Under the pieces are notes generated by a model that was given only the letters and a program-made list of their open reading frames with translations, made no database searches and was not told where the DNA came from. Shown here piece after piece: positions 1-43,216 of a DNA stretch of 43,216 nucleotides; positions within the stretch are counted from its first letter, which is position 1; each line of letters begins with the position of its first letter. The position numbers and the translations under genes were made by a program. The DNA is from a virus: the IMG/VR virus record IMGVR_UViG_3300036785_000047, positions 1 to 43,216 of that record, one strand, 5' to 3'.

Positions 1-140
1 ATTGCCAACCCACCAAGAATCCCAATAGTCGCAAGGATATCTGATGATGCATCACGATTCAGTATGAAGACTATGATGGACAACGTTAGCACAGCAACGC
101 CAAGGATGATCATCAAAGCAAGCTTGCGCGTAGGAGTCAT
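1..140 (-). CDS. Small membrane protein, C-terminus cut by window edge
   Basis: A reading frame starts with ATG at 140 and runs off the left edge after 46 codons without a stop. Its first four bases overlap the stop of the collagen-like fibre gene (ATGA, 137-140), so it is translationally coupled to it. After a short basic start (MTPTRKLA) comes one strongly hydrophobic stretch, residues 8-26, consistent with a single membrane-spanning helix. A second hydrophobic stretch (ILATIGILGGLA) begins near residue 35. A small membrane protein directly after the tail genes could be a holin or part of a lysis cassette, but nothing here proves that; the partner endolysin would lie outside the window. Confidence 0.7.
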   Translation of the reverse strand, partial: MTPTRKLALMIILGVAVLTLSIIVFILNRDASSDILATIGILGGLA

Positions 141-3100
141 AATGGCGGCTGCCCAATTAACTCAACGGTAAACATGCGATATCCACCATTAGATTGACCA
201 ACAGTTACATTACCGCCACCAACAGTTTTAGCATAGAAAGGCGCAAGAATATGTGTGCCAACAGATCCGCCACCACCACTCCATTGGACAATGCCTTCAC
301 AAATTAACTGCGATGAACCTGGGCCGCCAGCAACCGCAATATAAATAGTTGCTGCTGCTATTATCAGACTTGATGTCGTTGGACTTGATGTACCACCATC
401 TCGAATCTGGAAATCACAGTTAGTCGCAGTACCAGCATCATATTGCACACGAGCGATATATCGCACACGATAATACGCACCGGATATGAGGTTGGTTAGT
501 GTTACATCACCGATACCAGTGTCTTTCAAAGTACCGTTAGTGACTGGCTGGGCTGATGTTGCTGGCACGTATGCAACCAACTTGTAATTAACAGGTACGG
601 CATCAACGTAACCCTTGTTAGCAACGTCCAAAGCCGTTGCCGGATTGTTGACCTGCGATCTACCGTTAGCATCGCGGCGCATTAACGTATTGATGTTGGC
701 CCCAACGGCAACACCAACGACGTTGGTCATCCCATCTACGTAAACCGATTCATAGTTCCATGCCGCGATAGATGCGGAATAGATCAACCGTATAGCGGCA
801 AAACCTCGCAGCGCGAACGGTTGTCCCCATTGCATCGAATCGCTACCACCAGCTTGAATTGTAGCCGTGTACGACGCATTATCCTCACGGATAAACTCGC
901 ATACGGAATTGTCAGCTGGTGCAGCAGGCAATGTGATGGTGTACGACGCATTGCAATTGACCATATGAATGGCATTCGCAGTAGCAGTCGCCGTATTGGT
1001 TATCTGAACAACGCTACGTGGACCTATGGTAGAAACGCCTGTCGGACCTTGGGGACCTACGGGTCCAATTGGCCCTTGTGGTCCTTGCGGTCCAGTAGCT
1101 CCTTGAGGACCAAGTAAGCTGCCATCTTGATTCCATTGGGTTCCGTTGAAGACGTAGACTTCACCGCTGTTATACAAGAATGAATCATTGGCATTGGGAT
1201 TAGGCACATCATTATAGTCATTGTACGGTTGACCTTGGATATACCATTGCGAACCTGGTTCTCCTTGCGGGCCTGGAGGGCCGCCAGGTGTTCCATCGAC
1301 TCCAGGCACACCTTGTGGTCCTGCCGGTCCAGTTTGTCCTTGTGGCCCAGCTGGTCCAGCAGGTCCATCATTCCCTTCTACACCTTGTGGTCCTGTTGGT
1401 CCTTGTGCGCCAGTTGCTCCCGTTGGACCAGTTGCTCCAGGAGTACCAGGCAATCCTTGCGCGCCAGTCGCACCTACTGGGCCTGTAGCACCAGCATTAC
1501 CAGTTGGTCCAATGGGACCAGGTGGGCCAGTATTGCCTATTGCTCCTTGTGGTCCAGTTTGGCCAGTTGGGCCTTGAGCACCAGCTGCGCCAGCTGGACC
1601 TTGAGCACCAACATTCCCAATAGGCCGCAGTGAGGCGACTATTGTATCGGCAGTTAGTGTTGCACCAGAATCTTGATATGCAATAGGCACATAATGCACT
1701 CCAGCAGTTAGGTATACCGGAACACCAGTGCCGCCAGTATATTCAAAGCTGGCACTGTTCGGATACAATGGGATTAACGACTCAGGGACCGCCCCACCGC
1801 TAGCACCTTGGCCCTGTACGGTAAGTTGGAAATGCCGTCTCCCAGTAGCATTACCAGTCCATCTCGAATAGACAGAGTATGTATGCCAACCACTATTCGC
1901 TGGCACCCATGCCCCGCCAACTACTGGTACTGTGCCCTGATCGCGCACCGTGAGCGTGCTGACTTCTGTAGCCACCCCTGTAGCCAATGATGGGCTAGTG
2001 CCAATCAATGTCGTTGGCGTTGTTTGAGCACCGCCAGTTCCTGGACCTGGCACCCCTTGAATGCCTTGTGGCCCAGTTGGCCCAGGTGGCCCAATTGGCG
2101 CTGCTTCTAAATCAACCAGCCAACGCAAAACCAATGATACATAGACATTGTTGCCACCGGAAGCAAATCCCTGGAAGCTAAGCGAACCATCAGTCATGAT
2201 ATCAACACGGCAAGTCGTATTAGCATTGGCGCCATTGACTGACATCTGTTCATATCGTGGTGCTACACCGGGATTGGGGAAGCTGCCAGCAGGTACAACT
2301 GGTGTTGGAATAGTTACGGTGCCACCCTTGATCAAACCACGAGTCGCACTAACACCAAACTTATTTTGGCAATGCTGTGCTGGCGCCCAGGAAGTGCCAT
2401 AGTTAACCCATGAGTTGACTAATGTCAAGCTCCCCCATGTACCACTGGGATTTGATATGACGATGCCCTCTAGACTAACATAGGCATTAGAACCACCGCT
2501 AGCATAGTTGGTAACCGTGAGATTGCCATAAGTATCCACGTCAACTCTGGCTGATCCACCAGTCCCAGGTCCAGAAGCTGCAGCATAAATTGTCCCATTA
2601 TTGCCAGTCGACCATAAGCCAGCAGGCAATACTGCGACAGGTCCTAATGCGCCACCAGCAATACGACCAGATAGATGAACATCACCAGCAGGATCAACAT
2701 AATATCGTGCTGGTGCAAATCCACTACCAACATTAGACCAGCCACCACTGAGTGTCAACGGCGTCCACACTGGTGGCGAAGCAGAATCCTCAGCCATATA
2801 CTGGCAATTCTGGAATGAAACTGGCTGGCTAGTATTGCCAATATTGCCGTTATAGAACACATCACCATTGGGATTAATGACGATTGTGCCTGTATTTCCA
2901 CCACCACATTGCCCAGTTAATATAAGTGAATACGCAGGTCTAAAGCCAGCAGGCATTGTGAAAACTGGCACTGTAGTTGACGGCACCATAGAGCCAATAA
3001 ACAAGTCTATCCAGACTTGCCCAGCACCATCACGCCGAATGCGACCACGAGGGAATCCAGCACCACCAGCAGTATACGGTGCTGCTGGAGACGCAGGGTT

Positions 3101-3496
3101 GAACGAGATATCACCACTGACACCAAAGTAAAGCCAACCAGTGTCAAGCGACGTTGTCCCAGCCCCGCCAGTGGCTTCATCAATCCAGTGCGTGTCAAAG
3201 TCTGTGGTGCTATTCTTGGCCAGTATTTGGCCAACGCCACCACCAGCAGCCACACCAGGCCCAGTTGCACCCTTTGCTCCTGTTGGACCAATCGGCCCAG
3301 TTAACCCAGTTGGGCCTTGTGCACCTTGTGATCCTGCTGGACCTTGTGAACCTGTCGCGCCTGTTGGACCTTGTGGGCCAGTGGGACCAGCTGGACCTTG
3401 TGCGCCAGTCCCCACATACGTTTTGCGCTCAAGAACACCAACACGGCCATTGAGATTGTCCAATGCCTTTATGGGATTTGGAGGCAACTGTGCCAT
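137..3496 (-). CDS. Collagen-like tail fibre protein
   Basis: This 1119-residue protein sits at the end of the tail module and is probably a trimeric fibre or receptor-binding appendage. Collagen-type Gly-X-Y runs lie at about residues 31-81, 468-489, 629-748 and 796-820. Between the first two runs are three diverged beta-rich modules of about 110 residues (roughly 121-235, 242-348, 352-462) that share elements such as FxPARYYVxxxGDV, PAG, RVDxxTxGxL and ASGGxNxYVSL. Residues about 510-625 look C1q/TNF-like. Residues 750-795 carry the WYIQGQPYxDYxxVP pattern often found between phage collagen blocks. The C-terminal 300 residues are beta-rich and unrecognised. GVGQILAKNST (87-97) is a motif common in phage tail proteins. 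An AGGA-type ribosome site precedes the ATG. Host tropism is inferred. Confidence 0.85.
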   Translation of the reverse strand: MAQLPPNPIKALDNLNGRVGVLERKTYVGTGAQGPAGPTGPQGPTGATGSQGPAGSQGAQGPTGLTGPIGPTGAKGATGPGVAAGGGVGQILAKNSTTDFDTHWIDEATGGAGTTSLDTGWLYFGVSGDISFNPASPAAPYTAGGAGFPRGRIRRDGAGQVWIDLFIGSMVPSTTVPVFTMPAGFRPAYSLILTGQCGGGNTGTIVINPNGDVFYNGNIGNTSQPVSFQNCQYMAEDSASPPVWTPLTLSGGWSNVGSGFAPARYYVDPAGDVHLSGRIAGGALGPVAVLPAGLWSTGNNGTIYAAASGPGTGGSARVDVDTYGNLTVTNYASGGSNAYVSLEGIVISNPSGTWGSLTLVNSWVNYGTSWAPAQHCQNKFGVSATRGLIKGGTVTIPTPVVPAGSFPNPGVAPRYEQMSVNGANANTTCRVDIMTDGSLSFQGFASGGNNVYVSLVLRWLVDLEAAPIGPPGPTGPQGIQGVPGPGTGGAQTTPTTLIGTSPSLATGVATEVSTLTVRDQGTVPVVGGAWVPANSGWHTYSVYSRWTGNATGRRHFQLTVQGQGASGGAVPESLIPLYPNSASFEYTGGTGVPVYLTAGVHYVPIAYQDSGATLTADTIVASLRPIGNVGAQGPAGAAGAQGPTGQTGPQGAIGNTGPPGPIGPTGNAGATGPVGATGAQGLPGTPGATGPTGATGAQGPTGPQGVEGNDGPAGPAGPQGQTGPAGPQGVPGVDGTPGGPPGPQGEPGSQWYIQGQPYNDYNDVPNPNANDSFLYNSGEVYVFNGTQWNQDGSLLGPQGATGPQGPQGPIGPVGPQGPTGVSTIGPRSVVQITNTATATANAIHMVNCNASYTITLPAAPADNSVCEFIREDNASYTATIQAGGSDSMQWGQPFALRGFAAIRLIYSASIAAWNYESVYVDGMTNVVGVAVGANINTLMRRDANGRSQVNNPATALDVANKGYVDAVPVNYKLVAYVPATSAQPVTNGTLKDTGIGDVTLTNLISGAYYRVRYIARVQYDAGTATNCDFQIRDGGTSSPTTSSLIIAAATIYIAVAGGPGSSQLICEGIVQWSGGGGSVGTHILAPFYAKTVGGGNVTVGQSNGGYRMFTVELIGQPPL

Positions 3497-3507
3497 GTTG
3501 TCACATC

Positions 3508-4560
3508 CTAGTATGGCATGAACGGTGGCTTCACCAAAGTCAAGTTGACCTGGTGATCAGCACCGTCATCCGATAATGTCAAGTCCATCTGGGTGATGCG
3601 ATAGTTGTCGTTGATATTGATACGTCCAGACTTGACTATGAACTTGATGATGTCACCAACCCACGCATCAGCCTGGTTGATCCAAACACCTTTCTTCAAC
3701 ACACAAGTCCATGCCGCAGCGACCAATTGCATGTTCGTTGCCTGCTGATTCGCAAAGGCAACCAGATGTGAATGATCAACAATGCTTGGATCACTTGCCG
3801 CTGCCATAATACGGCCTTGCGGGGCAGTGGCGATGCCAGTGGCATCCTGCACTATTGGTGCCAATGCCATATCACCACTAGCAAAAACAGAATCGGCAAA
3901 ACTGCCAGTATCAAGGCTGCGAGCAACCTGCGCAACTGCACCGCCATACTCCATAACGAATACATCATTTCTACGATAGTAGAATGGCGAAACGGCTTTC
4001 AGGTTAAGGCCAAGTTGTGATACAGGAATGACTTGCCAACCAAAGCCATTCATTGATGCTACAACATCCTTGACGGTGCCACCGACCAACGTGTCAAAGT
4101 TGATCGTACTGGTCGGCAATCCACTTGCATCAAGCGTCAATTGTGGTTGTAGTCCAGGGCGTCCCAATATCCAGACAAGCATATCATTGATGACTTTTGC
4201 TGACGTTTGAGCTCGCCATGACAACGTGGCGCCAGGTCCAAGTATTTGACGACCAAGCCATTCACGGTAATCAAAACAGTTGAGTGTGACGACATTGCTT
4301 TGCTCATCAATGGCATCGGAGGTTGCCCCAATCCTGCCTCGCCAAAACAACTGCCCATATCGGTAAACCCAAACATCGGTCACCAACTCTGTGATGTATT
4401 GAAAGACAGTGTCATTCCCGTTCAGCGTGAAGGTGAACTTACTTGAATCATCAACTTGGAAGTTGAATTGCCTGCCTCTTGCATTAGCAACAGCAACAAC
4501 GGGGCCAGTATTCCATGGCCCCACTGCCATAGTCCATGGTGCCTGTGTAGTAGCAGTCAT
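3508..4560 (-). CDS. Minor tail protein, hub-like
   Basis: This 350-residue protein resembles the minor tail or baseplate-hub-like proteins that follow the Dit gene in siphoviruses of actinobacteria. Near residue 45 it has FTLNGND, then the pattern VWVYRYGQLFWRGRIG, and then a VVTLNCFDYREWLGRQ segment, which together are typical of a beta-rich hub domain. The C-terminal half contains a putative second beta domain ending in LTLVKPP. No signal peptide or membrane segment is visible. Its ATG overlaps the stop of the upstream gene by ATGA (4557-4560). Its stop lies 11 bases before the collagen-like fibre gene. A hub role is inferred from order and general pattern, not from a diagnostic motif. Confidence 0.7.
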   Translation of the reverse strand: MTATTQAPWTMAVGPWNTGPVVAVANARGRQFNFQVDDSSKFTFTLNGNDTVFQYITELVTDVWVYRYGQLFWRGRIGATSDAIDEQSNVVTLNCFDYREWLGRQILGPGATLSWRAQTSAKVINDMLVWILGRPGLQPQLTLDASGLPTSTINFDTLVGGTVKDVVASMNGFGWQVIPVSQLGLNLKAVSPFYYRRNDVFVMEYGGAVAQVARSLDTGSFADSVFASGDMALAPIVQDATGIATAPQGRIMAAASDPSIVDHSHLVAFANQQATNMQLVAAAWTCVLKKGVWINQADAWVGDIIKFIVKSGRININDNYRITQMDLTLSDDGADHQVNLTLVKPPFMPY

Positions 4561-5801
4561 GTCCTAGCCAGGCGCGTTAATGTCAGCTTTACTGGGGCAG
4601 CATTTGAGTGTGCTGGATACGAACGTGTCGCTAAACTATCTTGATAAACATCCATTTCAATTGCAGTACCAGCCGCTAACCAATCCATACCACTGAGTGT
4701 GTCAGCAACACCGCTAACGGCTGCATGCAAACTCTGGGCAATGATTACACCAGCAGTTGCATTGTTGATACGCAAACCAACACGTCCAGTTGCTGAAGCA
4801 TGCTGTACGGCACAATTGATTGACCAGAAGCCATCAGTGGGCACCTTCACTTGTGCGCCAGTGATCGTGAATATGCCATCTGGCTCACTTGATTTTGGAT
4901 AAGCCTGCTTAGTCATGGTCAGGCCAGTCCATGCCGCATTCAAAACATTCTGCGTAGCAGCATGTGTAGCAGTACAACGCGATGGTGCCGTGACTGGGAT
5001 CCAGCTTCCCCATACGCCACCCACCAAAGCTCGTGTCCAAATGACCGTCGGTGCTGCCAATGTCATTGCCATTTGCGTTTGGTTGTTAGCATCTTGGACA
5101 GCAACATAAAGCAATGAACCACTGGTCGTCGATGGTGTATTGGCATCACCGGTGCCGATGTAGTAGAAACCACTGTGGGTCAAGGCATTTGCGTCAGTAG
5201 CATGCACTGCAAGTGGATTGTTCGATGCGTGTGGCTGGACATTTGTGATCATGCTGGTGATGATATTCACGCCACCAACAGATCGCAAGATTGTAGCAAG
5301 AAGTATGGCGTCATTTGGAGTTGCGGGAATGACCGGCGTCGCTGCCTCTTGCCCCGCAATTGCCTGGATTGACCAACGATAGTTGTGCGTATTTGTTATC
5401 TGGCCATCTTCGATGACAAGGCAGATGATGTCATAACGCTGGTATGTCACAGGCTGACTTGGTGGCTGGACGTTGATGGCCGCAGGATTATAGACCAAGT
5501 AACTGCCTTGATTAGCAATGGTTGTTCCAGCGATGACGGCCGTGCCGATCGCAACGTTGCACGTGGGATCGCCATTGCCATTCTGTGTGACATTGAAGTC
5601 GCCATTGTTGATGACACCAGGCGATGTGAACACCGCGCCAATCAATGACCTAAAGTTCTGTGCGCTATAGCAAATCTGCGCATCACCAGGTGCTGGCTGC
5701 ATCCACACAGGTGGGGCGGCACCATAGACAATTGGCCCACTTGCCAATGGATTTACCTCTGGGGCCAGAGTCTCAGTTGTCACAGCTACTCCTAAATCCA
5801 T
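4557..5801 (-). CDS. Receptor-binding tail protein with knob and C1q-like domains
   Basis: This 414-residue tail protein appears modular. Residues about 30-200 form the attachment part seen in actinophage minor tail proteins (GVINNGDFNVTQ, YQRYDIICLVI, NDAILLATI). Residues about 200-275 resemble a pyocin-knob domain (TDANALTHSGFYYIG, then GGVWGSWIPVTA). The last 135 residues look like a C1q/TNF jelly roll: ATQNVLNAAWTGL, a DGFWSINCAVQH strand, RVGLRINN and EMDVYQDS. Such C-terminal domains usually contact the host surface and form trimers. The start codon overlaps the end of the Dit-like gene by 10 bases and the stop overlaps the next start (ATGA). Receptor binding is inferred from domain type and position. 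Confidence 0.75.
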   Translation of the reverse strand: MDLGVAVTTETLAPEVNPLASGPIVYGAAPPVWMQPAPGDAQICYSAQNFRSLIGAVFTSPGVINNGDFNVTQNGNGDPTCNVAIGTAVIAGTTIANQGSYLVYNPAAINVQPPSQPVTYQRYDIICLVIEDGQITNTHNYRWSIQAIAGQEAATPVIPATPNDAILLATILRSVGGVNIITSMITNVQPHASNNPLAVHATDANALTHSGFYYIGTGDANTPSTTSGSLLYVAVQDANNQTQMAMTLAAPTVIWTRALVGGVWGSWIPVTAPSRCTATHAATQNVLNAAWTGLTMTKQAYPKSSEPDGIFTITGAQVKVPTDGFWSINCAVQHASATGRVGLRINNATAGVIIAQSLHAAVSGVADTLSGMDWLAAGTAIEMDVYQDSLATRSYPAHSNAAPVKLTLTRLART

Positions 5802-6700
5802 CTATGCCGATATTGCATAGTGCAAGTGCCAGCGGCACTACCGGAGAATGTGTAATTGATTTGGTTCATACCAGGCGCTAACGTCAGCCAACTGCTCTTG
5901 GTATAGTCATACAAACTAAGCTTGTTCAGCGTTGGATCATTGTTCTCATAGATGGTACGATCGTGACACTTGATCCATAGCACTTGGCCAGGATTCACCG
6001 TGCCGTTCAAGTAGATTCCCTGCTTGGTTGTCATATTGATAATCGCAGGGTTGACTACTTGACCAACTATGATAATGGTTGGATAGACAACGACATTGCC
6101 TTCATTCTCAATCTCTGTCGTTGTACCAACATAGCCTTGTGGGATAGTGAACGCACAAGGATCGGTGGTGAAGCAATACCCAGTGTTTGTAACGCAAAGA
6201 CCACCAGTGCCTACTCCAGCCGCAATCGGCGAAGATGCTTGATCAGCAGATTCACTAACACCTGCAGGTGCCTTCCATGCTGCGCTTGCTGTAATTACTG
6301 GACCAAAGTCGCGTGCTAATGGCGATGTTAAGACGTCACCGCGCAACTGCATGCGTCGTTCGCCATCCCAGCCATTCTCTTCAAAGTATATCCATGGCCG
6401 TCGTGCGGGTGCTGCGAGCGCCCTGATCTTATCCCACACCAATGCAGGGTATGGTGATTCTCTGTTGGGCACTATGAAGCCAGTCCATGTTACTGCCCTA
6501 TCACCCCAGAATTGCGTTAGATCATCTATGCCATCACTATTTGGCATATTGTTTTCTACGGCTCTAGGTGCTGGCCAACCATAGTCAATTGAGCTTTGAA
6601 AGATTGGACCTTGGCAAAAGTTCGGATCAGATTCATCATATAGCAACTGGATAGACTCGCCAGTGATCTCGTCAACTAACCGTGATGTAGTCGCCATCAT
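5792..6700 (-). CDS. Distal tail (Dit-like) protein
   Basis: This 302-residue protein lies directly after the tape measure gene, where siphoviruses carry the distal tail protein that caps the tube and nucleates the tip. Its C-terminal half shows the galectin-like Dit pattern: IENEGNVVVYPTIIIVGQV (about 195-213), NPAIINMTTKQGIYL and GQVLWIKC. The N-terminal half contains a PRxxxENNMPNSDGID segment and WTGFIVP, fitting the ring-forming domain. The ATG at 6700 overlaps the tape measure stop (ATGA, 6697-6700); a second ATG follows immediately. No transmembrane segment is seen. The Dit assignment rests on order plus the C-terminal pattern. Confidence 0.75.
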   Translation of the reverse strand: MMATTSRLVDEITGESIQLLYDESDPNFCQGPIFQSSIDYGWPAPRAVENNMPNSDGIDDLTQFWGDRAVTWTGFIVPNRESPYPALVWDKIRALAAPARRPWIYFEENGWDGERRMQLRGDVLTSPLARDFGPVITASAAWKAPAGVSESADQASSPIAAGVGTGGLCVTNTGYCFTTDPCAFTIPQGYVGTTTEIENEGNVVVYPTIIIVGQVVNPAIINMTTKQGIYLNGTVNPGQVLWIKCHDRTIYENNDPTLNKLSLYDYTKSSWLTLAPGMNQINYTFSGSAAGTCTMQYRHRWI

Positions 6701-8868
6701 AGCCTACTTGCTACTAAGGCAGCTTCCAGCTTTTGTACAACAGCTGCTGGGGAATTGTGCCCGAAATCTATTGTAGCGTTGGGGAATAGATTGATGATAC
6801 GACCACCAGCGCCACCATGCCCGGCCATGTGTACCCCAGGCCCACTAATAGCAGGGATTGCGCCAGCCGCCATGGCACTGGATGCATTCGCCACCAGATG
6901 CTTGTTCTTGGTGATACCACCAGCCATGCCCTGGACTACATTGAGGCCAATCTCTTCCATCACCTTTGATGGTGACAGCATCTTCAAGACTTTCCTGATT
7001 GGAGCAGGGATGCTATTGACCACAGTGCTAGTCACCGCTGAAACAAGCGAACCAGCCATGCTAGTTATGCCGTTTATCAGACCTTGGATGACGCTATTGC
7101 CAGCACTGATCAACCATGATCCAGCACCAGCAACTTGATTAATAGCATCTTGTCTCAAGCCAGACAGGCCACGGCTGATTGCCCCGCCAACAGTGGATGC
7201 AAGATTACCCAAGCCAGAGGCTATCCTGCCAGGCAAGCCCTGGAACCAACTGACAGCACTGTTAACAAGATTAGCGATTGCGCCAATTGCATTGTGCCAC
7301 ATGCCTGTTACCGCACCGACAACATCACCGGCCATGCGAGCAACAAACGATGACACGGTATGCCAAAGCTTCTCAAAGAATGGAGCAATCACATTCCAGT
7401 GCTGAATGATCAACAACGGTAAGCCAATAAATGGCATCGTAACAGCAAGGATGATTGGGCCATACTTCTTGATGATGCCAACGACAGTCTTCCAAACATC
7501 CTCAAAGAATTTGACGAAATCTTTGAAGGCACTAGTCACAGCATGCAACGCATCCAAGAAGTATTGCTTCAGGTCATGGGCGACTATATTGACCAAATCA
7601 TGGAACGGCTTGATCTTCATGTATGCCAGGATAAAGCCACCAGCCAAAAGAGCAATGCCAGCAACGATAAGGATGATTGGCCCCAGCGCTGCATCCTCAG
7701 ATAAGCCAAGAGCAACGTTAACGCCAGTCGATATTTTGGCGATAGCATTTTGTAGTTTCTCAATCTCCATGAATTCTTTGAATGCTTTAACGCCTCTGCC
7801 TAACTTGCCAACAATGCCAGACTCGATGATTGCGCCAAGGCCCATCATCACAGGTCCAGCAGCCTGTATTGCCGGACCAACCTTTTGCCCAACAGTTGAA
7901 GCGAAATCTTCAATCCTTGCACGAGCAGCCTTCATATGCCCGGTGAAAGTGTCAGCCGCTACGGATGCTTGCCCAGCAAGTTTCTTGGCTAAGAGATCAG
8001 ATGCTTGCCGACCAATGTCTGTGCTAGCAGTCATTGTCTTGATCTCTTTTTGCAAATCCTTTGCTTTGATGGTGTTTGTTGCAATGGAAGCAGTCAACTG
8101 AGCTCGCGTTGCCTTATCCTTGGTGTTTATCTTTTCCAACTTCTCTGTTGCAATTTCTGTTTGTAGCTTTGACAGCGCATCCTCTTTTTGCTTCCTGACG
8201 CCAGTGTCGGTGAGCTTGTTAATCTCGGCCGTGGTGATGCCATACTGCTTGAGCGTTTTTGTATTGCCGTTCATGACTCTTGCAACAATGCCAGCAGCAT
8301 TAGACAGACTAACATGTTTTTGTGAAGCAAGGTCAGTTACCAACTGCATGTTGTTGTACGACTCTGAAACTTTCCCAGTGCGAGATACCAAGGTACCTAA
8401 TGCCTTAGCAGTGTCCACTGCTGTATAGCCGAAATGCTCTTCATGGTGGATCGTCTCTTCTGTTTTCTTGCTATATTCATCCCACGAACCACCGGCATTT
8501 CCAACTACATCCTTCAACTGGCCCATGGCGATTTTGTCCTTATCGCCCATGGTGACAAGCAATGTGCCAGTAGCAGTAGCAGCGGCACCAATCCCCAAAA
8601 GTGACTTGCTTACCTTGCCTTTGATACCCTCAGTAGCAGTTCCAAAGGTATCCACCTTATCAATCAATTCTTGGACTGGGCCTAATGCGGGACTGAACGA
8701 GGTTAGCAATGTGCCACTCATCGCTTTGAAAGCAGCACGAGCACGCCCGGTGGCATGCTCAGACTTATCACCAACTTGCTTTTCAACTTGGTCACCAGTG
8801 TGCGCCACTGCTGAGGAGAACTCATCCTTCATCTTGACGTTGATAAACGCTTCACCAAGAATTACCAT
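6697..8868 (-). CDS. Tape measure protein
   Basis: At 723 residues this is the longest helix-rich protein of the tail module and follows the frameshifted chaperone pair, the hallmark position of the tape measure. The start (MVILGEAFINVKMKDEF) matches the N-terminus of many actinophage tape measures. There is a charged coiled-coil stretch at about residues 225-285 and long Ala/Gly-rich helices. Two strong hydrophobic segments occur near the middle (IILIVAGIALLAGG and YGPIILAVTMPFIGLPLL), plus Gly-rich repeats later. These parts are thought to help form a channel during DNA ejection. No peptidase or lysozyme motif was recognised. An AAGGGGTGATC ribosome site precedes the ATG. At about 1.5 angstrom per residue a tail near 100 nm would be expected; that figure is a rule of thumb. 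Confidence 0.92.
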   Translation of the reverse strand: MVILGEAFINVKMKDEFSSAVAHTGDQVEKQVGDKSEHATGRARAAFKAMSGTLLTSFSPALGPVQELIDKVDTFGTATEGIKGKVSKSLLGIGAAATATGTLLVTMGDKDKIAMGQLKDVVGNAGGSWDEYSKKTEETIHHEEHFGYTAVDTAKALGTLVSRTGKVSESYNNMQLVTDLASQKHVSLSNAAGIVARVMNGNTKTLKQYGITTAEINKLTDTGVRKQKEDALSKLQTEIATEKLEKINTKDKATRAQLTASIATNTIKAKDLQKEIKTMTASTDIGRQASDLLAKKLAGQASVAADTFTGHMKAARARIEDFASTVGQKVGPAIQAAGPVMMGLGAIIESGIVGKLGRGVKAFKEFMEIEKLQNAIAKISTGVNVALGLSEDAALGPIILIVAGIALLAGGFILAYMKIKPFHDLVNIVAHDLKQYFLDALHAVTSAFKDFVKFFEDVWKTVVGIIKKYGPIILAVTMPFIGLPLLIIQHWNVIAPFFEKLWHTVSSFVARMAGDVVGAVTGMWHNAIGAIANLVNSAVSWFQGLPGRIASGLGNLASTVGGAISRGLSGLRQDAINQVAGAGSWLISAGNSVIQGLINGITSMAGSLVSAVTSTVVNSIPAPIRKVLKMLSPSKVMEEIGLNVVQGMAGGITKNKHLVANASSAMAAGAIPAISGPGVHMAGHGGAGGRIINLFPNATIDFGHNSPAAVVQKLEAALVASRL

Positions 8869-8872
8869 GAGA

Positions 8873-9202
8873 TCACCCCTTTGCAGGCTGGTTGATCTTG
8901 ATTCCCATTTGTGCCATCATAGCTGGTGATAGATGGAACGGCTCTGGCTCCACCTTTATGTTGCGTCTAATCTTCTCACTTTGTACCATGTCCTTGATGC
9001 GTTTGTCGATCGTTTCACGAGCCTCAACTCTGGATATCTCGAAGTTCATCAAGTCTGAGATGATCATGCTATAGCAAACATTGACCAATTGAGTTGCATC
9101 CAGCTTGTATGGATTGAGCCCTGATAACAACAATCGACCTTCCACATCTGCCCAATTAGAGCGTGCCCAGCCAAAAATGACCAGGCACTCTATGTAGGGC
9201 GG
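8873..9202 (-). CDS. Tail assembly chaperone, frameshifted C-terminal part
   Basis: This frame is open from 9202 to the stop at 8873 and overlaps the end of the first chaperone gene by 13 bases. Its first possible initiator, GTG at 9145, has no convincing ribosome site. It is therefore most likely reached by a -1 slip at CCCT (9196-9199), where Pro CCT can re-pair as CCC. That would give a fusion of about 220 residues that continues YIECLVIFGWARSNW. The translated part (SGLNPYKLDATQLVN, then SKVEAR-like charged helices) resembles the second tail chaperone of siphoviruses, which chaperones the tape measure during tail assembly and is absent from the virion. Its stop lies 4 bases before the tape measure start. 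The frameshift is inferred from architecture. Confidence 0.75.
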   Translation of the reverse strand, partial: PPYIECLVIFGWARSNWADVEGRLLLSGLNPYKLDATQLVNVCYSMIISDLMNFEISRVEARETIDKRIKDMVQSEKIRRNIKVEPEPFHLSPAMMAQMGIKINQPAKG

Positions 9203-9534
9203 TCACCATACTCACCAGCCAACCACTCAAGTATTTCACCCAATGTTTCAATGGGGATTGCCGTATCGACATCGTTGATCAATGTCTTGAATCTTGCCCT
9301 GTCATAAGGCATCAAAGCCCCATCGAATAGACGGATCAGCTCAGTAGACTGCACGCCAATTTCAGCATTCATTGCTGCCGCAATCTGCAATAACAAACCA
9401 CCAGCAACACTTGGCCGTGCTTGAAATTTGTCAGTCTGCTCAACAAATTCGTCATCCACCAAACGCTCATAGTTAATCTCAAAATCCAGCGGTGGGCGCT
9501 TGTCTCTTGGCGCTTTGAACTGCTTGGGCATCAT
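9190..9534 (-). CDS. Tail assembly chaperone, first part
   Basis: This 114-residue acidic protein is placed as the G-type tail assembly chaperone just upstream of the frameshifted partner and the tape measure gene. The start is chosen at 9534 (MMPKQFKAPRDKRP), because that ATG overlaps the stop of the neck gene as TGATG (9532-9536). A longer frame back to 9633 would run through the neck gene. The N-terminus is basic and Pro-rich. The rest is helical, with LLLQIAAAMNAEIG and an acidic C-terminus (ETLGEILEWLAGEYGDRPT). Most ribosomes should stop at TAG 9190-9192; a minority should slip to -1. Confidence 0.78.
   Translation of the reverse strand: MMPKQFKAPRDKRPPLDFEINYERLVDDEFVEQTDKFQARPSVAGGLLLQIAAAMNAEIGVQSTELIRLFDGALMPYDRARFKTLINDVDTAIPIETLGEILEWLAGEYGDRPT
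9196..9199 (-). promoter_or_regulatory. Candidate -1 frameshift site of the chaperone genes
   Basis: In the zero frame the Pro codon CCT precedes ACA TAG; a -1 slip re-pairs it as CCC and continues in the second chaperone frame. It is not a classical heptamer, and no clear downstream pseudoknot was located by eye. Confidence 0.5.
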
Positions 9535-9986
9535 CACTCCACGGCTAAATGTAGGTTGTCCGTCAGGTATCGGTTTGGTGCTGTCCCAGGATGCTGGACT
9601 ACCATTGCTACAGCAAATCCACCTGGCGCCCATGCTGCTGGGAATCGAAGCACCTTTGCTAACCGTGGCCTTATCTCATGTGGTCTAGTTCCCTCATGAT
9701 GCATAAGGGCAATCGGATGTGAACTCCCAACTTGTGCTTCTGGCATTGCCGGATATGGAGTGGCGCTAACTCTCTTGACGATACTATCACGCAAATTACC
9801 ATATCCGCCACCCGCGTGAACGTGCCCCATGCGTATCTGCTTCTTGGCGGCATCCTGCAAAATGACAGCACGCTTGATCAAGTAAACAACAACCATGCCA
9901 TTTGGCCCAGTCAGCATGTCAGCAAGAACCTGATTATCAATGACGAAAGTCACATTTTTGCTATTGTTGATTCTGCCGCTGACCAT
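9534..9986 (-). CDS. HK97 gp10-like neck / tail-completion protein
   Basis: This 150-residue protein resembles the HK97 gp10 family, which joins the head connector to the tail. Residues near 95-140 carry the family signature: HPIALMHHEGTRPHEIRP, then AKVLRFP, and VVQHPGTAPNRYLTDNL at the C-terminus. The ATG at 9986 overlaps the stop of the previous gene (TAATG, 9984-9988) and is preferred over an in-frame GTG at 9998. It sits in a tightly coupled neck cluster followed at once by the tail chaperones. Function is assigned by signature and order. Confidence 0.82.
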   Translation of the reverse strand: MVSGRINNSKNVTFVIDNQVLADMLTGPNGMVVVYLIKRAVILQDAAKKQIRMGHVHAGGGYGNLRDSIVKRVSATPYPAMPEAQVGSSHPIALMHHEGTRPHEIRPRLAKVLRFPAAWAPGGFAVAMVVQHPGTAPNRYLTDNLHLAVE

Positions 9987-10486
9987 TAGCCAACCCACCC
10001 AGCAGCATTGCTGACAACCTCAACCGTATACACGATTTGCGTTGCCGCCAATGCCCCTAATGGACCAATCGTATTCAGTTGCCCAACCGTTGTGGGGATA
10101 TTGCGGGGTACCAAGGAGTGCTGGGCGTCGATGGTCTCCAGAGCAACCCGCAATGCCATAGCATCATTCATGATCACACCGGCACTGGTTGTCAGGTCTC
10201 CTGGTGACGGTGGTTCGCCATCCTCTTCCATCGTTGGCACGCATCGAACTAACGTCACATAGAACTCAGCAGACTTGCGCCGTATTGCATGTGGTGCTGG
10301 ATATGGCGAATCATTGCCCTGGAAATTGCTGATGATTCTTGACAGATGGACTGTCATCTGCTCACAGTCAAAGACCAGATCAGCACCTGGCGCACAATAG
10401 ACACGATCAGGTATCGTGACACCTTGTGCCGTCAATTGATCCTGGACCAATTGAAGCAAGTCTTGTGATAGAGTGAGAAGATCCAT
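9986..10486 (-). CDS. Head-tail connector / tail terminator-like protein
   Basis: This 166-residue protein lies between the small PKD-like neck protein and the gp10-like protein, the usual place of a second head-tail connector or tail terminator. Its start overlaps the preceding stop as TGATG (10484-10488). Recognisable elements are an N-terminal amphipathic helix (LSQDLLQLVQDQL), CEQMTVHLSRI and RRKSAEFYVTLVRCVPT. A long helix then leads to the C-terminal IVYTVEVVS strand. This pattern recurs in actinophage proteins at the same locus, but no diagnostic catalytic or binding residue exists. I cannot separate terminator from connector by reading alone. Confidence 0.6.
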   Translation of the reverse strand: MDLLTLSQDLLQLVQDQLTAQGVTIPDRVYCAPGADLVFDCEQMTVHLSRIISNFQGNDSPYPAPHAIRRKSAEFYVTLVRCVPTMEEDGEPPSPGDLTTSAGVIMNDAMALRVALETIDAQHSLVPRNIPTTVGQLNTIGPLGALAATQIVYTVEVVSNAAGWVG

Positions 10487-10764
10487 CAGAACGTCACTAC
10501 CATCTCGATGTCTTTGTCGTCAACGTGAAGCTTGATGGTATACGACTCATCATCATGATGATCAGTGTAATTGTGGATAGACGATGTATCACCGGCATGA
10601 ATCGTCGATGCTGGCGTCCCATCGCCCCAATCGACAGATCGATCTTGCTGTTGGACTGGGATGGTGATTCTGATTGCACCATCGATCTTCTGGCTATATT
10701 CCATCGTGACTTCGCGCAATGAATTCACCGGTTCATATGGGACAAACGGATCCATGTATGTCAT
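10486..10764 (-). CDS. Small PKD-like neck protein
   Basis: This 92-residue protein is most likely started at ATG 10764, which overlaps the adaptor stop as ATGA (10761-10764); an in-frame ATG at 10776 is less well placed. It contains VDWGDGTPAS (about residues 42-51) followed by SIHNYTDHHDDESYTIKLHV. This is the WGDG...H-Y-x-V pattern of PKD/Ig-like beta sandwiches, so it is probably a single Ig-like domain. Its place in the neck cluster suggests a role in the head-tail interface or as a decoration domain. The exact role is unknown. Confidence 0.6.
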   Translation of the reverse strand: MTYMDPFVPYEPVNSLREVTMEYSQKIDGAIRITIPVQQQDRSVDWGDGTPASTIHAGDTSSIHNYTDHHDDESYTIKLHVDDKDIEMVVTF

Positions 10765-11591
10765 GATGCTGGCCATGTCTGGCGGCGGCCAAGATTGACC
10801 ATGTCTGGACTGAATACCATAGGCTTCCTAATTTGCTTGTTTGGATTGAATGCTCTGATGAATACATCAACCATATACAAGCCGGTGAATCCCTGGCTGA
10901 TGAATGTCATTGGATCCAACACTGCGATGCTCACACCCTGCCGGCTGATGGATGAAACTCTGGATGGCAACTTACATTGCCCAGCTAATGCTGGTGTTTG
11001 AGCTTTGTAAAACTCTGATGCTAGTAGCGTCGCCGCAGCCTGGCCAGATTCTGGTGGGTCTTGGCCGAATGTGAATGATACTGCGAACGTACACAGTTGG
11101 TCTGTAGTTCTTGATAAATCTTGGCACGTGGGCCAGCCCGAGCAGTCTTGACGGACAAGCCACTTTGCGTCATCGATTCGGTAGTCTGCTGGATCCAATA
11201 CTGCTCCATCAATCATTACCTCCTCAACACTAACGATTGGACTACGACCCAGACCGATTATGTACGAACCATTGCAGCCACGATAGTCACAACCATGGCA
11301 CACACTCCATAGCCAGTCTGGATTGTAACCAAATCCCCAGCCTCCGTTGATGATTCTTGAGTTCCACATATGATCAGGGATTTGCTCTGGGCGGGATGTT
11401 GGCCGAACGTTGGTCACCGAGACTGAGCCAGAGAATTGTCGCCCAGATAATGCATACAACAATTCACTGGCCACCACAATTGAATTATCAAGCAGCGCCT
11501 GCCCATTGGCGTCATCTGCAGCAGGCGCATTGTCGCCTAGCACATATGACACCTGGCTGGATGTTGTCCATTCTTGAGCAGGCGCTGTCAT
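10761..11591 (-). CDS. Head-to-tail adaptor protein
   Basis: This 276-residue protein matches the actinobacteriophage adaptor that docks under the portal. The start at 11591 (MTAPAQEWTTSSQ) follows an AAGGGGATTATC ribosome site; longer upstream frames overlap the previous gene and are not needed. The middle carries a Cys cluster (VCHGCDYRGCNGS, near residue 105). It is followed by IIGLGRSPIVSVEEVMIDG, then YRIDDAKWLVRQD, WPTCQDL and SISRQGVSIAVLDPMTF, all recurrent family landmarks. The Cys cluster may bind metal or form disulphides in the virion, which is inference. A 16-base spacer separates it from the upstream structural gene. Confidence 0.78.
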   Translation of the reverse strand: MTAPAQEWTTSSQVSYVLGDNAPAADDANGQALLDNSIVVASELLYALSGRQFSGSVSVTNVRPTSRPEQIPDHMWNSRIINGGWGFGYNPDWLWSVCHGCDYRGCNGSYIIGLGRSPIVSVEEVMIDGAVLDPADYRIDDAKWLVRQDCSGWPTCQDLSRTTDQLCTFAVSFTFGQDPPESGQAAATLLASEFYKAQTPALAGQCKLPSRVSSISRQGVSIAVLDPMTFISQGFTGLYMVDVFIRAFNPNKQIRKPMVFSPDMVNLGRRQTWPAS

Positions 11592-11607
11592 GATAATCCC
11601 CTTGTTA

Positions 11608-12456
11608 TTACGGTGCTTGTCCAACTTGCCAGGCAGTGCCATCCCAGTAGGTATGGCTGTTGTCGCCGAGCACAACATAGTCACCAGTTGCCCATACCGT
11701 TGTTGGCGATGCAACAATGGATACGGTCATCTGGCTGAAGTTGGCCGGTGGCGATGCACCAGCAGGCGTCCAAGCACCAGGCGTGCCAGCAGTCGCACCA
11801 GTAGCAACCTGGCCAGGTACTTTCTGCATGCCGATTTGGATAGTCGGCAGTGAATCGTCATACATGGCCTGGACAACTTTGCTGCTGTCGTATGGCCAAT
11901 CGCCCAATGGGCCGTCGCCCCATGATGGATTCTCAATTGCAAACCCATCAAAGATTGTGGCCATTGAGTTGATGTCCACCGTACGGTTGCCCTTGCGCAG
12001 ATACATGCGAGGCCACAGCCAGCGCATGTATGGCTGATCTGCTGGCTGATACCCATCGACGACATATCGCGTCCAGGCTTCAACACCAATACCATTTGGA
12101 GTTGGATCCTTGAGCAATGCTGGATATTGGAAGCCTGTTACATCCGTTGGTTGCGCTGTATCGTAGAAGATTTCTCCACCAGTCATCAGCACTTCCAGCT
12201 CAGGGTCTGGAACACACAATTCAGTTTCAATTGTCAGACGCTTGAGCAGGTCAGGCGTGCGATAGACCACGCACAGATTGCCACTGGCCCCACGGTTGCT
12301 GATCTCCAACCCAGCTTCAATATCTGGGTTGAAGTCGATCTTGACGAGTTGGTCACTGGTATACATGTTGTTCCCAGCAGCCGGTGAACCGTCAAAATCC
12401 AGAGCCGTTACTCTGATCGCCGCACATTGTAGTGAGGCGCCAGCCTGATTAGTCAT
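11608..12456 (-). CDS. Structural protein, candidate major tail (tube) protein
   Basis: This 282-residue beta-rich protein belongs to a family found in actinophages near the capsid gene. Landmarks are VKIDFNPDIEAGLEISNR, NLCVVYRTPD, LKRLTIETELCVPDPELE and LMTGGEIF. A C-terminal region has a Pro/Gly/Ala linker (about 218-238) leading into a small second domain with YVVLGDNSHTYWDG. No tube gene occurs between the gp10-like gene and the chaperones, its normal site, so this is the best tube candidate. A fold plus an added C-terminal domain is common in tube proteins. It could equally be a decoration or connector protein. An AGGAGG site lies 10 bases before the ATG. Confidence 0.5.
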   Translation of the reverse strand: MTNQAGASLQCAAIRVTALDFDGSPAAGNNMYTSDQLVKIDFNPDIEAGLEISNRGASGNLCVVYRTPDLLKRLTIETELCVPDPELEVLMTGGEIFYDTAQPTDVTGFQYPALLKDPTPNGIGVEAWTRYVVDGYQPADQPYMRWLWPRMYLRKGNRTVDINSMATIFDGFAIENPSWGDGPLGDWPYDSSKVVQAMYDDSLPTIQIGMQKVPGQVATGATAGTPGAWTPAGASPPANFSQMTVSIVASPTTVWATGDYVVLGDNSHTYWDGTAWQVGQAP

Positions 12457-12471
12457 ATGCCTCTTGCCTCC

Positions 12472-13359
12472 TTACAATGTTATCGTAGTTGCGACGCGAG
12501 CGAATGCGATGCCATCCCATGACGCACAGGCCATCCGGTAGGCACGCGTGTCTACAGTGTTCGTTGCCCTGTTCAGTGCCAGGTTCACATCCCCTTCTGG
12601 CCATGGGATAATTGGCCCAGTCCTGACGTCGGTGATGCCAGTCGCATAGATGTTGAAGCTTCCTGTCGGTGCGACTGGTGGACCAGACTGCGATGCCGGA
12701 TAATGTCCATACCCAGCGCCAGGCAGTACAATTGTGTCGCGGATCGTCAGGATCAGATTGCCCTCGCGTCGCATTCCACCGGCTGGCAGATAGGCAGAAA
12801 CCCATGCCGGCATATGGATCATACCTCGTCCACCATACGACATTTGCGATAGATAAGACTCGCAAATTGCGATCGCCTCAACAACTGAGGTGGCGGTGTA
12901 AGCATCTACACCGGTGGCCTGCTCAAGATACAAATTCTGGTATCCAGCAGCCTTAGTTAACAGGCCATTCCAGAGCTCATATTCAAGCAACTTTGGCGTT
13001 GCTGCATCGAGCAATCCCTGCGCTCGTTGCTGATGCTCGGCCAAATCAGCGCCCATTGCTGAGCAGGTGTATTTCGTTGACAAGAGATATGGCGTCCAGA
13101 ATGTGGCGACACCCTTCTTGTCAACTGGAACGCCGATGTTGTCACCAGCACAAGCATCGTCGATGTTCATTTCGCCGTTGCCCATCGGCAAATAAGCGAA
13201 GCCTTGCTCCCATCGAACATCAGAGGCATCACTGGGATTCCTTGATGATCTGAGGAGGTTGACTGGCGATGGCGTAAGTGGTGGTGGTACGCTGACGCCA
13301 GCAGCAGCGGTCAGCGCACCGCCCATCGGCACAATTCCGAACTCAACAGTTGCTGTCAT
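12472..13359 (-). CDS. Conserved structural protein downstream of capsid gene
   Basis: This protein of about 295 residues follows the capsid gene by 35 bases. An AGGAGG ribosome site ends 5 bases before ATG 13359; a second ATG directly upstream (13362) is too close to it. The sequence resembles an actinophage family of unnamed proteins found between capsid and adaptor genes: VPPPLTPSPVNLL near the start, RWEQGFAYLP, a helical stretch LAEHQQRAQGLLD, LWNGLL, RGMIHMPAW, YGHYP and NIYATGITDVRTG. Such placement suggests a virion role, perhaps vertex, decoration or tail tube. No enzyme motif is visible, and the function is not known to me. Confidence 0.6.
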   Translation of the reverse strand: MTATVEFGIVPMGGALTAAAGVSVPPPLTPSPVNLLRSSRNPSDASDVRWEQGFAYLPMGNGEMNIDDACAGDNIGVPVDKKGVATFWTPYLLSTKYTCSAMGADLAEHQQRAQGLLDAATPKLLEYELWNGLLTKAAGYQNLYLEQATGVDAYTATSVVEAIAICESYLSQMSYGGRGMIHMPAWVSAYLPAGGMRREGNLILTIRDTIVLPGAGYGHYPASQSGPPVAPTGSFNIYATGITDVRTGPIIPWPEGDVNLALNRATNTVDTRAYRMACASWDGIAFARVATTITL

Positions 13360-13394
13360 CATGGCCTCCTAATTACCATGTGGAGGTTGATGAC

Positions 13395-15053
13395 TTAGCC
13401 TGGAACGTCGCCAGTGTTGACTGTGCCGGCAGACAAACCAGTCGGCTTGCATGTGATTGTGACCTTGAGAGATTCGTTGCCGCGCATGGCGACACCCTCA
13501 AAGTCCTCACGCCAGATCTCGTAATCGTTGGTGCTGTTGAGAGTGGAATCTCTCACGACACCAAGATCGATCTGACCACCATCCAGGAACTGAAAGGTGC
13601 CTTCTGCGAACAGGTACGCCACGAACGTTGCCGGCCACAATTGGGCTGGGCCGGCAGCCGGTGGCGTCCACGGCGCTGCGATCGTCTCCAGCAACCAGAT
13701 TGGCGAGCAATTGCGCGCGTTGAACCATCCTTCAATATCAGCATCGCTGATAGCCAAAGGATCACGGTTGTCCGTATCGTGCGCAAGTTCCATTGCGATG
13801 TCGGCACGCATCATATCGTGCACCCAGTCAGGCAACGCAATACGCAGTACTGCGTTGGCCAAACGATGCCGATACTCATACGACGAAATGATGCGGTCAA
13901 GTGTCGTCAGGATCGTGCGCGCGGCACCAAGAACGTCAGTGGCCGTGAGAGCAAGGCTCGCAGCATCGATTGCATTGAGCAACGTCAATTCAGCCGTACG
14001 AGCCGCCGCGACATCCAGCAACGTTGTTTGCGCGGTGACTTGCTCGGGATTGTATTTGCCCATCATGTTGCCGACCTTGACGCACACTGGAATGCCGTAG
14101 ATTTCAGCACTCGTGAAAGGCTCGCAAACAACCGTCATGCAAGCCTTGGTTGCCGTGCCACCCTGATCCATCGCGACTGTCCACGGCACTGGCGGGGTGA
14201 TCGCCGAAAGCTTGGGCGGCGTCATGAATTGCACGCCACCGCGCGTCGCACCGAAGTTCGGCAGCGCCGACTTCAATGGGCGAACGGTGTCACCGATTGT
14301 TTCCACCGTGTAGTCGATGGGCAATGGTGCACAGATTCCACCATATGCCACAAGGGCTCTTGGCGCCATTGCCTCACGGAACTTCCGGCTGTTGACCGTT
14401 GGGTCATCGCCCAGCTGACGCTCTTCTGGGAACTCCTTGATGACCGATGCGACAAGGACATCGTCCGGTGTACCGCTGCGACCCAGGCCGTGCAGTTTGC
14501 GAATGATCGCCTGGGACAATTGATCGGCGCTCGTGATCTCCTGGCCAACGCCAAAGCCTGGCACATCGCCGGCAGCGACAAGACGTGTCTTGACGCGCAT
14601 GGTGTTGTTGCCCTTTGCTGGCGGATTGCCCTTGCCGGCAACGCGGCCCAGGCTTGGACGAATTGGCTTTGTTGACGCAGCGATTTGCTTGCTTGATGGG
14701 GGCTCAGCTACATCCCCCTCGTCAGCATCGTCGTCATCCTCGCCAGAAGCAGAATCGTCGCTGTCATCGCTGCTGTCGTCAGCAGAATCGCCAGCAGGAT
14801 CAGGATGAACATTGGCGCGCAATTCAGCAAGACTTTCGGCAGCTTCTGCCTCAGCCGTTGCTTGCGCATCTTGGGCGGCTCTGACATCTGAAATGGCCCC
14901 ACTAATTCCATTGAGGTCTGTCAGGCTCCCACCGTCGCTGTCTGCCTTGTCGAACGCATCGACAAGTTCGGACTCCAAGGCAGCAAGCTCATCAGAGGAC
15001 AATGTCCCCAGATTCGCAAGCCTTTCCTCGAATGCCCTTCTCCACTCTTCCAC
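13395..15053 (-). CDS. Major capsid protein, HK97 fold, with fused scaffold domain
   Basis: This 552-residue protein starts with GTG at 15053 behind a strong AAGGTGATC ribosome site. Residues 1-85 are helical and rich in Ala/Glu, followed by an extremely acidic Asp/Ser run (88-114) and a basic Pro/Gly linker. This fits a delta or scaffold domain that the protease would remove during maturation. From about residue 200 the sequence looks like an actinophage HK97-type capsid: LPIDYTVETIGDTVRPLKSALP, the P-domain-like long helix VAAARTAELTLLNAID, and the C-terminal DLGVVRDSTLNSTNDYEIW with EDFEGVAMRG. The protease gene lies just upstream and the connectors lie downstream. The cleavage site is not visible with certainty; it may lie near residues 150-165. 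Confidence 0.88.
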   Translation of the reverse strand: MEEWRRAFEERLANLGTLSSDELAALESELVDAFDKADSDGGSLTDLNGISGAISDVRAAQDAQATAEAEAAESLAELRANVHPDPAGDSADDSSDDSDDSASGEDDDDADEGDVAEPPSSKQIAASTKPIRPSLGRVAGKGNPPAKGNNTMRVKTRLVAAGDVPGFGVGQEITSADQLSQAIIRKLHGLGRSGTPDDVLVASVIKEFPEERQLGDDPTVNSRKFREAMAPRALVAYGGICAPLPIDYTVETIGDTVRPLKSALPNFGATRGGVQFMTPPKLSAITPPVPWTVAMDQGGTATKACMTVVCEPFTSAEIYGIPVCVKVGNMMGKYNPEQVTAQTTLLDVAAARTAELTLLNAIDAASLALTATDVLGAARTILTTLDRIISSYEYRHRLANAVLRIALPDWVHDMMRADIAMELAHDTDNRDPLAISDADIEGWFNARNCSPIWLLETIAAPWTPPAAGPAQLWPATFVAYLFAEGTFQFLDGGQIDLGVVRDSTLNSTNDYEIWREDFEGVAMRGNESLKVTITCKPTGLSAGTVNTGDVPG

Positions 15054-15057
15054 TTCT

Positions 15058-15136
15058 GATCACCTTCCAAACGTGGTAGTTGCTTACAACGTTTGGCAAT
15101 AGGGATCAAGTTCAAAGCTACGTGAGAACCTTGATC
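15058..15136 (-). promoter_or_regulatory. Spacer with two stem-loops before the capsid gene
   Basis: The 130-base spacer (15054-15183) between the protease and capsid genes has no gene. One hairpin pairs 15067-15074 (CCAAACGT) with 15089-15096. A second pairs 15104-15113 with 15126-15136 (one bulge). The first touches the capsid ribosome site AAGGTGATC (15058-15066). No T-run follows either, so RNA processing, stability or translational control of the abundant capsid mRNA is more likely than termination. Confidence 0.5.
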
Positions 15137-15183
15137 TTGCTTGCCGCCAAGCCCATGCTACGTATGAGCTTCAGCAATAGAGC

Positions 15184-17379
15184 CTACTTCTTGTTATGCA
15201 CTTCCTGCCGCAACGCCTGACGTGCTTGTCTCGACAAAATCTCAGTCGCTGTCGCCAGCGTTTGATCTGGCTTGGAACCATTCGATGTGATAGGGCCATT
15301 CTTCATGCGCTCACGCAACCGAATGACGTTGTTTGGCGTCATTGCACCAGCAGCAACAAGTGCGACTGGACGACCAGATGCAACGCGTGCCCTGGGCCGT
15401 TTGATCGGGAATCCCTGGACATTGACGGCCAATGACGCGATAAGTTCAAGGTGCCCTCCGAGTTCACGCCAATCGCCAGACAATCCCGCGGCCCGCAGGC
15501 GACGCGGTGTCAGCTCATCGACATCTGGTCGGAGGGCACCCGCTACCCATATCCCATATGGGTCTTCACCCACGTTGATATCTGCGACAACGGTTCCGGT
15601 GTTGTCGTAGTGTGCCTTGGCTTCCTCTGGGCTCTGCCAAAGCTCAGCGTGGCCAGTCCCCATCGTGATGACACCAGTTGGGATTTGGGAGCCTTCCTGG
15701 GTGACAATATACCCAGTTGTAAAGTACGAATAGTCAGAGGCACTATGCGGTGCCTTCATGCAACTTTGCTGATAGCCGATATGGCAATCAGTCCAGGCCG
15801 CCATATGGCCAAATACTCGGCCATCGTTCTCAACTGTGATTGGCGATATCTCCTCAAACATCGGATCGGCGAACCATGCTTCCGGTGGATCAATTGGAGC
15901 CAACATGGAAGAGGCAGTAAGGCCATGAACATTGCGTGGCGTCCTGTACGTGATATTCATGCTTGGCCATCTTTCCTCACCAGGCTTAGCTGATGCTGCC
16001 ATCACAGTTTCTCCAATGACTACATAGGCATCCTCGAATGCGGGGAATGGGCAAATCGTCGCGCCCATGATGCGGCCAGAGATGATCTTCTCACCAATTG
16101 TCACACCATCGGCAGATGCTGTAAATCCAAAGAGCAAGTCAAAGATGTCGAAGTCATCGTCATCCTCGACTTCATTGCCCTCAGCATCAATGAGCATAAG
16201 CTCACTGACGGCATCACCAATGTCAGCGCTGATGCCTCTGAGCATTCCATCCTTGACAAGTCGCGCAACCTCCTGCGCACCAGCAGCGGTGTCGAATTGG
16301 CCTTGTGATGAAATGATTGTTGTACCCTCTGGATACAACTTGCCAGTGCGACCATCAATGGCCTCTGGGTCAACTGGCTCACGTTGAATGCTATCAAGCT
16401 TGCCAGTGAGCTCAGCGCCTTCATGACCAAAGCCACCGGTATTGGTTTTCGCCATAGCCGGCAATGGCAAACTACGCCATGACAAGGCATCATGGTTGAT
16501 GTAGCGACTGTCACCAGTCCAGACACCTTCCATCAACATGATTGGAATGCTGAATGCATTGTTGGCTGCGTCAACGATCGGCGCACCAATATCGGCAGTC
16601 ATGCCATCCTTGCTGTCGTCCACCATACCACCATCCGTATCAACGCCGGCATCATCCAAGACGCCATTGACGGCCGCGATTTGTGCATCAGATGCATCAG
16701 AATCATCATTGCTATTCTGACCATCCTGCGCAACAACCTTCAGCTTGCCTGGCGAATTGGCATCGCTGACTTGATGATTGGTCGTTGTAGTCGATCCATC
16801 AGGGTGCTGTGATGTGACCGTGATGTTGCCGACATTCGCTGGGTTGCCATCCGATGTTACCTTTGTCCCAGCATCGTGCACTGAGGTGACGGCATCCTTG
16901 ATGGCACCGTGAAGATCAGAATTGGCCTTGCTATCAACGGCAGAGACAGGTTGGTTGCCTTTGCCCAACGCAGCCTTTGCATCGACCACACCACCTGGGC
17001 CAAAGATGAATGATTTGCCACTAGCACTCGCCTTGGCCGCACCAGTTCCACCTTTGAGCTCAGGTGGTTCTTGGCCAGCATCCTTGAGATGGCCAGCGAG
17101 ATGGTTGTACACGGTGTGCTTCTCATCTGGCTCAAGCGAATGGCCACCACGGCCACCGTTAAGCGCACCAATACCAGATGAGCAAGCTGCGGTGTTGGCC
17201 GCGCCCACCGAGCCATCGGCATTCACGTCATGATGTGGGAAGCTGTAGCTGCCTTTGGCATCGTCAGACCCAGATGGGTCTTTGTAGGCATGCATCTTCT
17301 TCAGATTGCCAGGTGTGGGATTCACCTTTGCCAATGCTGCAGAAGCATCCCATCCATCACTCGCAAATCGCTTGGCCAT
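15184..17379 (-). CDS. Capsid maturation protease with extended N- and C-terminal domains
   Basis: This 731-residue protein appears to be the prohead protease. ATG 17379 is chosen because GAGGA lies 6 bases upstream; an in-frame GTG at 17385 overlaps the portal stop. Residues 1-105 form a separate domain (GSYSFPHHDV, then HTVYNHLAGHLKDAG) seen attached to phage maturation proteins. Residues about 110-260 are low-complexity. The protease core lies at about 265-460, with GHEG (His319) and MLRGISADIGD (Ser384) as candidate catalytic positions. The C-terminal part (about 500-690) has GRVFGHMAAWTDCHIGY, YGIWVAGALRPDV and LSGDWRELGG, typical of actinophage capsid maturation proteases. It lies between portal and capsid genes. 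Catalytic residues are inferred by pattern. Confidence 0.82.
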   Translation of the reverse strand: MAKRFASDGWDASAALAKVNPTPGNLKKMHAYKDPSGSDDAKGSYSFPHHDVNADGSVGAANTAACSSGIGALNGGRGGHSLEPDEKHTVYNHLAGHLKDAGQEPPELKGGTGAAKASASGKSFIFGPGGVVDAKAALGKGNQPVSAVDSKANSDLHGAIKDAVTSVHDAGTKVTSDGNPANVGNITVTSQHPDGSTTTTNHQVSDANSPGKLKVVAQDGQNSNDDSDASDAQIAAVNGVLDDAGVDTDGGMVDDSKDGMTADIGAPIVDAANNAFSIPIMLMEGVWTGDSRYINHDALSWRSLPLPAMAKTNTGGFGHEGAELTGKLDSIQREPVDPEAIDGRTGKLYPEGTTIISSQGQFDTAAGAQEVARLVKDGMLRGISADIGDAVSELMLIDAEGNEVEDDDDFDIFDLLFGFTASADGVTIGEKIISGRIMGATICPFPAFEDAYVVIGETVMAASAKPGEERWPSMNITYRTPRNVHGLTASSMLAPIDPPEAWFADPMFEEISPITVENDGRVFGHMAAWTDCHIGYQQSCMKAPHSASDYSYFTTGYIVTQEGSQIPTGVITMGTGHAELWQSPEEAKAHYDNTGTVVADINVGEDPYGIWVAGALRPDVDELTPRRLRAAGLSGDWRELGGHLELIASLAVNVQGFPIKRPRARVASGRPVALVAAGAMTPNNVIRLRERMKNGPITSNGSKPDQTLATATEILSRQARQALRQEVHNKK

Positions 17380-17381
17380 CT

Positions 17382-19994
17382 TCACTCCTCAGCTTGGCTG
17401 GTCTCTTGTGACTCCCAATTGACATAGAAGTCACACCCGCAACCATCATGGTCGCCAGGCATGTAATAGTCACGATCAGGGAAGCCACCAGTGTTTGCAA
17501 GGACATCGTCCGTCCAGCCATGGAACTCAACGCCATCCAAGTCTTCATGTGGCTGAAATGGTTTTGGCACATAGCCATGGACCCATGTATAGCTGCCGAT
17601 ATTCATATCATTCTCAGACATAGTATCTGAGACAATCGGCCCAGACGTTATGCCCGTCATCGGCGTCACAGTTGTTGGATCGCTATCACCCATCGCCACG
17701 CCAGGGCTGTTTGCTGTCGGCTGGCCACCTACACGGCTTATTGCCTCTTTGATGATGTCCCATGGTACAAGGCTGGTCGTCGTGATCTCTTCAGCCTCGC
17801 CTGCGACTGATGCCGAGTCAGTCAGATATCCCTTTGCAACTTGGGACAATCTCTGCTCCAGCCAGCTCCAGCCAGCATCGGCACCTTCACTCAAACGGTC
17901 TGCCATATCGACAAAATTGCCAACCGGCATCTTTAACATCTTGGCGATGGTACTGGCGGTATCGATGCTGGCGGAGTCCAGATATTCCTGCCATTGTGTC
18001 TGCAATTGACCCCATGCATCATTGAGCAAAGTTTGCTCATCCAGCCCAGCGGCAGCAATCATCGAGTTGCTAATCAAGAAGCAAAGCTCAATGTTTGAAT
18101 GGCCAACGCACCATGCCCGACCAGATGCTGTCTTGCTAACATTGGTGCGAATCCGAGCGCCAGCACGTTCCAATGCCCTCGACATTGCCGCATTGGCCGC
18201 AGTTTGAACCTTGGACATCAAGTCAGATTCAATCTTGGCCAATTTGGCATTACCTTGTTTTATATGGGCATCAGCTGCCTTTGGTGCTGCAACTAATGAT
18301 GCCGCAGCCGCTGCCGGTGGAGGTGGTACTGGTTGCTGCGGTTCACCACCTTGGGGTGGGCCCTCACCAGAGCTGGGAGGCGATATCCCTGATGAGGGCC
18401 GCCCCACTGGCGCTCCAGCTGGTGGCGATTGAGCTGGCGCGCCAGGCGCAGGAACTACAGCGCTAATGTCAAGCGTCGCATCCATACGCTTAATCAATTG
18501 CGCTGCAATTGTTGGATCAAGCCTCGTTTGCTTAACAACCAAGCGTTCAAGAATCTCTGTCTCGGCAGGCGCCATAGTTTCAGGGAAGCCCATGGTATCT
18601 CTGAGTGCTGCCTGGCTCAATGCCATTCGATCATATGCCTGAATAGCATCCTGGCTACGATCTGGATGCCGAACCAGCCGTGTAGCATTGTGCCAAATCA
18701 GGACTTTGTTGACCCACTCTGGATCCAGGCCTTCAGTCGCTGCAAGCATCACACGCAAATACCCAGCGGTCAAAGCATCATCCATGACCATGACGAGCGG
18801 CTCGATGTGATCGCTGAATGTATCATCCGATACCGACCAAGCCGTCCAATGGTTAAGATCAGCCTTGCCCGTCAAGACTTCTGCGGGGAGGTCCACCGAT
18901 GTCGCCATACGCTCCAGCAACTCAATGCGCTTGGTCGCGTTTTGTGCATCTGGGCGCGATATCGTCAGCTGCCTCGCACCGGCCAATGCATCAACTGGGC
19001 CACGAATAATGATTGGCAGAATTGCGCTTGCGCTACCTTCATCCTGGATGGCTGTCATTGCGGCAGCGACCAACTCTTGCAAGAATGGGTCTTGCTCATC
19101 ATCATTGGCATCTTCGGTTGTGCTGGATTTGATGACCGTCAATCCATCAGGCAACAGCAGCAAACCACTGTTCGCCAAGCGTGATCTGCCGGCCGCACGG
19201 ATATCTCTGGACAGGATAAGCAACTCTTCACAGATGTCCAGGATGGCGGCAAATGGGCTATCTGCTAATGCCTTACGTCGTGGATGTGGATACCATAGCC
19301 TGCTGTAGAATGACCCATCAGGCAATGGTGTTCCAGAGCCAGTCTCGCCAGCATCTTTGATCAGGATTTCACCATCGTTGTTTGAGGTGACTTCGCTGAC
19401 AGATCGTATCTCCCAGACTTCTTCATTGTTATCGCCTGTGAGATATGTATTCGGTGCCCAGCCGAGTAACGAGCACTCACCGGCCACTTCAAAGTTCTCA
19501 GCGATGTCACGTAACATCCCAGCCATTGCCGATGGGTTAGCTGCCAGACGCTGCATCGCATCGTTCGCTGCCGCCATGATATTGGCCGGGCATTCAGGTA
19601 TGTCCTCAAGTGGGATTGGGTCAAGTTCACCTTGGACATATGCAGCAGGGAACAACTCAACCTTGCGTGCCGCGTTGCCAAGAAATGTCGTGGCATAACG
19701 CAACTCACCGATTGAGTCACGATAAGCCCAGGCATCTTCCTGCCACAGTTGCTTGAGTTTCCTCAGCCGTGCGGCCTCTATCCGATTGACCGAACCCATA
19801 CCGTTGCTGATGTTTGTCGCACTCGCCAGCAATGCTCGTTGCTGACGCTTACCATCAGGCGCCGTACCCCAAAAGCCTGCACGCTTTGGCTCTGCTTGTT
19901 GTTGCATTTGCGGGGTACGAGCACGAGCGATGGACGTTACGTTGCCATGCCCATTGGCTGTTGCCTTGGGTTCATTACGCTTTAACAGTGGCAT
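17382..19994 (-). CDS. Portal protein with MuF-like C-terminal region
   Basis: At 870 residues this is much longer than the usual 450-550-residue portal. The portal part (about 1-500) shows the actinophage pattern: RLRKLKQLWQEDAWAYRD, GELRYATTFLGNAARKVEL, VAGECSLLGW, FYSRLWYPHPRRK and the long helix ICEELLILSRDIRAAGRSR. DLPAEVLTGKADLNHW appears later. After a Pro/Gly/Ala linker (about 510-570) comes a helical second region. It ends in a Cys/His motif PGDHDGCGCDFYVNW close to the C-terminus, reminiscent of the end of MuF/SPP1-gp7 head morphogenesis proteins. A portal-MuF fusion is therefore likely. The ribosome site near the start is weak. The dodecameric DNA gate function is general for the family. 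Confidence 0.85.
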   Translation of the reverse strand: MPLLKRNEPKATANGHGNVTSIARARTPQMQQQAEPKRAGFWGTAPDGKRQQRALLASATNISNGMGSVNRIEAARLRKLKQLWQEDAWAYRDSIGELRYATTFLGNAARKVELFPAAYVQGELDPIPLEDIPECPANIMAAANDAMQRLAANPSAMAGMLRDIAENFEVAGECSLLGWAPNTYLTGDNNEEVWEIRSVSEVTSNNDGEILIKDAGETGSGTPLPDGSFYSRLWYPHPRRKALADSPFAAILDICEELLILSRDIRAAGRSRLANSGLLLLPDGLTVIKSSTTEDANDDEQDPFLQELVAAAMTAIQDEGSASAILPIIIRGPVDALAGARQLTISRPDAQNATKRIELLERMATSVDLPAEVLTGKADLNHWTAWSVSDDTFSDHIEPLVMVMDDALTAGYLRVMLAATEGLDPEWVNKVLIWHNATRLVRHPDRSQDAIQAYDRMALSQAALRDTMGFPETMAPAETEILERLVVKQTRLDPTIAAQLIKRMDATLDISAVVPAPGAPAQSPPAGAPVGRPSSGISPPSSGEGPPQGGEPQQPVPPPPAAAAASLVAAPKAADAHIKQGNAKLAKIESDLMSKVQTAANAAMSRALERAGARIRTNVSKTASGRAWCVGHSNIELCFLISNSMIAAAGLDEQTLLNDAWGQLQTQWQEYLDSASIDTASTIAKMLKMPVGNFVDMADRLSEGADAGWSWLEQRLSQVAKGYLTDSASVAGEAEEITTTSLVPWDIIKEAISRVGGQPTANSPGVAMGDSDPTTVTPMTGITSGPIVSDTMSENDMNIGSYTWVHGYVPKPFQPHEDLDGVEFHGWTDDVLANTGGFPDRDYYMPGDHDGCGCDFYVNWESQETSQAEE

Positions 19995-19996
19995 GG

Positions 19997-20323
19997 CTAG
20001 CCTCGCTCACCAAGTAAGCCTGCGACCGCACTCACGCCAAGCACGGCGCACACAAGCAATGTCCATGGCCGCGTTGGGTTGAAGTAAACAAGCACCGCCG
20101 CAATGATCGCAAACCAGAAGCTCAAGCACCAAATGCATGTCACCAGTTCAACCAAGCTGCCGTGGTACTTCGCAGCCATGCGTGCCCTTGGCTTGTCGGA
20201 GATGGTGTCACGGGCGATGATGCGCGACAGCCGATAGACACCCAATGAAACAACGACAAACCAAATTGCCGCAGTAGCATTGCCTGGGTTCTCAGTGGTG
20301 AATATTGCTGGCCAATGGTTCAT
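19997..20323 (-). CDS. DUF1360-type membrane protein
   Basis: This 108-residue protein carries features of DUF1360: YRLSRIIARDTISDKPRAR, then GSLVELVTCIWCLSFWFA with the two family cysteines. Three hydrophobic segments occur at about residues 17-33, 63-80 and 87-103, so it should sit in the host membrane. The family is common in Bacillus and in actinobacteriophage genomes near the terminase and portal genes, but its role is not established. The ATG overlaps the previous stop (ATGA, 20320-20323) and the stop lies just before the portal gene. Confidence 0.8.
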   Translation of the reverse strand: MNHWPAIFTTENPGNATAAIWFVVVSLGVYRLSRIIARDTISDKPRARMAAKYHGSLVELVTCIWCLSFWFAIIAAVLVYFNPTRPWTLLVCAVLGVSAVAGLLGERG

Positions 20324-20778
20324 TGGTAACCTACCACTGCGTTTGGGAAGTGGGCCTTGAGCGTTTGCTCAATTGCAGTCAATGGTTGTTGCCCAACAGT
20401 CGGCGGCAAAACTTTGAGACGGCTCCCACATCCACACCCGGCCAATGGCTGGATGTAAACGTTGACTGTTATGAGGCCAACGGCAACGGTGAGCTCGATG
20501 TATTGCTGCTTACGTGGGTACCGTGGATTGATGTTATCTTCAATGATGGTCTCGATGGGTGCCGTGAAAGCAAGCATTGGCACGTGTGGATAGATAGCAT
20601 TCTCAACCCACACCTCAATCATGCTCGCGTTGCGACGCGCCCTCGCGCGTGGATATAGGGTGGCGATTTCTCCATCAGTTATCCGCACATCTGCGGGGTG
20701 AATGTCGATGACTCGCGCGCGCCAATCCGTTGTGATTGTCGTGCTTGGGTCAGCCGTTGCTCTGCCAATGATGGTCAT
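20320..20778 (-). CDS. Hypothetical protein between terminase and DUF1360 genes
   Basis: This 152-residue protein is not recognised. The start at 20778 is chosen because it overlaps the terminase stop as ATGA (20775-20778); an upstream ATG would lie deep in the terminase gene. The sequence looks globular and beta-rich: TTDWRARVIDIHPADVRI, then a helical ARARRNASMIEVWV, then strands ending in LITVNVYIQPL. A Cys pair follows (GCGCGS, near residue 125), perhaps a metal or disulphide site. It is coupled on both sides to morphogenesis genes, suggesting a packaging or virion-assembly role, but that is context only. Confidence 0.65.
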   Translation of the reverse strand: MTIIGRATADPSTTITTDWRARVIDIHPADVRITDGEIATLYPRARARRNASMIEVWVENAIYPHVPMLAFTAPIETIIEDNINPRYPRKQQYIELTVAVGLITVNVYIQPLAGCGCGSRLKVLPPTVGQQPLTAIEQTLKAHFPNAVVGYQ

Positions 20779-22379
20779 CGCTGCTTCACCAGCCTCTGCA
20801 TGACGGCCGTTGATTGCATGTGCCTTTGAATCAACTGGGCATTGCGTGGTGGCGCCACGATGGAGAGTTGGGTGGACTTCAAGGCTGGCCACAGCGCATA
20901 AAGAAACGCATCGGCGTTGTCTGGTGACCGTCCGATGCGCGACTTGATGTCTTCCTTGGCCTCAATCCATATCTTGCCTTTCTTGATGAAGTATCTTGGT
21001 TGGAGCAATTGGGCTTCAAGCGTGAGTTGGTCGTCGGCTGCTGACGTATCGATCCTGCCATCTTGGAAGAGAATGCGCGCGCCCCACCAAAGCTCTGCGC
21101 GCTGATTCCCATACTCTTTTGACCTTGGGGCATTGCTAGCATTGAACCCTATGATCGTTGGTGTCGTTGCCGGCGGCAGGTTGGTGATTGCCTCGTGTGA
21201 GCGGACTGCCGCGATGATGCCAAATCCGACACCAATGCTATCGATGACCACCTGTTGTGGCATGGTGCTGATGATGGCACTGACAATGTTGTCGGTGACC
21301 TCATTGGGATCACTTGTGCGGTAACGCCATTCTGTCGTTGGTCGATAGCCTTGCGGGGTGGTGGTAACTAGGCGGATGACGGTCTCATCGCCTGTGTCAG
21401 AGCCAGCGACGTCAACACCCAACACCGTGCTCATCTGGGCGTGTGCATTAGCCACGCCTGGCTGGGTGCTGACGCCGCTGGGGCTCGTGGAGTTGGGCTC
21501 GCGCTCACGCTCATTGAATGGTACGCGCGCCTTGACAATGTCAACCAGCTTGATCGTGCTGAGTGTGTCAATGGGTGGGAATTCAGCTTCAACCTTTGAC
21601 AGCCAAAATGGGTGCTGCTCGCCCCAAGCCTTGCGCCGCTGCTCGACCCACTCTGGGCTCAGCAGAACTTCCTTCAGTTCTTGGGGTATGGTGTCGCCTT
21701 CATCGGTAAAGTTGGGCGTGTCCCAAGCACTTATCCTGATGCAGTGATACCCATGCTTTTGCGGGTTGTTATGGATGTCGGCAAAGAGGCTTGTGGGGTC
21801 ATCTGGGTTGCCGATCATGAGGATGCGCGCATGCGTGTTTGTCGCCAAGGTCTCGACAGCATCGATGAGTGATGAGGTGACACCACTGGCCTCGTCCACA
21901 ATGATCAGGAGGTATCGTGCGTGCATGCCCTGGAACGCAGCCGGGTTGTAGTCACTGGGCTTGCGTCCCATGCCCGCCAGGTAGCTGCCGATCCACCACT
22001 CGGTCTGGTTCATGCGACCAGGCAGGTCAGCCTGGGCCTTGAGCTGGTTCAACTCAACCCAGAGTATGCCCTTGACCTGCATGGCCGTCGGCGCAGTGGT
22101 GATCACGCGGGCCGTGGTCGCGGGGTGAACGTCGAGCCAACGGGCGGCAGCAATCGCAGCGATGAATGACTTGCCAGAGTCGTGGCAGGACCTGACCGCG
22201 ACGCGATGATGGTCTTGTAAGGCCTGGAGGATCTGGCGTTGGGCGGACCAGAGGGTCGTGTGAGGCAGGGACGTGGTGACCCAGGCATTGGGGTCATGGC
22301 TTTGCGTGAGTTTCTGGGCTTGCTTGCTTGCTAGCTTGAAAGGCTGGTCTGGGTCAAGCGCCATTGGGCCCTTAGCCAT
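20775..22379 (-). CDS. terL: Terminase large subunit
   Basis: This 534-residue protein packages DNA by ATP hydrolysis and cuts the concatemer. The ATPase half has a Walker A variant RSCHDSGKS (about residues 61-69), an adenine-side PTAMQVKGILW segment, and Walker B LLIIVDEASG. MIGNPDDP is a coupling-type motif. The nuclease half has GVDVAGSDTGDE, VIDSIGVG and DNADAFLYAL, the three acidic motifs of an RNase H-like terminase nuclease. ATG 22379 overlaps the upstream stop over 8 bases; in-frame Met codons further upstream lie inside that gene. Length is normal for the family. Packaging type (cos or pac) cannot be told from the sequence. Confidence 0.93.
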   Translation of the reverse strand: MAKGPMALDPDQPFKLASKQAQKLTQSHDPNAWVTTSLPHTTLWSAQRQILQALQDHHRVAVRSCHDSGKSFIAAIAAARWLDVHPATTARVITTAPTAMQVKGILWVELNQLKAQADLPGRMNQTEWWIGSYLAGMGRKPSDYNPAAFQGMHARYLLIIVDEASGVTSSLIDAVETLATNTHARILMIGNPDDPTSLFADIHNNPQKHGYHCIRISAWDTPNFTDEGDTIPQELKEVLLSPEWVEQRRKAWGEQHPFWLSKVEAEFPPIDTLSTIKLVDIVKARVPFNEREREPNSTSPSGVSTQPGVANAHAQMSTVLGVDVAGSDTGDETVIRLVTTTPQGYRPTTEWRYRTSDPNEVTDNIVSAIISTMPQQVVIDSIGVGFGIIAAVRSHEAITNLPPATTPTIIGFNASNAPRSKEYGNQRAELWWGARILFQDGRIDTSAADDQLTLEAQLLQPRYFIKKGKIWIEAKEDIKSRIGRSPDNADAFLYALWPALKSTQLSIVAPPRNAQLIQRHMQSTAVMQRLVKQR

Positions 22380-22941
22380 TTTGCACCGTCTGGAGGGCTT
22401 GCTCGATGATCGACTGCACCGTGGGATCACTTTGGTCATGGCCGAGACTGGTCACTGTGCTTTGAATGGCTGCTAGCAACCGGTCAGCCTGACTGCGTGA
22501 GAAGTCAATTTGGTCAAGCTTAATGCCGAGCATTGTGGCCTTGTAGCACGCATCGACAAGGTGCCTTTGTTGTGTGCTGAGTTCGGTGATCGCGGGGTGA
22601 GTGGCTAAGCGTAGGCTGCTTTGCTTGGTGGCGGCTTTGCGGTCAATCTGGGCGAACACCCTTGGCGTGCCTTGGGCTGATGGCTTGGAGAAGCGTGATT
22701 GCTCATGCTCGCTCGTGGTGGTTTGGGCGGGGGAGGCGAACACTTGGTCGCTGGTGAGGGTCGCAATGAAATGCTCAAGCCAAAGAATGTGGGCCTGGGT
22801 GCGATGAATATCATCGAGCAAAGCATCGAGTGGTGTGATGTCGACTGGGGCCAGACAGCCAAAAGTCCCAAAGCCCTGTGCTTGGTGGCTTTGGAATGGG
22901 ATGATCTCAGCTGCCATGATGTGGCTCTCGCTCGCCGTCAT
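22372..22941 (-). CDS. Putative terminase small subunit
   Basis: This 189-residue protein lies directly upstream of the large terminase and overlaps it by 8 bases. It resembles actinophage proteins at this place. Residues about 37-62 contain LDALLDDIHRTQAHILWLEH, and the C-terminal half has ERHL-type helices around RHLVDACYKATMLGIKLDQ, followed by ADRLLAAIQSTVTSLG. The region between (about 70-110) is Ser/Thr/Gln-rich. No classic helix-turn-helix is obvious. The start at 22941 overlaps the previous stop (ATGA); an in-frame ATG at 22917 is possible. The function is inferred mainly from order. Confidence 0.6.
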   Translation of the reverse strand: MTASESHIMAAEIIPFQSHQAQGFGTFGCLAPVDITPLDALLDDIHRTQAHILWLEHFIATLTSDQVFASPAQTTTSEHEQSRFSKPSAQGTPRVFAQIDRKAATKQSSLRLATHPAITELSTQQRHLVDACYKATMLGIKLDQIDFSRSQADRLLAAIQSTVTSLGHDQSDPTVQSIIEQALQTVQNG

Positions 22942-23225
22942 GCTCTTTGGGGGTAGGGTAGCGCGATTTTGGGTCTGCGTCTAGTGGGAGTTTTGGAGGT
23001 TTTTGGTAGTGTTGAAGTCGGTGTCTGAAAATTTTTCTCAGAGGTGGGGTAGTTTCTGAGAGCATCCATCGCTGGGCGAGCGCATGACAATTCAAGTTTG
23101 GTCATGTTCCACATGGGTGATCTTTGGCCATGCGTCGCATGATCAAACTCATGACCAAAGAGGTAGTACCCACCAACATCTTTACTAGCGCGCGTGCCCG
23201 CAACCAAGCAGGCCATGTGCCTCAT
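22938..23225 (-). CDS. Small hypothetical protein between RuvC-like and terminase genes
   Basis: This 95-residue frame is coupled by ATGA at both ends (23222-23225 and 22938-22941), strong support for a real gene. The first 60 residues are mixed (VGGYYLFGHEFDHATHG, then KLELSCARPAMDALRN). The last 35 residues are basic and rich in Pro, Thr and Lys (PTSTLPKTSKTPTRRRP) and are probably disordered or nucleic-acid-binding. I do not recognise a family. A His-rich segment might bind metal, which is only a guess. Confidence 0.55.
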   Translation of the reverse strand: MRHMACLVAGTRASKDVGGYYLFGHEFDHATHGQRSPMWNMTKLELSCARPAMDALRNYPTSEKNFQTPTSTLPKTSKTPTRRRPKIALPYPQRA

Positions 23226-23722
23226 GGCGACATCGTGTCAAGTCCTCTGGGTCTAGTCGCTTGGCCATATAGCATATGGTGTCTCCCCACACGTCTGGTG
23301 AATAGCAGCGCGTGCCTTACAGCATCGTTGGCGTGTGGTTCGCCTGGGGACCATAGACCTATCGCGCGCATATAGTCATCGCTGATTGTCGACTTGGCCA
23401 GACTTGGTGCCTGGAGCATCCACACTCGTTTATCAATCCAAAGTAACATCGTTAACTGGCTGGTAATTCTGACTGGCGATAGAAACCAACGCTCCTTGTT
23501 CAACTGCTGGGGAATGAAATCCTCAATGATAACAGCGCAATCCCCAACGCGTTTGATCAATCGCCATAGGTCATATGCCTGTTGATACTCCTCACCTGCC
23601 ATTTGCCCAGAGGCGATATCCCAGTCACATTCGGTATGCGGGGTGGTGTCAGGGTCGACGCCACGGGCGAAACACCACCCAGTTGTCGTGCCTGGATCCA
23701 CAGCAAACACGTTGATTAGCAT
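23222..23722 (-). CDS. RuvC-like Holliday junction resolvase
   Basis: This 166-residue protein has the RNase H-like core of RuvC-type resolvases: FAVDPGTTTGW (Asp9), CAVIIEDF (Glu67) and HANDAVRHALL (Asp133, with His130). These acidic residues would hold the metal ions that cut branched DNA. Phage members resolve recombination or replication junctions before packaging, which fits the place next to the terminase genes. ATG 23722 is preferred: GAGGGAG lies 7 bases upstream, whereas TTG at 23728 would be too close. It is the first gene after the repeat-rich spacer and so is probably transcribed from it. Confidence 0.82.
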   Translation of the reverse strand: MLINVFAVDPGTTTGWCFARGVDPDTTPHTECDWDIASGQMAGEEYQQAYDLWRLIKRVGDCAVIIEDFIPQQLNKERWFLSPVRITSQLTMLLWIDKRVWMLQAPSLAKSTISDDYMRAIGLWSPGEPHANDAVRHALLFTRRVGRHHMLYGQATRPRGLDTMSP

Positions 23723-23764
23723 GGGCAAACTCCCTCAACTACCAAGTTACCGTGAGGTGGCGAA

Positions 23765-23834
23765 AGATACCAAATCAGATACCTCCAAATATCTACAACC
23801 CATGTAGCACATGGCCAAAGATACCCTAGATACC
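23765..23834. repeat. Four AGATACC direct repeats, left cluster
   Basis: The 7-base unit occurs at 23765, 23777, 23819 and 23828, all in the same orientation. The last two are 9 bases apart, the same period as in the right cluster. Confidence 0.75.
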
Positions 23835-23859
23835 TACCTACCCCTTTGGAAGAGAAAGT

Positions 23860-23986
23860 GGTATAAAATGGGATCCACAGGAAACAATCGCAGGTAGGTT
23901 ACTAGTAGCGTAGAGCGAGAGGTATAGGGGCAGGCGTCTAAGGTAACTACGCCAAAGATGCGTCACGATGCGTCCCGTTTTATACC
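23860..23986. repeat. Inverted 14-base repeat pair around a TATAAAA core
   Basis: GGTATAAAATGGGA at 23860-23873 recurs in reverse orientation at 23973-23986 with one mismatch. The AT-rich core resembles a -10 element in both directions, but no well-spaced -35 element is visible. It could be a protein-binding site pair or divergent promoter elements. Confidence 0.5.
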
Positions 23987-24186
23987 CCACGCAAATCCCA
24001 GTCCTGATAAGTTACCCACGACTTTCATTACCTCATCCATACCCATCCACCAAAAGATGTGTCACGATTTACCCCGATGCGCGAACCTGTCCCACCCTGT
24101 CTCCGATTCAAAATGGTATCGGCAAATAAGTCCGTCCAGCCACGATGCGCTATGGTTCGACCCGACATCGTAGATAAGTCCCCTGA

Positions 24187-24250
24187 TAAGATACCTAAGA
24201 TACCTACACCACAACACACATGATCCCATAAGATACCTAAGATACCTACC
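24187..24250. repeat. Paired iteron-like repeats, right cluster
   Basis: Two copies of a 20-base unit, each made of AGATACCTA twice with a 9-base period, start at 24189 and 24231 (42-base spacing). They end close to the stop of the primase-helicase gene. This is the tidiest repeat in the window. Confidence 0.8.
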
Positions 24251-24270
24251 ACTCCAGCGAACCAAAGGCA

Positions 24271-27036
24271 TTACCGTTGGCCGATGAAGGTCCATGGCAC
24301 CTTCCAACCATTGGTCTGCTTCCGTTCGCCACCAGTTGTTCCATCCCACAAGAGTCCGGTGCCACGAGTCTTCTCATATCCCCGCCCACCAGATCGCTTG
24401 AGCAACTCGGCAAACTTCTGGATTGAGTCATACGTACCAAATGAATCAACGTCCCAGCGCTCTGCCCATGACCGCCATGCTGCAAACAATCCGCTAGTGC
24501 ACACGATGGTCTGGCCACCCTTTGCCCACAAACCAGACTCGGCAAAGTAGGCACCAAGCACGTCTGTCGAGTCCCACATTGCCGCCGTGCGCTCGACAAC
24601 AATTGGCGCGATGTTAATGCCGGTGTTAATATCCAAGCGAAGATCACCAGAGTTATACGAGTCACGACTCACGCCAATCAATGCATCCCTAGCAGCGACC
24701 TCACGTTCAAGCCAACGAGCAAGGCCATGATATGCCCATGTGAGCACGACGTCTGGCATCATTGCCCAACCTGTTGCCTCACCGGTCAAACGTGGCTTGA
24801 TGTACTCACGTGCTAAGCGCACCGAGCCATCTTCAACACCAGACACATACGAGGCATCTGCCAAACGTGACTTGTGCACAAAGGTAGTCAAGAACGGCAC
24901 AATCCAAAGGCGACCACGCAAAGCCTCCGACACGTCACCACGCAAATCCAACTCATGGTTAGTCATCATGAAGTATGTGCCCATGTTTAGCACTTGCTTT
25001 GGGTTGGCATATAGCAACTTGCCGATCAACGAGATTTCACCGGTCAATGTTTTGATGGTATCAACGTCTAGCAGTTTGCCGCCAACCTCTGTGATCTTGA
25101 CCATGCGCCGACTGTCCAACTGGGCAATTGATGCCATCCTAGCATTTGACGACATCCCGCCACCGCTAGCAGTTCCAACAACATCGCCAGCAACCTCATG
25201 GGCATAACCGCCAAGCGCCCAGCCAAGCGCATCCAAGAATGCCGACTTGCCCGAGCGTCCACTACCCTGCAATACCACAACCATCTCAAGCAATCGGCCA
25301 CGCAAACACGACCCGGCAAGTTCTTGTAACATGTCAATAACGGCAGGCCCATTTTCGCCTTGTTGCCACTCACCAAGCATTTGCTGCCAGAACGCTTGAC
25401 CACGATCCCAATCATCACCCCAATGTCTAGCACCATTCTCGCCAATCAAGATGTTTCCACGTGTCGTCAGCGAGCAGTATGCCTGCCGACCAGCGCCAGA
25501 GTCTAACAGCATGCCAGAGGCTAAATCGAACACGCCACGCGGGGTGCCCAAATAGTCACTATGGCGATCCCATGCCTCACCAAGATCCGATGCCAGACGG
25601 AACAAGGCGCTCTTGTGAAACCCATATACGACAGAGTTAATCCTGGCCATCGATTGAGCAGCCTTTGCCCATTTGAATAACGATGCTACTGCCTTGGAAT
25701 CACCGTTGGTGTTCTGCAGCGCGATAGCCTCCTCATGGATGTATTCCGACAGACGCATCGCATGGTCAAACAACTTTGTCTCGCCTTCATGCCAAGCAAC
25801 ACCATCCCAGAACAAAGCCTCACCACGACCTTCATGGTAGACAAAGAATGGGAAGTAATGGTGAAGCCGATACAGATTGGCCTTGTCTGTGTTGAGTGAA
25901 TCAATCGCCTTGAAGTTCAAGAACGACCGCTCGATGTGGCGCTTGATGTCATTTGCAGTCAGCTCATGATCCCTAGGCATCTCTGCGTCAATCATCGCCT
26001 TGTATTTCTCGACAACCCCGCCAGCCATCAGTTCATCAAGCGTCCAGCCTTTGCGCGATGCCACGAGTCCAAGGTGATATGCGCCTTGGCCACGACTTGC
26101 TTTGTTCGAGGCATATAGCAAACCAAGCCGCAAAAGGTCTTCCATCTCAACCATGTGCATGCCTGGTCGCATTGTTGACGACAAGTCTGGCCGCGAACTC
26201 ACATGGTCATCAACGCCAAACTTTGCGCGCGTTGCTTCCACGCCAACGCCAGCGTTCAGCGCTGCCTCAAGCAGCTCACGCCCAACCAGCGTGCCAGAGC
26301 CACGTGACCATTTCAGCAAGTCCGACACATCCCAGCCTTCGACCTGGCCATTCTCACGCCAACCAGAGATGTCCCTAAGATCAATGGCTTTGACTGGTAC
26401 CGATGACCCAAGGTCATGAATCATTCGCTCAAACGCGTCAACAAACTGGACCGATCCTTCATGGCCTGCATCGTCAACATCAAATACGACGCAAATGCCA
26501 TGTAGTTGCTCAACCAAGCCCAATGCGAACTCATCGCCACCAAACTCCCTGATTAACATGTCTGGTTGCGGCCGCGACGATTCCCCATTGATCGATGTCG
26601 TCGCTAGCCACCCAACACCCCGCAACTGCAAGCAATCCCATTCGCCTGCTGTTACCCACAACCAACGTTTCTCATATGGGACCGCTCCAATTCGCTCGGC
26701 AATCCACGACAAGTCAAACATGCGCCCAACTGGATGGCCTTGGCGTTCACGAGCAACGCACGTTCGCCAGCCAGCAGTAATCCACCTTTCACCCCATGTG
26801 TGCCAAAGCTTTGCCGCATCGGCGACACCATGGATGTTGTATAGAGGCAAGACCCATGATCGAGTCTGCACCTCATACCCCATGCCATGTATGGTGTCTA
26901 GCAACTTTGCTGGGTCTGTAAACCCCCGTAGCTTACAGACCTCAGCAAGTCGCTCTGGCGTCAAAGCATCAACGCACCTGCCAAACCATTTGGCATCAAG
27001 TTGTTGATCAGCCCATCTGATTTTCTCACCAGGCAT
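24271..27036 (-). CDS. DNA primase-helicase (TOPRIM plus D5/SF3-type helicase)
   Basis: This 921-residue protein joins a primase part with a phage/plasmid P4-D5-type helicase. The TOPRIM-like part has VTAGEWDCLQL (Glu at about 132) and FDVDDAG (186-191), the acidic metal-binding set. The helicase part has Walker A GSGRSGKS (about 591-598), the Walker B-like RRMVKITEVG, sensor FMMTNHELDL and an arginine-finger segment EALRGRLWIVPF. A D5-N-like region (DYLGTPRGVFDLASG) lies between. No N-terminal zinc ribbon with paired cysteines was found. It should form a hexamer that unwinds and primes the fork for the phage polymerase. It is the last gene before the repeat-rich spacer. Confidence 0.88.
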   Translation of the reverse strand: MPGEKIRWADQQLDAKWFGRCVDALTPERLAEVCKLRGFTDPAKLLDTIHGMGYEVQTRSWVLPLYNIHGVADAAKLWHTWGERWITAGWRTCVARERQGHPVGRMFDLSWIAERIGAVPYEKRWLWVTAGEWDCLQLRGVGWLATTSINGESSRPQPDMLIREFGGDEFALGLVEQLHGICVVFDVDDAGHEGSVQFVDAFERMIHDLGSSVPVKAIDLRDISGWRENGQVEGWDVSDLLKWSRGSGTLVGRELLEAALNAGVGVEATRAKFGVDDHVSSRPDLSSTMRPGMHMVEMEDLLRLGLLYASNKASRGQGAYHLGLVASRKGWTLDELMAGGVVEKYKAMIDAEMPRDHELTANDIKRHIERSFLNFKAIDSLNTDKANLYRLHHYFPFFVYHEGRGEALFWDGVAWHEGETKLFDHAMRLSEYIHEEAIALQNTNGDSKAVASLFKWAKAAQSMARINSVVYGFHKSALFRLASDLGEAWDRHSDYLGTPRGVFDLASGMLLDSGAGRQAYCSLTTRGNILIGENGARHWGDDWDRGQAFWQQMLGEWQQGENGPAVIDMLQELAGSCLRGRLLEMVVVLQGSGRSGKSAFLDALGWALGGYAHEVAGDVVGTASGGGMSSNARMASIAQLDSRRMVKITEVGGKLLDVDTIKTLTGEISLIGKLLYANPKQVLNMGTYFMMTNHELDLRGDVSEALRGRLWIVPFLTTFVHKSRLADASYVSGVEDGSVRLAREYIKPRLTGEATGWAMMPDVVLTWAYHGLARWLEREVAARDALIGVSRDSYNSGDLRLDINTGINIAPIVVERTAAMWDSTDVLGAYFAESGLWAKGGQTIVCTSGLFAAWRSWAERWDVDSFGTYDSIQKFAELLKRSGGRGYEKTRGTGLLWDGTTGGERKQTNGWKVPWTFIGQR

Positions 27037-27086
27037 TCCTCATTGCCCCACGTTCCGTCAACTAGTTATCAATGATTAATTGTCCT

Positions 27087-27860
27087 TCAGATTGCCTTTG
27101 TGTACCCACCATCGACGATCACAGTTTGCCCAGTGATATATGATGAAGCTTGTGAGCAATAAAACACTGCGACTCGTGCGAATTCAGATACAACACCATA
27201 TCGCCTCATCGGTATTTTGGCCATTGTCGACTCATCAATACCACCACCCAACTCAATAGTTCGATCGGTTGTTATGCGGCCTGGTGCGATCGCATTGACT
27301 CGCACATTAGGCGCAAGTTCAACAGCAAGCGACTTAACAAGCCCAATGATCCCAAGGCGAAACGTGTTCGATAGCACCATGCCGTCCATTGGCACCTTCA
27401 CACTCGATGATGTGTTGGCAAGTATCGCACCATCGCCATCCCCGCTAGGCATTGCTGGCAAGCAGGCGCGAATTGTCCTCACATATGCCATCAGCGTTAA
27501 TCTATACGCATCACTCCAATCCTTATCGTTGAAATCAGCGAACTTGCCAGGCGTTGGTCCACCACCATTGAGGAACAAAGCATCGATGTAACCATCACCA
27601 TTGTCCTTTGCAACATGGGCAAACTCGATGATGTCTTCAATGTGCGTCATGTCGCCAGCCACAATTCGACAGGCAACGCCATACTTCACAACTTGTTCGG
27701 CAACCTCCATCAACTCAGTTTCACGCCTGGCAAACAAAGTGACGTTGGCATTTGCCTTGGCGAACTCAAGCGCAACTGCTCGACCAAGTCCACTCGATGC
27801 GCCCATGACTGCAACAGATTTGCCCGACAAACCAAGTTCCATCCCGGTCATCCCAGCCAT
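27087..27860 (-). CDS. SDR family oxidoreductase without canonical Tyr-Lys pair
   Basis: This 257-residue protein is a Rossmann-fold short-chain dehydrogenase/reductase. It has the cofactor motif MGASSGLG (about 18-25), a GDMT acidic turn, LNGGGP in place of NNAG, and the C-terminal ITGQTVIVDGG typical of FabG-like enzymes. After the NTSSSV strand the usual YxxxK is replaced by SNTFRLGIIGLVKS, so the catalytic Tyr and Lys are absent at that place. A subgroup of cellular SDRs shares this SN-x-x-R variation. ATG 27860 overlaps the previous stop (TGATG) behind a GGAGG site. The substrate is unknown. It lies between a MazG-like/ThyX block and the primase-helicase. Confidence 0.85.
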   Translation of the reverse strand: MAGMTGMELGLSGKSVAVMGASSGLGRAVALEFAKANANVTLFARRETELMEVAEQVVKYGVACRIVAGDMTHIEDIIEFAHVAKDNGDGYIDALFLNGGGPTPGKFADFNDKDWSDAYRLTLMAYVRTIRACLPAMPSGDGDGAILANTSSSVKVPMDGMVLSNTFRLGIIGLVKSLAVELAPNVRVNAIAPGRITTDRTIELGGGIDESTMAKIPMRRYGVVSEFARVAVFYCSQASSYITGQTVIVDGGYTKAI

Positions 27861-28288
27861 CAAATTGAACCTCCAATCCCAAAGTCTGGTAGCATGTTCA
27901 CACCGTCAGACCTGCCCCACAAATGCAAGGCCATTGGATGGATGTTAACGTGTACTGCGATAGGCGCAAAGACCTGATAGGCAAATCGACGCCGACCAAA
28001 GATTGCCCTGTGTAGCAAGACCAAATCCTCATAGTCAGGCATCAGTTGCTTGCCGCCACGCTTGCCTTCCCATTTGACGACAGAGGCATGCATCCAATGG
28101 TCGCCCAATTCATCGCCAATTGGGTATGGTGCCTCTGTGACGATGTACTCGGTCAGCACATCATCATCAACCGGCACATGGCGCATCATGATCTTAATGC
28201 CTGCTATCCCAAATGGCACATATGAAACTATCTTGAGTCCAGCGTTCTTCAACACGACTTCCATGCCGTTGTTAATCGACAAGGTCAT
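27860..28288 (-). CDS. Conserved phage protein, DUF7694-like
   Basis: This 142-residue protein has a C-terminal half seen in several phage families: WMHASVVKWEGKR, PDYEDLVLLHRAIFG, then a run ending VHVNIHPMALHLWGR and PDFGIGGSI. The pattern matches a domain of unknown function sometimes listed as DUF7694. The start at 28288 overlaps the MazG-like gene by 17 bases; ATG 28264 is an alternative. The neighbours are ThyX, a MazG-like protein and an SDR, suggesting nucleotide or DNA metabolism, but no activity is known. Confidence 0.65.
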   Translation of the reverse strand: MTLSINNGMEVVLKNAGLKIVSYVPFGIAGIKIMMRHVPVDDDVLTEYIVTEAPYPIGDELGDHWMHASVVKWEGKRGGKQLMPDYEDLVLLHRAIFGRRRFAYQVFAPIAVHVNIHPMALHLWGRSDGVNMLPDFGIGGSI

Positions 28289-28544
28289 ATGAATCCAACC
28301 AAGCAGCCGCCACTGCCGCGATGCTAACCAAAGCCGTCTCGATGGTCTCGTTGTCGCCACCTTCAATCGCTGACGACATCGCTCCAGTCAACTCGGTGAC
28401 ATGCAGCATTAGCATGCCCAACTTGTCGATGTTTGGCATCGACTTGTCAATTTCAACGCCAGTCGCACGCATGGTAACACGCCGCCCAGCAATCGCATTG
28501 ACCGTCAACGATGATCCCACCGCCCATTCATCCGCTATGCTCAT
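28272..28544 (-). CDS. Degenerate MazG-like protein
   Basis: This 90-residue protein begins at ATG 28544, which overlaps the ThyX stop as TGATG (28542-28546). The second half (about 40-87) has the helical pattern of small phage MazG-like proteins: LGMLMLHVTELTGAMSSAI, GDNETIETAL, then SIAAVAAAWLDSYD. The family normally has an EExxE metal site in the first of these helices; here only one Glu of it remains (HVTEL). Either it is not a nucleotide pyrophosphohydrolase any more, or it acts in a complex. The first 38 residues form a separate beta-like part (RRVTMRATGVEID). Confidence 0.55.
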   Translation of the reverse strand: MSIADEWAVGSSLTVNAIAGRRVTMRATGVEIDKSMPNIDKLGMLMLHVTELTGAMSSAIEGGDNETIETALVSIAAVAAAWLDSYDLVD

Positions 28545-29587
28545 CAGATTGTCCTCGATGGTTTGAAGGTTCGGTTGTCGTCGAGCGCCCAATCAAATCC
28601 ACATTGTTGCTCGACTTTCTCCCAACCTTGGAACGTACACATGTGCTCGACCATACGCTGATTCCCATGCATATCAGTTGGGATGATTTGTGGCGCTCGT
28701 GTTCGCTCGCAACTGATCTTAGGCTCTGCGCCTGTGCCCACGATCCATGGTGACTGGGCAACCAACGCTTTGCCCATCTCCCGCACGATATGGCTGATCT
28801 CCCATTGGAACATTGAGCATGCGCGATAGTCATGCATGGCGATGAACTCTCGCAAGTTATACTCGCACATGATGTAATTCTCAGTGCCCTCTGGCAAGAT
28901 GAATCGCGCATCCTGGTACGACACGCCAGCCTCGACAGCCAGTCGATATGCCTTACGAGCAGCAGTGATTGCTTCAGACCAGGCTGTATACAATTCATAG
29001 TCTGTCTCTGGTGCATCGCGGCCCATTGTCTTCCACACGCTCTCTGGAACACGAATGTTTGCGCCAGAGCCATCGACACCAACGAACGATGTTGCCCGTT
29101 GTGATTGCTGGTGAAACCCAGCACGCCGAGAACGCACCAATTGGTGAGTGCAAGTGCGGGATGCCCCGGACACCTCGAAGACAATTACAAATGCTTCCAT
29201 GACGGTTTGGAGTCCGCCACGCAAAACGTCCTTCCAATCGCCTTCGGCAACACCCGCATCCATGTCTTCAAAGGTGACGTTGTGACCAGTCGTTGCGTTC
29301 ATCGCTCGCTGCATCAATGGCGCCATCTCTTCCATGGGCGGCAGGCCTTTGATGAGTTTGACTGCAATTCCATCAATGCCCACATGGTTCATACTGTCGG
29401 CACCAGGCGACACGTGCTTCCAACCGCCAGCTGCGTTACGCTCGTGATTGTTGAATGCCACATCGCGCAGCAATGGGTTGTCGTCCGTGTAGTCAAGGTC
29501 TGGCCTTGACCAACGCCCATTGTCGAGTGTCCATTGATCTTGCTCGGCTACCTTGTCCATTTGTTCTTTGTCTTCCATGCTACCCAT
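28544..29587 (-). CDS. thyX: Flavin-dependent thymidylate synthase ThyX
   Basis: This 347-residue protein makes dTMP from dUMP using FAD and methylene-tetrahydrofolate. The ThyX signature lies at about residues 152-164 as RSRRAGFHQQSQR, compared with the usual RHRxxSxxxxSxR, so the central His is Ser. Downstream, LPEGTENYIMCEYNLREF and YRACSMFQWEI match the C-terminal active-site segments. It is longer than bacterial ThyX (about 220-250) by an acidic N-terminal extension of about 60 residues and a C-terminal tail. ATG 29587 has GGGAGG 8 bases upstream; ATG 29593 is too close. A phage ThyX usually supplies thymidine for replication; hydroxymethylating relatives exist. Confidence 0.85.
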   Translation of the reverse strand: MGSMEDKEQMDKVAEQDQWTLDNGRWSRPDLDYTDDNPLLRDVAFNNHERNAAGGWKHVSPGADSMNHVGIDGIAVKLIKGLPPMEEMAPLMQRAMNATTGHNVTFEDMDAGVAEGDWKDVLRGGLQTVMEAFVIVFEVSGASRTCTHQLVRSRRAGFHQQSQRATSFVGVDGSGANIRVPESVWKTMGRDAPETDYELYTAWSEAITAARKAYRLAVEAGVSYQDARFILPEGTENYIMCEYNLREFIAMHDYRACSMFQWEISHIVREMGKALVAQSPWIVGTGAEPKISCERTRAPQIIPTDMHGNQRMVEHMCTFQGWEKVEQQCGFDWALDDNRTFKPSRTI

Positions 29588-29594
29588 GACCATT

Positions 29595-29602
29595 GCCTCC
29601 CA
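29595..29602 (-). promoter_or_regulatory. TGGGAGGC ribosome site of thyX
   Basis: On the minus strand TGGGAGGC precedes the thyX start and favours ATG 29587 over 29593 by spacing. The flanks (CGC before it) are shared with the site at 29822-29829. Confidence 0.6.
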
Positions 29603-29605
29603 GCG

Positions 29606-29977
29606 CTATCGACGGTTTGCTTGCCTTTTCTTTTCTTGCATGTTGTGTTGATGCCAGTCGTTCATCATCTTTGAGTGCAGCGCAATCATTGCCACACGCT
29701 CGTTGTTGTTGGTCTCGTTGTCCTCATCATCGGCATGTCGGTCAAGCCATTCAAGCATCGCCTCCATCAGCACCTTGGCCTGTAGTTCATCCGGTAACAA
29801 TTGCGCGACGTACGCCATTTCGCCTCCCAGCGATTGTGAACCAACATTTGTTTTGCAGCCACAACCCAATGACTGCAAGTCTGATACCCGCGTCACACCG
29901 TAATAGCCCACCCGGTATCGTGGTGGGGGAACCAACCACAATACGTCCATGGACCCATCAGACTTCCCCGACATCAT
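29606..29977 (-). CDS. Small hypothetical protein, possibly two nested starts
   Basis: The frame gives 123 residues from ATG 29977, which overlaps the preceding stop (ATGA, 29974-29977). An internal ATG at 29818 sits behind the strong TGGGAGGC ribosome site and would give 70 residues (MAYVAQLLPDELQAKV). The N-terminal half is Gly/Tyr-rich with GCGCKTN. The C-terminal half is a charged helix (MEAMLEWLDRHADDEDNE) ending in a basic tail (EKKRQANRR). Either the long form or the short form, or both, may be made. No family was recognised. It lies 18 bases before the thyX start. Confidence 0.55.
   Translation of the reverse strand: MMSGKSDGSMDVLWLVPPPRYRVGYYGVTRVSDLQSLGCGCKTNVGSQSLGGEMAYVAQLLPDELQAKVLMEAMLEWLDRHADDEDNETNNNERVAMIALHSKMMNDWHQHNMQEKKRQANRR
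29822..29829 (-). promoter_or_regulatory. TGGGAGGC site before internal start at 29818
   Basis: A perfect copy of the TGGGAGGC element lies inside the 123-residue frame, 3 bases before ATG 29818, and suggests an internal or alternative start. Confidence 0.5.
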
Positions 29978-30129
29978 TCGTCACTATCACATGCCCCACA
30001 AGTCGCACAACTTGCGCCATCGACAATGTCCCAATATGTTTCTGTCGATCCACATACGCCGCATGGGTCACCTGGCACCCACGGTTCATCAGATTGGGTA
30101 TGGCTCAAACTGTTTTGCTCCTGGGGCAT
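29974..30129 (-). CDS. Small zinc-ribbon protein
   Basis: This 51-residue protein starts at ATG 30129 behind a GGGAG site 6 bases upstream; an in-frame GTG at 30195 would add 22 residues. It contains PCGVCGSTETYW and ASCATCGACDSDE, giving two CxxC knuckles about 16 residues apart with an extra Cys, so a zinc ribbon is likely. Tiny ribbons of this kind are common in early phage operons and often act by binding host proteins or nucleic acid. The role here is unknown. Its start overlaps the end of another open frame (30089-30268). Confidence 0.6.
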   Translation of the reverse strand: MPQEQNSLSHTQSDEPWVPGDPCGVCGSTETYWDIVDGASCATCGACDSDE

Positions 30130-30268
30130 GTGCTTCTCCCTTATGTTTAGCATCCAACGCTTCAAAGAATTGATCAGACCCCCACCCACACTCACACTTG
30201 GCCCAATAGACTCTGATCTTCAGCCCATCATTGTGTCTGGTATACAGATGGAAGACATGATCACTCAG
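30089..30268 (-). CDS. Possible small Cys-motif protein lacking a standard start
   Basis: Reading the minus strand, a frame is open from just inside the end of the polymerase gene (first codon after a stop at 30275-30277) to TGA at 30089-30091. It reads like a real protein: VFHLYTRHNDGLKIRVYW, then AKCECGWGSDQFFEALDA and KGEAHAPGAK. The CxCGW...AH pattern recurs in small actinophage proteins. It has no ATG, GTG or TTG upstream of the conserved part. A CTG at 30268 lies 4 bases after GGGTGATC, which could serve as ribosome site. Alternatives are a +1 shift at the end of the polymerase gene, or a sequencing error. The span given starts at that CTG. Confidence 0.4.
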   Translation of the reverse strand: MSDHVFHLYTRHNDGLKIRVYWAKCECGWGSDQFFEALDAKHKGEAHAPGAKQFEPYPI

Positions 30269-33200
30269 GGTCGATCACCCACATGTCATTGACCTCAATC
30301 TTCCTGCCGAATGATCGATTCTTGTATCCAGACACGAGTATCAGATCATAGTCCAGTCTGATACGCATGAGCAAATCCCTCAGTTTGGGGAACCTCCATC
30401 TATTAATCCTGATGTTGATCTCATCTGTATCATCATATGCATACAGAACCATCGAGTGCTTTTTGTTTGGCTCTTTGATAGTTGTCGGATCAAGATCAAC
30501 TCCTTCACGTGACCGATGCTCTTCGAACATGTCTCGCAAGTTACGACCATGTACCCTTCCGATCCAGACAACTGACAATTGGTCCTCTCTACGCCAAGTC
30601 ATATTGCCTTGCGCATCATAGAACTGAACGCCCAAGTCAAAGGGCAAGTCTTCACTCTTATGACTTGTCGATGGCAGCATCACACCAGATCCATCGACCA
30701 ATGTTCCAGCGTTCAACATGCTACGAGTTTCATTGAGCTTGTTGTGGAGCGTCGCAATCCCAAAGGCATCGTCATGTTTATCAACGGTCCACTCTTTGAC
30801 CGTTGCCAACTTCTTGGGCCCAATCCCAGGCAACGCCTCGACATCAGCAAGTCCCCATTCTTGGCCACGCTCCCAAGCAAGCGATCTATCGGCAACGATG
30901 AGCGAACTCATCCCAGCACCGATGCCTGGTATCTGAAGGAAGCCAGGTATTACATCCTTACCATCGGCAGAGACAGACCATGTGATATCAGACAAATCCA
31001 GATCAGCACCTAGCACGTTCACTGGCCTACCGACACCCCGCAACTTGGCATACTTTGGATCAATAGCATCACGCATAAGGTCTTGCCATTTCTCTTTGCC
31101 GGTCTTGCGTAGACTCGCGGCATAGAATGCGCTTGGATGATAGATCTTGAAGTACATGGCCCAATAGCCAAGCTGTGTATAGGTGATGCTGTGCGCCAGA
31201 ACGAAAGCATACTGCCCAGCAGTGACCATCCTACGGAATATGATGTCTGCTTCCTTCTCACTGAGGCCATTGGACACTGCGCCTTCAATGAACGGATCAC
31301 GCTTGGCGTTGAACGCTGCTTCGCCATATTTGAGCGAGACAATCTTGCGTACTTGGCTTGAGACAAACCAGGAGAAATTGCCAATCTCTCGACAGATTGC
31401 TAGCAACTGCTCTTGGTAGATAATCTGGTACTTGGTATAGCCACAAATCCGTTCGATGTCTTTGTTGAATGTCCAGTGATTGCGTGCATCATCACGATTC
31501 CACTTGCCATGCTTAGCGTTGATGTAGTCGAGAGTTGTTCCAGAGTGGAATGGACCTGGTCGAGATAACGCATTGATATCAACCAATTCCTGGAAGTTGT
31601 CTGGCATCAGCTGTGATGTGACCATGCGGGTGGTACGGCCAGAGAACTGAAATATGCCCTTGACATCGCCTCGCCTGAATGCTGCAATCAGTCGTTCATC
31701 ATCGAGTGGGATACGATACAAGTCATCGACAGACATGCCTGTCATTCTCATGCAATGCTTGATCATCCCAAGCGTAGAAAGTCCAAGCATATCGATCTTC
31801 ATCATCCCAAGATACTCAGCATCCTTCTTGTCAACAGATAGCACCGACAACTTTCGCTTGGGACCATTGGGGATTCTTGATGGTAGTTCGCGTGTGTATA
31901 GCGCCACGGTATCACTCAATGGCTTATCGGAGACGACAAGTCCAGCAGCATGAACGCCAAAGCCTTTGAGCATCCCTTCCAAACTCAATGCTGAACTCAA
32001 TGATGGATTTCGCTCCCAGATTGCCTTGGCCAATGGAAACTGTTCGATGGTGTCTTCAAGCGTCTTGGTGTAACGCGAGTCACCAGATGATCGTTCAATG
32101 ATGAACTCTTTCAATCGCTCTGTTTCAGCGAATGGAACCTTGGTCACACGAGCGACATCGTCGATGCTATTGCGACCCTTCCATGACGTATATGTCCCAA
32201 TGTTACCAACGTAATCTCTGCCAAACTTGTCTTGGAAGTATCGGCGCAATTCATCACGACGCTCGTCATCAAAGTCAAGATCAATGTCTGGATAGTCAGT
32301 CCTGTTGGGATCGATGAAGCGTTCAAAGTACATTTGTGGGAAGGCCAATGGATCGACTTCTGTTATGCGTAGCAGGTAACATACCATCGATGCTGGTGAT
32401 GATCCACGACCTGACCCAACGACAATGCCCTTACTCTTGGCCCACCTGACCACATCAGATATGAGCAGGAAGTAATCGACAAAACCTTTCTCAATGATCT
32501 GTGGTACTTCAAGATTCAATCTGGCGACATAGTCATCACGTGTCATGCCTTTCGCAAGGTTGTGATCCATGTCACGGTATCGCCATCCATCCCGCAACCA
32601 ATCCCAAAGCACAGCATTGGCATCTGTGTATCCATCTGGCAACGGATACTTGACCAGATCTGTCTTTGGTAATATGACGTTGCATCGATCAGCAATCTCA
32701 AGCGTGGTATCCAAGGCAGCCACCACGGCAGACTTTGGGATGCCTGTCGCCAACAGCCGTGCACCAATTGTCTGTCGATCCAAGAGAGTCATGGGCACAT
32801 TGTAATCCCACTCAGACTCTTGCTGGTCAACTGTCTTCTTGGTTGACTTGCCGCCACGAGATATAGCATGTATCAGCGAGTGCATCTTTTTGTTAGACTC
32901 AAGTGGATAGTGCGCATCCAAGGTCACGACAAGCGGGATGTTAAGCCGTTGGGATACCTCATACAGCATCTGGTTAAGCACGAGTGTTTTGGGCAACTCT
33001 GGGAATGCCTGGACCTCAAGGTAATACCTGTCGCCGAACTTCTCACGCATCATCGAGGCAATCTTGAGTGCTGTGTCGATGCCGCCACCAGTCTCGACAT
33101 CCTTGCCACCAATGCTCTTACAGGCCATGGCCGATCCCATGCAACCAGATAGCACGATCAAACCTTCACCGTTCTGCATGAGGTTTGCACTCGTTGTCGT

Positions 33201-33548
33201 TGGGAAGTAATAAAATGCTTGCCACGACTTTGTGACTAAGCGCAATAGATTGCGATAGCCTATGTCGTCCATGGCCAAAACGCCAAGGTGGTATTTGTGC
33301 TGACTGGGCGTATCTCTGGTATACAACTCACAGCCATACATCGGCTTGAAATCAAAGCCTTCAGCCTTTGCTGCCTTTGCCGCCATCTCAAGCTTCACAT
33401 GACTGCTCACATTGCCATGTTCAGTCAGCGCCAGAGCCGGATACCCCAGCTCAATCGCTCGCTGAACATAGTCGCTTGGCTGCCCATAGGCATCACCATA
33501 TGAGTAAGTCGAGTGCGTATGTAGACTTACAAACTTCATGTTAGGCAT
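30261..33548 (-). CDS. dnaE: DNA polymerase III alpha subunit (DnaE-type) with PHP domain
   Basis: This 1095-residue replicative polymerase belongs to the C family. The N-terminal PHP domain keeps its metal ligands: SLHTHSTYSYGDA, ALTEHGN, GCELY, YHLGVLAM, VLSGC and LDAHY. The palm has GSGRGSSPASMV and YPDIDLDFDDERR (aspartates at about 421-425). Finger and helix-hairpin-helix parts follow (GFGVHAAGLV; LPGIGPKKLATV), and a short OB-like C-terminus. With an intact PHP site it may proofread, as actinobacterial DnaE1 does; that is inference. ATG 33548 is chosen because AAGGA lies 5 bases upstream; in-frame codons further upstream have no support. It replaces family A or B polymerases seen in most phages. 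Confidence 0.93.
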   Translation of the reverse strand: MPNMKFVSLHTHSTYSYGDAYGQPSDYVQRAIELGYPALALTEHGNVSSHVKLEMAAKAAKAEGFDFKPMYGCELYTRDTPSQHKYHLGVLAMDDIGYRNLLRLVTKSWQAFYYFPTTTSANLMQNGEGLIVLSGCMGSAMACKSIGGKDVETGGGIDTALKIASMMREKFGDRYYLEVQAFPELPKTLVLNQMLYEVSQRLNIPLVVTLDAHYPLESNKKMHSLIHAISRGGKSTKKTVDQQESEWDYNVPMTLLDRQTIGARLLATGIPKSAVVAALDTTLEIADRCNVILPKTDLVKYPLPDGYTDANAVLWDWLRDGWRYRDMDHNLAKGMTRDDYVARLNLEVPQIIEKGFVDYFLLISDVVRWAKSKGIVVGSGRGSSPASMVCYLLRITEVDPLAFPQMYFERFIDPNRTDYPDIDLDFDDERRDELRRYFQDKFGRDYVGNIGTYTSWKGRNSIDDVARVTKVPFAETERLKEFIIERSSGDSRYTKTLEDTIEQFPLAKAIWERNPSLSSALSLEGMLKGFGVHAAGLVVSDKPLSDTVALYTRELPSRIPNGPKRKLSVLSVDKKDAEYLGMMKIDMLGLSTLGMIKHCMRMTGMSVDDLYRIPLDDERLIAAFRRGDVKGIFQFSGRTTRMVTSQLMPDNFQELVDINALSRPGPFHSGTTLDYINAKHGKWNRDDARNHWTFNKDIERICGYTKYQIIYQEQLLAICREIGNFSWFVSSQVRKIVSLKYGEAAFNAKRDPFIEGAVSNGLSEKEADIIFRRMVTAGQYAFVLAHSITYTQLGYWAMYFKIYHPSAFYAASLRKTGKEKWQDLMRDAIDPKYAKLRGVGRPVNVLGADLDLSDITWSVSADGKDVIPGFLQIPGIGAGMSSLIVADRSLAWERGQEWGLADVEALPGIGPKKLATVKEWTVDKHDDAFGIATLHNKLNETRSMLNAGTLVDGSGVMLPSTSHKSEDLPFDLGVQFYDAQGNMTWRREDQLSVVWIGRVHGRNLRDMFEEHRSREGVDLDPTTIKEPNKKHSMVLYAYDDTDEINIRINRWRFPKLRDLLMRIRLDYDLILVSGYKNRSFGRKIEVNDMWVIDPE

Positions 33549-33566
33549 GATGATCCTTCCAATAAC

Positions 33567-33605
33567 GGCAGGCTGGCCCGGTGGGGCATGCCGAGCCAAC
33601 CTGCC
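33567..33605 (-). other. Stem-loop before the polymerase gene
   Basis: GGCAGGCTGGC (33567-33577) pairs with GCCAACCTGCC (33595-33605) over 11 positions with one mismatch. The 17-base loop holds a GGCATGCC palindrome. It fills the spacer between the 77-residue acidic gene and dnaE. No T-run follows on the transcribed strand, so it is more likely an RNA-stability or translation-control element than a factor-independent terminator. Confidence 0.5.
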
Positions 33606-33612
33606 CATTCAT

Positions 33613-33846
33613 TTAGCTGCTGGCAATCTCGTCAGTCAACTCTGACGCATCGCTGAGTGTGATGGTGGCTTCCAGATAAATCTCATCACCATCTTCATCG
33701 ATCGCACTCAGATCGTTGTCGTTGATGACTTCCTCAATTGCGCCAATCACAGCGTTGGCGTCAAGCCCACCGCCTGGCTCTTTGGGGTTGCCTTCCTCAT
33801 CGACTGTCTCGGCTTCCCCACTGATTGTGAACCTGTACTTTGCCAT
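33613..33846 (-). CDS. Small acidic hypothetical protein
   Basis: This 77-residue protein begins MAKYRFTISGEAETVDEEG at ATG 33846, with TGGGAGGC 8 bases upstream. An in-frame start at 33876 would overlap the previous gene. It is very acidic (many Asp and Glu) and seems to form a small alpha-beta fold: strand, helix (ANAVIGAIEEVINDND), strand (EIYLEATITLSD). Small acidic phage proteins can mimic DNA or bind basic host proteins, but no specific family is recognised. A stem-loop and dnaE follow. Confidence 0.65.
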   Translation of the reverse strand: MAKYRFTISGEAETVDEEGNPKEPGGGLDANAVIGAIEEVINDNDLSAIDEDGDEIYLEATITLSDASELTDEIASS

Positions 33847-33853
33847 ACTACTT

Positions 33854-33861
33854 GCCTCCCA
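33854..33861 (-). promoter_or_regulatory. TGGGAGGC ribosome site of acidic protein gene
   Basis: The third copy of the element ends 7 bases before ATG 33846 and decides that start. Confidence 0.6.
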
Positions 33862-33862
33862 G

Positions 33863-34174
33863 TTAGAAGTTGACATCGGATGGTATTATCAAGCCAGAAT
33901 GCTTGTTCCTTTTCTCTGTGATCATCACCTCATCCCATGATATTGGAACACCACGCATCATTGGGAACAGATTGAAATTGATCCTTGCTGGCAGACTCTC
34001 TTGCCATCCAATACGCTGCATCACAAACTCGGTAGCTTTGTCGCCCACCAGCTCATACGAACCACGTTCAAAGTCATGATACATCTTTGCTGTGAATACA
34101 GTTGTATATGCTCTGATGGCAAATTTCACCATATTTTGTTGGCCTGTGTTCGGTACATCAGACTCGTACATCAT
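33863..34174 (-). CDS. Hypothetical protein
   Basis: This protein of about 103 residues starts at ATG 34174, coupled by ATGA to the end of the VOC-like gene (34171-34174). It reads as a small alpha-beta protein: VKFAIRAYTTVFTAKMYHDF, VGDKATEFVMQRIGW, RINFNLFPM and SWDEVMITEKRN. I know no family for it. Its neighbours are the VOC-like gene and the acidic protein before dnaE. No membrane segment or signal peptide is present. Confidence 0.6.
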   Translation of the reverse strand: MMYESDVPNTGQQNMVKFAIRAYTTVFTAKMYHDFERGSYELVGDKATEFVMQRIGWQESLPARINFNLFPMMRGVPISWDEVMITEKRNKHSGLIIPSDVNF

Positions 34175-34692
34175 GACCACACACTCTCGTGAGAATCCCA
34201 TGGGATTTTCTGGACGGTCTTCATGTGATAACCGAACAAGTCTGAGGTATCCCAGAGCGACTCAATGAATCTAGTTCGCCCATGTAGATATGGGTTTGAG
34301 TGATCAAGTGTCGTGAACTTGTAGATTGGTTCACGGTCCAATCGCTCGCTGATGCGCTTTGTCTCGGCTCGCACATCCTGGGTGTAATAGGCCATGTGTG
34401 ACACGCCATCATACATGACGTTATAGTTGGGGATATCAACTTTGTCATCTGGCGACCAATGCAACAACTCATACTGGAAGCCTGGAATGATGTCGAAGTT
34501 GAAAGCAAGCATCGCTGTCACCGTTTGCAACAACGAGCCAGGTGGTGGAGTCTGGACACAATAGTCCACCACCCAATTCCGGTAGCCCATGTCAATCCAC
34601 TTGCGTCGCATGGCCAACCAGCCTACATGTGTTGGTACGTTGATCGAGATTTGATTGAACGCACCATCATTGATTGTGTCGATGATCAACAT
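34171..34692 (-). CDS. VOC (glyoxalase-like) family protein
   Basis: This 173-residue protein begins at ATG 34692, with GGGGAGG 6 bases upstream and the SDR stop only 2 bases before it. It resembles the vicinal oxygen chelate superfamily. A first half has INVPTHVGWLAMRRKWIDMG and, after a gap, FDIIPGFQYELLHWSPDD. A second half has GVSHMAYYTQDVRAETKRIS and ends RTRFIESLWDTSDLFGYHMKTV. The His of SHMAYYT and the Glu of FQYELLHW are plausible metal ligands. VOC proteins include glyoxalases, dioxygenases, epimerases and drug-binding proteins; the substrate here is unknown. Close coupling to an SDR suggests a shared pathway. Confidence 0.6.
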   Translation of the reverse strand: MLIIDTINDGAFNQISINVPTHVGWLAMRRKWIDMGYRNWVVDYCVQTPPPGSLLQTVTAMLAFNFDIIPGFQYELLHWSPDDKVDIPNYNVMYDGVSHMAYYTQDVRAETKRISERLDREPIYKFTTLDHSNPYLHGRTRFIESLWDTSDLFGYHMKTVQKIPWDSHESVWS

Positions 34693-34694
34693 CG

Positions 34695-35399
34695 TCAGCC
34701 TCCCCGCATTTCGACAATTGATCCTGCCATTGCTTCTGGTGAGTGGAATAGCAACCAACGAGCAAGACTGGCCACCTCATCCTTATGTACCATGCGCCCC
34801 ATGGGTCTTACTTTGAATGCCTCGATTGTCGCCTCCTCAGTCCAACCACGCAACTCAGCTGTAACCTTGATGTCATCGTTGGTCATTGGTGTATCTTCCA
34901 CACCAGTCGGCATGATACCTGTGATGTGCCACTTGGGCGTCAACTCACGAGACGCCACCTTGAGGGCCATCGCAAGCGCTGCCTTGCTTGAGCAATAGCC
35001 AATGGTCGCCCGCATTGGCACGATTGATGTCTCACTGGTGATGACGCAGATGCGACCTGAGTCTTGGATCTTCATCAAGCCTTGAAGCAAGTTGATGAAC
35101 CCAAACACATTCACATCAAATGTGTGCTTGATGGATTCGATGTCGAGATCACCAACAAAGCCCAATGTCTTGGTGCCAGCGGCATAGAACACATGCTGAA
35201 ACGGACCAAAGCCCATCGCCATGTGATTGGCCAAGAACTTGTCGATGCTGACTGGATCGGTAACATCCAAAGCATCCGGTGGTGGTGACCAGAACTTCTG
35301 CTTGTTTGGATCATCCTTCAGACTATTGAGGAACTCTCGACCAATTCCACCTGTTACGCTACCAACCACCAATAGATTGGCATAGCTGAGCCTACTCAT
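34695..35399 (-). CDS. SDR family oxidoreductase, canonical
   Basis: This 234-residue Rossmann protein has VVGSVTGGIG (a TGxxxGxG variant, about 10-19), FYAAGT, and ICVITSETS leading to YCSSK, the catalytic Tyr-x-x-x-Lys. A VMATGxx-like TGIMPTGVEDTPM follows, and the C-terminus ends GSIVEMRGG. So it should be an active NAD(P)-dependent oxidoreductase, unlike the other SDR in the window. The start at 35399 overlaps the previous stop (ATGAGTAG) behind a TGGGAGGC site; an ATG at 35412-35414 is part of that site. It is coupled to the VOC-like gene. The substrate is unknown. Confidence 0.85.
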   Translation of the reverse strand: MSRLSYANLLVVGSVTGGIGREFLNSLKDDPNKQKFWSPPPDALDVTDPVSIDKFLANHMAMGFGPFQHVFYAAGTKTLGFVGDLDIESIKHTFDVNVFGFINLLQGLMKIQDSGRICVITSETSIVPMRATIGYCSSKAALAMALKVASRELTPKWHITGIMPTGVEDTPMTNDDIKVTAELRGWTEEATIEAFKVRPMGRMVHKDEVASLARWLLFHSPEAMAGSIVEMRGG

Positions 35400-35682
35400 C
35401 GTCCTGCCTCCCATGGCTGACTACTTGATCCATCGATGCGATCGTCAAGAAGCAATGTCCAATTAAATCAATGAGAATCTCCCTTGGTTGCTCGCCTTGT
35501 AATTCCTGGCCGTCCCAGATGGCTCGCTTCAGTTTGCCTACCTTTCGATAGATGTCGACAAAGGCACCCTTTGTTCCCAGACGATTTGCATCATCGGCAT
35601 AGTCGATGTTCTTGTTGGTGAAGTGTAAACTCCACTCTGGCAATAGACATTCCATGATGTATTGGTAGTCGCTATCGCCCAT
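35392..35682 (-). CDS. Possible nucleotide-modification-associated protein (DUF1599-like)
   Basis: This 96-residue helical protein has KNIDYADDANRLGTKGAF, then DIYRKVGKLKRAIWDG and ILIDLIGHCFLTIASMD. The pattern resembles small actinophage proteins of the DUF1599 or nucleotide-modification-associated-domain type, where DY-x-D and RK-x-x-K-L-K positions are conserved; I rate that as a tentative match. ATG 35682 overlaps the HAD stop by 11 bases; an earlier TTG at 35706 is possible. It precedes the SDR-VOC pair. The activity of the family is unproven. Confidence 0.55.
   Translation of the reverse strand: MGDSDYQYIMECLLPEWSLHFTNKNIDYADDANRLGTKGAFVDIYRKVGKLKRAIWDGQELQGEQPREILIDLIGHCFLTIASMDQVVSHGRQDDE
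35406..35413 (-). promoter_or_regulatory. TGGGAGGC ribosome site of the SDR gene
   Basis: The fourth copy lies within the end of the preceding gene and is spaced for ATG 35399. Confidence 0.6.
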
Positions 35683-36310
35683 TTCTCTTTGCCTGCCATT
35701 GCTCAACTATAACTCCAATTATTTGTTGGGCTTCCCATAGATCTTTGACAGACAAGTAGCCATCATCCGGCCTGTCTTTGTTGTGTGGGCGTTCAATCAA
35801 GATCGGATTCAGCTTTGCACGGCTAGCCTGTGCGCACATCTCTGGCAGATCATCAAGTACGCATATGACGTTCTCTGACCCAACGATCTTGGACAACTCA
35901 CGATACTTGTAATCACCATAGATCACATTATGGAACTTGATATGGCATCGCTTGAGCCAATGCCTGGTATCTGGATCCATGGTGTCTAATCGCAAGTATG
36001 GACGACTGGTGCAAATCCAAACGGAAACACCCATGTGTACAAGGGCATCTGTCAACTCTGGCGCACCATCGTACATCGGCATGCTACGCTTCATCCCGCC
36101 AAGTCTGTATGCCAACTTGATCTTGCGATACGTGTCTCGACTTGTGCCCAATGATGAATAGAACTGGAACTTTGTGGCACCATCGGGCCAACCTGCTTCT
36201 GGTCTGTATTCCACGTTGCGCCCAAGCCATAACGCTGCGAACTGAGCGAAATGGGTGTAGTGATCGCCCAATGTTCCATCGATGTCGAGTGCCACTATGG
36301 GCTTGGTCAT
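35672..36310 (-). CDS. HAD-family phosphatase-like protein
   Basis: This 212-residue protein has the haloacid dehalogenase core. Motif I is ALDIDGTLGD (aspartates 9 and 11), motif II is VWICTSRPY, and motif IV is CVLDDLPEM. An insert with the helical RDTYRKIKLAYRLGGMKRS forms the cap. These residues suggest a Mg-dependent phosphohydrolase, probably on a nucleotide or small sugar phosphate, as for 5-prime-deoxynucleotidase-like HADs in phages. The start overlaps the FAD gene stop (ATGA). The substrate is inferred only from context with ThyX and nucleotide genes. Confidence 0.82.
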   Translation of the reverse strand: MTKPIVALDIDGTLGDHYTHFAQFAALWLGRNVEYRPEAGWPDGATKFQFYSSLGTSRDTYRKIKLAYRLGGMKRSMPMYDGAPELTDALVHMGVSVWICTSRPYLRLDTMDPDTRHWLKRCHIKFHNVIYGDYKYRELSKIVGSENVICVLDDLPEMCAQASRAKLNPILIERPHNKDRPDDGYLSVKDLWEAQQIIGVIVEQWQAKRNGR

Positions 36311-37116
36311 AGCACCCCAAGCGCCATCTCAAACGCATCATGGGAGAGAATGCCCTTTTGCCATAGGCCATATCTCCCAGCGCGTACGATGCCTGGCCAA
36401 CAATCACAGTTGGTCTGCAAAGGCTTGATGACTGGCATGACGCCGTGTGGCATGAAAATGTTTATGGCGTCACCTGCCCACTCGGTATTCGCATAATCAT
36501 AGATGATCGATGTGCGATACCAACCAGTCTGGCTTGGATGATCTTCATCAAACGGTCTGCCATTACATAGCACGACATGCTTTGTTCCATAACGCTCTTT
36601 GTTTCGCTCGACATCCCCGCCACGCCAGGTGTTATCTATCCAGACTTTCACGCTGGTAAACATGTGACGTTCGCGTTGGTAGCACAACTGCTTTGCGGGG
36701 ATTGTCGAGATAGTGGCGTCGTATGAATTGACGGCATGTAGCAGATATTGCTGGTCGATGATGTCATCGGTTATCATGGCCTGGTATCTCTTCCAAAGCT
36801 TGTGATAAGCCTCGCGGATCGACCATGCCTCATGATAGCCCTGGAATAACTCTGGCGACACCGTGATGCTTTCATCTGCATCATCGCCATAGACTTTGGC
36901 CCTGTAGTCATCGACATTGCCCTGCAGAACATACGAAAGCTTGACCGGTGGATTCAGGTCAAGCTCTGGTATAGCCCTATGCATATATTGTGCGCCAAGC
37001 ATCGATGACTTGCGCTTATTGCTGATTATTGTGATATCACATCCCATCAATCTTGCAGCATGTGCTGCCAGTAGTCCTGCTGGTCCACATCCAAGAATTG
37101 CGACTGCTTTCGGCAT
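36307..37116 (-). CDS. FAD/NAD(P)-binding oxidoreductase-like protein
   Basis: This 269-residue protein opens with AVAILGCGPAGLLAAHAARL, a dinucleotide-binding GxGxxG (about 9-14). A CDITIISN strand and KSSMLGAQYMHRAIPEL follow, as in FAD-dependent oxidoreductases. It is short for a complete flavoprotein monooxygenase or halogenase (about 350-550). A second half has VIDNTWRG-like and RTSIIYDYANTEW strands and the C-terminal MPHGVMPVIKPL. Similar short proteins appear in actinophages without known function. It lies between the HAD gene and the dimer-glycosylase-like gene. FAD binding is inferred from the motif; the substrate is unknown. Confidence 0.72.
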   Translation of the reverse strand: MPKAVAILGCGPAGLLAAHAARLMGCDITIISNKRKSSMLGAQYMHRAIPELDLNPPVKLSYVLQGNVDDYRAKVYGDDADESITVSPELFQGYHEAWSIREAYHKLWKRYQAMITDDIIDQQYLLHAVNSYDATISTIPAKQLCYQRERHMFTSVKVWIDNTWRGGDVERNKERYGTKHVVLCNGRPFDEDHPSQTGWYRTSIIYDYANTEWAGDAINIFMPHGVMPVIKPLQTNCDCWPGIVRAGRYGLWQKGILSHDAFEMALGVL

Positions 37117-37126
37117 GCTATTCAGC

Positions 37127-37837
37127 CTAACGATGGTCGTGTGTGCTGTAGACCCTCACTTGGTGGAACCGATCATGCACCGTCATCATGAGATCAAGCG
37201 ATGGGTCATCTGGTCGGATTGGGGTTGTGATATCTGGCATCAGATTGTGATACATGTTGGCGTGAATGGCGAACTCTACATGGCTCATCTTCTTGGCTTC
37301 AGCAAAGATCGATTTGCCATCAACGATGTAGTCAAACTTGCCATCTGGTGAAGGCTGTGGACCATAGAGCCACGTGTCTTTGTCAATCCTTGGCCACCAG
37401 TCACAGATATCATCACGAGCATTCTTGATTAGCTCGCCATACCACGCTGGATCATGACGCAACATCGCTGCCTTGTTGCTATCATGGAACTTCTGATGAC
37501 CCCACCACCAAGGCAACGGTGGCAAGACTGTCGAATATGTCCTGGTATAGCCCATGTCTTTCAGGCGCTTCTCATACTTCTCACCGATGCCCATGATACC
37601 ATCGACATCAAAGTTGACACCAATCCATTCCTGATTGAGTTCATGGGCAATCTTGGCTAGTAAGTCGTCATGTCCAATCCACATCGTCACGCCTGGATGC
37701 CACTGCCAGCCCTTGTTCTTGCCTCTCAGCGTCTCAAGAATTGTGACAGCATTGTTACGCTGAATGGTCAAATCAGCATCGCTAAGCATGACGATGTTCA
37801 TCTTGATGTCAGTCATAGGCAGGTAGATACGCATCAT
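37127..37837 (-). CDS. Pyrimidine-dimer DNA glycosylase-like protein (MSMEG_6728 type)
   Basis: This 236-residue protein resembles the MSMEG_6728 group related to pyrimidine-dimer glycosylases (T4 endonuclease V-like). Landmarks are LTIQRNNAVTILETLRG, GWQWHPGVTMWIGHDDLLAKIA and LNQEWI, then WWWGHQKFHDSNKAAMLRHD and WYGELI. Such enzymes cut UV-damaged DNA at the glycosyl bond. The catalytic residues of T4 endonuclease V are not securely located here, so base-excision activity is only likely. A C-terminal extension (about 165-236, GKFDYIVDGKSIFAE) is extra. ATG pairs at 37837 and 37834 follow a GGGTGA site. The neighbours are SSB-like and FAD genes. Confidence 0.6.
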   Translation of the reverse strand: MMRIYLPMTDIKMNIVMLSDADLTIQRNNAVTILETLRGKNKGWQWHPGVTMWIGHDDLLAKIAHELNQEWIGVNFDVDGIMGIGEKYEKRLKDMGYTRTYSTVLPPLPWWWGHQKFHDSNKAAMLRHDPAWYGELIKNARDDICDWWPRIDKDTWLYGPQPSPDGKFDYIVDGKSIFAEAKKMSHVEFAIHANMYHNLMPDITTPIRPDDPSLDLMMTVHDRFHQVRVYSTHDHR

Positions 37838-37848
37838 TCAGTCACCCA

Positions 37849-38445
37849 TCAGAACGGTGGCTCTCCACCCATCTCGTCATTGCTTGACCATGAGTCGTCG
37901 CTGAATCCAGAATCGCCCCATGAGTCATCGGTACCTGGTTCTGGTACCATGCCCATCGAATCCTCATAGGACGTCGCCATATCTTCAGCATCGATGTCTT
38001 CTGTGACGACCGTGTTTGGTAGTGGGGCAAGCGTGTCGATAGCAAAGCGTGGCGACCCTTGATACATTTCAATCTTGGAGTGGATCAGCAAGTACGTTTT
38101 GCCTGGGCGTGCCGACCCAATCCGAGTCACGTTGCCCTTCTCATCCATGTCGACTGCCGACTTGGCCCCAGTCCCCAGCGCCGTGAATAGTTCCTTCATC
38201 TTCCACGCCGTGCTGGCCTCGTTGGTCACATTGTGGAATGATGGACAGCCGTTGTATTGCTTCTTGGACTCCAGCTCGGTCTCCAAGATGAATAGCACCT
38301 TCAGCATGGGCTTGCCGGTGCTCGACTTGACCCACCACCCGCGCTTGAACAAAGCCTTGTATAGACCTTTGGGTGGAACCGGGCCATCGTACGATGTGAA
38401 CTGGCCTTCAGAAGCACCACTGGTATCAATGATGACTTTGGGCAT
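37849..38445 (-). CDS. Single-stranded DNA-binding-like protein with acidic PF tail
   Basis: This 198-residue protein pairs with the Sak4-like ATPase gene (TAATG overlap at 38443-38447). The N-terminal 130 residues look like an OB-type beta fold: PPKGLYKALFKRGWWVKSS, LKVLFILETEL and KTYLLIHSKIEMYQG. The last 45 residues are acidic and Ser/Asp/Gly-rich and end in GGEPPF, much like the acidic C-terminal tip of SSB proteins (ending PF), which docks partner proteins. So it probably coats single-stranded DNA and loads the recombinase. It is not a close match to bacterial SSB; the assignment rests on tail, fold pattern and partner. Confidence 0.68.
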   Translation of the reverse strand: MPKVIIDTSGASEGQFTSYDGPVPPKGLYKALFKRGWWVKSSTGKPMLKVLFILETELESKKQYNGCPSFHNVTNEASTAWKMKELFTALGTGAKSAVDMDEKGNVTRIGSARPGKTYLLIHSKIEMYQGSPRFAIDTLAPLPNTVVTEDIDAEDMATSYEDSMGMVPEPGTDDSWGDSGFSDDSWSSNDEMGGEPPF

Positions 38446-39362
38446 TAGAACTCCTCAGTTTGATCGCCGGCAGCGGTCGCTGCTGGTAATGCTGCTGGTT
38501 CCACGACATTAGCATCGTGAATGTCTGGCTTTGATTCATCTGACTTCTTGTTTTGTGGCAGGCCTTCATGGATCTCGATGATTGGCCTTGATGCCTTGTC
38601 TTTGTTGATCAACTCCTCGATTTGCGGGATGGTTGGGTTATCGATGAAGTTGCCAAGCACGCCATATCGATCCTTGGCACGATATGGACCAGCCGTCTGG
38701 AAGTACACGCGCCTGACCATGACTTGCTTGTCATCGCCTTGCTTGATGTTGCGCTTGATGCCATGGCCAACAACGTGCATATATCCCATGGCCTGCTGTG
38801 CAATTCCACCCTGCTTGCCATCCAGCGCCGGCAAAAAGTATGGATTGCTATTCTCATCATCGAGCCTTAACGGCAATGCCGTGTAAAGGCAATTGATGGG
38901 CAAATCGTTGAATCGCCTGATCATGTTGAGCGTTTGCTGCTGGACTTTGAGGTGATCCTGGATCTGCGGCACATCCGCGTCCGCACCTTTCTTGCCCGCC
39001 ATGACGCCGACATACAGCGCATTGTCCATCGACAACTTCTGCATCTCGGTGACGCTGTCGAGCAAGCACCACTGGTATTCGCGGCATCCACCGTTATTGA
39101 GGTAGTTGAATGCCTTGGTCAAATCAGACCACTTCCTGATTTGCCACATATCGGCCGTGGACCCAGCGCGCGCAGCAGAAATGGTCCCACGCTCTGTTGC
39201 TAGGAACAAAGCCTTGGGACCATTCTTCTTGCGTTGATCTGCCGTGCCGGCCAGGCGTGTCTTGCCCCAGCCGGACTCGGCAACGATCATCATGTTGATG
39301 CTCTCATCCCACGATTCAAGTGAGATGATGTCATCTGGTAGTTCAGCTGGCGATTCGCTCAT
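38445..39362 (-). CDS. Sak4/RecA-like ATPase, putative recombinase
   Basis: This 305-residue protein has Walker A AESGWGKT (about 28-35) and a Walker B-like WCLLDSVTE near residue 102. ALFLATERG forms the strand after the P-loop. The pattern is that of AAA/RecA-like Sak4 single-strand annealing ATPases of phages, which work with an SSB. The C-terminal 60 residues are Pro/Ala/Asp-rich and probably disordered. The start at 39362 has GAGGGA upstream and overlaps the previous gene by 20 bases. With the nuclease gene upstream and SSB downstream it forms a phage recombination module. Confidence 0.72.
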   Translation of the reverse strand: MSESPAELPDDIISLESWDESINMMIVAESGWGKTRLAGTADQRKKNGPKALFLATERGTISAARAGSTADMWQIRKWSDLTKAFNYLNNGGCREYQWCLLDSVTEMQKLSMDNALYVGVMAGKKGADADVPQIQDHLKVQQQTLNMIRRFNDLPINCLYTALPLRLDDENSNPYFLPALDGKQGGIAQQAMGYMHVVGHGIKRNIKQGDDKQVMVRRVYFQTAGPYRAKDRYGVLGNFIDNPTIPQIEELINKDKASRPIIEIHEGLPQNKKSDESKPDIHDANVVEPAALPAATAAGDQTEEF

Positions 39363-39543
39363 CGTCCCTCACTCGTCGTGGATTGCTTGCAATGATTTCA
39401 ACCAACTTGTCTTCGATCTGCTGGACGCGCTCGCTGATGTATGCGAAATCATCCAGTGTGATCAAGCTCTTGCCGTAGTCATGCGCAACTCGCTTTTTGA
39501 ACTGACCCAAGTCACGCAAGCCCTGAGTAGTCGCTGATAACAT
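39343..39543 (-). CDS. Small helical hypothetical protein
   Basis: This 66-residue protein (MLSATTQGLRDLGQFKKRV) begins at ATG 39543, with AAGGAGGTGA about 8 bases upstream, one of the strongest ribosome sites in the window. A longer frame to 39618 would lie inside the previous gene. It is helical and charged (YISERVQQIEDKLVEII, likely coiled coil), ending in a basic stretch. No family is recognised. It overlaps both neighbours and sits inside the recombination module, so it may be a small partner of the Sak4-like protein; this is inference. Confidence 0.55.
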   Translation of the reverse strand: MLSATTQGLRDLGQFKKRVAHDYGKSLITLDDFAYISERVQQIEDKLVEIIASNPRRVRDDERIAS

Positions 39544-39799
39544 GATGGTGCTCACCTCCTTTCTTTTCATCCTTGCTTGGTCGTGTATCTGCGTTGAAGA
39601 AGTTATGCCTGATACCATACATCAACGCATCTATTGGGTCACGCTCTTTGCCATCACCACGGTTGTGCGTGACCTTCATCTTGAGAACTTTTGACCTGAT
39701 AGCATTGAGGCTTTTGAATGGATTGTCGTTACAATACATGCAACCACCCTCCAAACAAGTGGCGTCAAACTCAGGCCAACAAATACGACGTTCCATCAT
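39512..39799 (-). CDS. Small Cys-containing hypothetical protein
   Basis: This 95-residue protein (MMERRICWPEFDATC) has four cysteines near the start, the last two in a CMYC pair (residues 7, 15, 20, 23), suggesting a metal-binding knob. A helical RSKVLKMKV stretch and a His-rich end (GGEHHHVIS) follow. RDPIDALMYGIRHNFF is a well-formed helix. The AGGAG ribosome site fits either ATG 39799 or 39796. It follows the Cas4-like gene by 5 bases. Its function is unknown; the Fe-S type nuclease next to it may be a partner. Confidence 0.6.
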   Translation of the reverse strand: MMERRICWPEFDATCLEGGCMYCNDNPFKSLNAIRSKVLKMKVTHNRGDGKERDPIDALMYGIRHNFFNADTRPSKDEKKGGEHHHVISDYSGLA

Positions 39800-39803
39800 G
39801 CTC

Positions 39804-40790
39804 CTATGCTGATTTCATTGCCACACGATGATCCGAGTATGGATCACGCTTGTGAAACATGGCGTCTCTGAATTCTGTCCAATCCTCCCCAGCCTCGTGT
39901 AGCTGGCACATCTGAAAGAATTCACAATCCCATTGACAATCATGGGTTGGCGTCTTTGTCAGCCCAAGCTGATGGCCACGATAAGCAAGCATCAACTGGA
40001 CTTCATTGATGACGTTGGTACGCATCTTGGCTCGCTGGGCATCGTTTCGCCATGCCGGATAACGCATAAATAGTGGCTTGGGTTGATTCTTGCTCACCGA
40101 GCCATTCTTGTTGAGTGCCTGACCCTTGGCATTTGTTGGTCGATCATCAGGCAATGCCTTGCGCAAGAAGTTATACATGATGCCTTCCAACTTCTCACCA
40201 GGCGCCATGATGCCCTTGTGTCGCAAGACATTCTCGGCTACCATGAAATACGATCCAGCTTGATCATCCAATTCGAGATACCCGGTATTTGGTGTATTTG
40301 AAGCTGTCTTGTGCTCCATGAGCCAAAGCTTGCCAGTGGATAGATCACGATAGACACCATCAAATGTACCAACGTAAACAATCTTGCGCCCTTCAAAGAC
40401 TTCAGCATTGATTAACGCCTGGAATTGTTGCTCTGTCGCGATGACGTCCCACTGCTCGTCACGGCCATACTCCCGCACGTACTCATCAAGCATCGCAATG
40501 CCAAGCTCGCGTGCCTCCACCCATTGGTCCTGATTTATAAGGCCAGAGTTGTTCCTGATGTATCGCTCTTCATTGTTGGTGAATCTGACCCATGTCTCTG
40601 CGGGGTGTGGACCCCGCTGCGAGCCGAGCAAGTACCATGTGGCTAAAGCCTGATGTATACCACCACCAAACCAAAGCTTGCTATCGGTGGCGTTGGGTTC
40701 AAGGCCATTGCGCCAACTCCACCACCACTTCATGGGACATCTCTTCAGGGCCGCGCGTTCACTCGTACGCACAACGATGTTGTCAGTCAT
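39804..40790 (-). CDS. Cas4/RecB-like PD-(D/E)XK exonuclease
   Basis: This 328-residue protein begins at ATG 40790, which overlaps the previous stop (ATGA, 40787-40790). It has the RecB/Cas4-type nuclease pattern: GGGIHQALATW (His46), GTFDGVYRD (Asp144) and WLMEHKTAS (Glu159, Lys161). A lone Cys near the start (Cys18, KRCPMKW) and three near the end (CQWDCEFFQMC) match the four cysteines of Fe-S-cluster Cas4/AddB-type nucleases. It should degrade DNA ends for phage recombination with the Sak4-like protein and SSB. It is not associated with any CRISPR array here. Confidence 0.82.
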   Translation of the reverse strand: MTDNIVVRTSERAALKRCPMKWWWSWRNGLEPNATDSKLWFGGGIHQALATWYLLGSQRGPHPAETWVRFTNNEERYIRNNSGLINQDQWVEARELGIAMLDEYVREYGRDEQWDVIATEQQFQALINAEVFEGRKIVYVGTFDGVYRDLSTGKLWLMEHKTASNTPNTGYLELDDQAGSYFMVAENVLRHKGIMAPGEKLEGIMYNFLRKALPDDRPTNAKGQALNKNGSVSKNQPKPLFMRYPAWRNDAQRAKMRTNVINEVQLMLAYRGHQLGLTKTPTHDCQWDCEFFQMCQLHEAGEDWTEFRDAMFHKRDPYSDHRVAMKSA

Positions 40791-41257
40791 TTGTTGGCTT
40801 CGATTGCCCTGATGATTATCCATTGCTCTTCGGATGAATGTTGAGCAAGGATGCCGGGAAGCCGCAACGCATCTTCATATGCTTTAACAGATTTGATGCG
40901 AGCTTCCTGGATGATGGATGCTAGATGGCCTTCGATTGAGTTTGGATCAGCATGTTCCAATTGACGCACTCCAACCGCATTCAGCACCTTGTTGTGTGAA
41001 TTGACCCATCTATCACGGTAGGCCAAGTAACGTCTGAGATCATCGCCACGATTGACACGCTTGTAGAAGCCTTGGTTATCAGCAACCATAACATACTTAA
41101 ACTTGTCATGATTGACACGTTGATATTTGATTACCTCCTTCATCTTGATGCGATTAACACCAAGGAAGTCAGTGACCGTAGGCCAATAATGCCAGTCATC
41201 GGTATCCCAGTCTTCCAACTTCTGGGCTAGTTCATGTGTGCTAAGCATTATCCACAT
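40787..41257 (-). CDS. Hypothetical protein, possible DNA-binding
   Basis: This 156-residue protein is unrecognised. The sequence WPTVTDFLGVNRIKMKEVIK (about 25-44) could form a helix-turn-helix, and the middle (GFYKRVNRGDDLRRYLAYRD) is basic and helical. The C-terminal 60 residues are a long helix. It overlaps the upstream gene by 17 bases; a second ATG at 41248 is also possible. Two putative DNA-binding genes in tandem directly before the recombination block may be early regulators or replication initiators. No diagnostic domain is visible. Confidence 0.6.
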   Translation of the reverse strand: MWIMLSTHELAQKLEDWDTDDWHYWPTVTDFLGVNRIKMKEVIKYQRVNHDKFKYVMVADNQGFYKRVNRGDDLRRYLAYRDRWVNSHNKVLNAVGVRQLEHADPNSIEGHLASIIQEARIKSVKAYEDALRLPGILAQHSSEEQWIIIRAIEANK

Positions 41258-41885
41258 CCAATCTTAACATCTCAGCATCCCAATCAATTTCTGAATGAGG
41301 GTTGAGTGCCTCTATTGCAAGATTGATAGCATCACGGATTTTCTCCATACGTTCCAAGGCAAGTTCTGCTTGCTGACCAGCAGGCTTGGTTAGTCTTGCC
41401 CATGAGATAATCCTTGATACACCATGACCAATGTTATCGATTTGCCTGAAACCTTCTGTGATTTGCTTCTGCCGCTCTTGCTCAGTAGCATACACCTCAT
41501 TCCAAGCAGTCTTGTACTCATCATACGTGACATGCTTTTTGCTCGATTCTTGCGCATCAGCTACGACTTGCTGAAGACACTTGAACTTGAGCTCTGGATT
41601 CCCTTCATCGAGAGCAACGGCACGCATGGTCTTATAGGCCAAACGTATGGGGCAACCATCGATGAACTCTCGCCTATTTCCGCGGAAATAGGCCGAGACC
41701 AAGCGTCGCGTCTGTAGTGTTGATATGGACATCCCGGTCTCATCAGAGATGCGACCAAGTTTCTCCATATTACCATTGTTAACGCCATTTTTACCCAATG
41801 GCGCCAACGCAAGGATGATGTCTCCTTGCTCCAGACGTGACATCTCCAGCTCAGCTATGCGCTGGATTCCTGCTTCCCACTCCAT
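41241..41885 (-). CDS. Putative helix-turn-helix protein
   Basis: This 214-residue protein has an N-terminal helix (RIAELEMSRLEQGDIILAL) and a candidate helix-turn-helix at about residues 42-66 (LGRISDETGMSISTLQTRRL). A basic KTMRAV segment and long helical parts follow. It resembles ParB-like or replication regulators only loosely. The ATG at 41885 follows a GAGGGAGAA site and overlaps the small membrane protein stop (TAATG). Its coding sequence contains a 22-bp perfect palindrome right after the predicted helix-turn-helix (41672-41693). That may be an operator for its own product; this is inference. Confidence 0.6.
   Translation of the reverse strand: MEWEAGIQRIAELEMSRLEQGDIILALAPLGKNGVNNGNMEKLGRISDETGMSISTLQTRRLVSAYFRGNRREFIDGCPIRLAYKTMRAVALDEGNPELKFKCLQQVVADAQESSKKHVTYDEYKTAWNEVYATEQERQKQITEGFRQIDNIGHGVSRIISWARLTKPAGQQAELALERMEKIRDAINLAIEALNPHSEIDWDAEMLRLDVDNA
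41672..41693. promoter_or_regulatory. Perfect 22-bp palindrome in the coding sequence
   Basis: Two 11-base arms (GCCTATTTCCG and its exact complement) meet with no spacer around a CCGCGG centre. Outside them, CTCG and CGAG extend the stem by four pairs if one C is bulged. A palindrome of this length is expected by chance only about once in 100 windows of this size, by simple counting. Confidence 0.65.
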
Positions 41886-42037
41886 TACAATTCTCCCTCT
41901 CTCAAGTTACGCCAGAACTCAATCTCATCAAGCTCATCCTGGGTGTCTGGCCTAGTCTTCTCACGGTGAATGCTGAGCATAGCCACCGTGAAAACGCAGC
42001 TAATTATGACCAAGCTGCCTTCAACAATCAAGCCCAT
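41885..42037 (-). CDS. Small single-pass membrane protein
   Basis: This 50-residue protein begins MGLIVEGSLVIIS at ATG 42037 (TAATG overlap with the previous stop, GGAAGG site upstream). One hydrophobic segment (residues 2-22) forms a membrane helix. A charged tail (HREKTRPDTQDELDEIEFW) follows. It could be a small inner-membrane protein in superinfection exclusion or host control; no family is known to me. It is coupled to both neighbours. Confidence 0.6.
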   Translation of the reverse strand: MGLIVEGSLVIISCVFTVAMLSIHREKTRPDTQDELDEIEFWRNLREGEL

Positions 42038-42252
42038 TACGGTGCCTTCCAGCCTCTCGGCGTAGTGGGCATGCCGATCTGGATGTAGCAGTCGGTGCAT
42101 GCGAAATGCCCATTCGACATATTGAGCGTGCCTTCCTCCTGTAGCACATAGTCGTCTGGGCTTAGGCCTGACTCCGTTGACTCTGGCGAGTATTCGCTCA
42201 ACTCGTCAGGCGTCTTACCACAACGAAAGCAAACCAGAAGTTGATCACCCAT
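42037..42252 (-). CDS. Small zinc-ribbon-like protein
   Basis: This 71-residue protein has two CxxC knuckles, VCFRCGKT at residues 8-11 and ACTDCYI at 52-55, about 40 residues apart, as in zinc-ribbon proteins. The region between is acidic and Ser/Pro-rich. The start at 42252 overlaps the previous stop (TAATG). It is one of four consecutive small cysteine proteins. The function is unknown. Confidence 0.7.
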   Translation of the reverse strand: MGDQLLVCFRCGKTPDELSEYSPESTESGLSPDDYVLQEEGTLNMSNGHFACTDCYIQIGMPTTPRGWKAP

Positions 42253-42500
42253 TAGTTCAGACCTGCCTTTCTATGCCGCCGTATCTCCTGGGCCATGGCG
42301 TGGATGTACTGGGCAAACTCTTCATCCATGATGAGCGTGATGATTTCACCCTCGCTCGGCGTCCGCATTTTGTGATCATCGCCTAGCATGTTGATCTGGC
42401 CGCAGTTGGGGCACACAACGTAATCGCCAGGCTCCATAGGATGAATCTCGCACATGCCATGCTCGGTGCCACATCCCGCACATGGAAGCATATCACTCAT
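42252..42500 (-). CDS. Small zinc-finger-like protein
   Basis: This 82-residue protein has PCAGCGTEHGMCEIH and VVCPNCGQI, two CxxC pairs with an extra Cys and His, suggesting a zinc ribbon. The C-terminal half is a charged helix (EEFAQYIHAMAQEIRRH). The start follows the previous stop by 2 bases; no strong ribosome site is seen. It belongs to the early cysteine-rich cluster. Confidence 0.7.
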   Translation of the reverse strand: MSDMLPCAGCGTEHGMCEIHPMEPGDYVVCPNCGQINMLGDDHKMRTPSEGEIITLIMDEEFAQYIHAMAQEIRRHRKAGLN

Positions 42501-42502
42501 GA

Positions 42503-42772
42503 CTAGTCAGCCCCGCCCAAAACCAATGAACTCAATTGATGTCGGATTTGAGCCAAAACTTGCAAAAGCTTTGTTTCAGCATTCGAAACATTTGCCAGCC
42601 CATCACTATCAAACATTTTGGCGCGTAACCAAGCTCGGTGAAATGTTGGTCTGTCCATGTACGCCAATGCAATTTCAACGTTTGCGCCGCGTCGCTTACA
42701 CTCTGGACAACCATCATGCAAAATCTGCTCAGGCTCATACCCAGGTAACGCTTCATGATAAGCGTGCATCAT
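42503..42772 (-). CDS. Small Cys-pair protein of actinophage type
   Basis: This 89-residue protein has a GCPECKRRG motif (CxxC) near residue 22 and a helical remainder, ANVEIALAYMDRPTFHRAW then AETKLLQVLAQIR. Similar short proteins occur in many actinophage early regions. The ATG at 42772 overlaps the previous stop (ATGA). The role is unknown. Confidence 0.68.
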   Translation of the reverse strand: MMHAYHEALPGYEPEQILHDGCPECKRRGANVEIALAYMDRPTFHRAWLRAKMFDSDGLANVSNAETKLLQVLAQIRHQLSSLVLGGAD

Positions 42773-43137
42773 GCCTCGATCACCTCAATCTCTCGACCAT
42801 GCGTCATCATCATCTCGCGTATGATGGCCAGGCGCAATATGGCCTTATCGTCGCGGCTCATGCGACCCCAACCTGGGATGAGATATCCATCCTTGTATTG
42901 GTATCGCGTCTTGATGAGATTACCACTGCCGCTGATGGTTCTGAGTCGATGTGTATAGCAACGCGAGCATCTGAGCGTCTGCTCAAAGATGTTGTTACGT
43001 CGATCAACGCCAACCGTGTATGCCCGCCATGAGTGGCCCCAGTCGCGACACTCCATGAACGACTTGGACATATTGGCGATGATGACATCAACATCAGCCT
43101 CTTTGACGACTTTGAGATGACTGCTCTTCCTGGCCAT
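42769..43137 (-). CDS. Conserved small Cys protein of actinophages
   Basis: This 122-residue protein has FMECRDWGHSWRAY, then QTLRCSRCYTHRLRT and YLIPGWGRMSRDD. CRD-x-GH-x-W followed by C-x-R-C-x-T-x-R, with YxYxxGYxxPGxGR, is a frequent actinophage pattern of unknown function that probably binds zinc. The ATG at 43137 lies directly after the stop of the cut-off upstream gene and has AGGAAGG 8 bases upstream. Confidence 0.75.
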   Translation of the reverse strand: MARKSSHLKVVKEADVDVIIANMSKSFMECRDWGHSWRAYTVGVDRRNNIFEQTLRCSRCYTHRLRTISGSGNLIKTRYQYKDGYLIPGWGRMSRDDKAILRLAIIREMMMTHGREIEVIEA

Positions 43138-43216
43138 TTATGAAGCCTTCCTGTAGGCTTCAGGATGCTTGCTCTTCATATGACCGGCCAATCCGCCACC
43201 AGATTTTGAAACAAAG
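43138..43216 (-). CDS. C-terminal end of a C2H2-finger-like protein (partial)
   Basis: The right edge cuts off all but the last 25 residues. They read SGGGLAGHMKSKHPEAY and end at TAA 43138-43140. The spacing GGLAGHMKSKH resembles the helix of a C2H2 zinc finger; the cysteine half would lie outside. It starts the cluster of small cysteine genes in the window. Confidence 0.5.
   Translation of the reverse strand, partial: FVSKSGGGLAGHMKSKHPEAYRKAS

Follow-up and report, generated by a model that had tools for sequence, protein, structure and literature searches.

A recurrent phage gene cassette beside DnaE and a variant ThyX as a candidate route to a modified pyrimidine deoxynucleotide

Hypermodification of thymidine in phages M6, ViI, and phi W-14 starts from a ThyA-type hydroxymethylase and uses a 5-hmdU DNA kinase and aGPT-PPlases. 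These systems were reportedly described by Lee et al. in 2018 and 2022. The pathway that we propose here would share with them a multi-enzyme phage route to altered thymidine, a tie to replication genes, and restriction-resistant DNA. However, the genes of our cassette differ from theirs, and ThyA is absent. No ThyA homologue (PF00303) was found in the window (43,216 nucleotides, positions 1 to 43,216 of IMG/VR record IMGVR_UViG_3300036785_000047, and possibly a fragment) or in the complete records of phages Troll4, Kyle, WFH, and PA5, a search in which the controls were matched. The helical domain of the 5-hmdU DNA kinase (PF18723) gave no match in the same five records, in a search that also matched no positive control. 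The 7-deazaguanine and diaminopurine (Z-genome) systems are likewise phage DNA modification pathways, but the cassette phages lack the QueC or PurZ that would place them there: no homologue of QueC or PurA/PurZ was detected in the five records, again with matched controls.

The locus under study (positions 33613–37116) comprises seven ORFs, all on the minus strand and arranged head-to-tail, mostly with small overlaps. A gene for a DnaE-like DNA polymerase III alpha (30261–33608, minus strand) lies directly downstream. Directly upstream is a gene for a T4 endonuclease V-like (Pyr_excise) protein (37127–37837, minus strand; PF03013, 1.7e-6). ORFs related to the latter were found in 46 loci by an iterative search in which drift is possible; the protein is a frequent neighbour whose tie to the pathway is uncertain. 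Compared with phages as DNA, the block matched nothing. Relative to IMG/VR contig L002, dN/dS values were 0.06–0.11 for the FAD, HAD, p104, SDR, and p87 genes, and synonymous sites were saturated for VOC and p112. FAD and HAD are conserved to about the same degree as DnaE. The original prediction had identified this stretch as a block of FAD, HAD, nucleotide-modification-associated, SDR (with Tyr-Lys), and VOC proteins and as the best candidate for an undescribed system in the window. The block is real, profiles and motifs bear out the gene identities, and the ranking is upheld.

The first gene of the block, a core gene, encodes a 269-residue FAD protein (36307–37116, minus strand) with a Rossmann GxGPxG motif (phrog_8720, E 7e-71). 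Matches to its profile in the PDB cover the FAD motif only. Its structural model (pLDDT 95.7) has a UDP-galactopyranose mutase (UGM)-like fold, the best match among solved structures being UGM 4dsg (Z 14.7, 256 of 269 residues, 3.9 Å). Among bacterial sequences in GTDB contigs, homologues of the FAD gene were limited to one short Rossmann match.

The second gene, core in most loci, encodes a 212-residue HAD phosphatase or 5'-nucleotidase-like protein (35672–36310, minus strand; NT5C 6e-5, phrog_415 6e-16) in which the catalytic motifs DIDGT, TSRP, and DD are present. It is adjacent to the FAD gene or near it in 81 of 92 loci, and HAD proteins of the window type are confined to host groups with the FAD gene. 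The third, another core gene, encodes p104 (35392–35706, minus strand), an all-alpha protein resembling Nmad1. When p104 alone was searched against Pfam and the PDB, nothing was found; the assignment comes from its family, 8 of whose 31 members match DUF1599 (PF07659, or Nucleotide modification associated domain 1; best 1.6e-6). The best matches to a two-helix model of p104 were DCTPP1 (a dCTPase), AF_0060, HisE, and iMazG, none of them significant. In some relatives the p104 position is filled by a DUF6378-like protein of another family.

An SDR (FabG-like) reductase follows (34695–35414, minus strand; adh_short, 1e-18), with the YxxxK motif present as YCSSK. It appears to be an accessory tailoring gene and is found in 30 of 92 loci, and in all 11 of the 11 loci with a VOC gene the latter comes directly after it. 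Judged from profile comparison, p195 (34171–34692, minus strand) is a VOC superfamily (glyoxalase-like) protein: the sole PDB match to its profile is the VOC protein 3gm5 (E 1.3e-4), and Glyoxalase_4 scores in its relatives were below the cut-off (0.013–0.091). Comparison with relatives indicates that translation probably starts at 34692, giving 173 residues, and not at 34758. In this numbering, alignment places the conserved residues Q14, E75, and H99 at the usual metal positions. The block ends with two small proteins without assigned function: p112 (33863–34201, minus strand), which is poorly conserved, occurs in three loci, and has a homologue with 35% identity in L002, and p87 (33613–33876, minus strand), whose L002 homologue is 67% identical (dN/dS 0.09).

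The order FAD–HAD–Nmad1-like–SDR–VOC–(two small genes)–DnaE was found again in IMG/VR contigs and isolated actinophages; because it recurs across many genomes, the arrangement is not due to chance. Among 50,697 phage records searched, 120 contain the FAD gene and 116 the Nmad1-like (p104-type) gene, and the host counts of the two agree. The remaining four FAD records are Sparcetus-type phages that carry a DUF6378-like gene in the p104 slot. The same set occurs in ~360 genomes of proteobacterial myophages; 359 records contain FADb and 361 the DUF6378-like domain, their host counts being almost the same. In two of these myophages, Pantoea phage Kyle and E. coli phage WFH, the gene order is FAD-ThyX-HAD/DUF6378-SDR-VOC-DnaE. 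In Kyle, WFH, and Pseudomonas Pbunavirus, HAD is fused to the DUF6378-like domain, and Pbunavirus carries the cassette without SDR and VOC. Among isolates, Troll4 and Butterscotch have FAD-HAD-Nmad1-SDR-DnaE, WFH and ECML-117 the full set including VOC, and JG024 and PB1 neither SDR nor VOC, whereas Megatron06 is cassette-negative. Linkage of these genes thus spans two phage groups. The genes had been thought uncommon together in phages, which proved wrong, since ~480 of the 50,697 records contain all or most of the set. The proposed check, co-occurrence of these families in other phage genomes, gave a positive answer in both groups.

Relationships between the two groups vary by gene. The SDR, VOC, and DUF6378 proteins of Kyle and WFH match their actinophage cassette counterparts at 1e-5 to 1e-28, with the SDRs matching the window SDR family at 1e-20 to 1e-28. 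By phmmer, HAD domains from one group gave no match to those from the other, and the actinophage FAD profile (A4) had no match in the proteobacterial myophages. Since the sequences of the two FAD groups align over the FAD motif only, their kinship rests on the fold (TM 0.52), a C-terminal GR[YF]xxW stretch that looks similar by eye in both, and gene order. The actinophage genes are the same as those annotated as oxidoreductase, phosphatase, and FabG-like in clusters AE, BN, D, DG, DV, and EF (PMC11385102). The Xenia2 announcement lists these gene families individually; it proposes no cassette, function, or link to ThyX, VOC, Nmad1, or proteobacterial phages (PMC11385102).

The window also encodes a ThyX-like flavoprotein (28544–29593, minus strand; Thy1, E 2e-30; PDB ThyX matches to its profile down to 6e-16). 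Its domain is homologous to flavin-dependent thymidylate synthase and the phage copies keep the Ser/Arg of the motif, but cassette-phage copies depart from RHRx7S, the window protein having RSR in place of RHR. The suggestion that this odd ThyX belongs with the block holds up: the RHR histidine is lost in all 22 cassette-phage ThyX proteins checked (RSR, RQR, or RTR instead), whereas it is kept in five of six cassette-negative ThyX proteins (Fisher p 9e-5 for a 20+6 set whose lineages are not independent). The sixth, from RHph_TM21B, lacks the histidine although this phage is without the cassette FAD gene. A reading of the RxR motif as unspecific, shared by Pbunavirus and Wifcevirus, was dropped, both phages also carrying an FAD gene. 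The window DnaE is 43–44% identical to DnaE of cassette phages and occupies the same position in 63 loci; DnaE of this type is far more widespread than the cassette. The nucleotide-metabolism genes in the neighbourhood of the cassette encode UDG, dCTP deaminase/dUTPase, MazG, DUF6378, and DUF1599 proteins.

From this established gene linkage we infer the chemistry and product of the cassette. We marginally favour the view that the block forms the centre of a phage pathway supplying the phage's own DnaE with a non-standard deoxynucleotide, likeliest a pyrimidine that is made from dUMP and modified at C5. The ThyX variant, which lacks the RHR histidine, would activate dUMP with methylene-tetrahydrofolate; instead of plain thymidylate it would release another one-carbon product at C5, such as 5-hydroxymethyl-dUMP, or pass on an intermediate. 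The UGM-like FAD protein might then perform the defining C5 step, through redox chemistry or a flavin-N5 adduct. In a subset of phages, SDR and VOC could tailor the substituent, through reduction of a carbonyl and an isomerisation that depends on metal; elsewhere, methyltransferases or a glycosyltransferase may replace or extend them. Finally, HAD and the Nmad1/DUF6378/MazG-type protein would promote use of the modified dNTP by clearing away nucleotides or phosphates that compete with it. Of the two ideas originally offered for the block, DNA-base or nucleotide hypermodification is partly supported: it fits the neighbourhood, with the product itself a matter of proposal.

Restriction digests of Pbunavirus virion DNA offer evidence both for and against this scheme. 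JG024 DNA resists ScaI, NdeI, and BsaI and is cut by XbaI (PMC10913387) and by SacII (PMC3008698); phage AA20 resists 10 of 16 enzymes and AC20 7 of 16 (PMC11945000). The resistance to several enzymes was left unexplained (PMC10913387, PMC11945000). In these digests the resistant sites may be absent or host-methylated; PA5 DNA contains NdeI, BsaI, and ScaI sites. Since Pbunavirus DNA is cut by HindIII and XbaI, its thymines are unlikely all to bear a bulky group, and since nine JG024 fragments were PCR-amplified (PMC10913387), ordinary polymerases can read the DNA. Our searches found no nucleoside data on cassette phages and, among papers, nothing decisive on DNA modification in cluster D phages. 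Cassette phages avoid 6-mer palindromes less strongly than three sister phages do (Mann-Whitney p 0.014), a comparison with only three controls, differing hosts, and short sequences that carries no weight in our conclusions.

The same neighbours also suit a pathway of nucleotide supply and pool sanitation with normal DNA, in which ThyX would make dTMP, HAD and the Nmad1/MazG-type protein would destroy dUTP or damaged nucleotides, and the FAD protein would regenerate or aid the ThyX flavin. ThyX, MazG, DUF6378, dUTPase/dCTP deaminase, and UDG are normal genes of the thymidylate economy, and the ThyX motif keeps its conserved arginines and Ser/Arg. We nevertheless consider this explanation rather unlikely, as it leaves unaccounted for SDR and VOC, the exchangeable methyltransferases, the loss of the ThyX histidine, and the restriction resistance of Pbunavirus.

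A further possibility is that these are independent accessory enzymes kept together only through inheritance of the whole early region. Synteny extends to Sak4, exonuclease, and DnaE on the flanks, and the phages inside each group are related. Yet three DnaE-bearing sister phages have no cassette between Sak4 and DnaE, lacking FAD and p104; the host counts of these two genes match; the p104 slot has been refilled by a different family; and the set recurs with the HAD-DUF6378 fusion in a distant phage group with different hosts and local rearrangement. Simple co-inheritance is therefore improbable.

The other original idea, a small-molecule or carbohydrate pathway, would have the UGM-like protein act on a nucleotide sugar for virion glycosylation, the cell wall, or host metabolism. 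UGM is the top fold match, some proteobacterial phage copies of the FAD protein are annotated as UGM, SDR and VOC proteins often act on sugars and carbonyl compounds, and a glycosyltransferase lies near DnaE in one relative. Sequence identity to UGM is only ~15%, however, the FAD protein is shorter (269 versus ~360–510 residues), and other flavoprotein families of the same fold class match at Z >12. In every annotated context examined, the cassette sits among genes for replication, near DnaE, ThyX, and genes resembling NTP pyrophosphatases, and the linkage tracks ThyX across host phyla. The carbohydrate idea is accordingly unsupported, and we regard it as quite improbable; with DnaE, ThyX, MazG/DUF6378, dCTP deaminase/dUTPase, and UDG as neighbours, a pathway acting on nucleotides or DNA bases is a far better fit than one in carbohydrate or host metabolism. 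Modification of host RNA such as tRNA uridine has a precedent in the flavin and folate chemistry of the tRNA enzymes MnmG and TrmFO at uridine C5, but it is very improbable: the cassette lies beside genes for DNA replication and not beside those for tRNAs, and ARAGORN detected no tRNA gene in the window. MnmG and TrmFO are absent from the listed fold matches, an absence that does not exclude them.

Returning to the modified-pyrimidine pathway, we tentatively extend it, at lower confidence than the core proposal, to several hundred sequenced phages, including the widely studied Pbunavirus phages and cluster D mycobacteriophages. These may share an undescribed route to a modified DNA pyrimidine in which the C5 handle comes from a ThyX variant in place of a ThyA-type enzyme and is elaborated by the UGM-like flavoenzyme with SDR and VOC. 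The idea is directly testable because the isolates Troll4, Butterscotch, WFH, PB1, JG024, and Krampus are described and sequenced. If it is true, many phages that are easy to culture would carry an unrecognised DNA modification with new flavin/ThyX-based chemistry, and families named only as oxidoreductase, phosphatase, DUF1599, or DUF6378 would gain a function. Such a modification would also account for the odd restriction resistance of Pbunavirus and would be relevant to the ways in which phages evade restriction by their hosts.

On the minus strand of the window, 33613-37116 comprises seven head-to-tail ORFs with DnaE immediately downstream, and every member named in the original prediction (FAD, HAD, p104, SDR, VOC and two small genes) was recovered there. 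Family searches placed the FAD protein in phrog_8720 and identified the HAD phosphatase and SDR; the remaining ORFs had no Pfam match. The p104 protein (35392-35706, minus strand) was tentatively assigned to DUF1599, 'Nucleotide modification associated domain 1' (Nmad1), through its family, in which 8 of 31 relatives match (best 1.6e-6). The VOC protein p195 (minus strand, start more likely at 34692) has one PDB match in all, 3gm5 (E 1.3e-4). Compared with the nearest relative, IMG/VR contig L002, FAD, HAD and p104 are 78–83% identical versus 68% for DnaE, with dN/dS values of 0.06–0.08, and across the 58 loci compared FAD and HAD are conserved at approximately the level of DnaE. A protein with a Pyr_excise (T4 endonuclease V-like) domain and a long C-terminal extension (37127-37837, minus strand) abuts the FAD gene upstream, and related ORFs occupy this position in many loci. 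Outside the block, a second, FabG-like SDR (27087-27863, minus strand; adh_short_C2, 4e-43) and a DUF7694 protein (27860-28366, minus strand) lie beside ThyX; homologues of these two were not found among the other loci examined.

The FAD protein detected its gene by tblastn in 120 of 50,697 phage records, from Gordonia, Microbacterium, Mycobacterium, Streptomyces, Arthrobacter and Nocardia hosts. A profile retrieved 213 IMG/VR relatives, of which 80 were kept and examined along with annotated phage regions. The order is Sak4, small protein, (Pyr_excise-like), FAD, HAD, p104, [SDR, VOC], DnaE, with ThyX downstream wherever the record extends that far. Among 92 loci, many of them on contigs that stop early, HAD occurs in 81, p104 in 73, SDR in 30 and VOC in 11, always directly behind SDR (11/11). 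Window-type HAD (77 phage records) is confined to host groups with FAD. The p104-type gene is present in 116 records with the same host counts as FAD, while window-type DnaE reaches 1,243 (282 at ≥80% coverage) and the sister phages Megatron06, C3PO and ChewyVIII have no cassette gene annotated between Sak4-type genes and DnaE; FAD and p104 therefore travel together beyond general synteny. The four FAD records lacking p104 are all Sparcetus-type Microbacterium phages, in which a DUF6378-like protein holds the slot.

Some relatives carry extra genes within this stretch: a UDG superfamily protein downstream of FAD-HAD (13 loci, e.g. L067:8812-9435, UDG 2e-24), a dCTP deaminase-like protein (6 loci), and MazG or a methyltransferase. 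Among the Streptomyces cassette phages, Wentworth (L004:5360-5761) and Yara (L014:2798-3199) have early-region genes for deoxycytidylate deaminase, a source of dUMP. DnaE is two adjacent genes in Sparcetus (L005), Wollypog (L007), Onyinye (L010), Beyoncage (L012), LilyPad (L013) and Krampus (L015), and small or HNH genes separate the halves in some of them. In Sparcetus, whose cassette includes SDR and VOC, a glycosyltransferase gene (21239-22315) directly follows the split DnaE.

The FAD protein model (pLDDT 95.7) best matched the fold of UDP-galactopyranose mutase (4dsg; Z 14.7, 256 residues, 3.9 Å); its best viral match came from Pseudomonas phage PA5 (TM 0.52, 15% identity). PA5 further encodes ThyX, DnaE, MazG and gp067, in which a fusion joins HAD_PNKP to a second, C-terminal domain; against 4,400 ORFs, this C-terminal domain matched only six, all Sparcetus-type DUF6378-like proteins (E 1e-8 to 2e-5). 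The PA5-type FAD gene occurs in 359 phage records (Pseudomonas 291, Escherichia 27, Serratia 9, Rhizobium 8, Xanthomonas 6, others), and the DUF6378-like domain in 361, with almost identical host counts plus the four Sparcetus-type phages. Kyle (Pantoea) and WFH (E. coli) share the order FAD, ThyX, HAD/DUF6378 fusion, SDR, VOC, exonuclease, DnaE. Their SDR (1e-20 to 1e-28), VOC (6e-5 to 1e-12) and DUF6378 domains (5e-15 to 1e-21) match actinophage-type cassette proteins; as a query, WFH VOC found 54 phage records, including the four from Microbacterium and none from Pseudomonas. Alignment of the FAD proteins of the two groups is limited to the FAD motif and their HAD domains gave no mutual phmmer match, so these parts are analogous or very distant.

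All 20 ThyX copies compared from cassette phages, and two further IMG/VR copies, have R[QST]R in place of RHR. Of six ThyX from phages in which no FAD gene was detected, five keep RHR (ChewyVIII, HF2, ARV1, S-PM2, 268TH002) and one, from RHph_TM21B, has RNR. The association with the cassette gives a Fisher p of 9e-5 over few independent lineages. The Krampus ThyX gene comes immediately after FAD. The members are tied together by co-occurrence, by replacement within a slot, by domain fusion and by the altered ThyX: the cassette is conserved, and more widely spread than the original prediction supposed.

In the Xenia2 announcement the families from actinophages appear singly, with no joint function (PMC11385102). 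ScaI, NdeI and BsaI fail to cut virion DNA of the Pbunavirus JG024 despite predicted sites, whereas XbaI cuts, and its authors guessed at methylation (PMC10913387); SacII likewise cuts (PMC3008698). PA5 DNA contains NdeI, BsaI and ScaI sites. Pbunaviruses AA20 and AC20 resist 10 and 7 of 16 enzymes, respectively, HindIII and MspI cutting both, and the paper's relevant passages name no cause (PMC11945000); absent sites may be part of this resistance. Yeast-made JG024 DNA did not reboot in P. aeruginosa PA14 or PAO1 (PMC10913387), possibly because the unmodified DNA was restricted.

Of the known modification routes, ThyA, PurA/PurZ and QueC were absent from the window, Troll4, Kyle, WFH and PA5, and a search for the 5-hmdU kinase helical domain, run without a positive control, gave no match. 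The main rival to nucleotide modification is that the module serves ordinary thymidylate supply and sanitation. One lead towards modification is that ThyX can be redirected to yield a 5-hydroxymethyl product. Because of what is known of the families, we propose that the ThyX variant would act first, then the FAD protein and then SDR/VOC, with HAD and Nmad1/DUF6378 clearing competing nucleotides; the cassette would provide a modified pyrimidine deoxynucleotide for DnaE.
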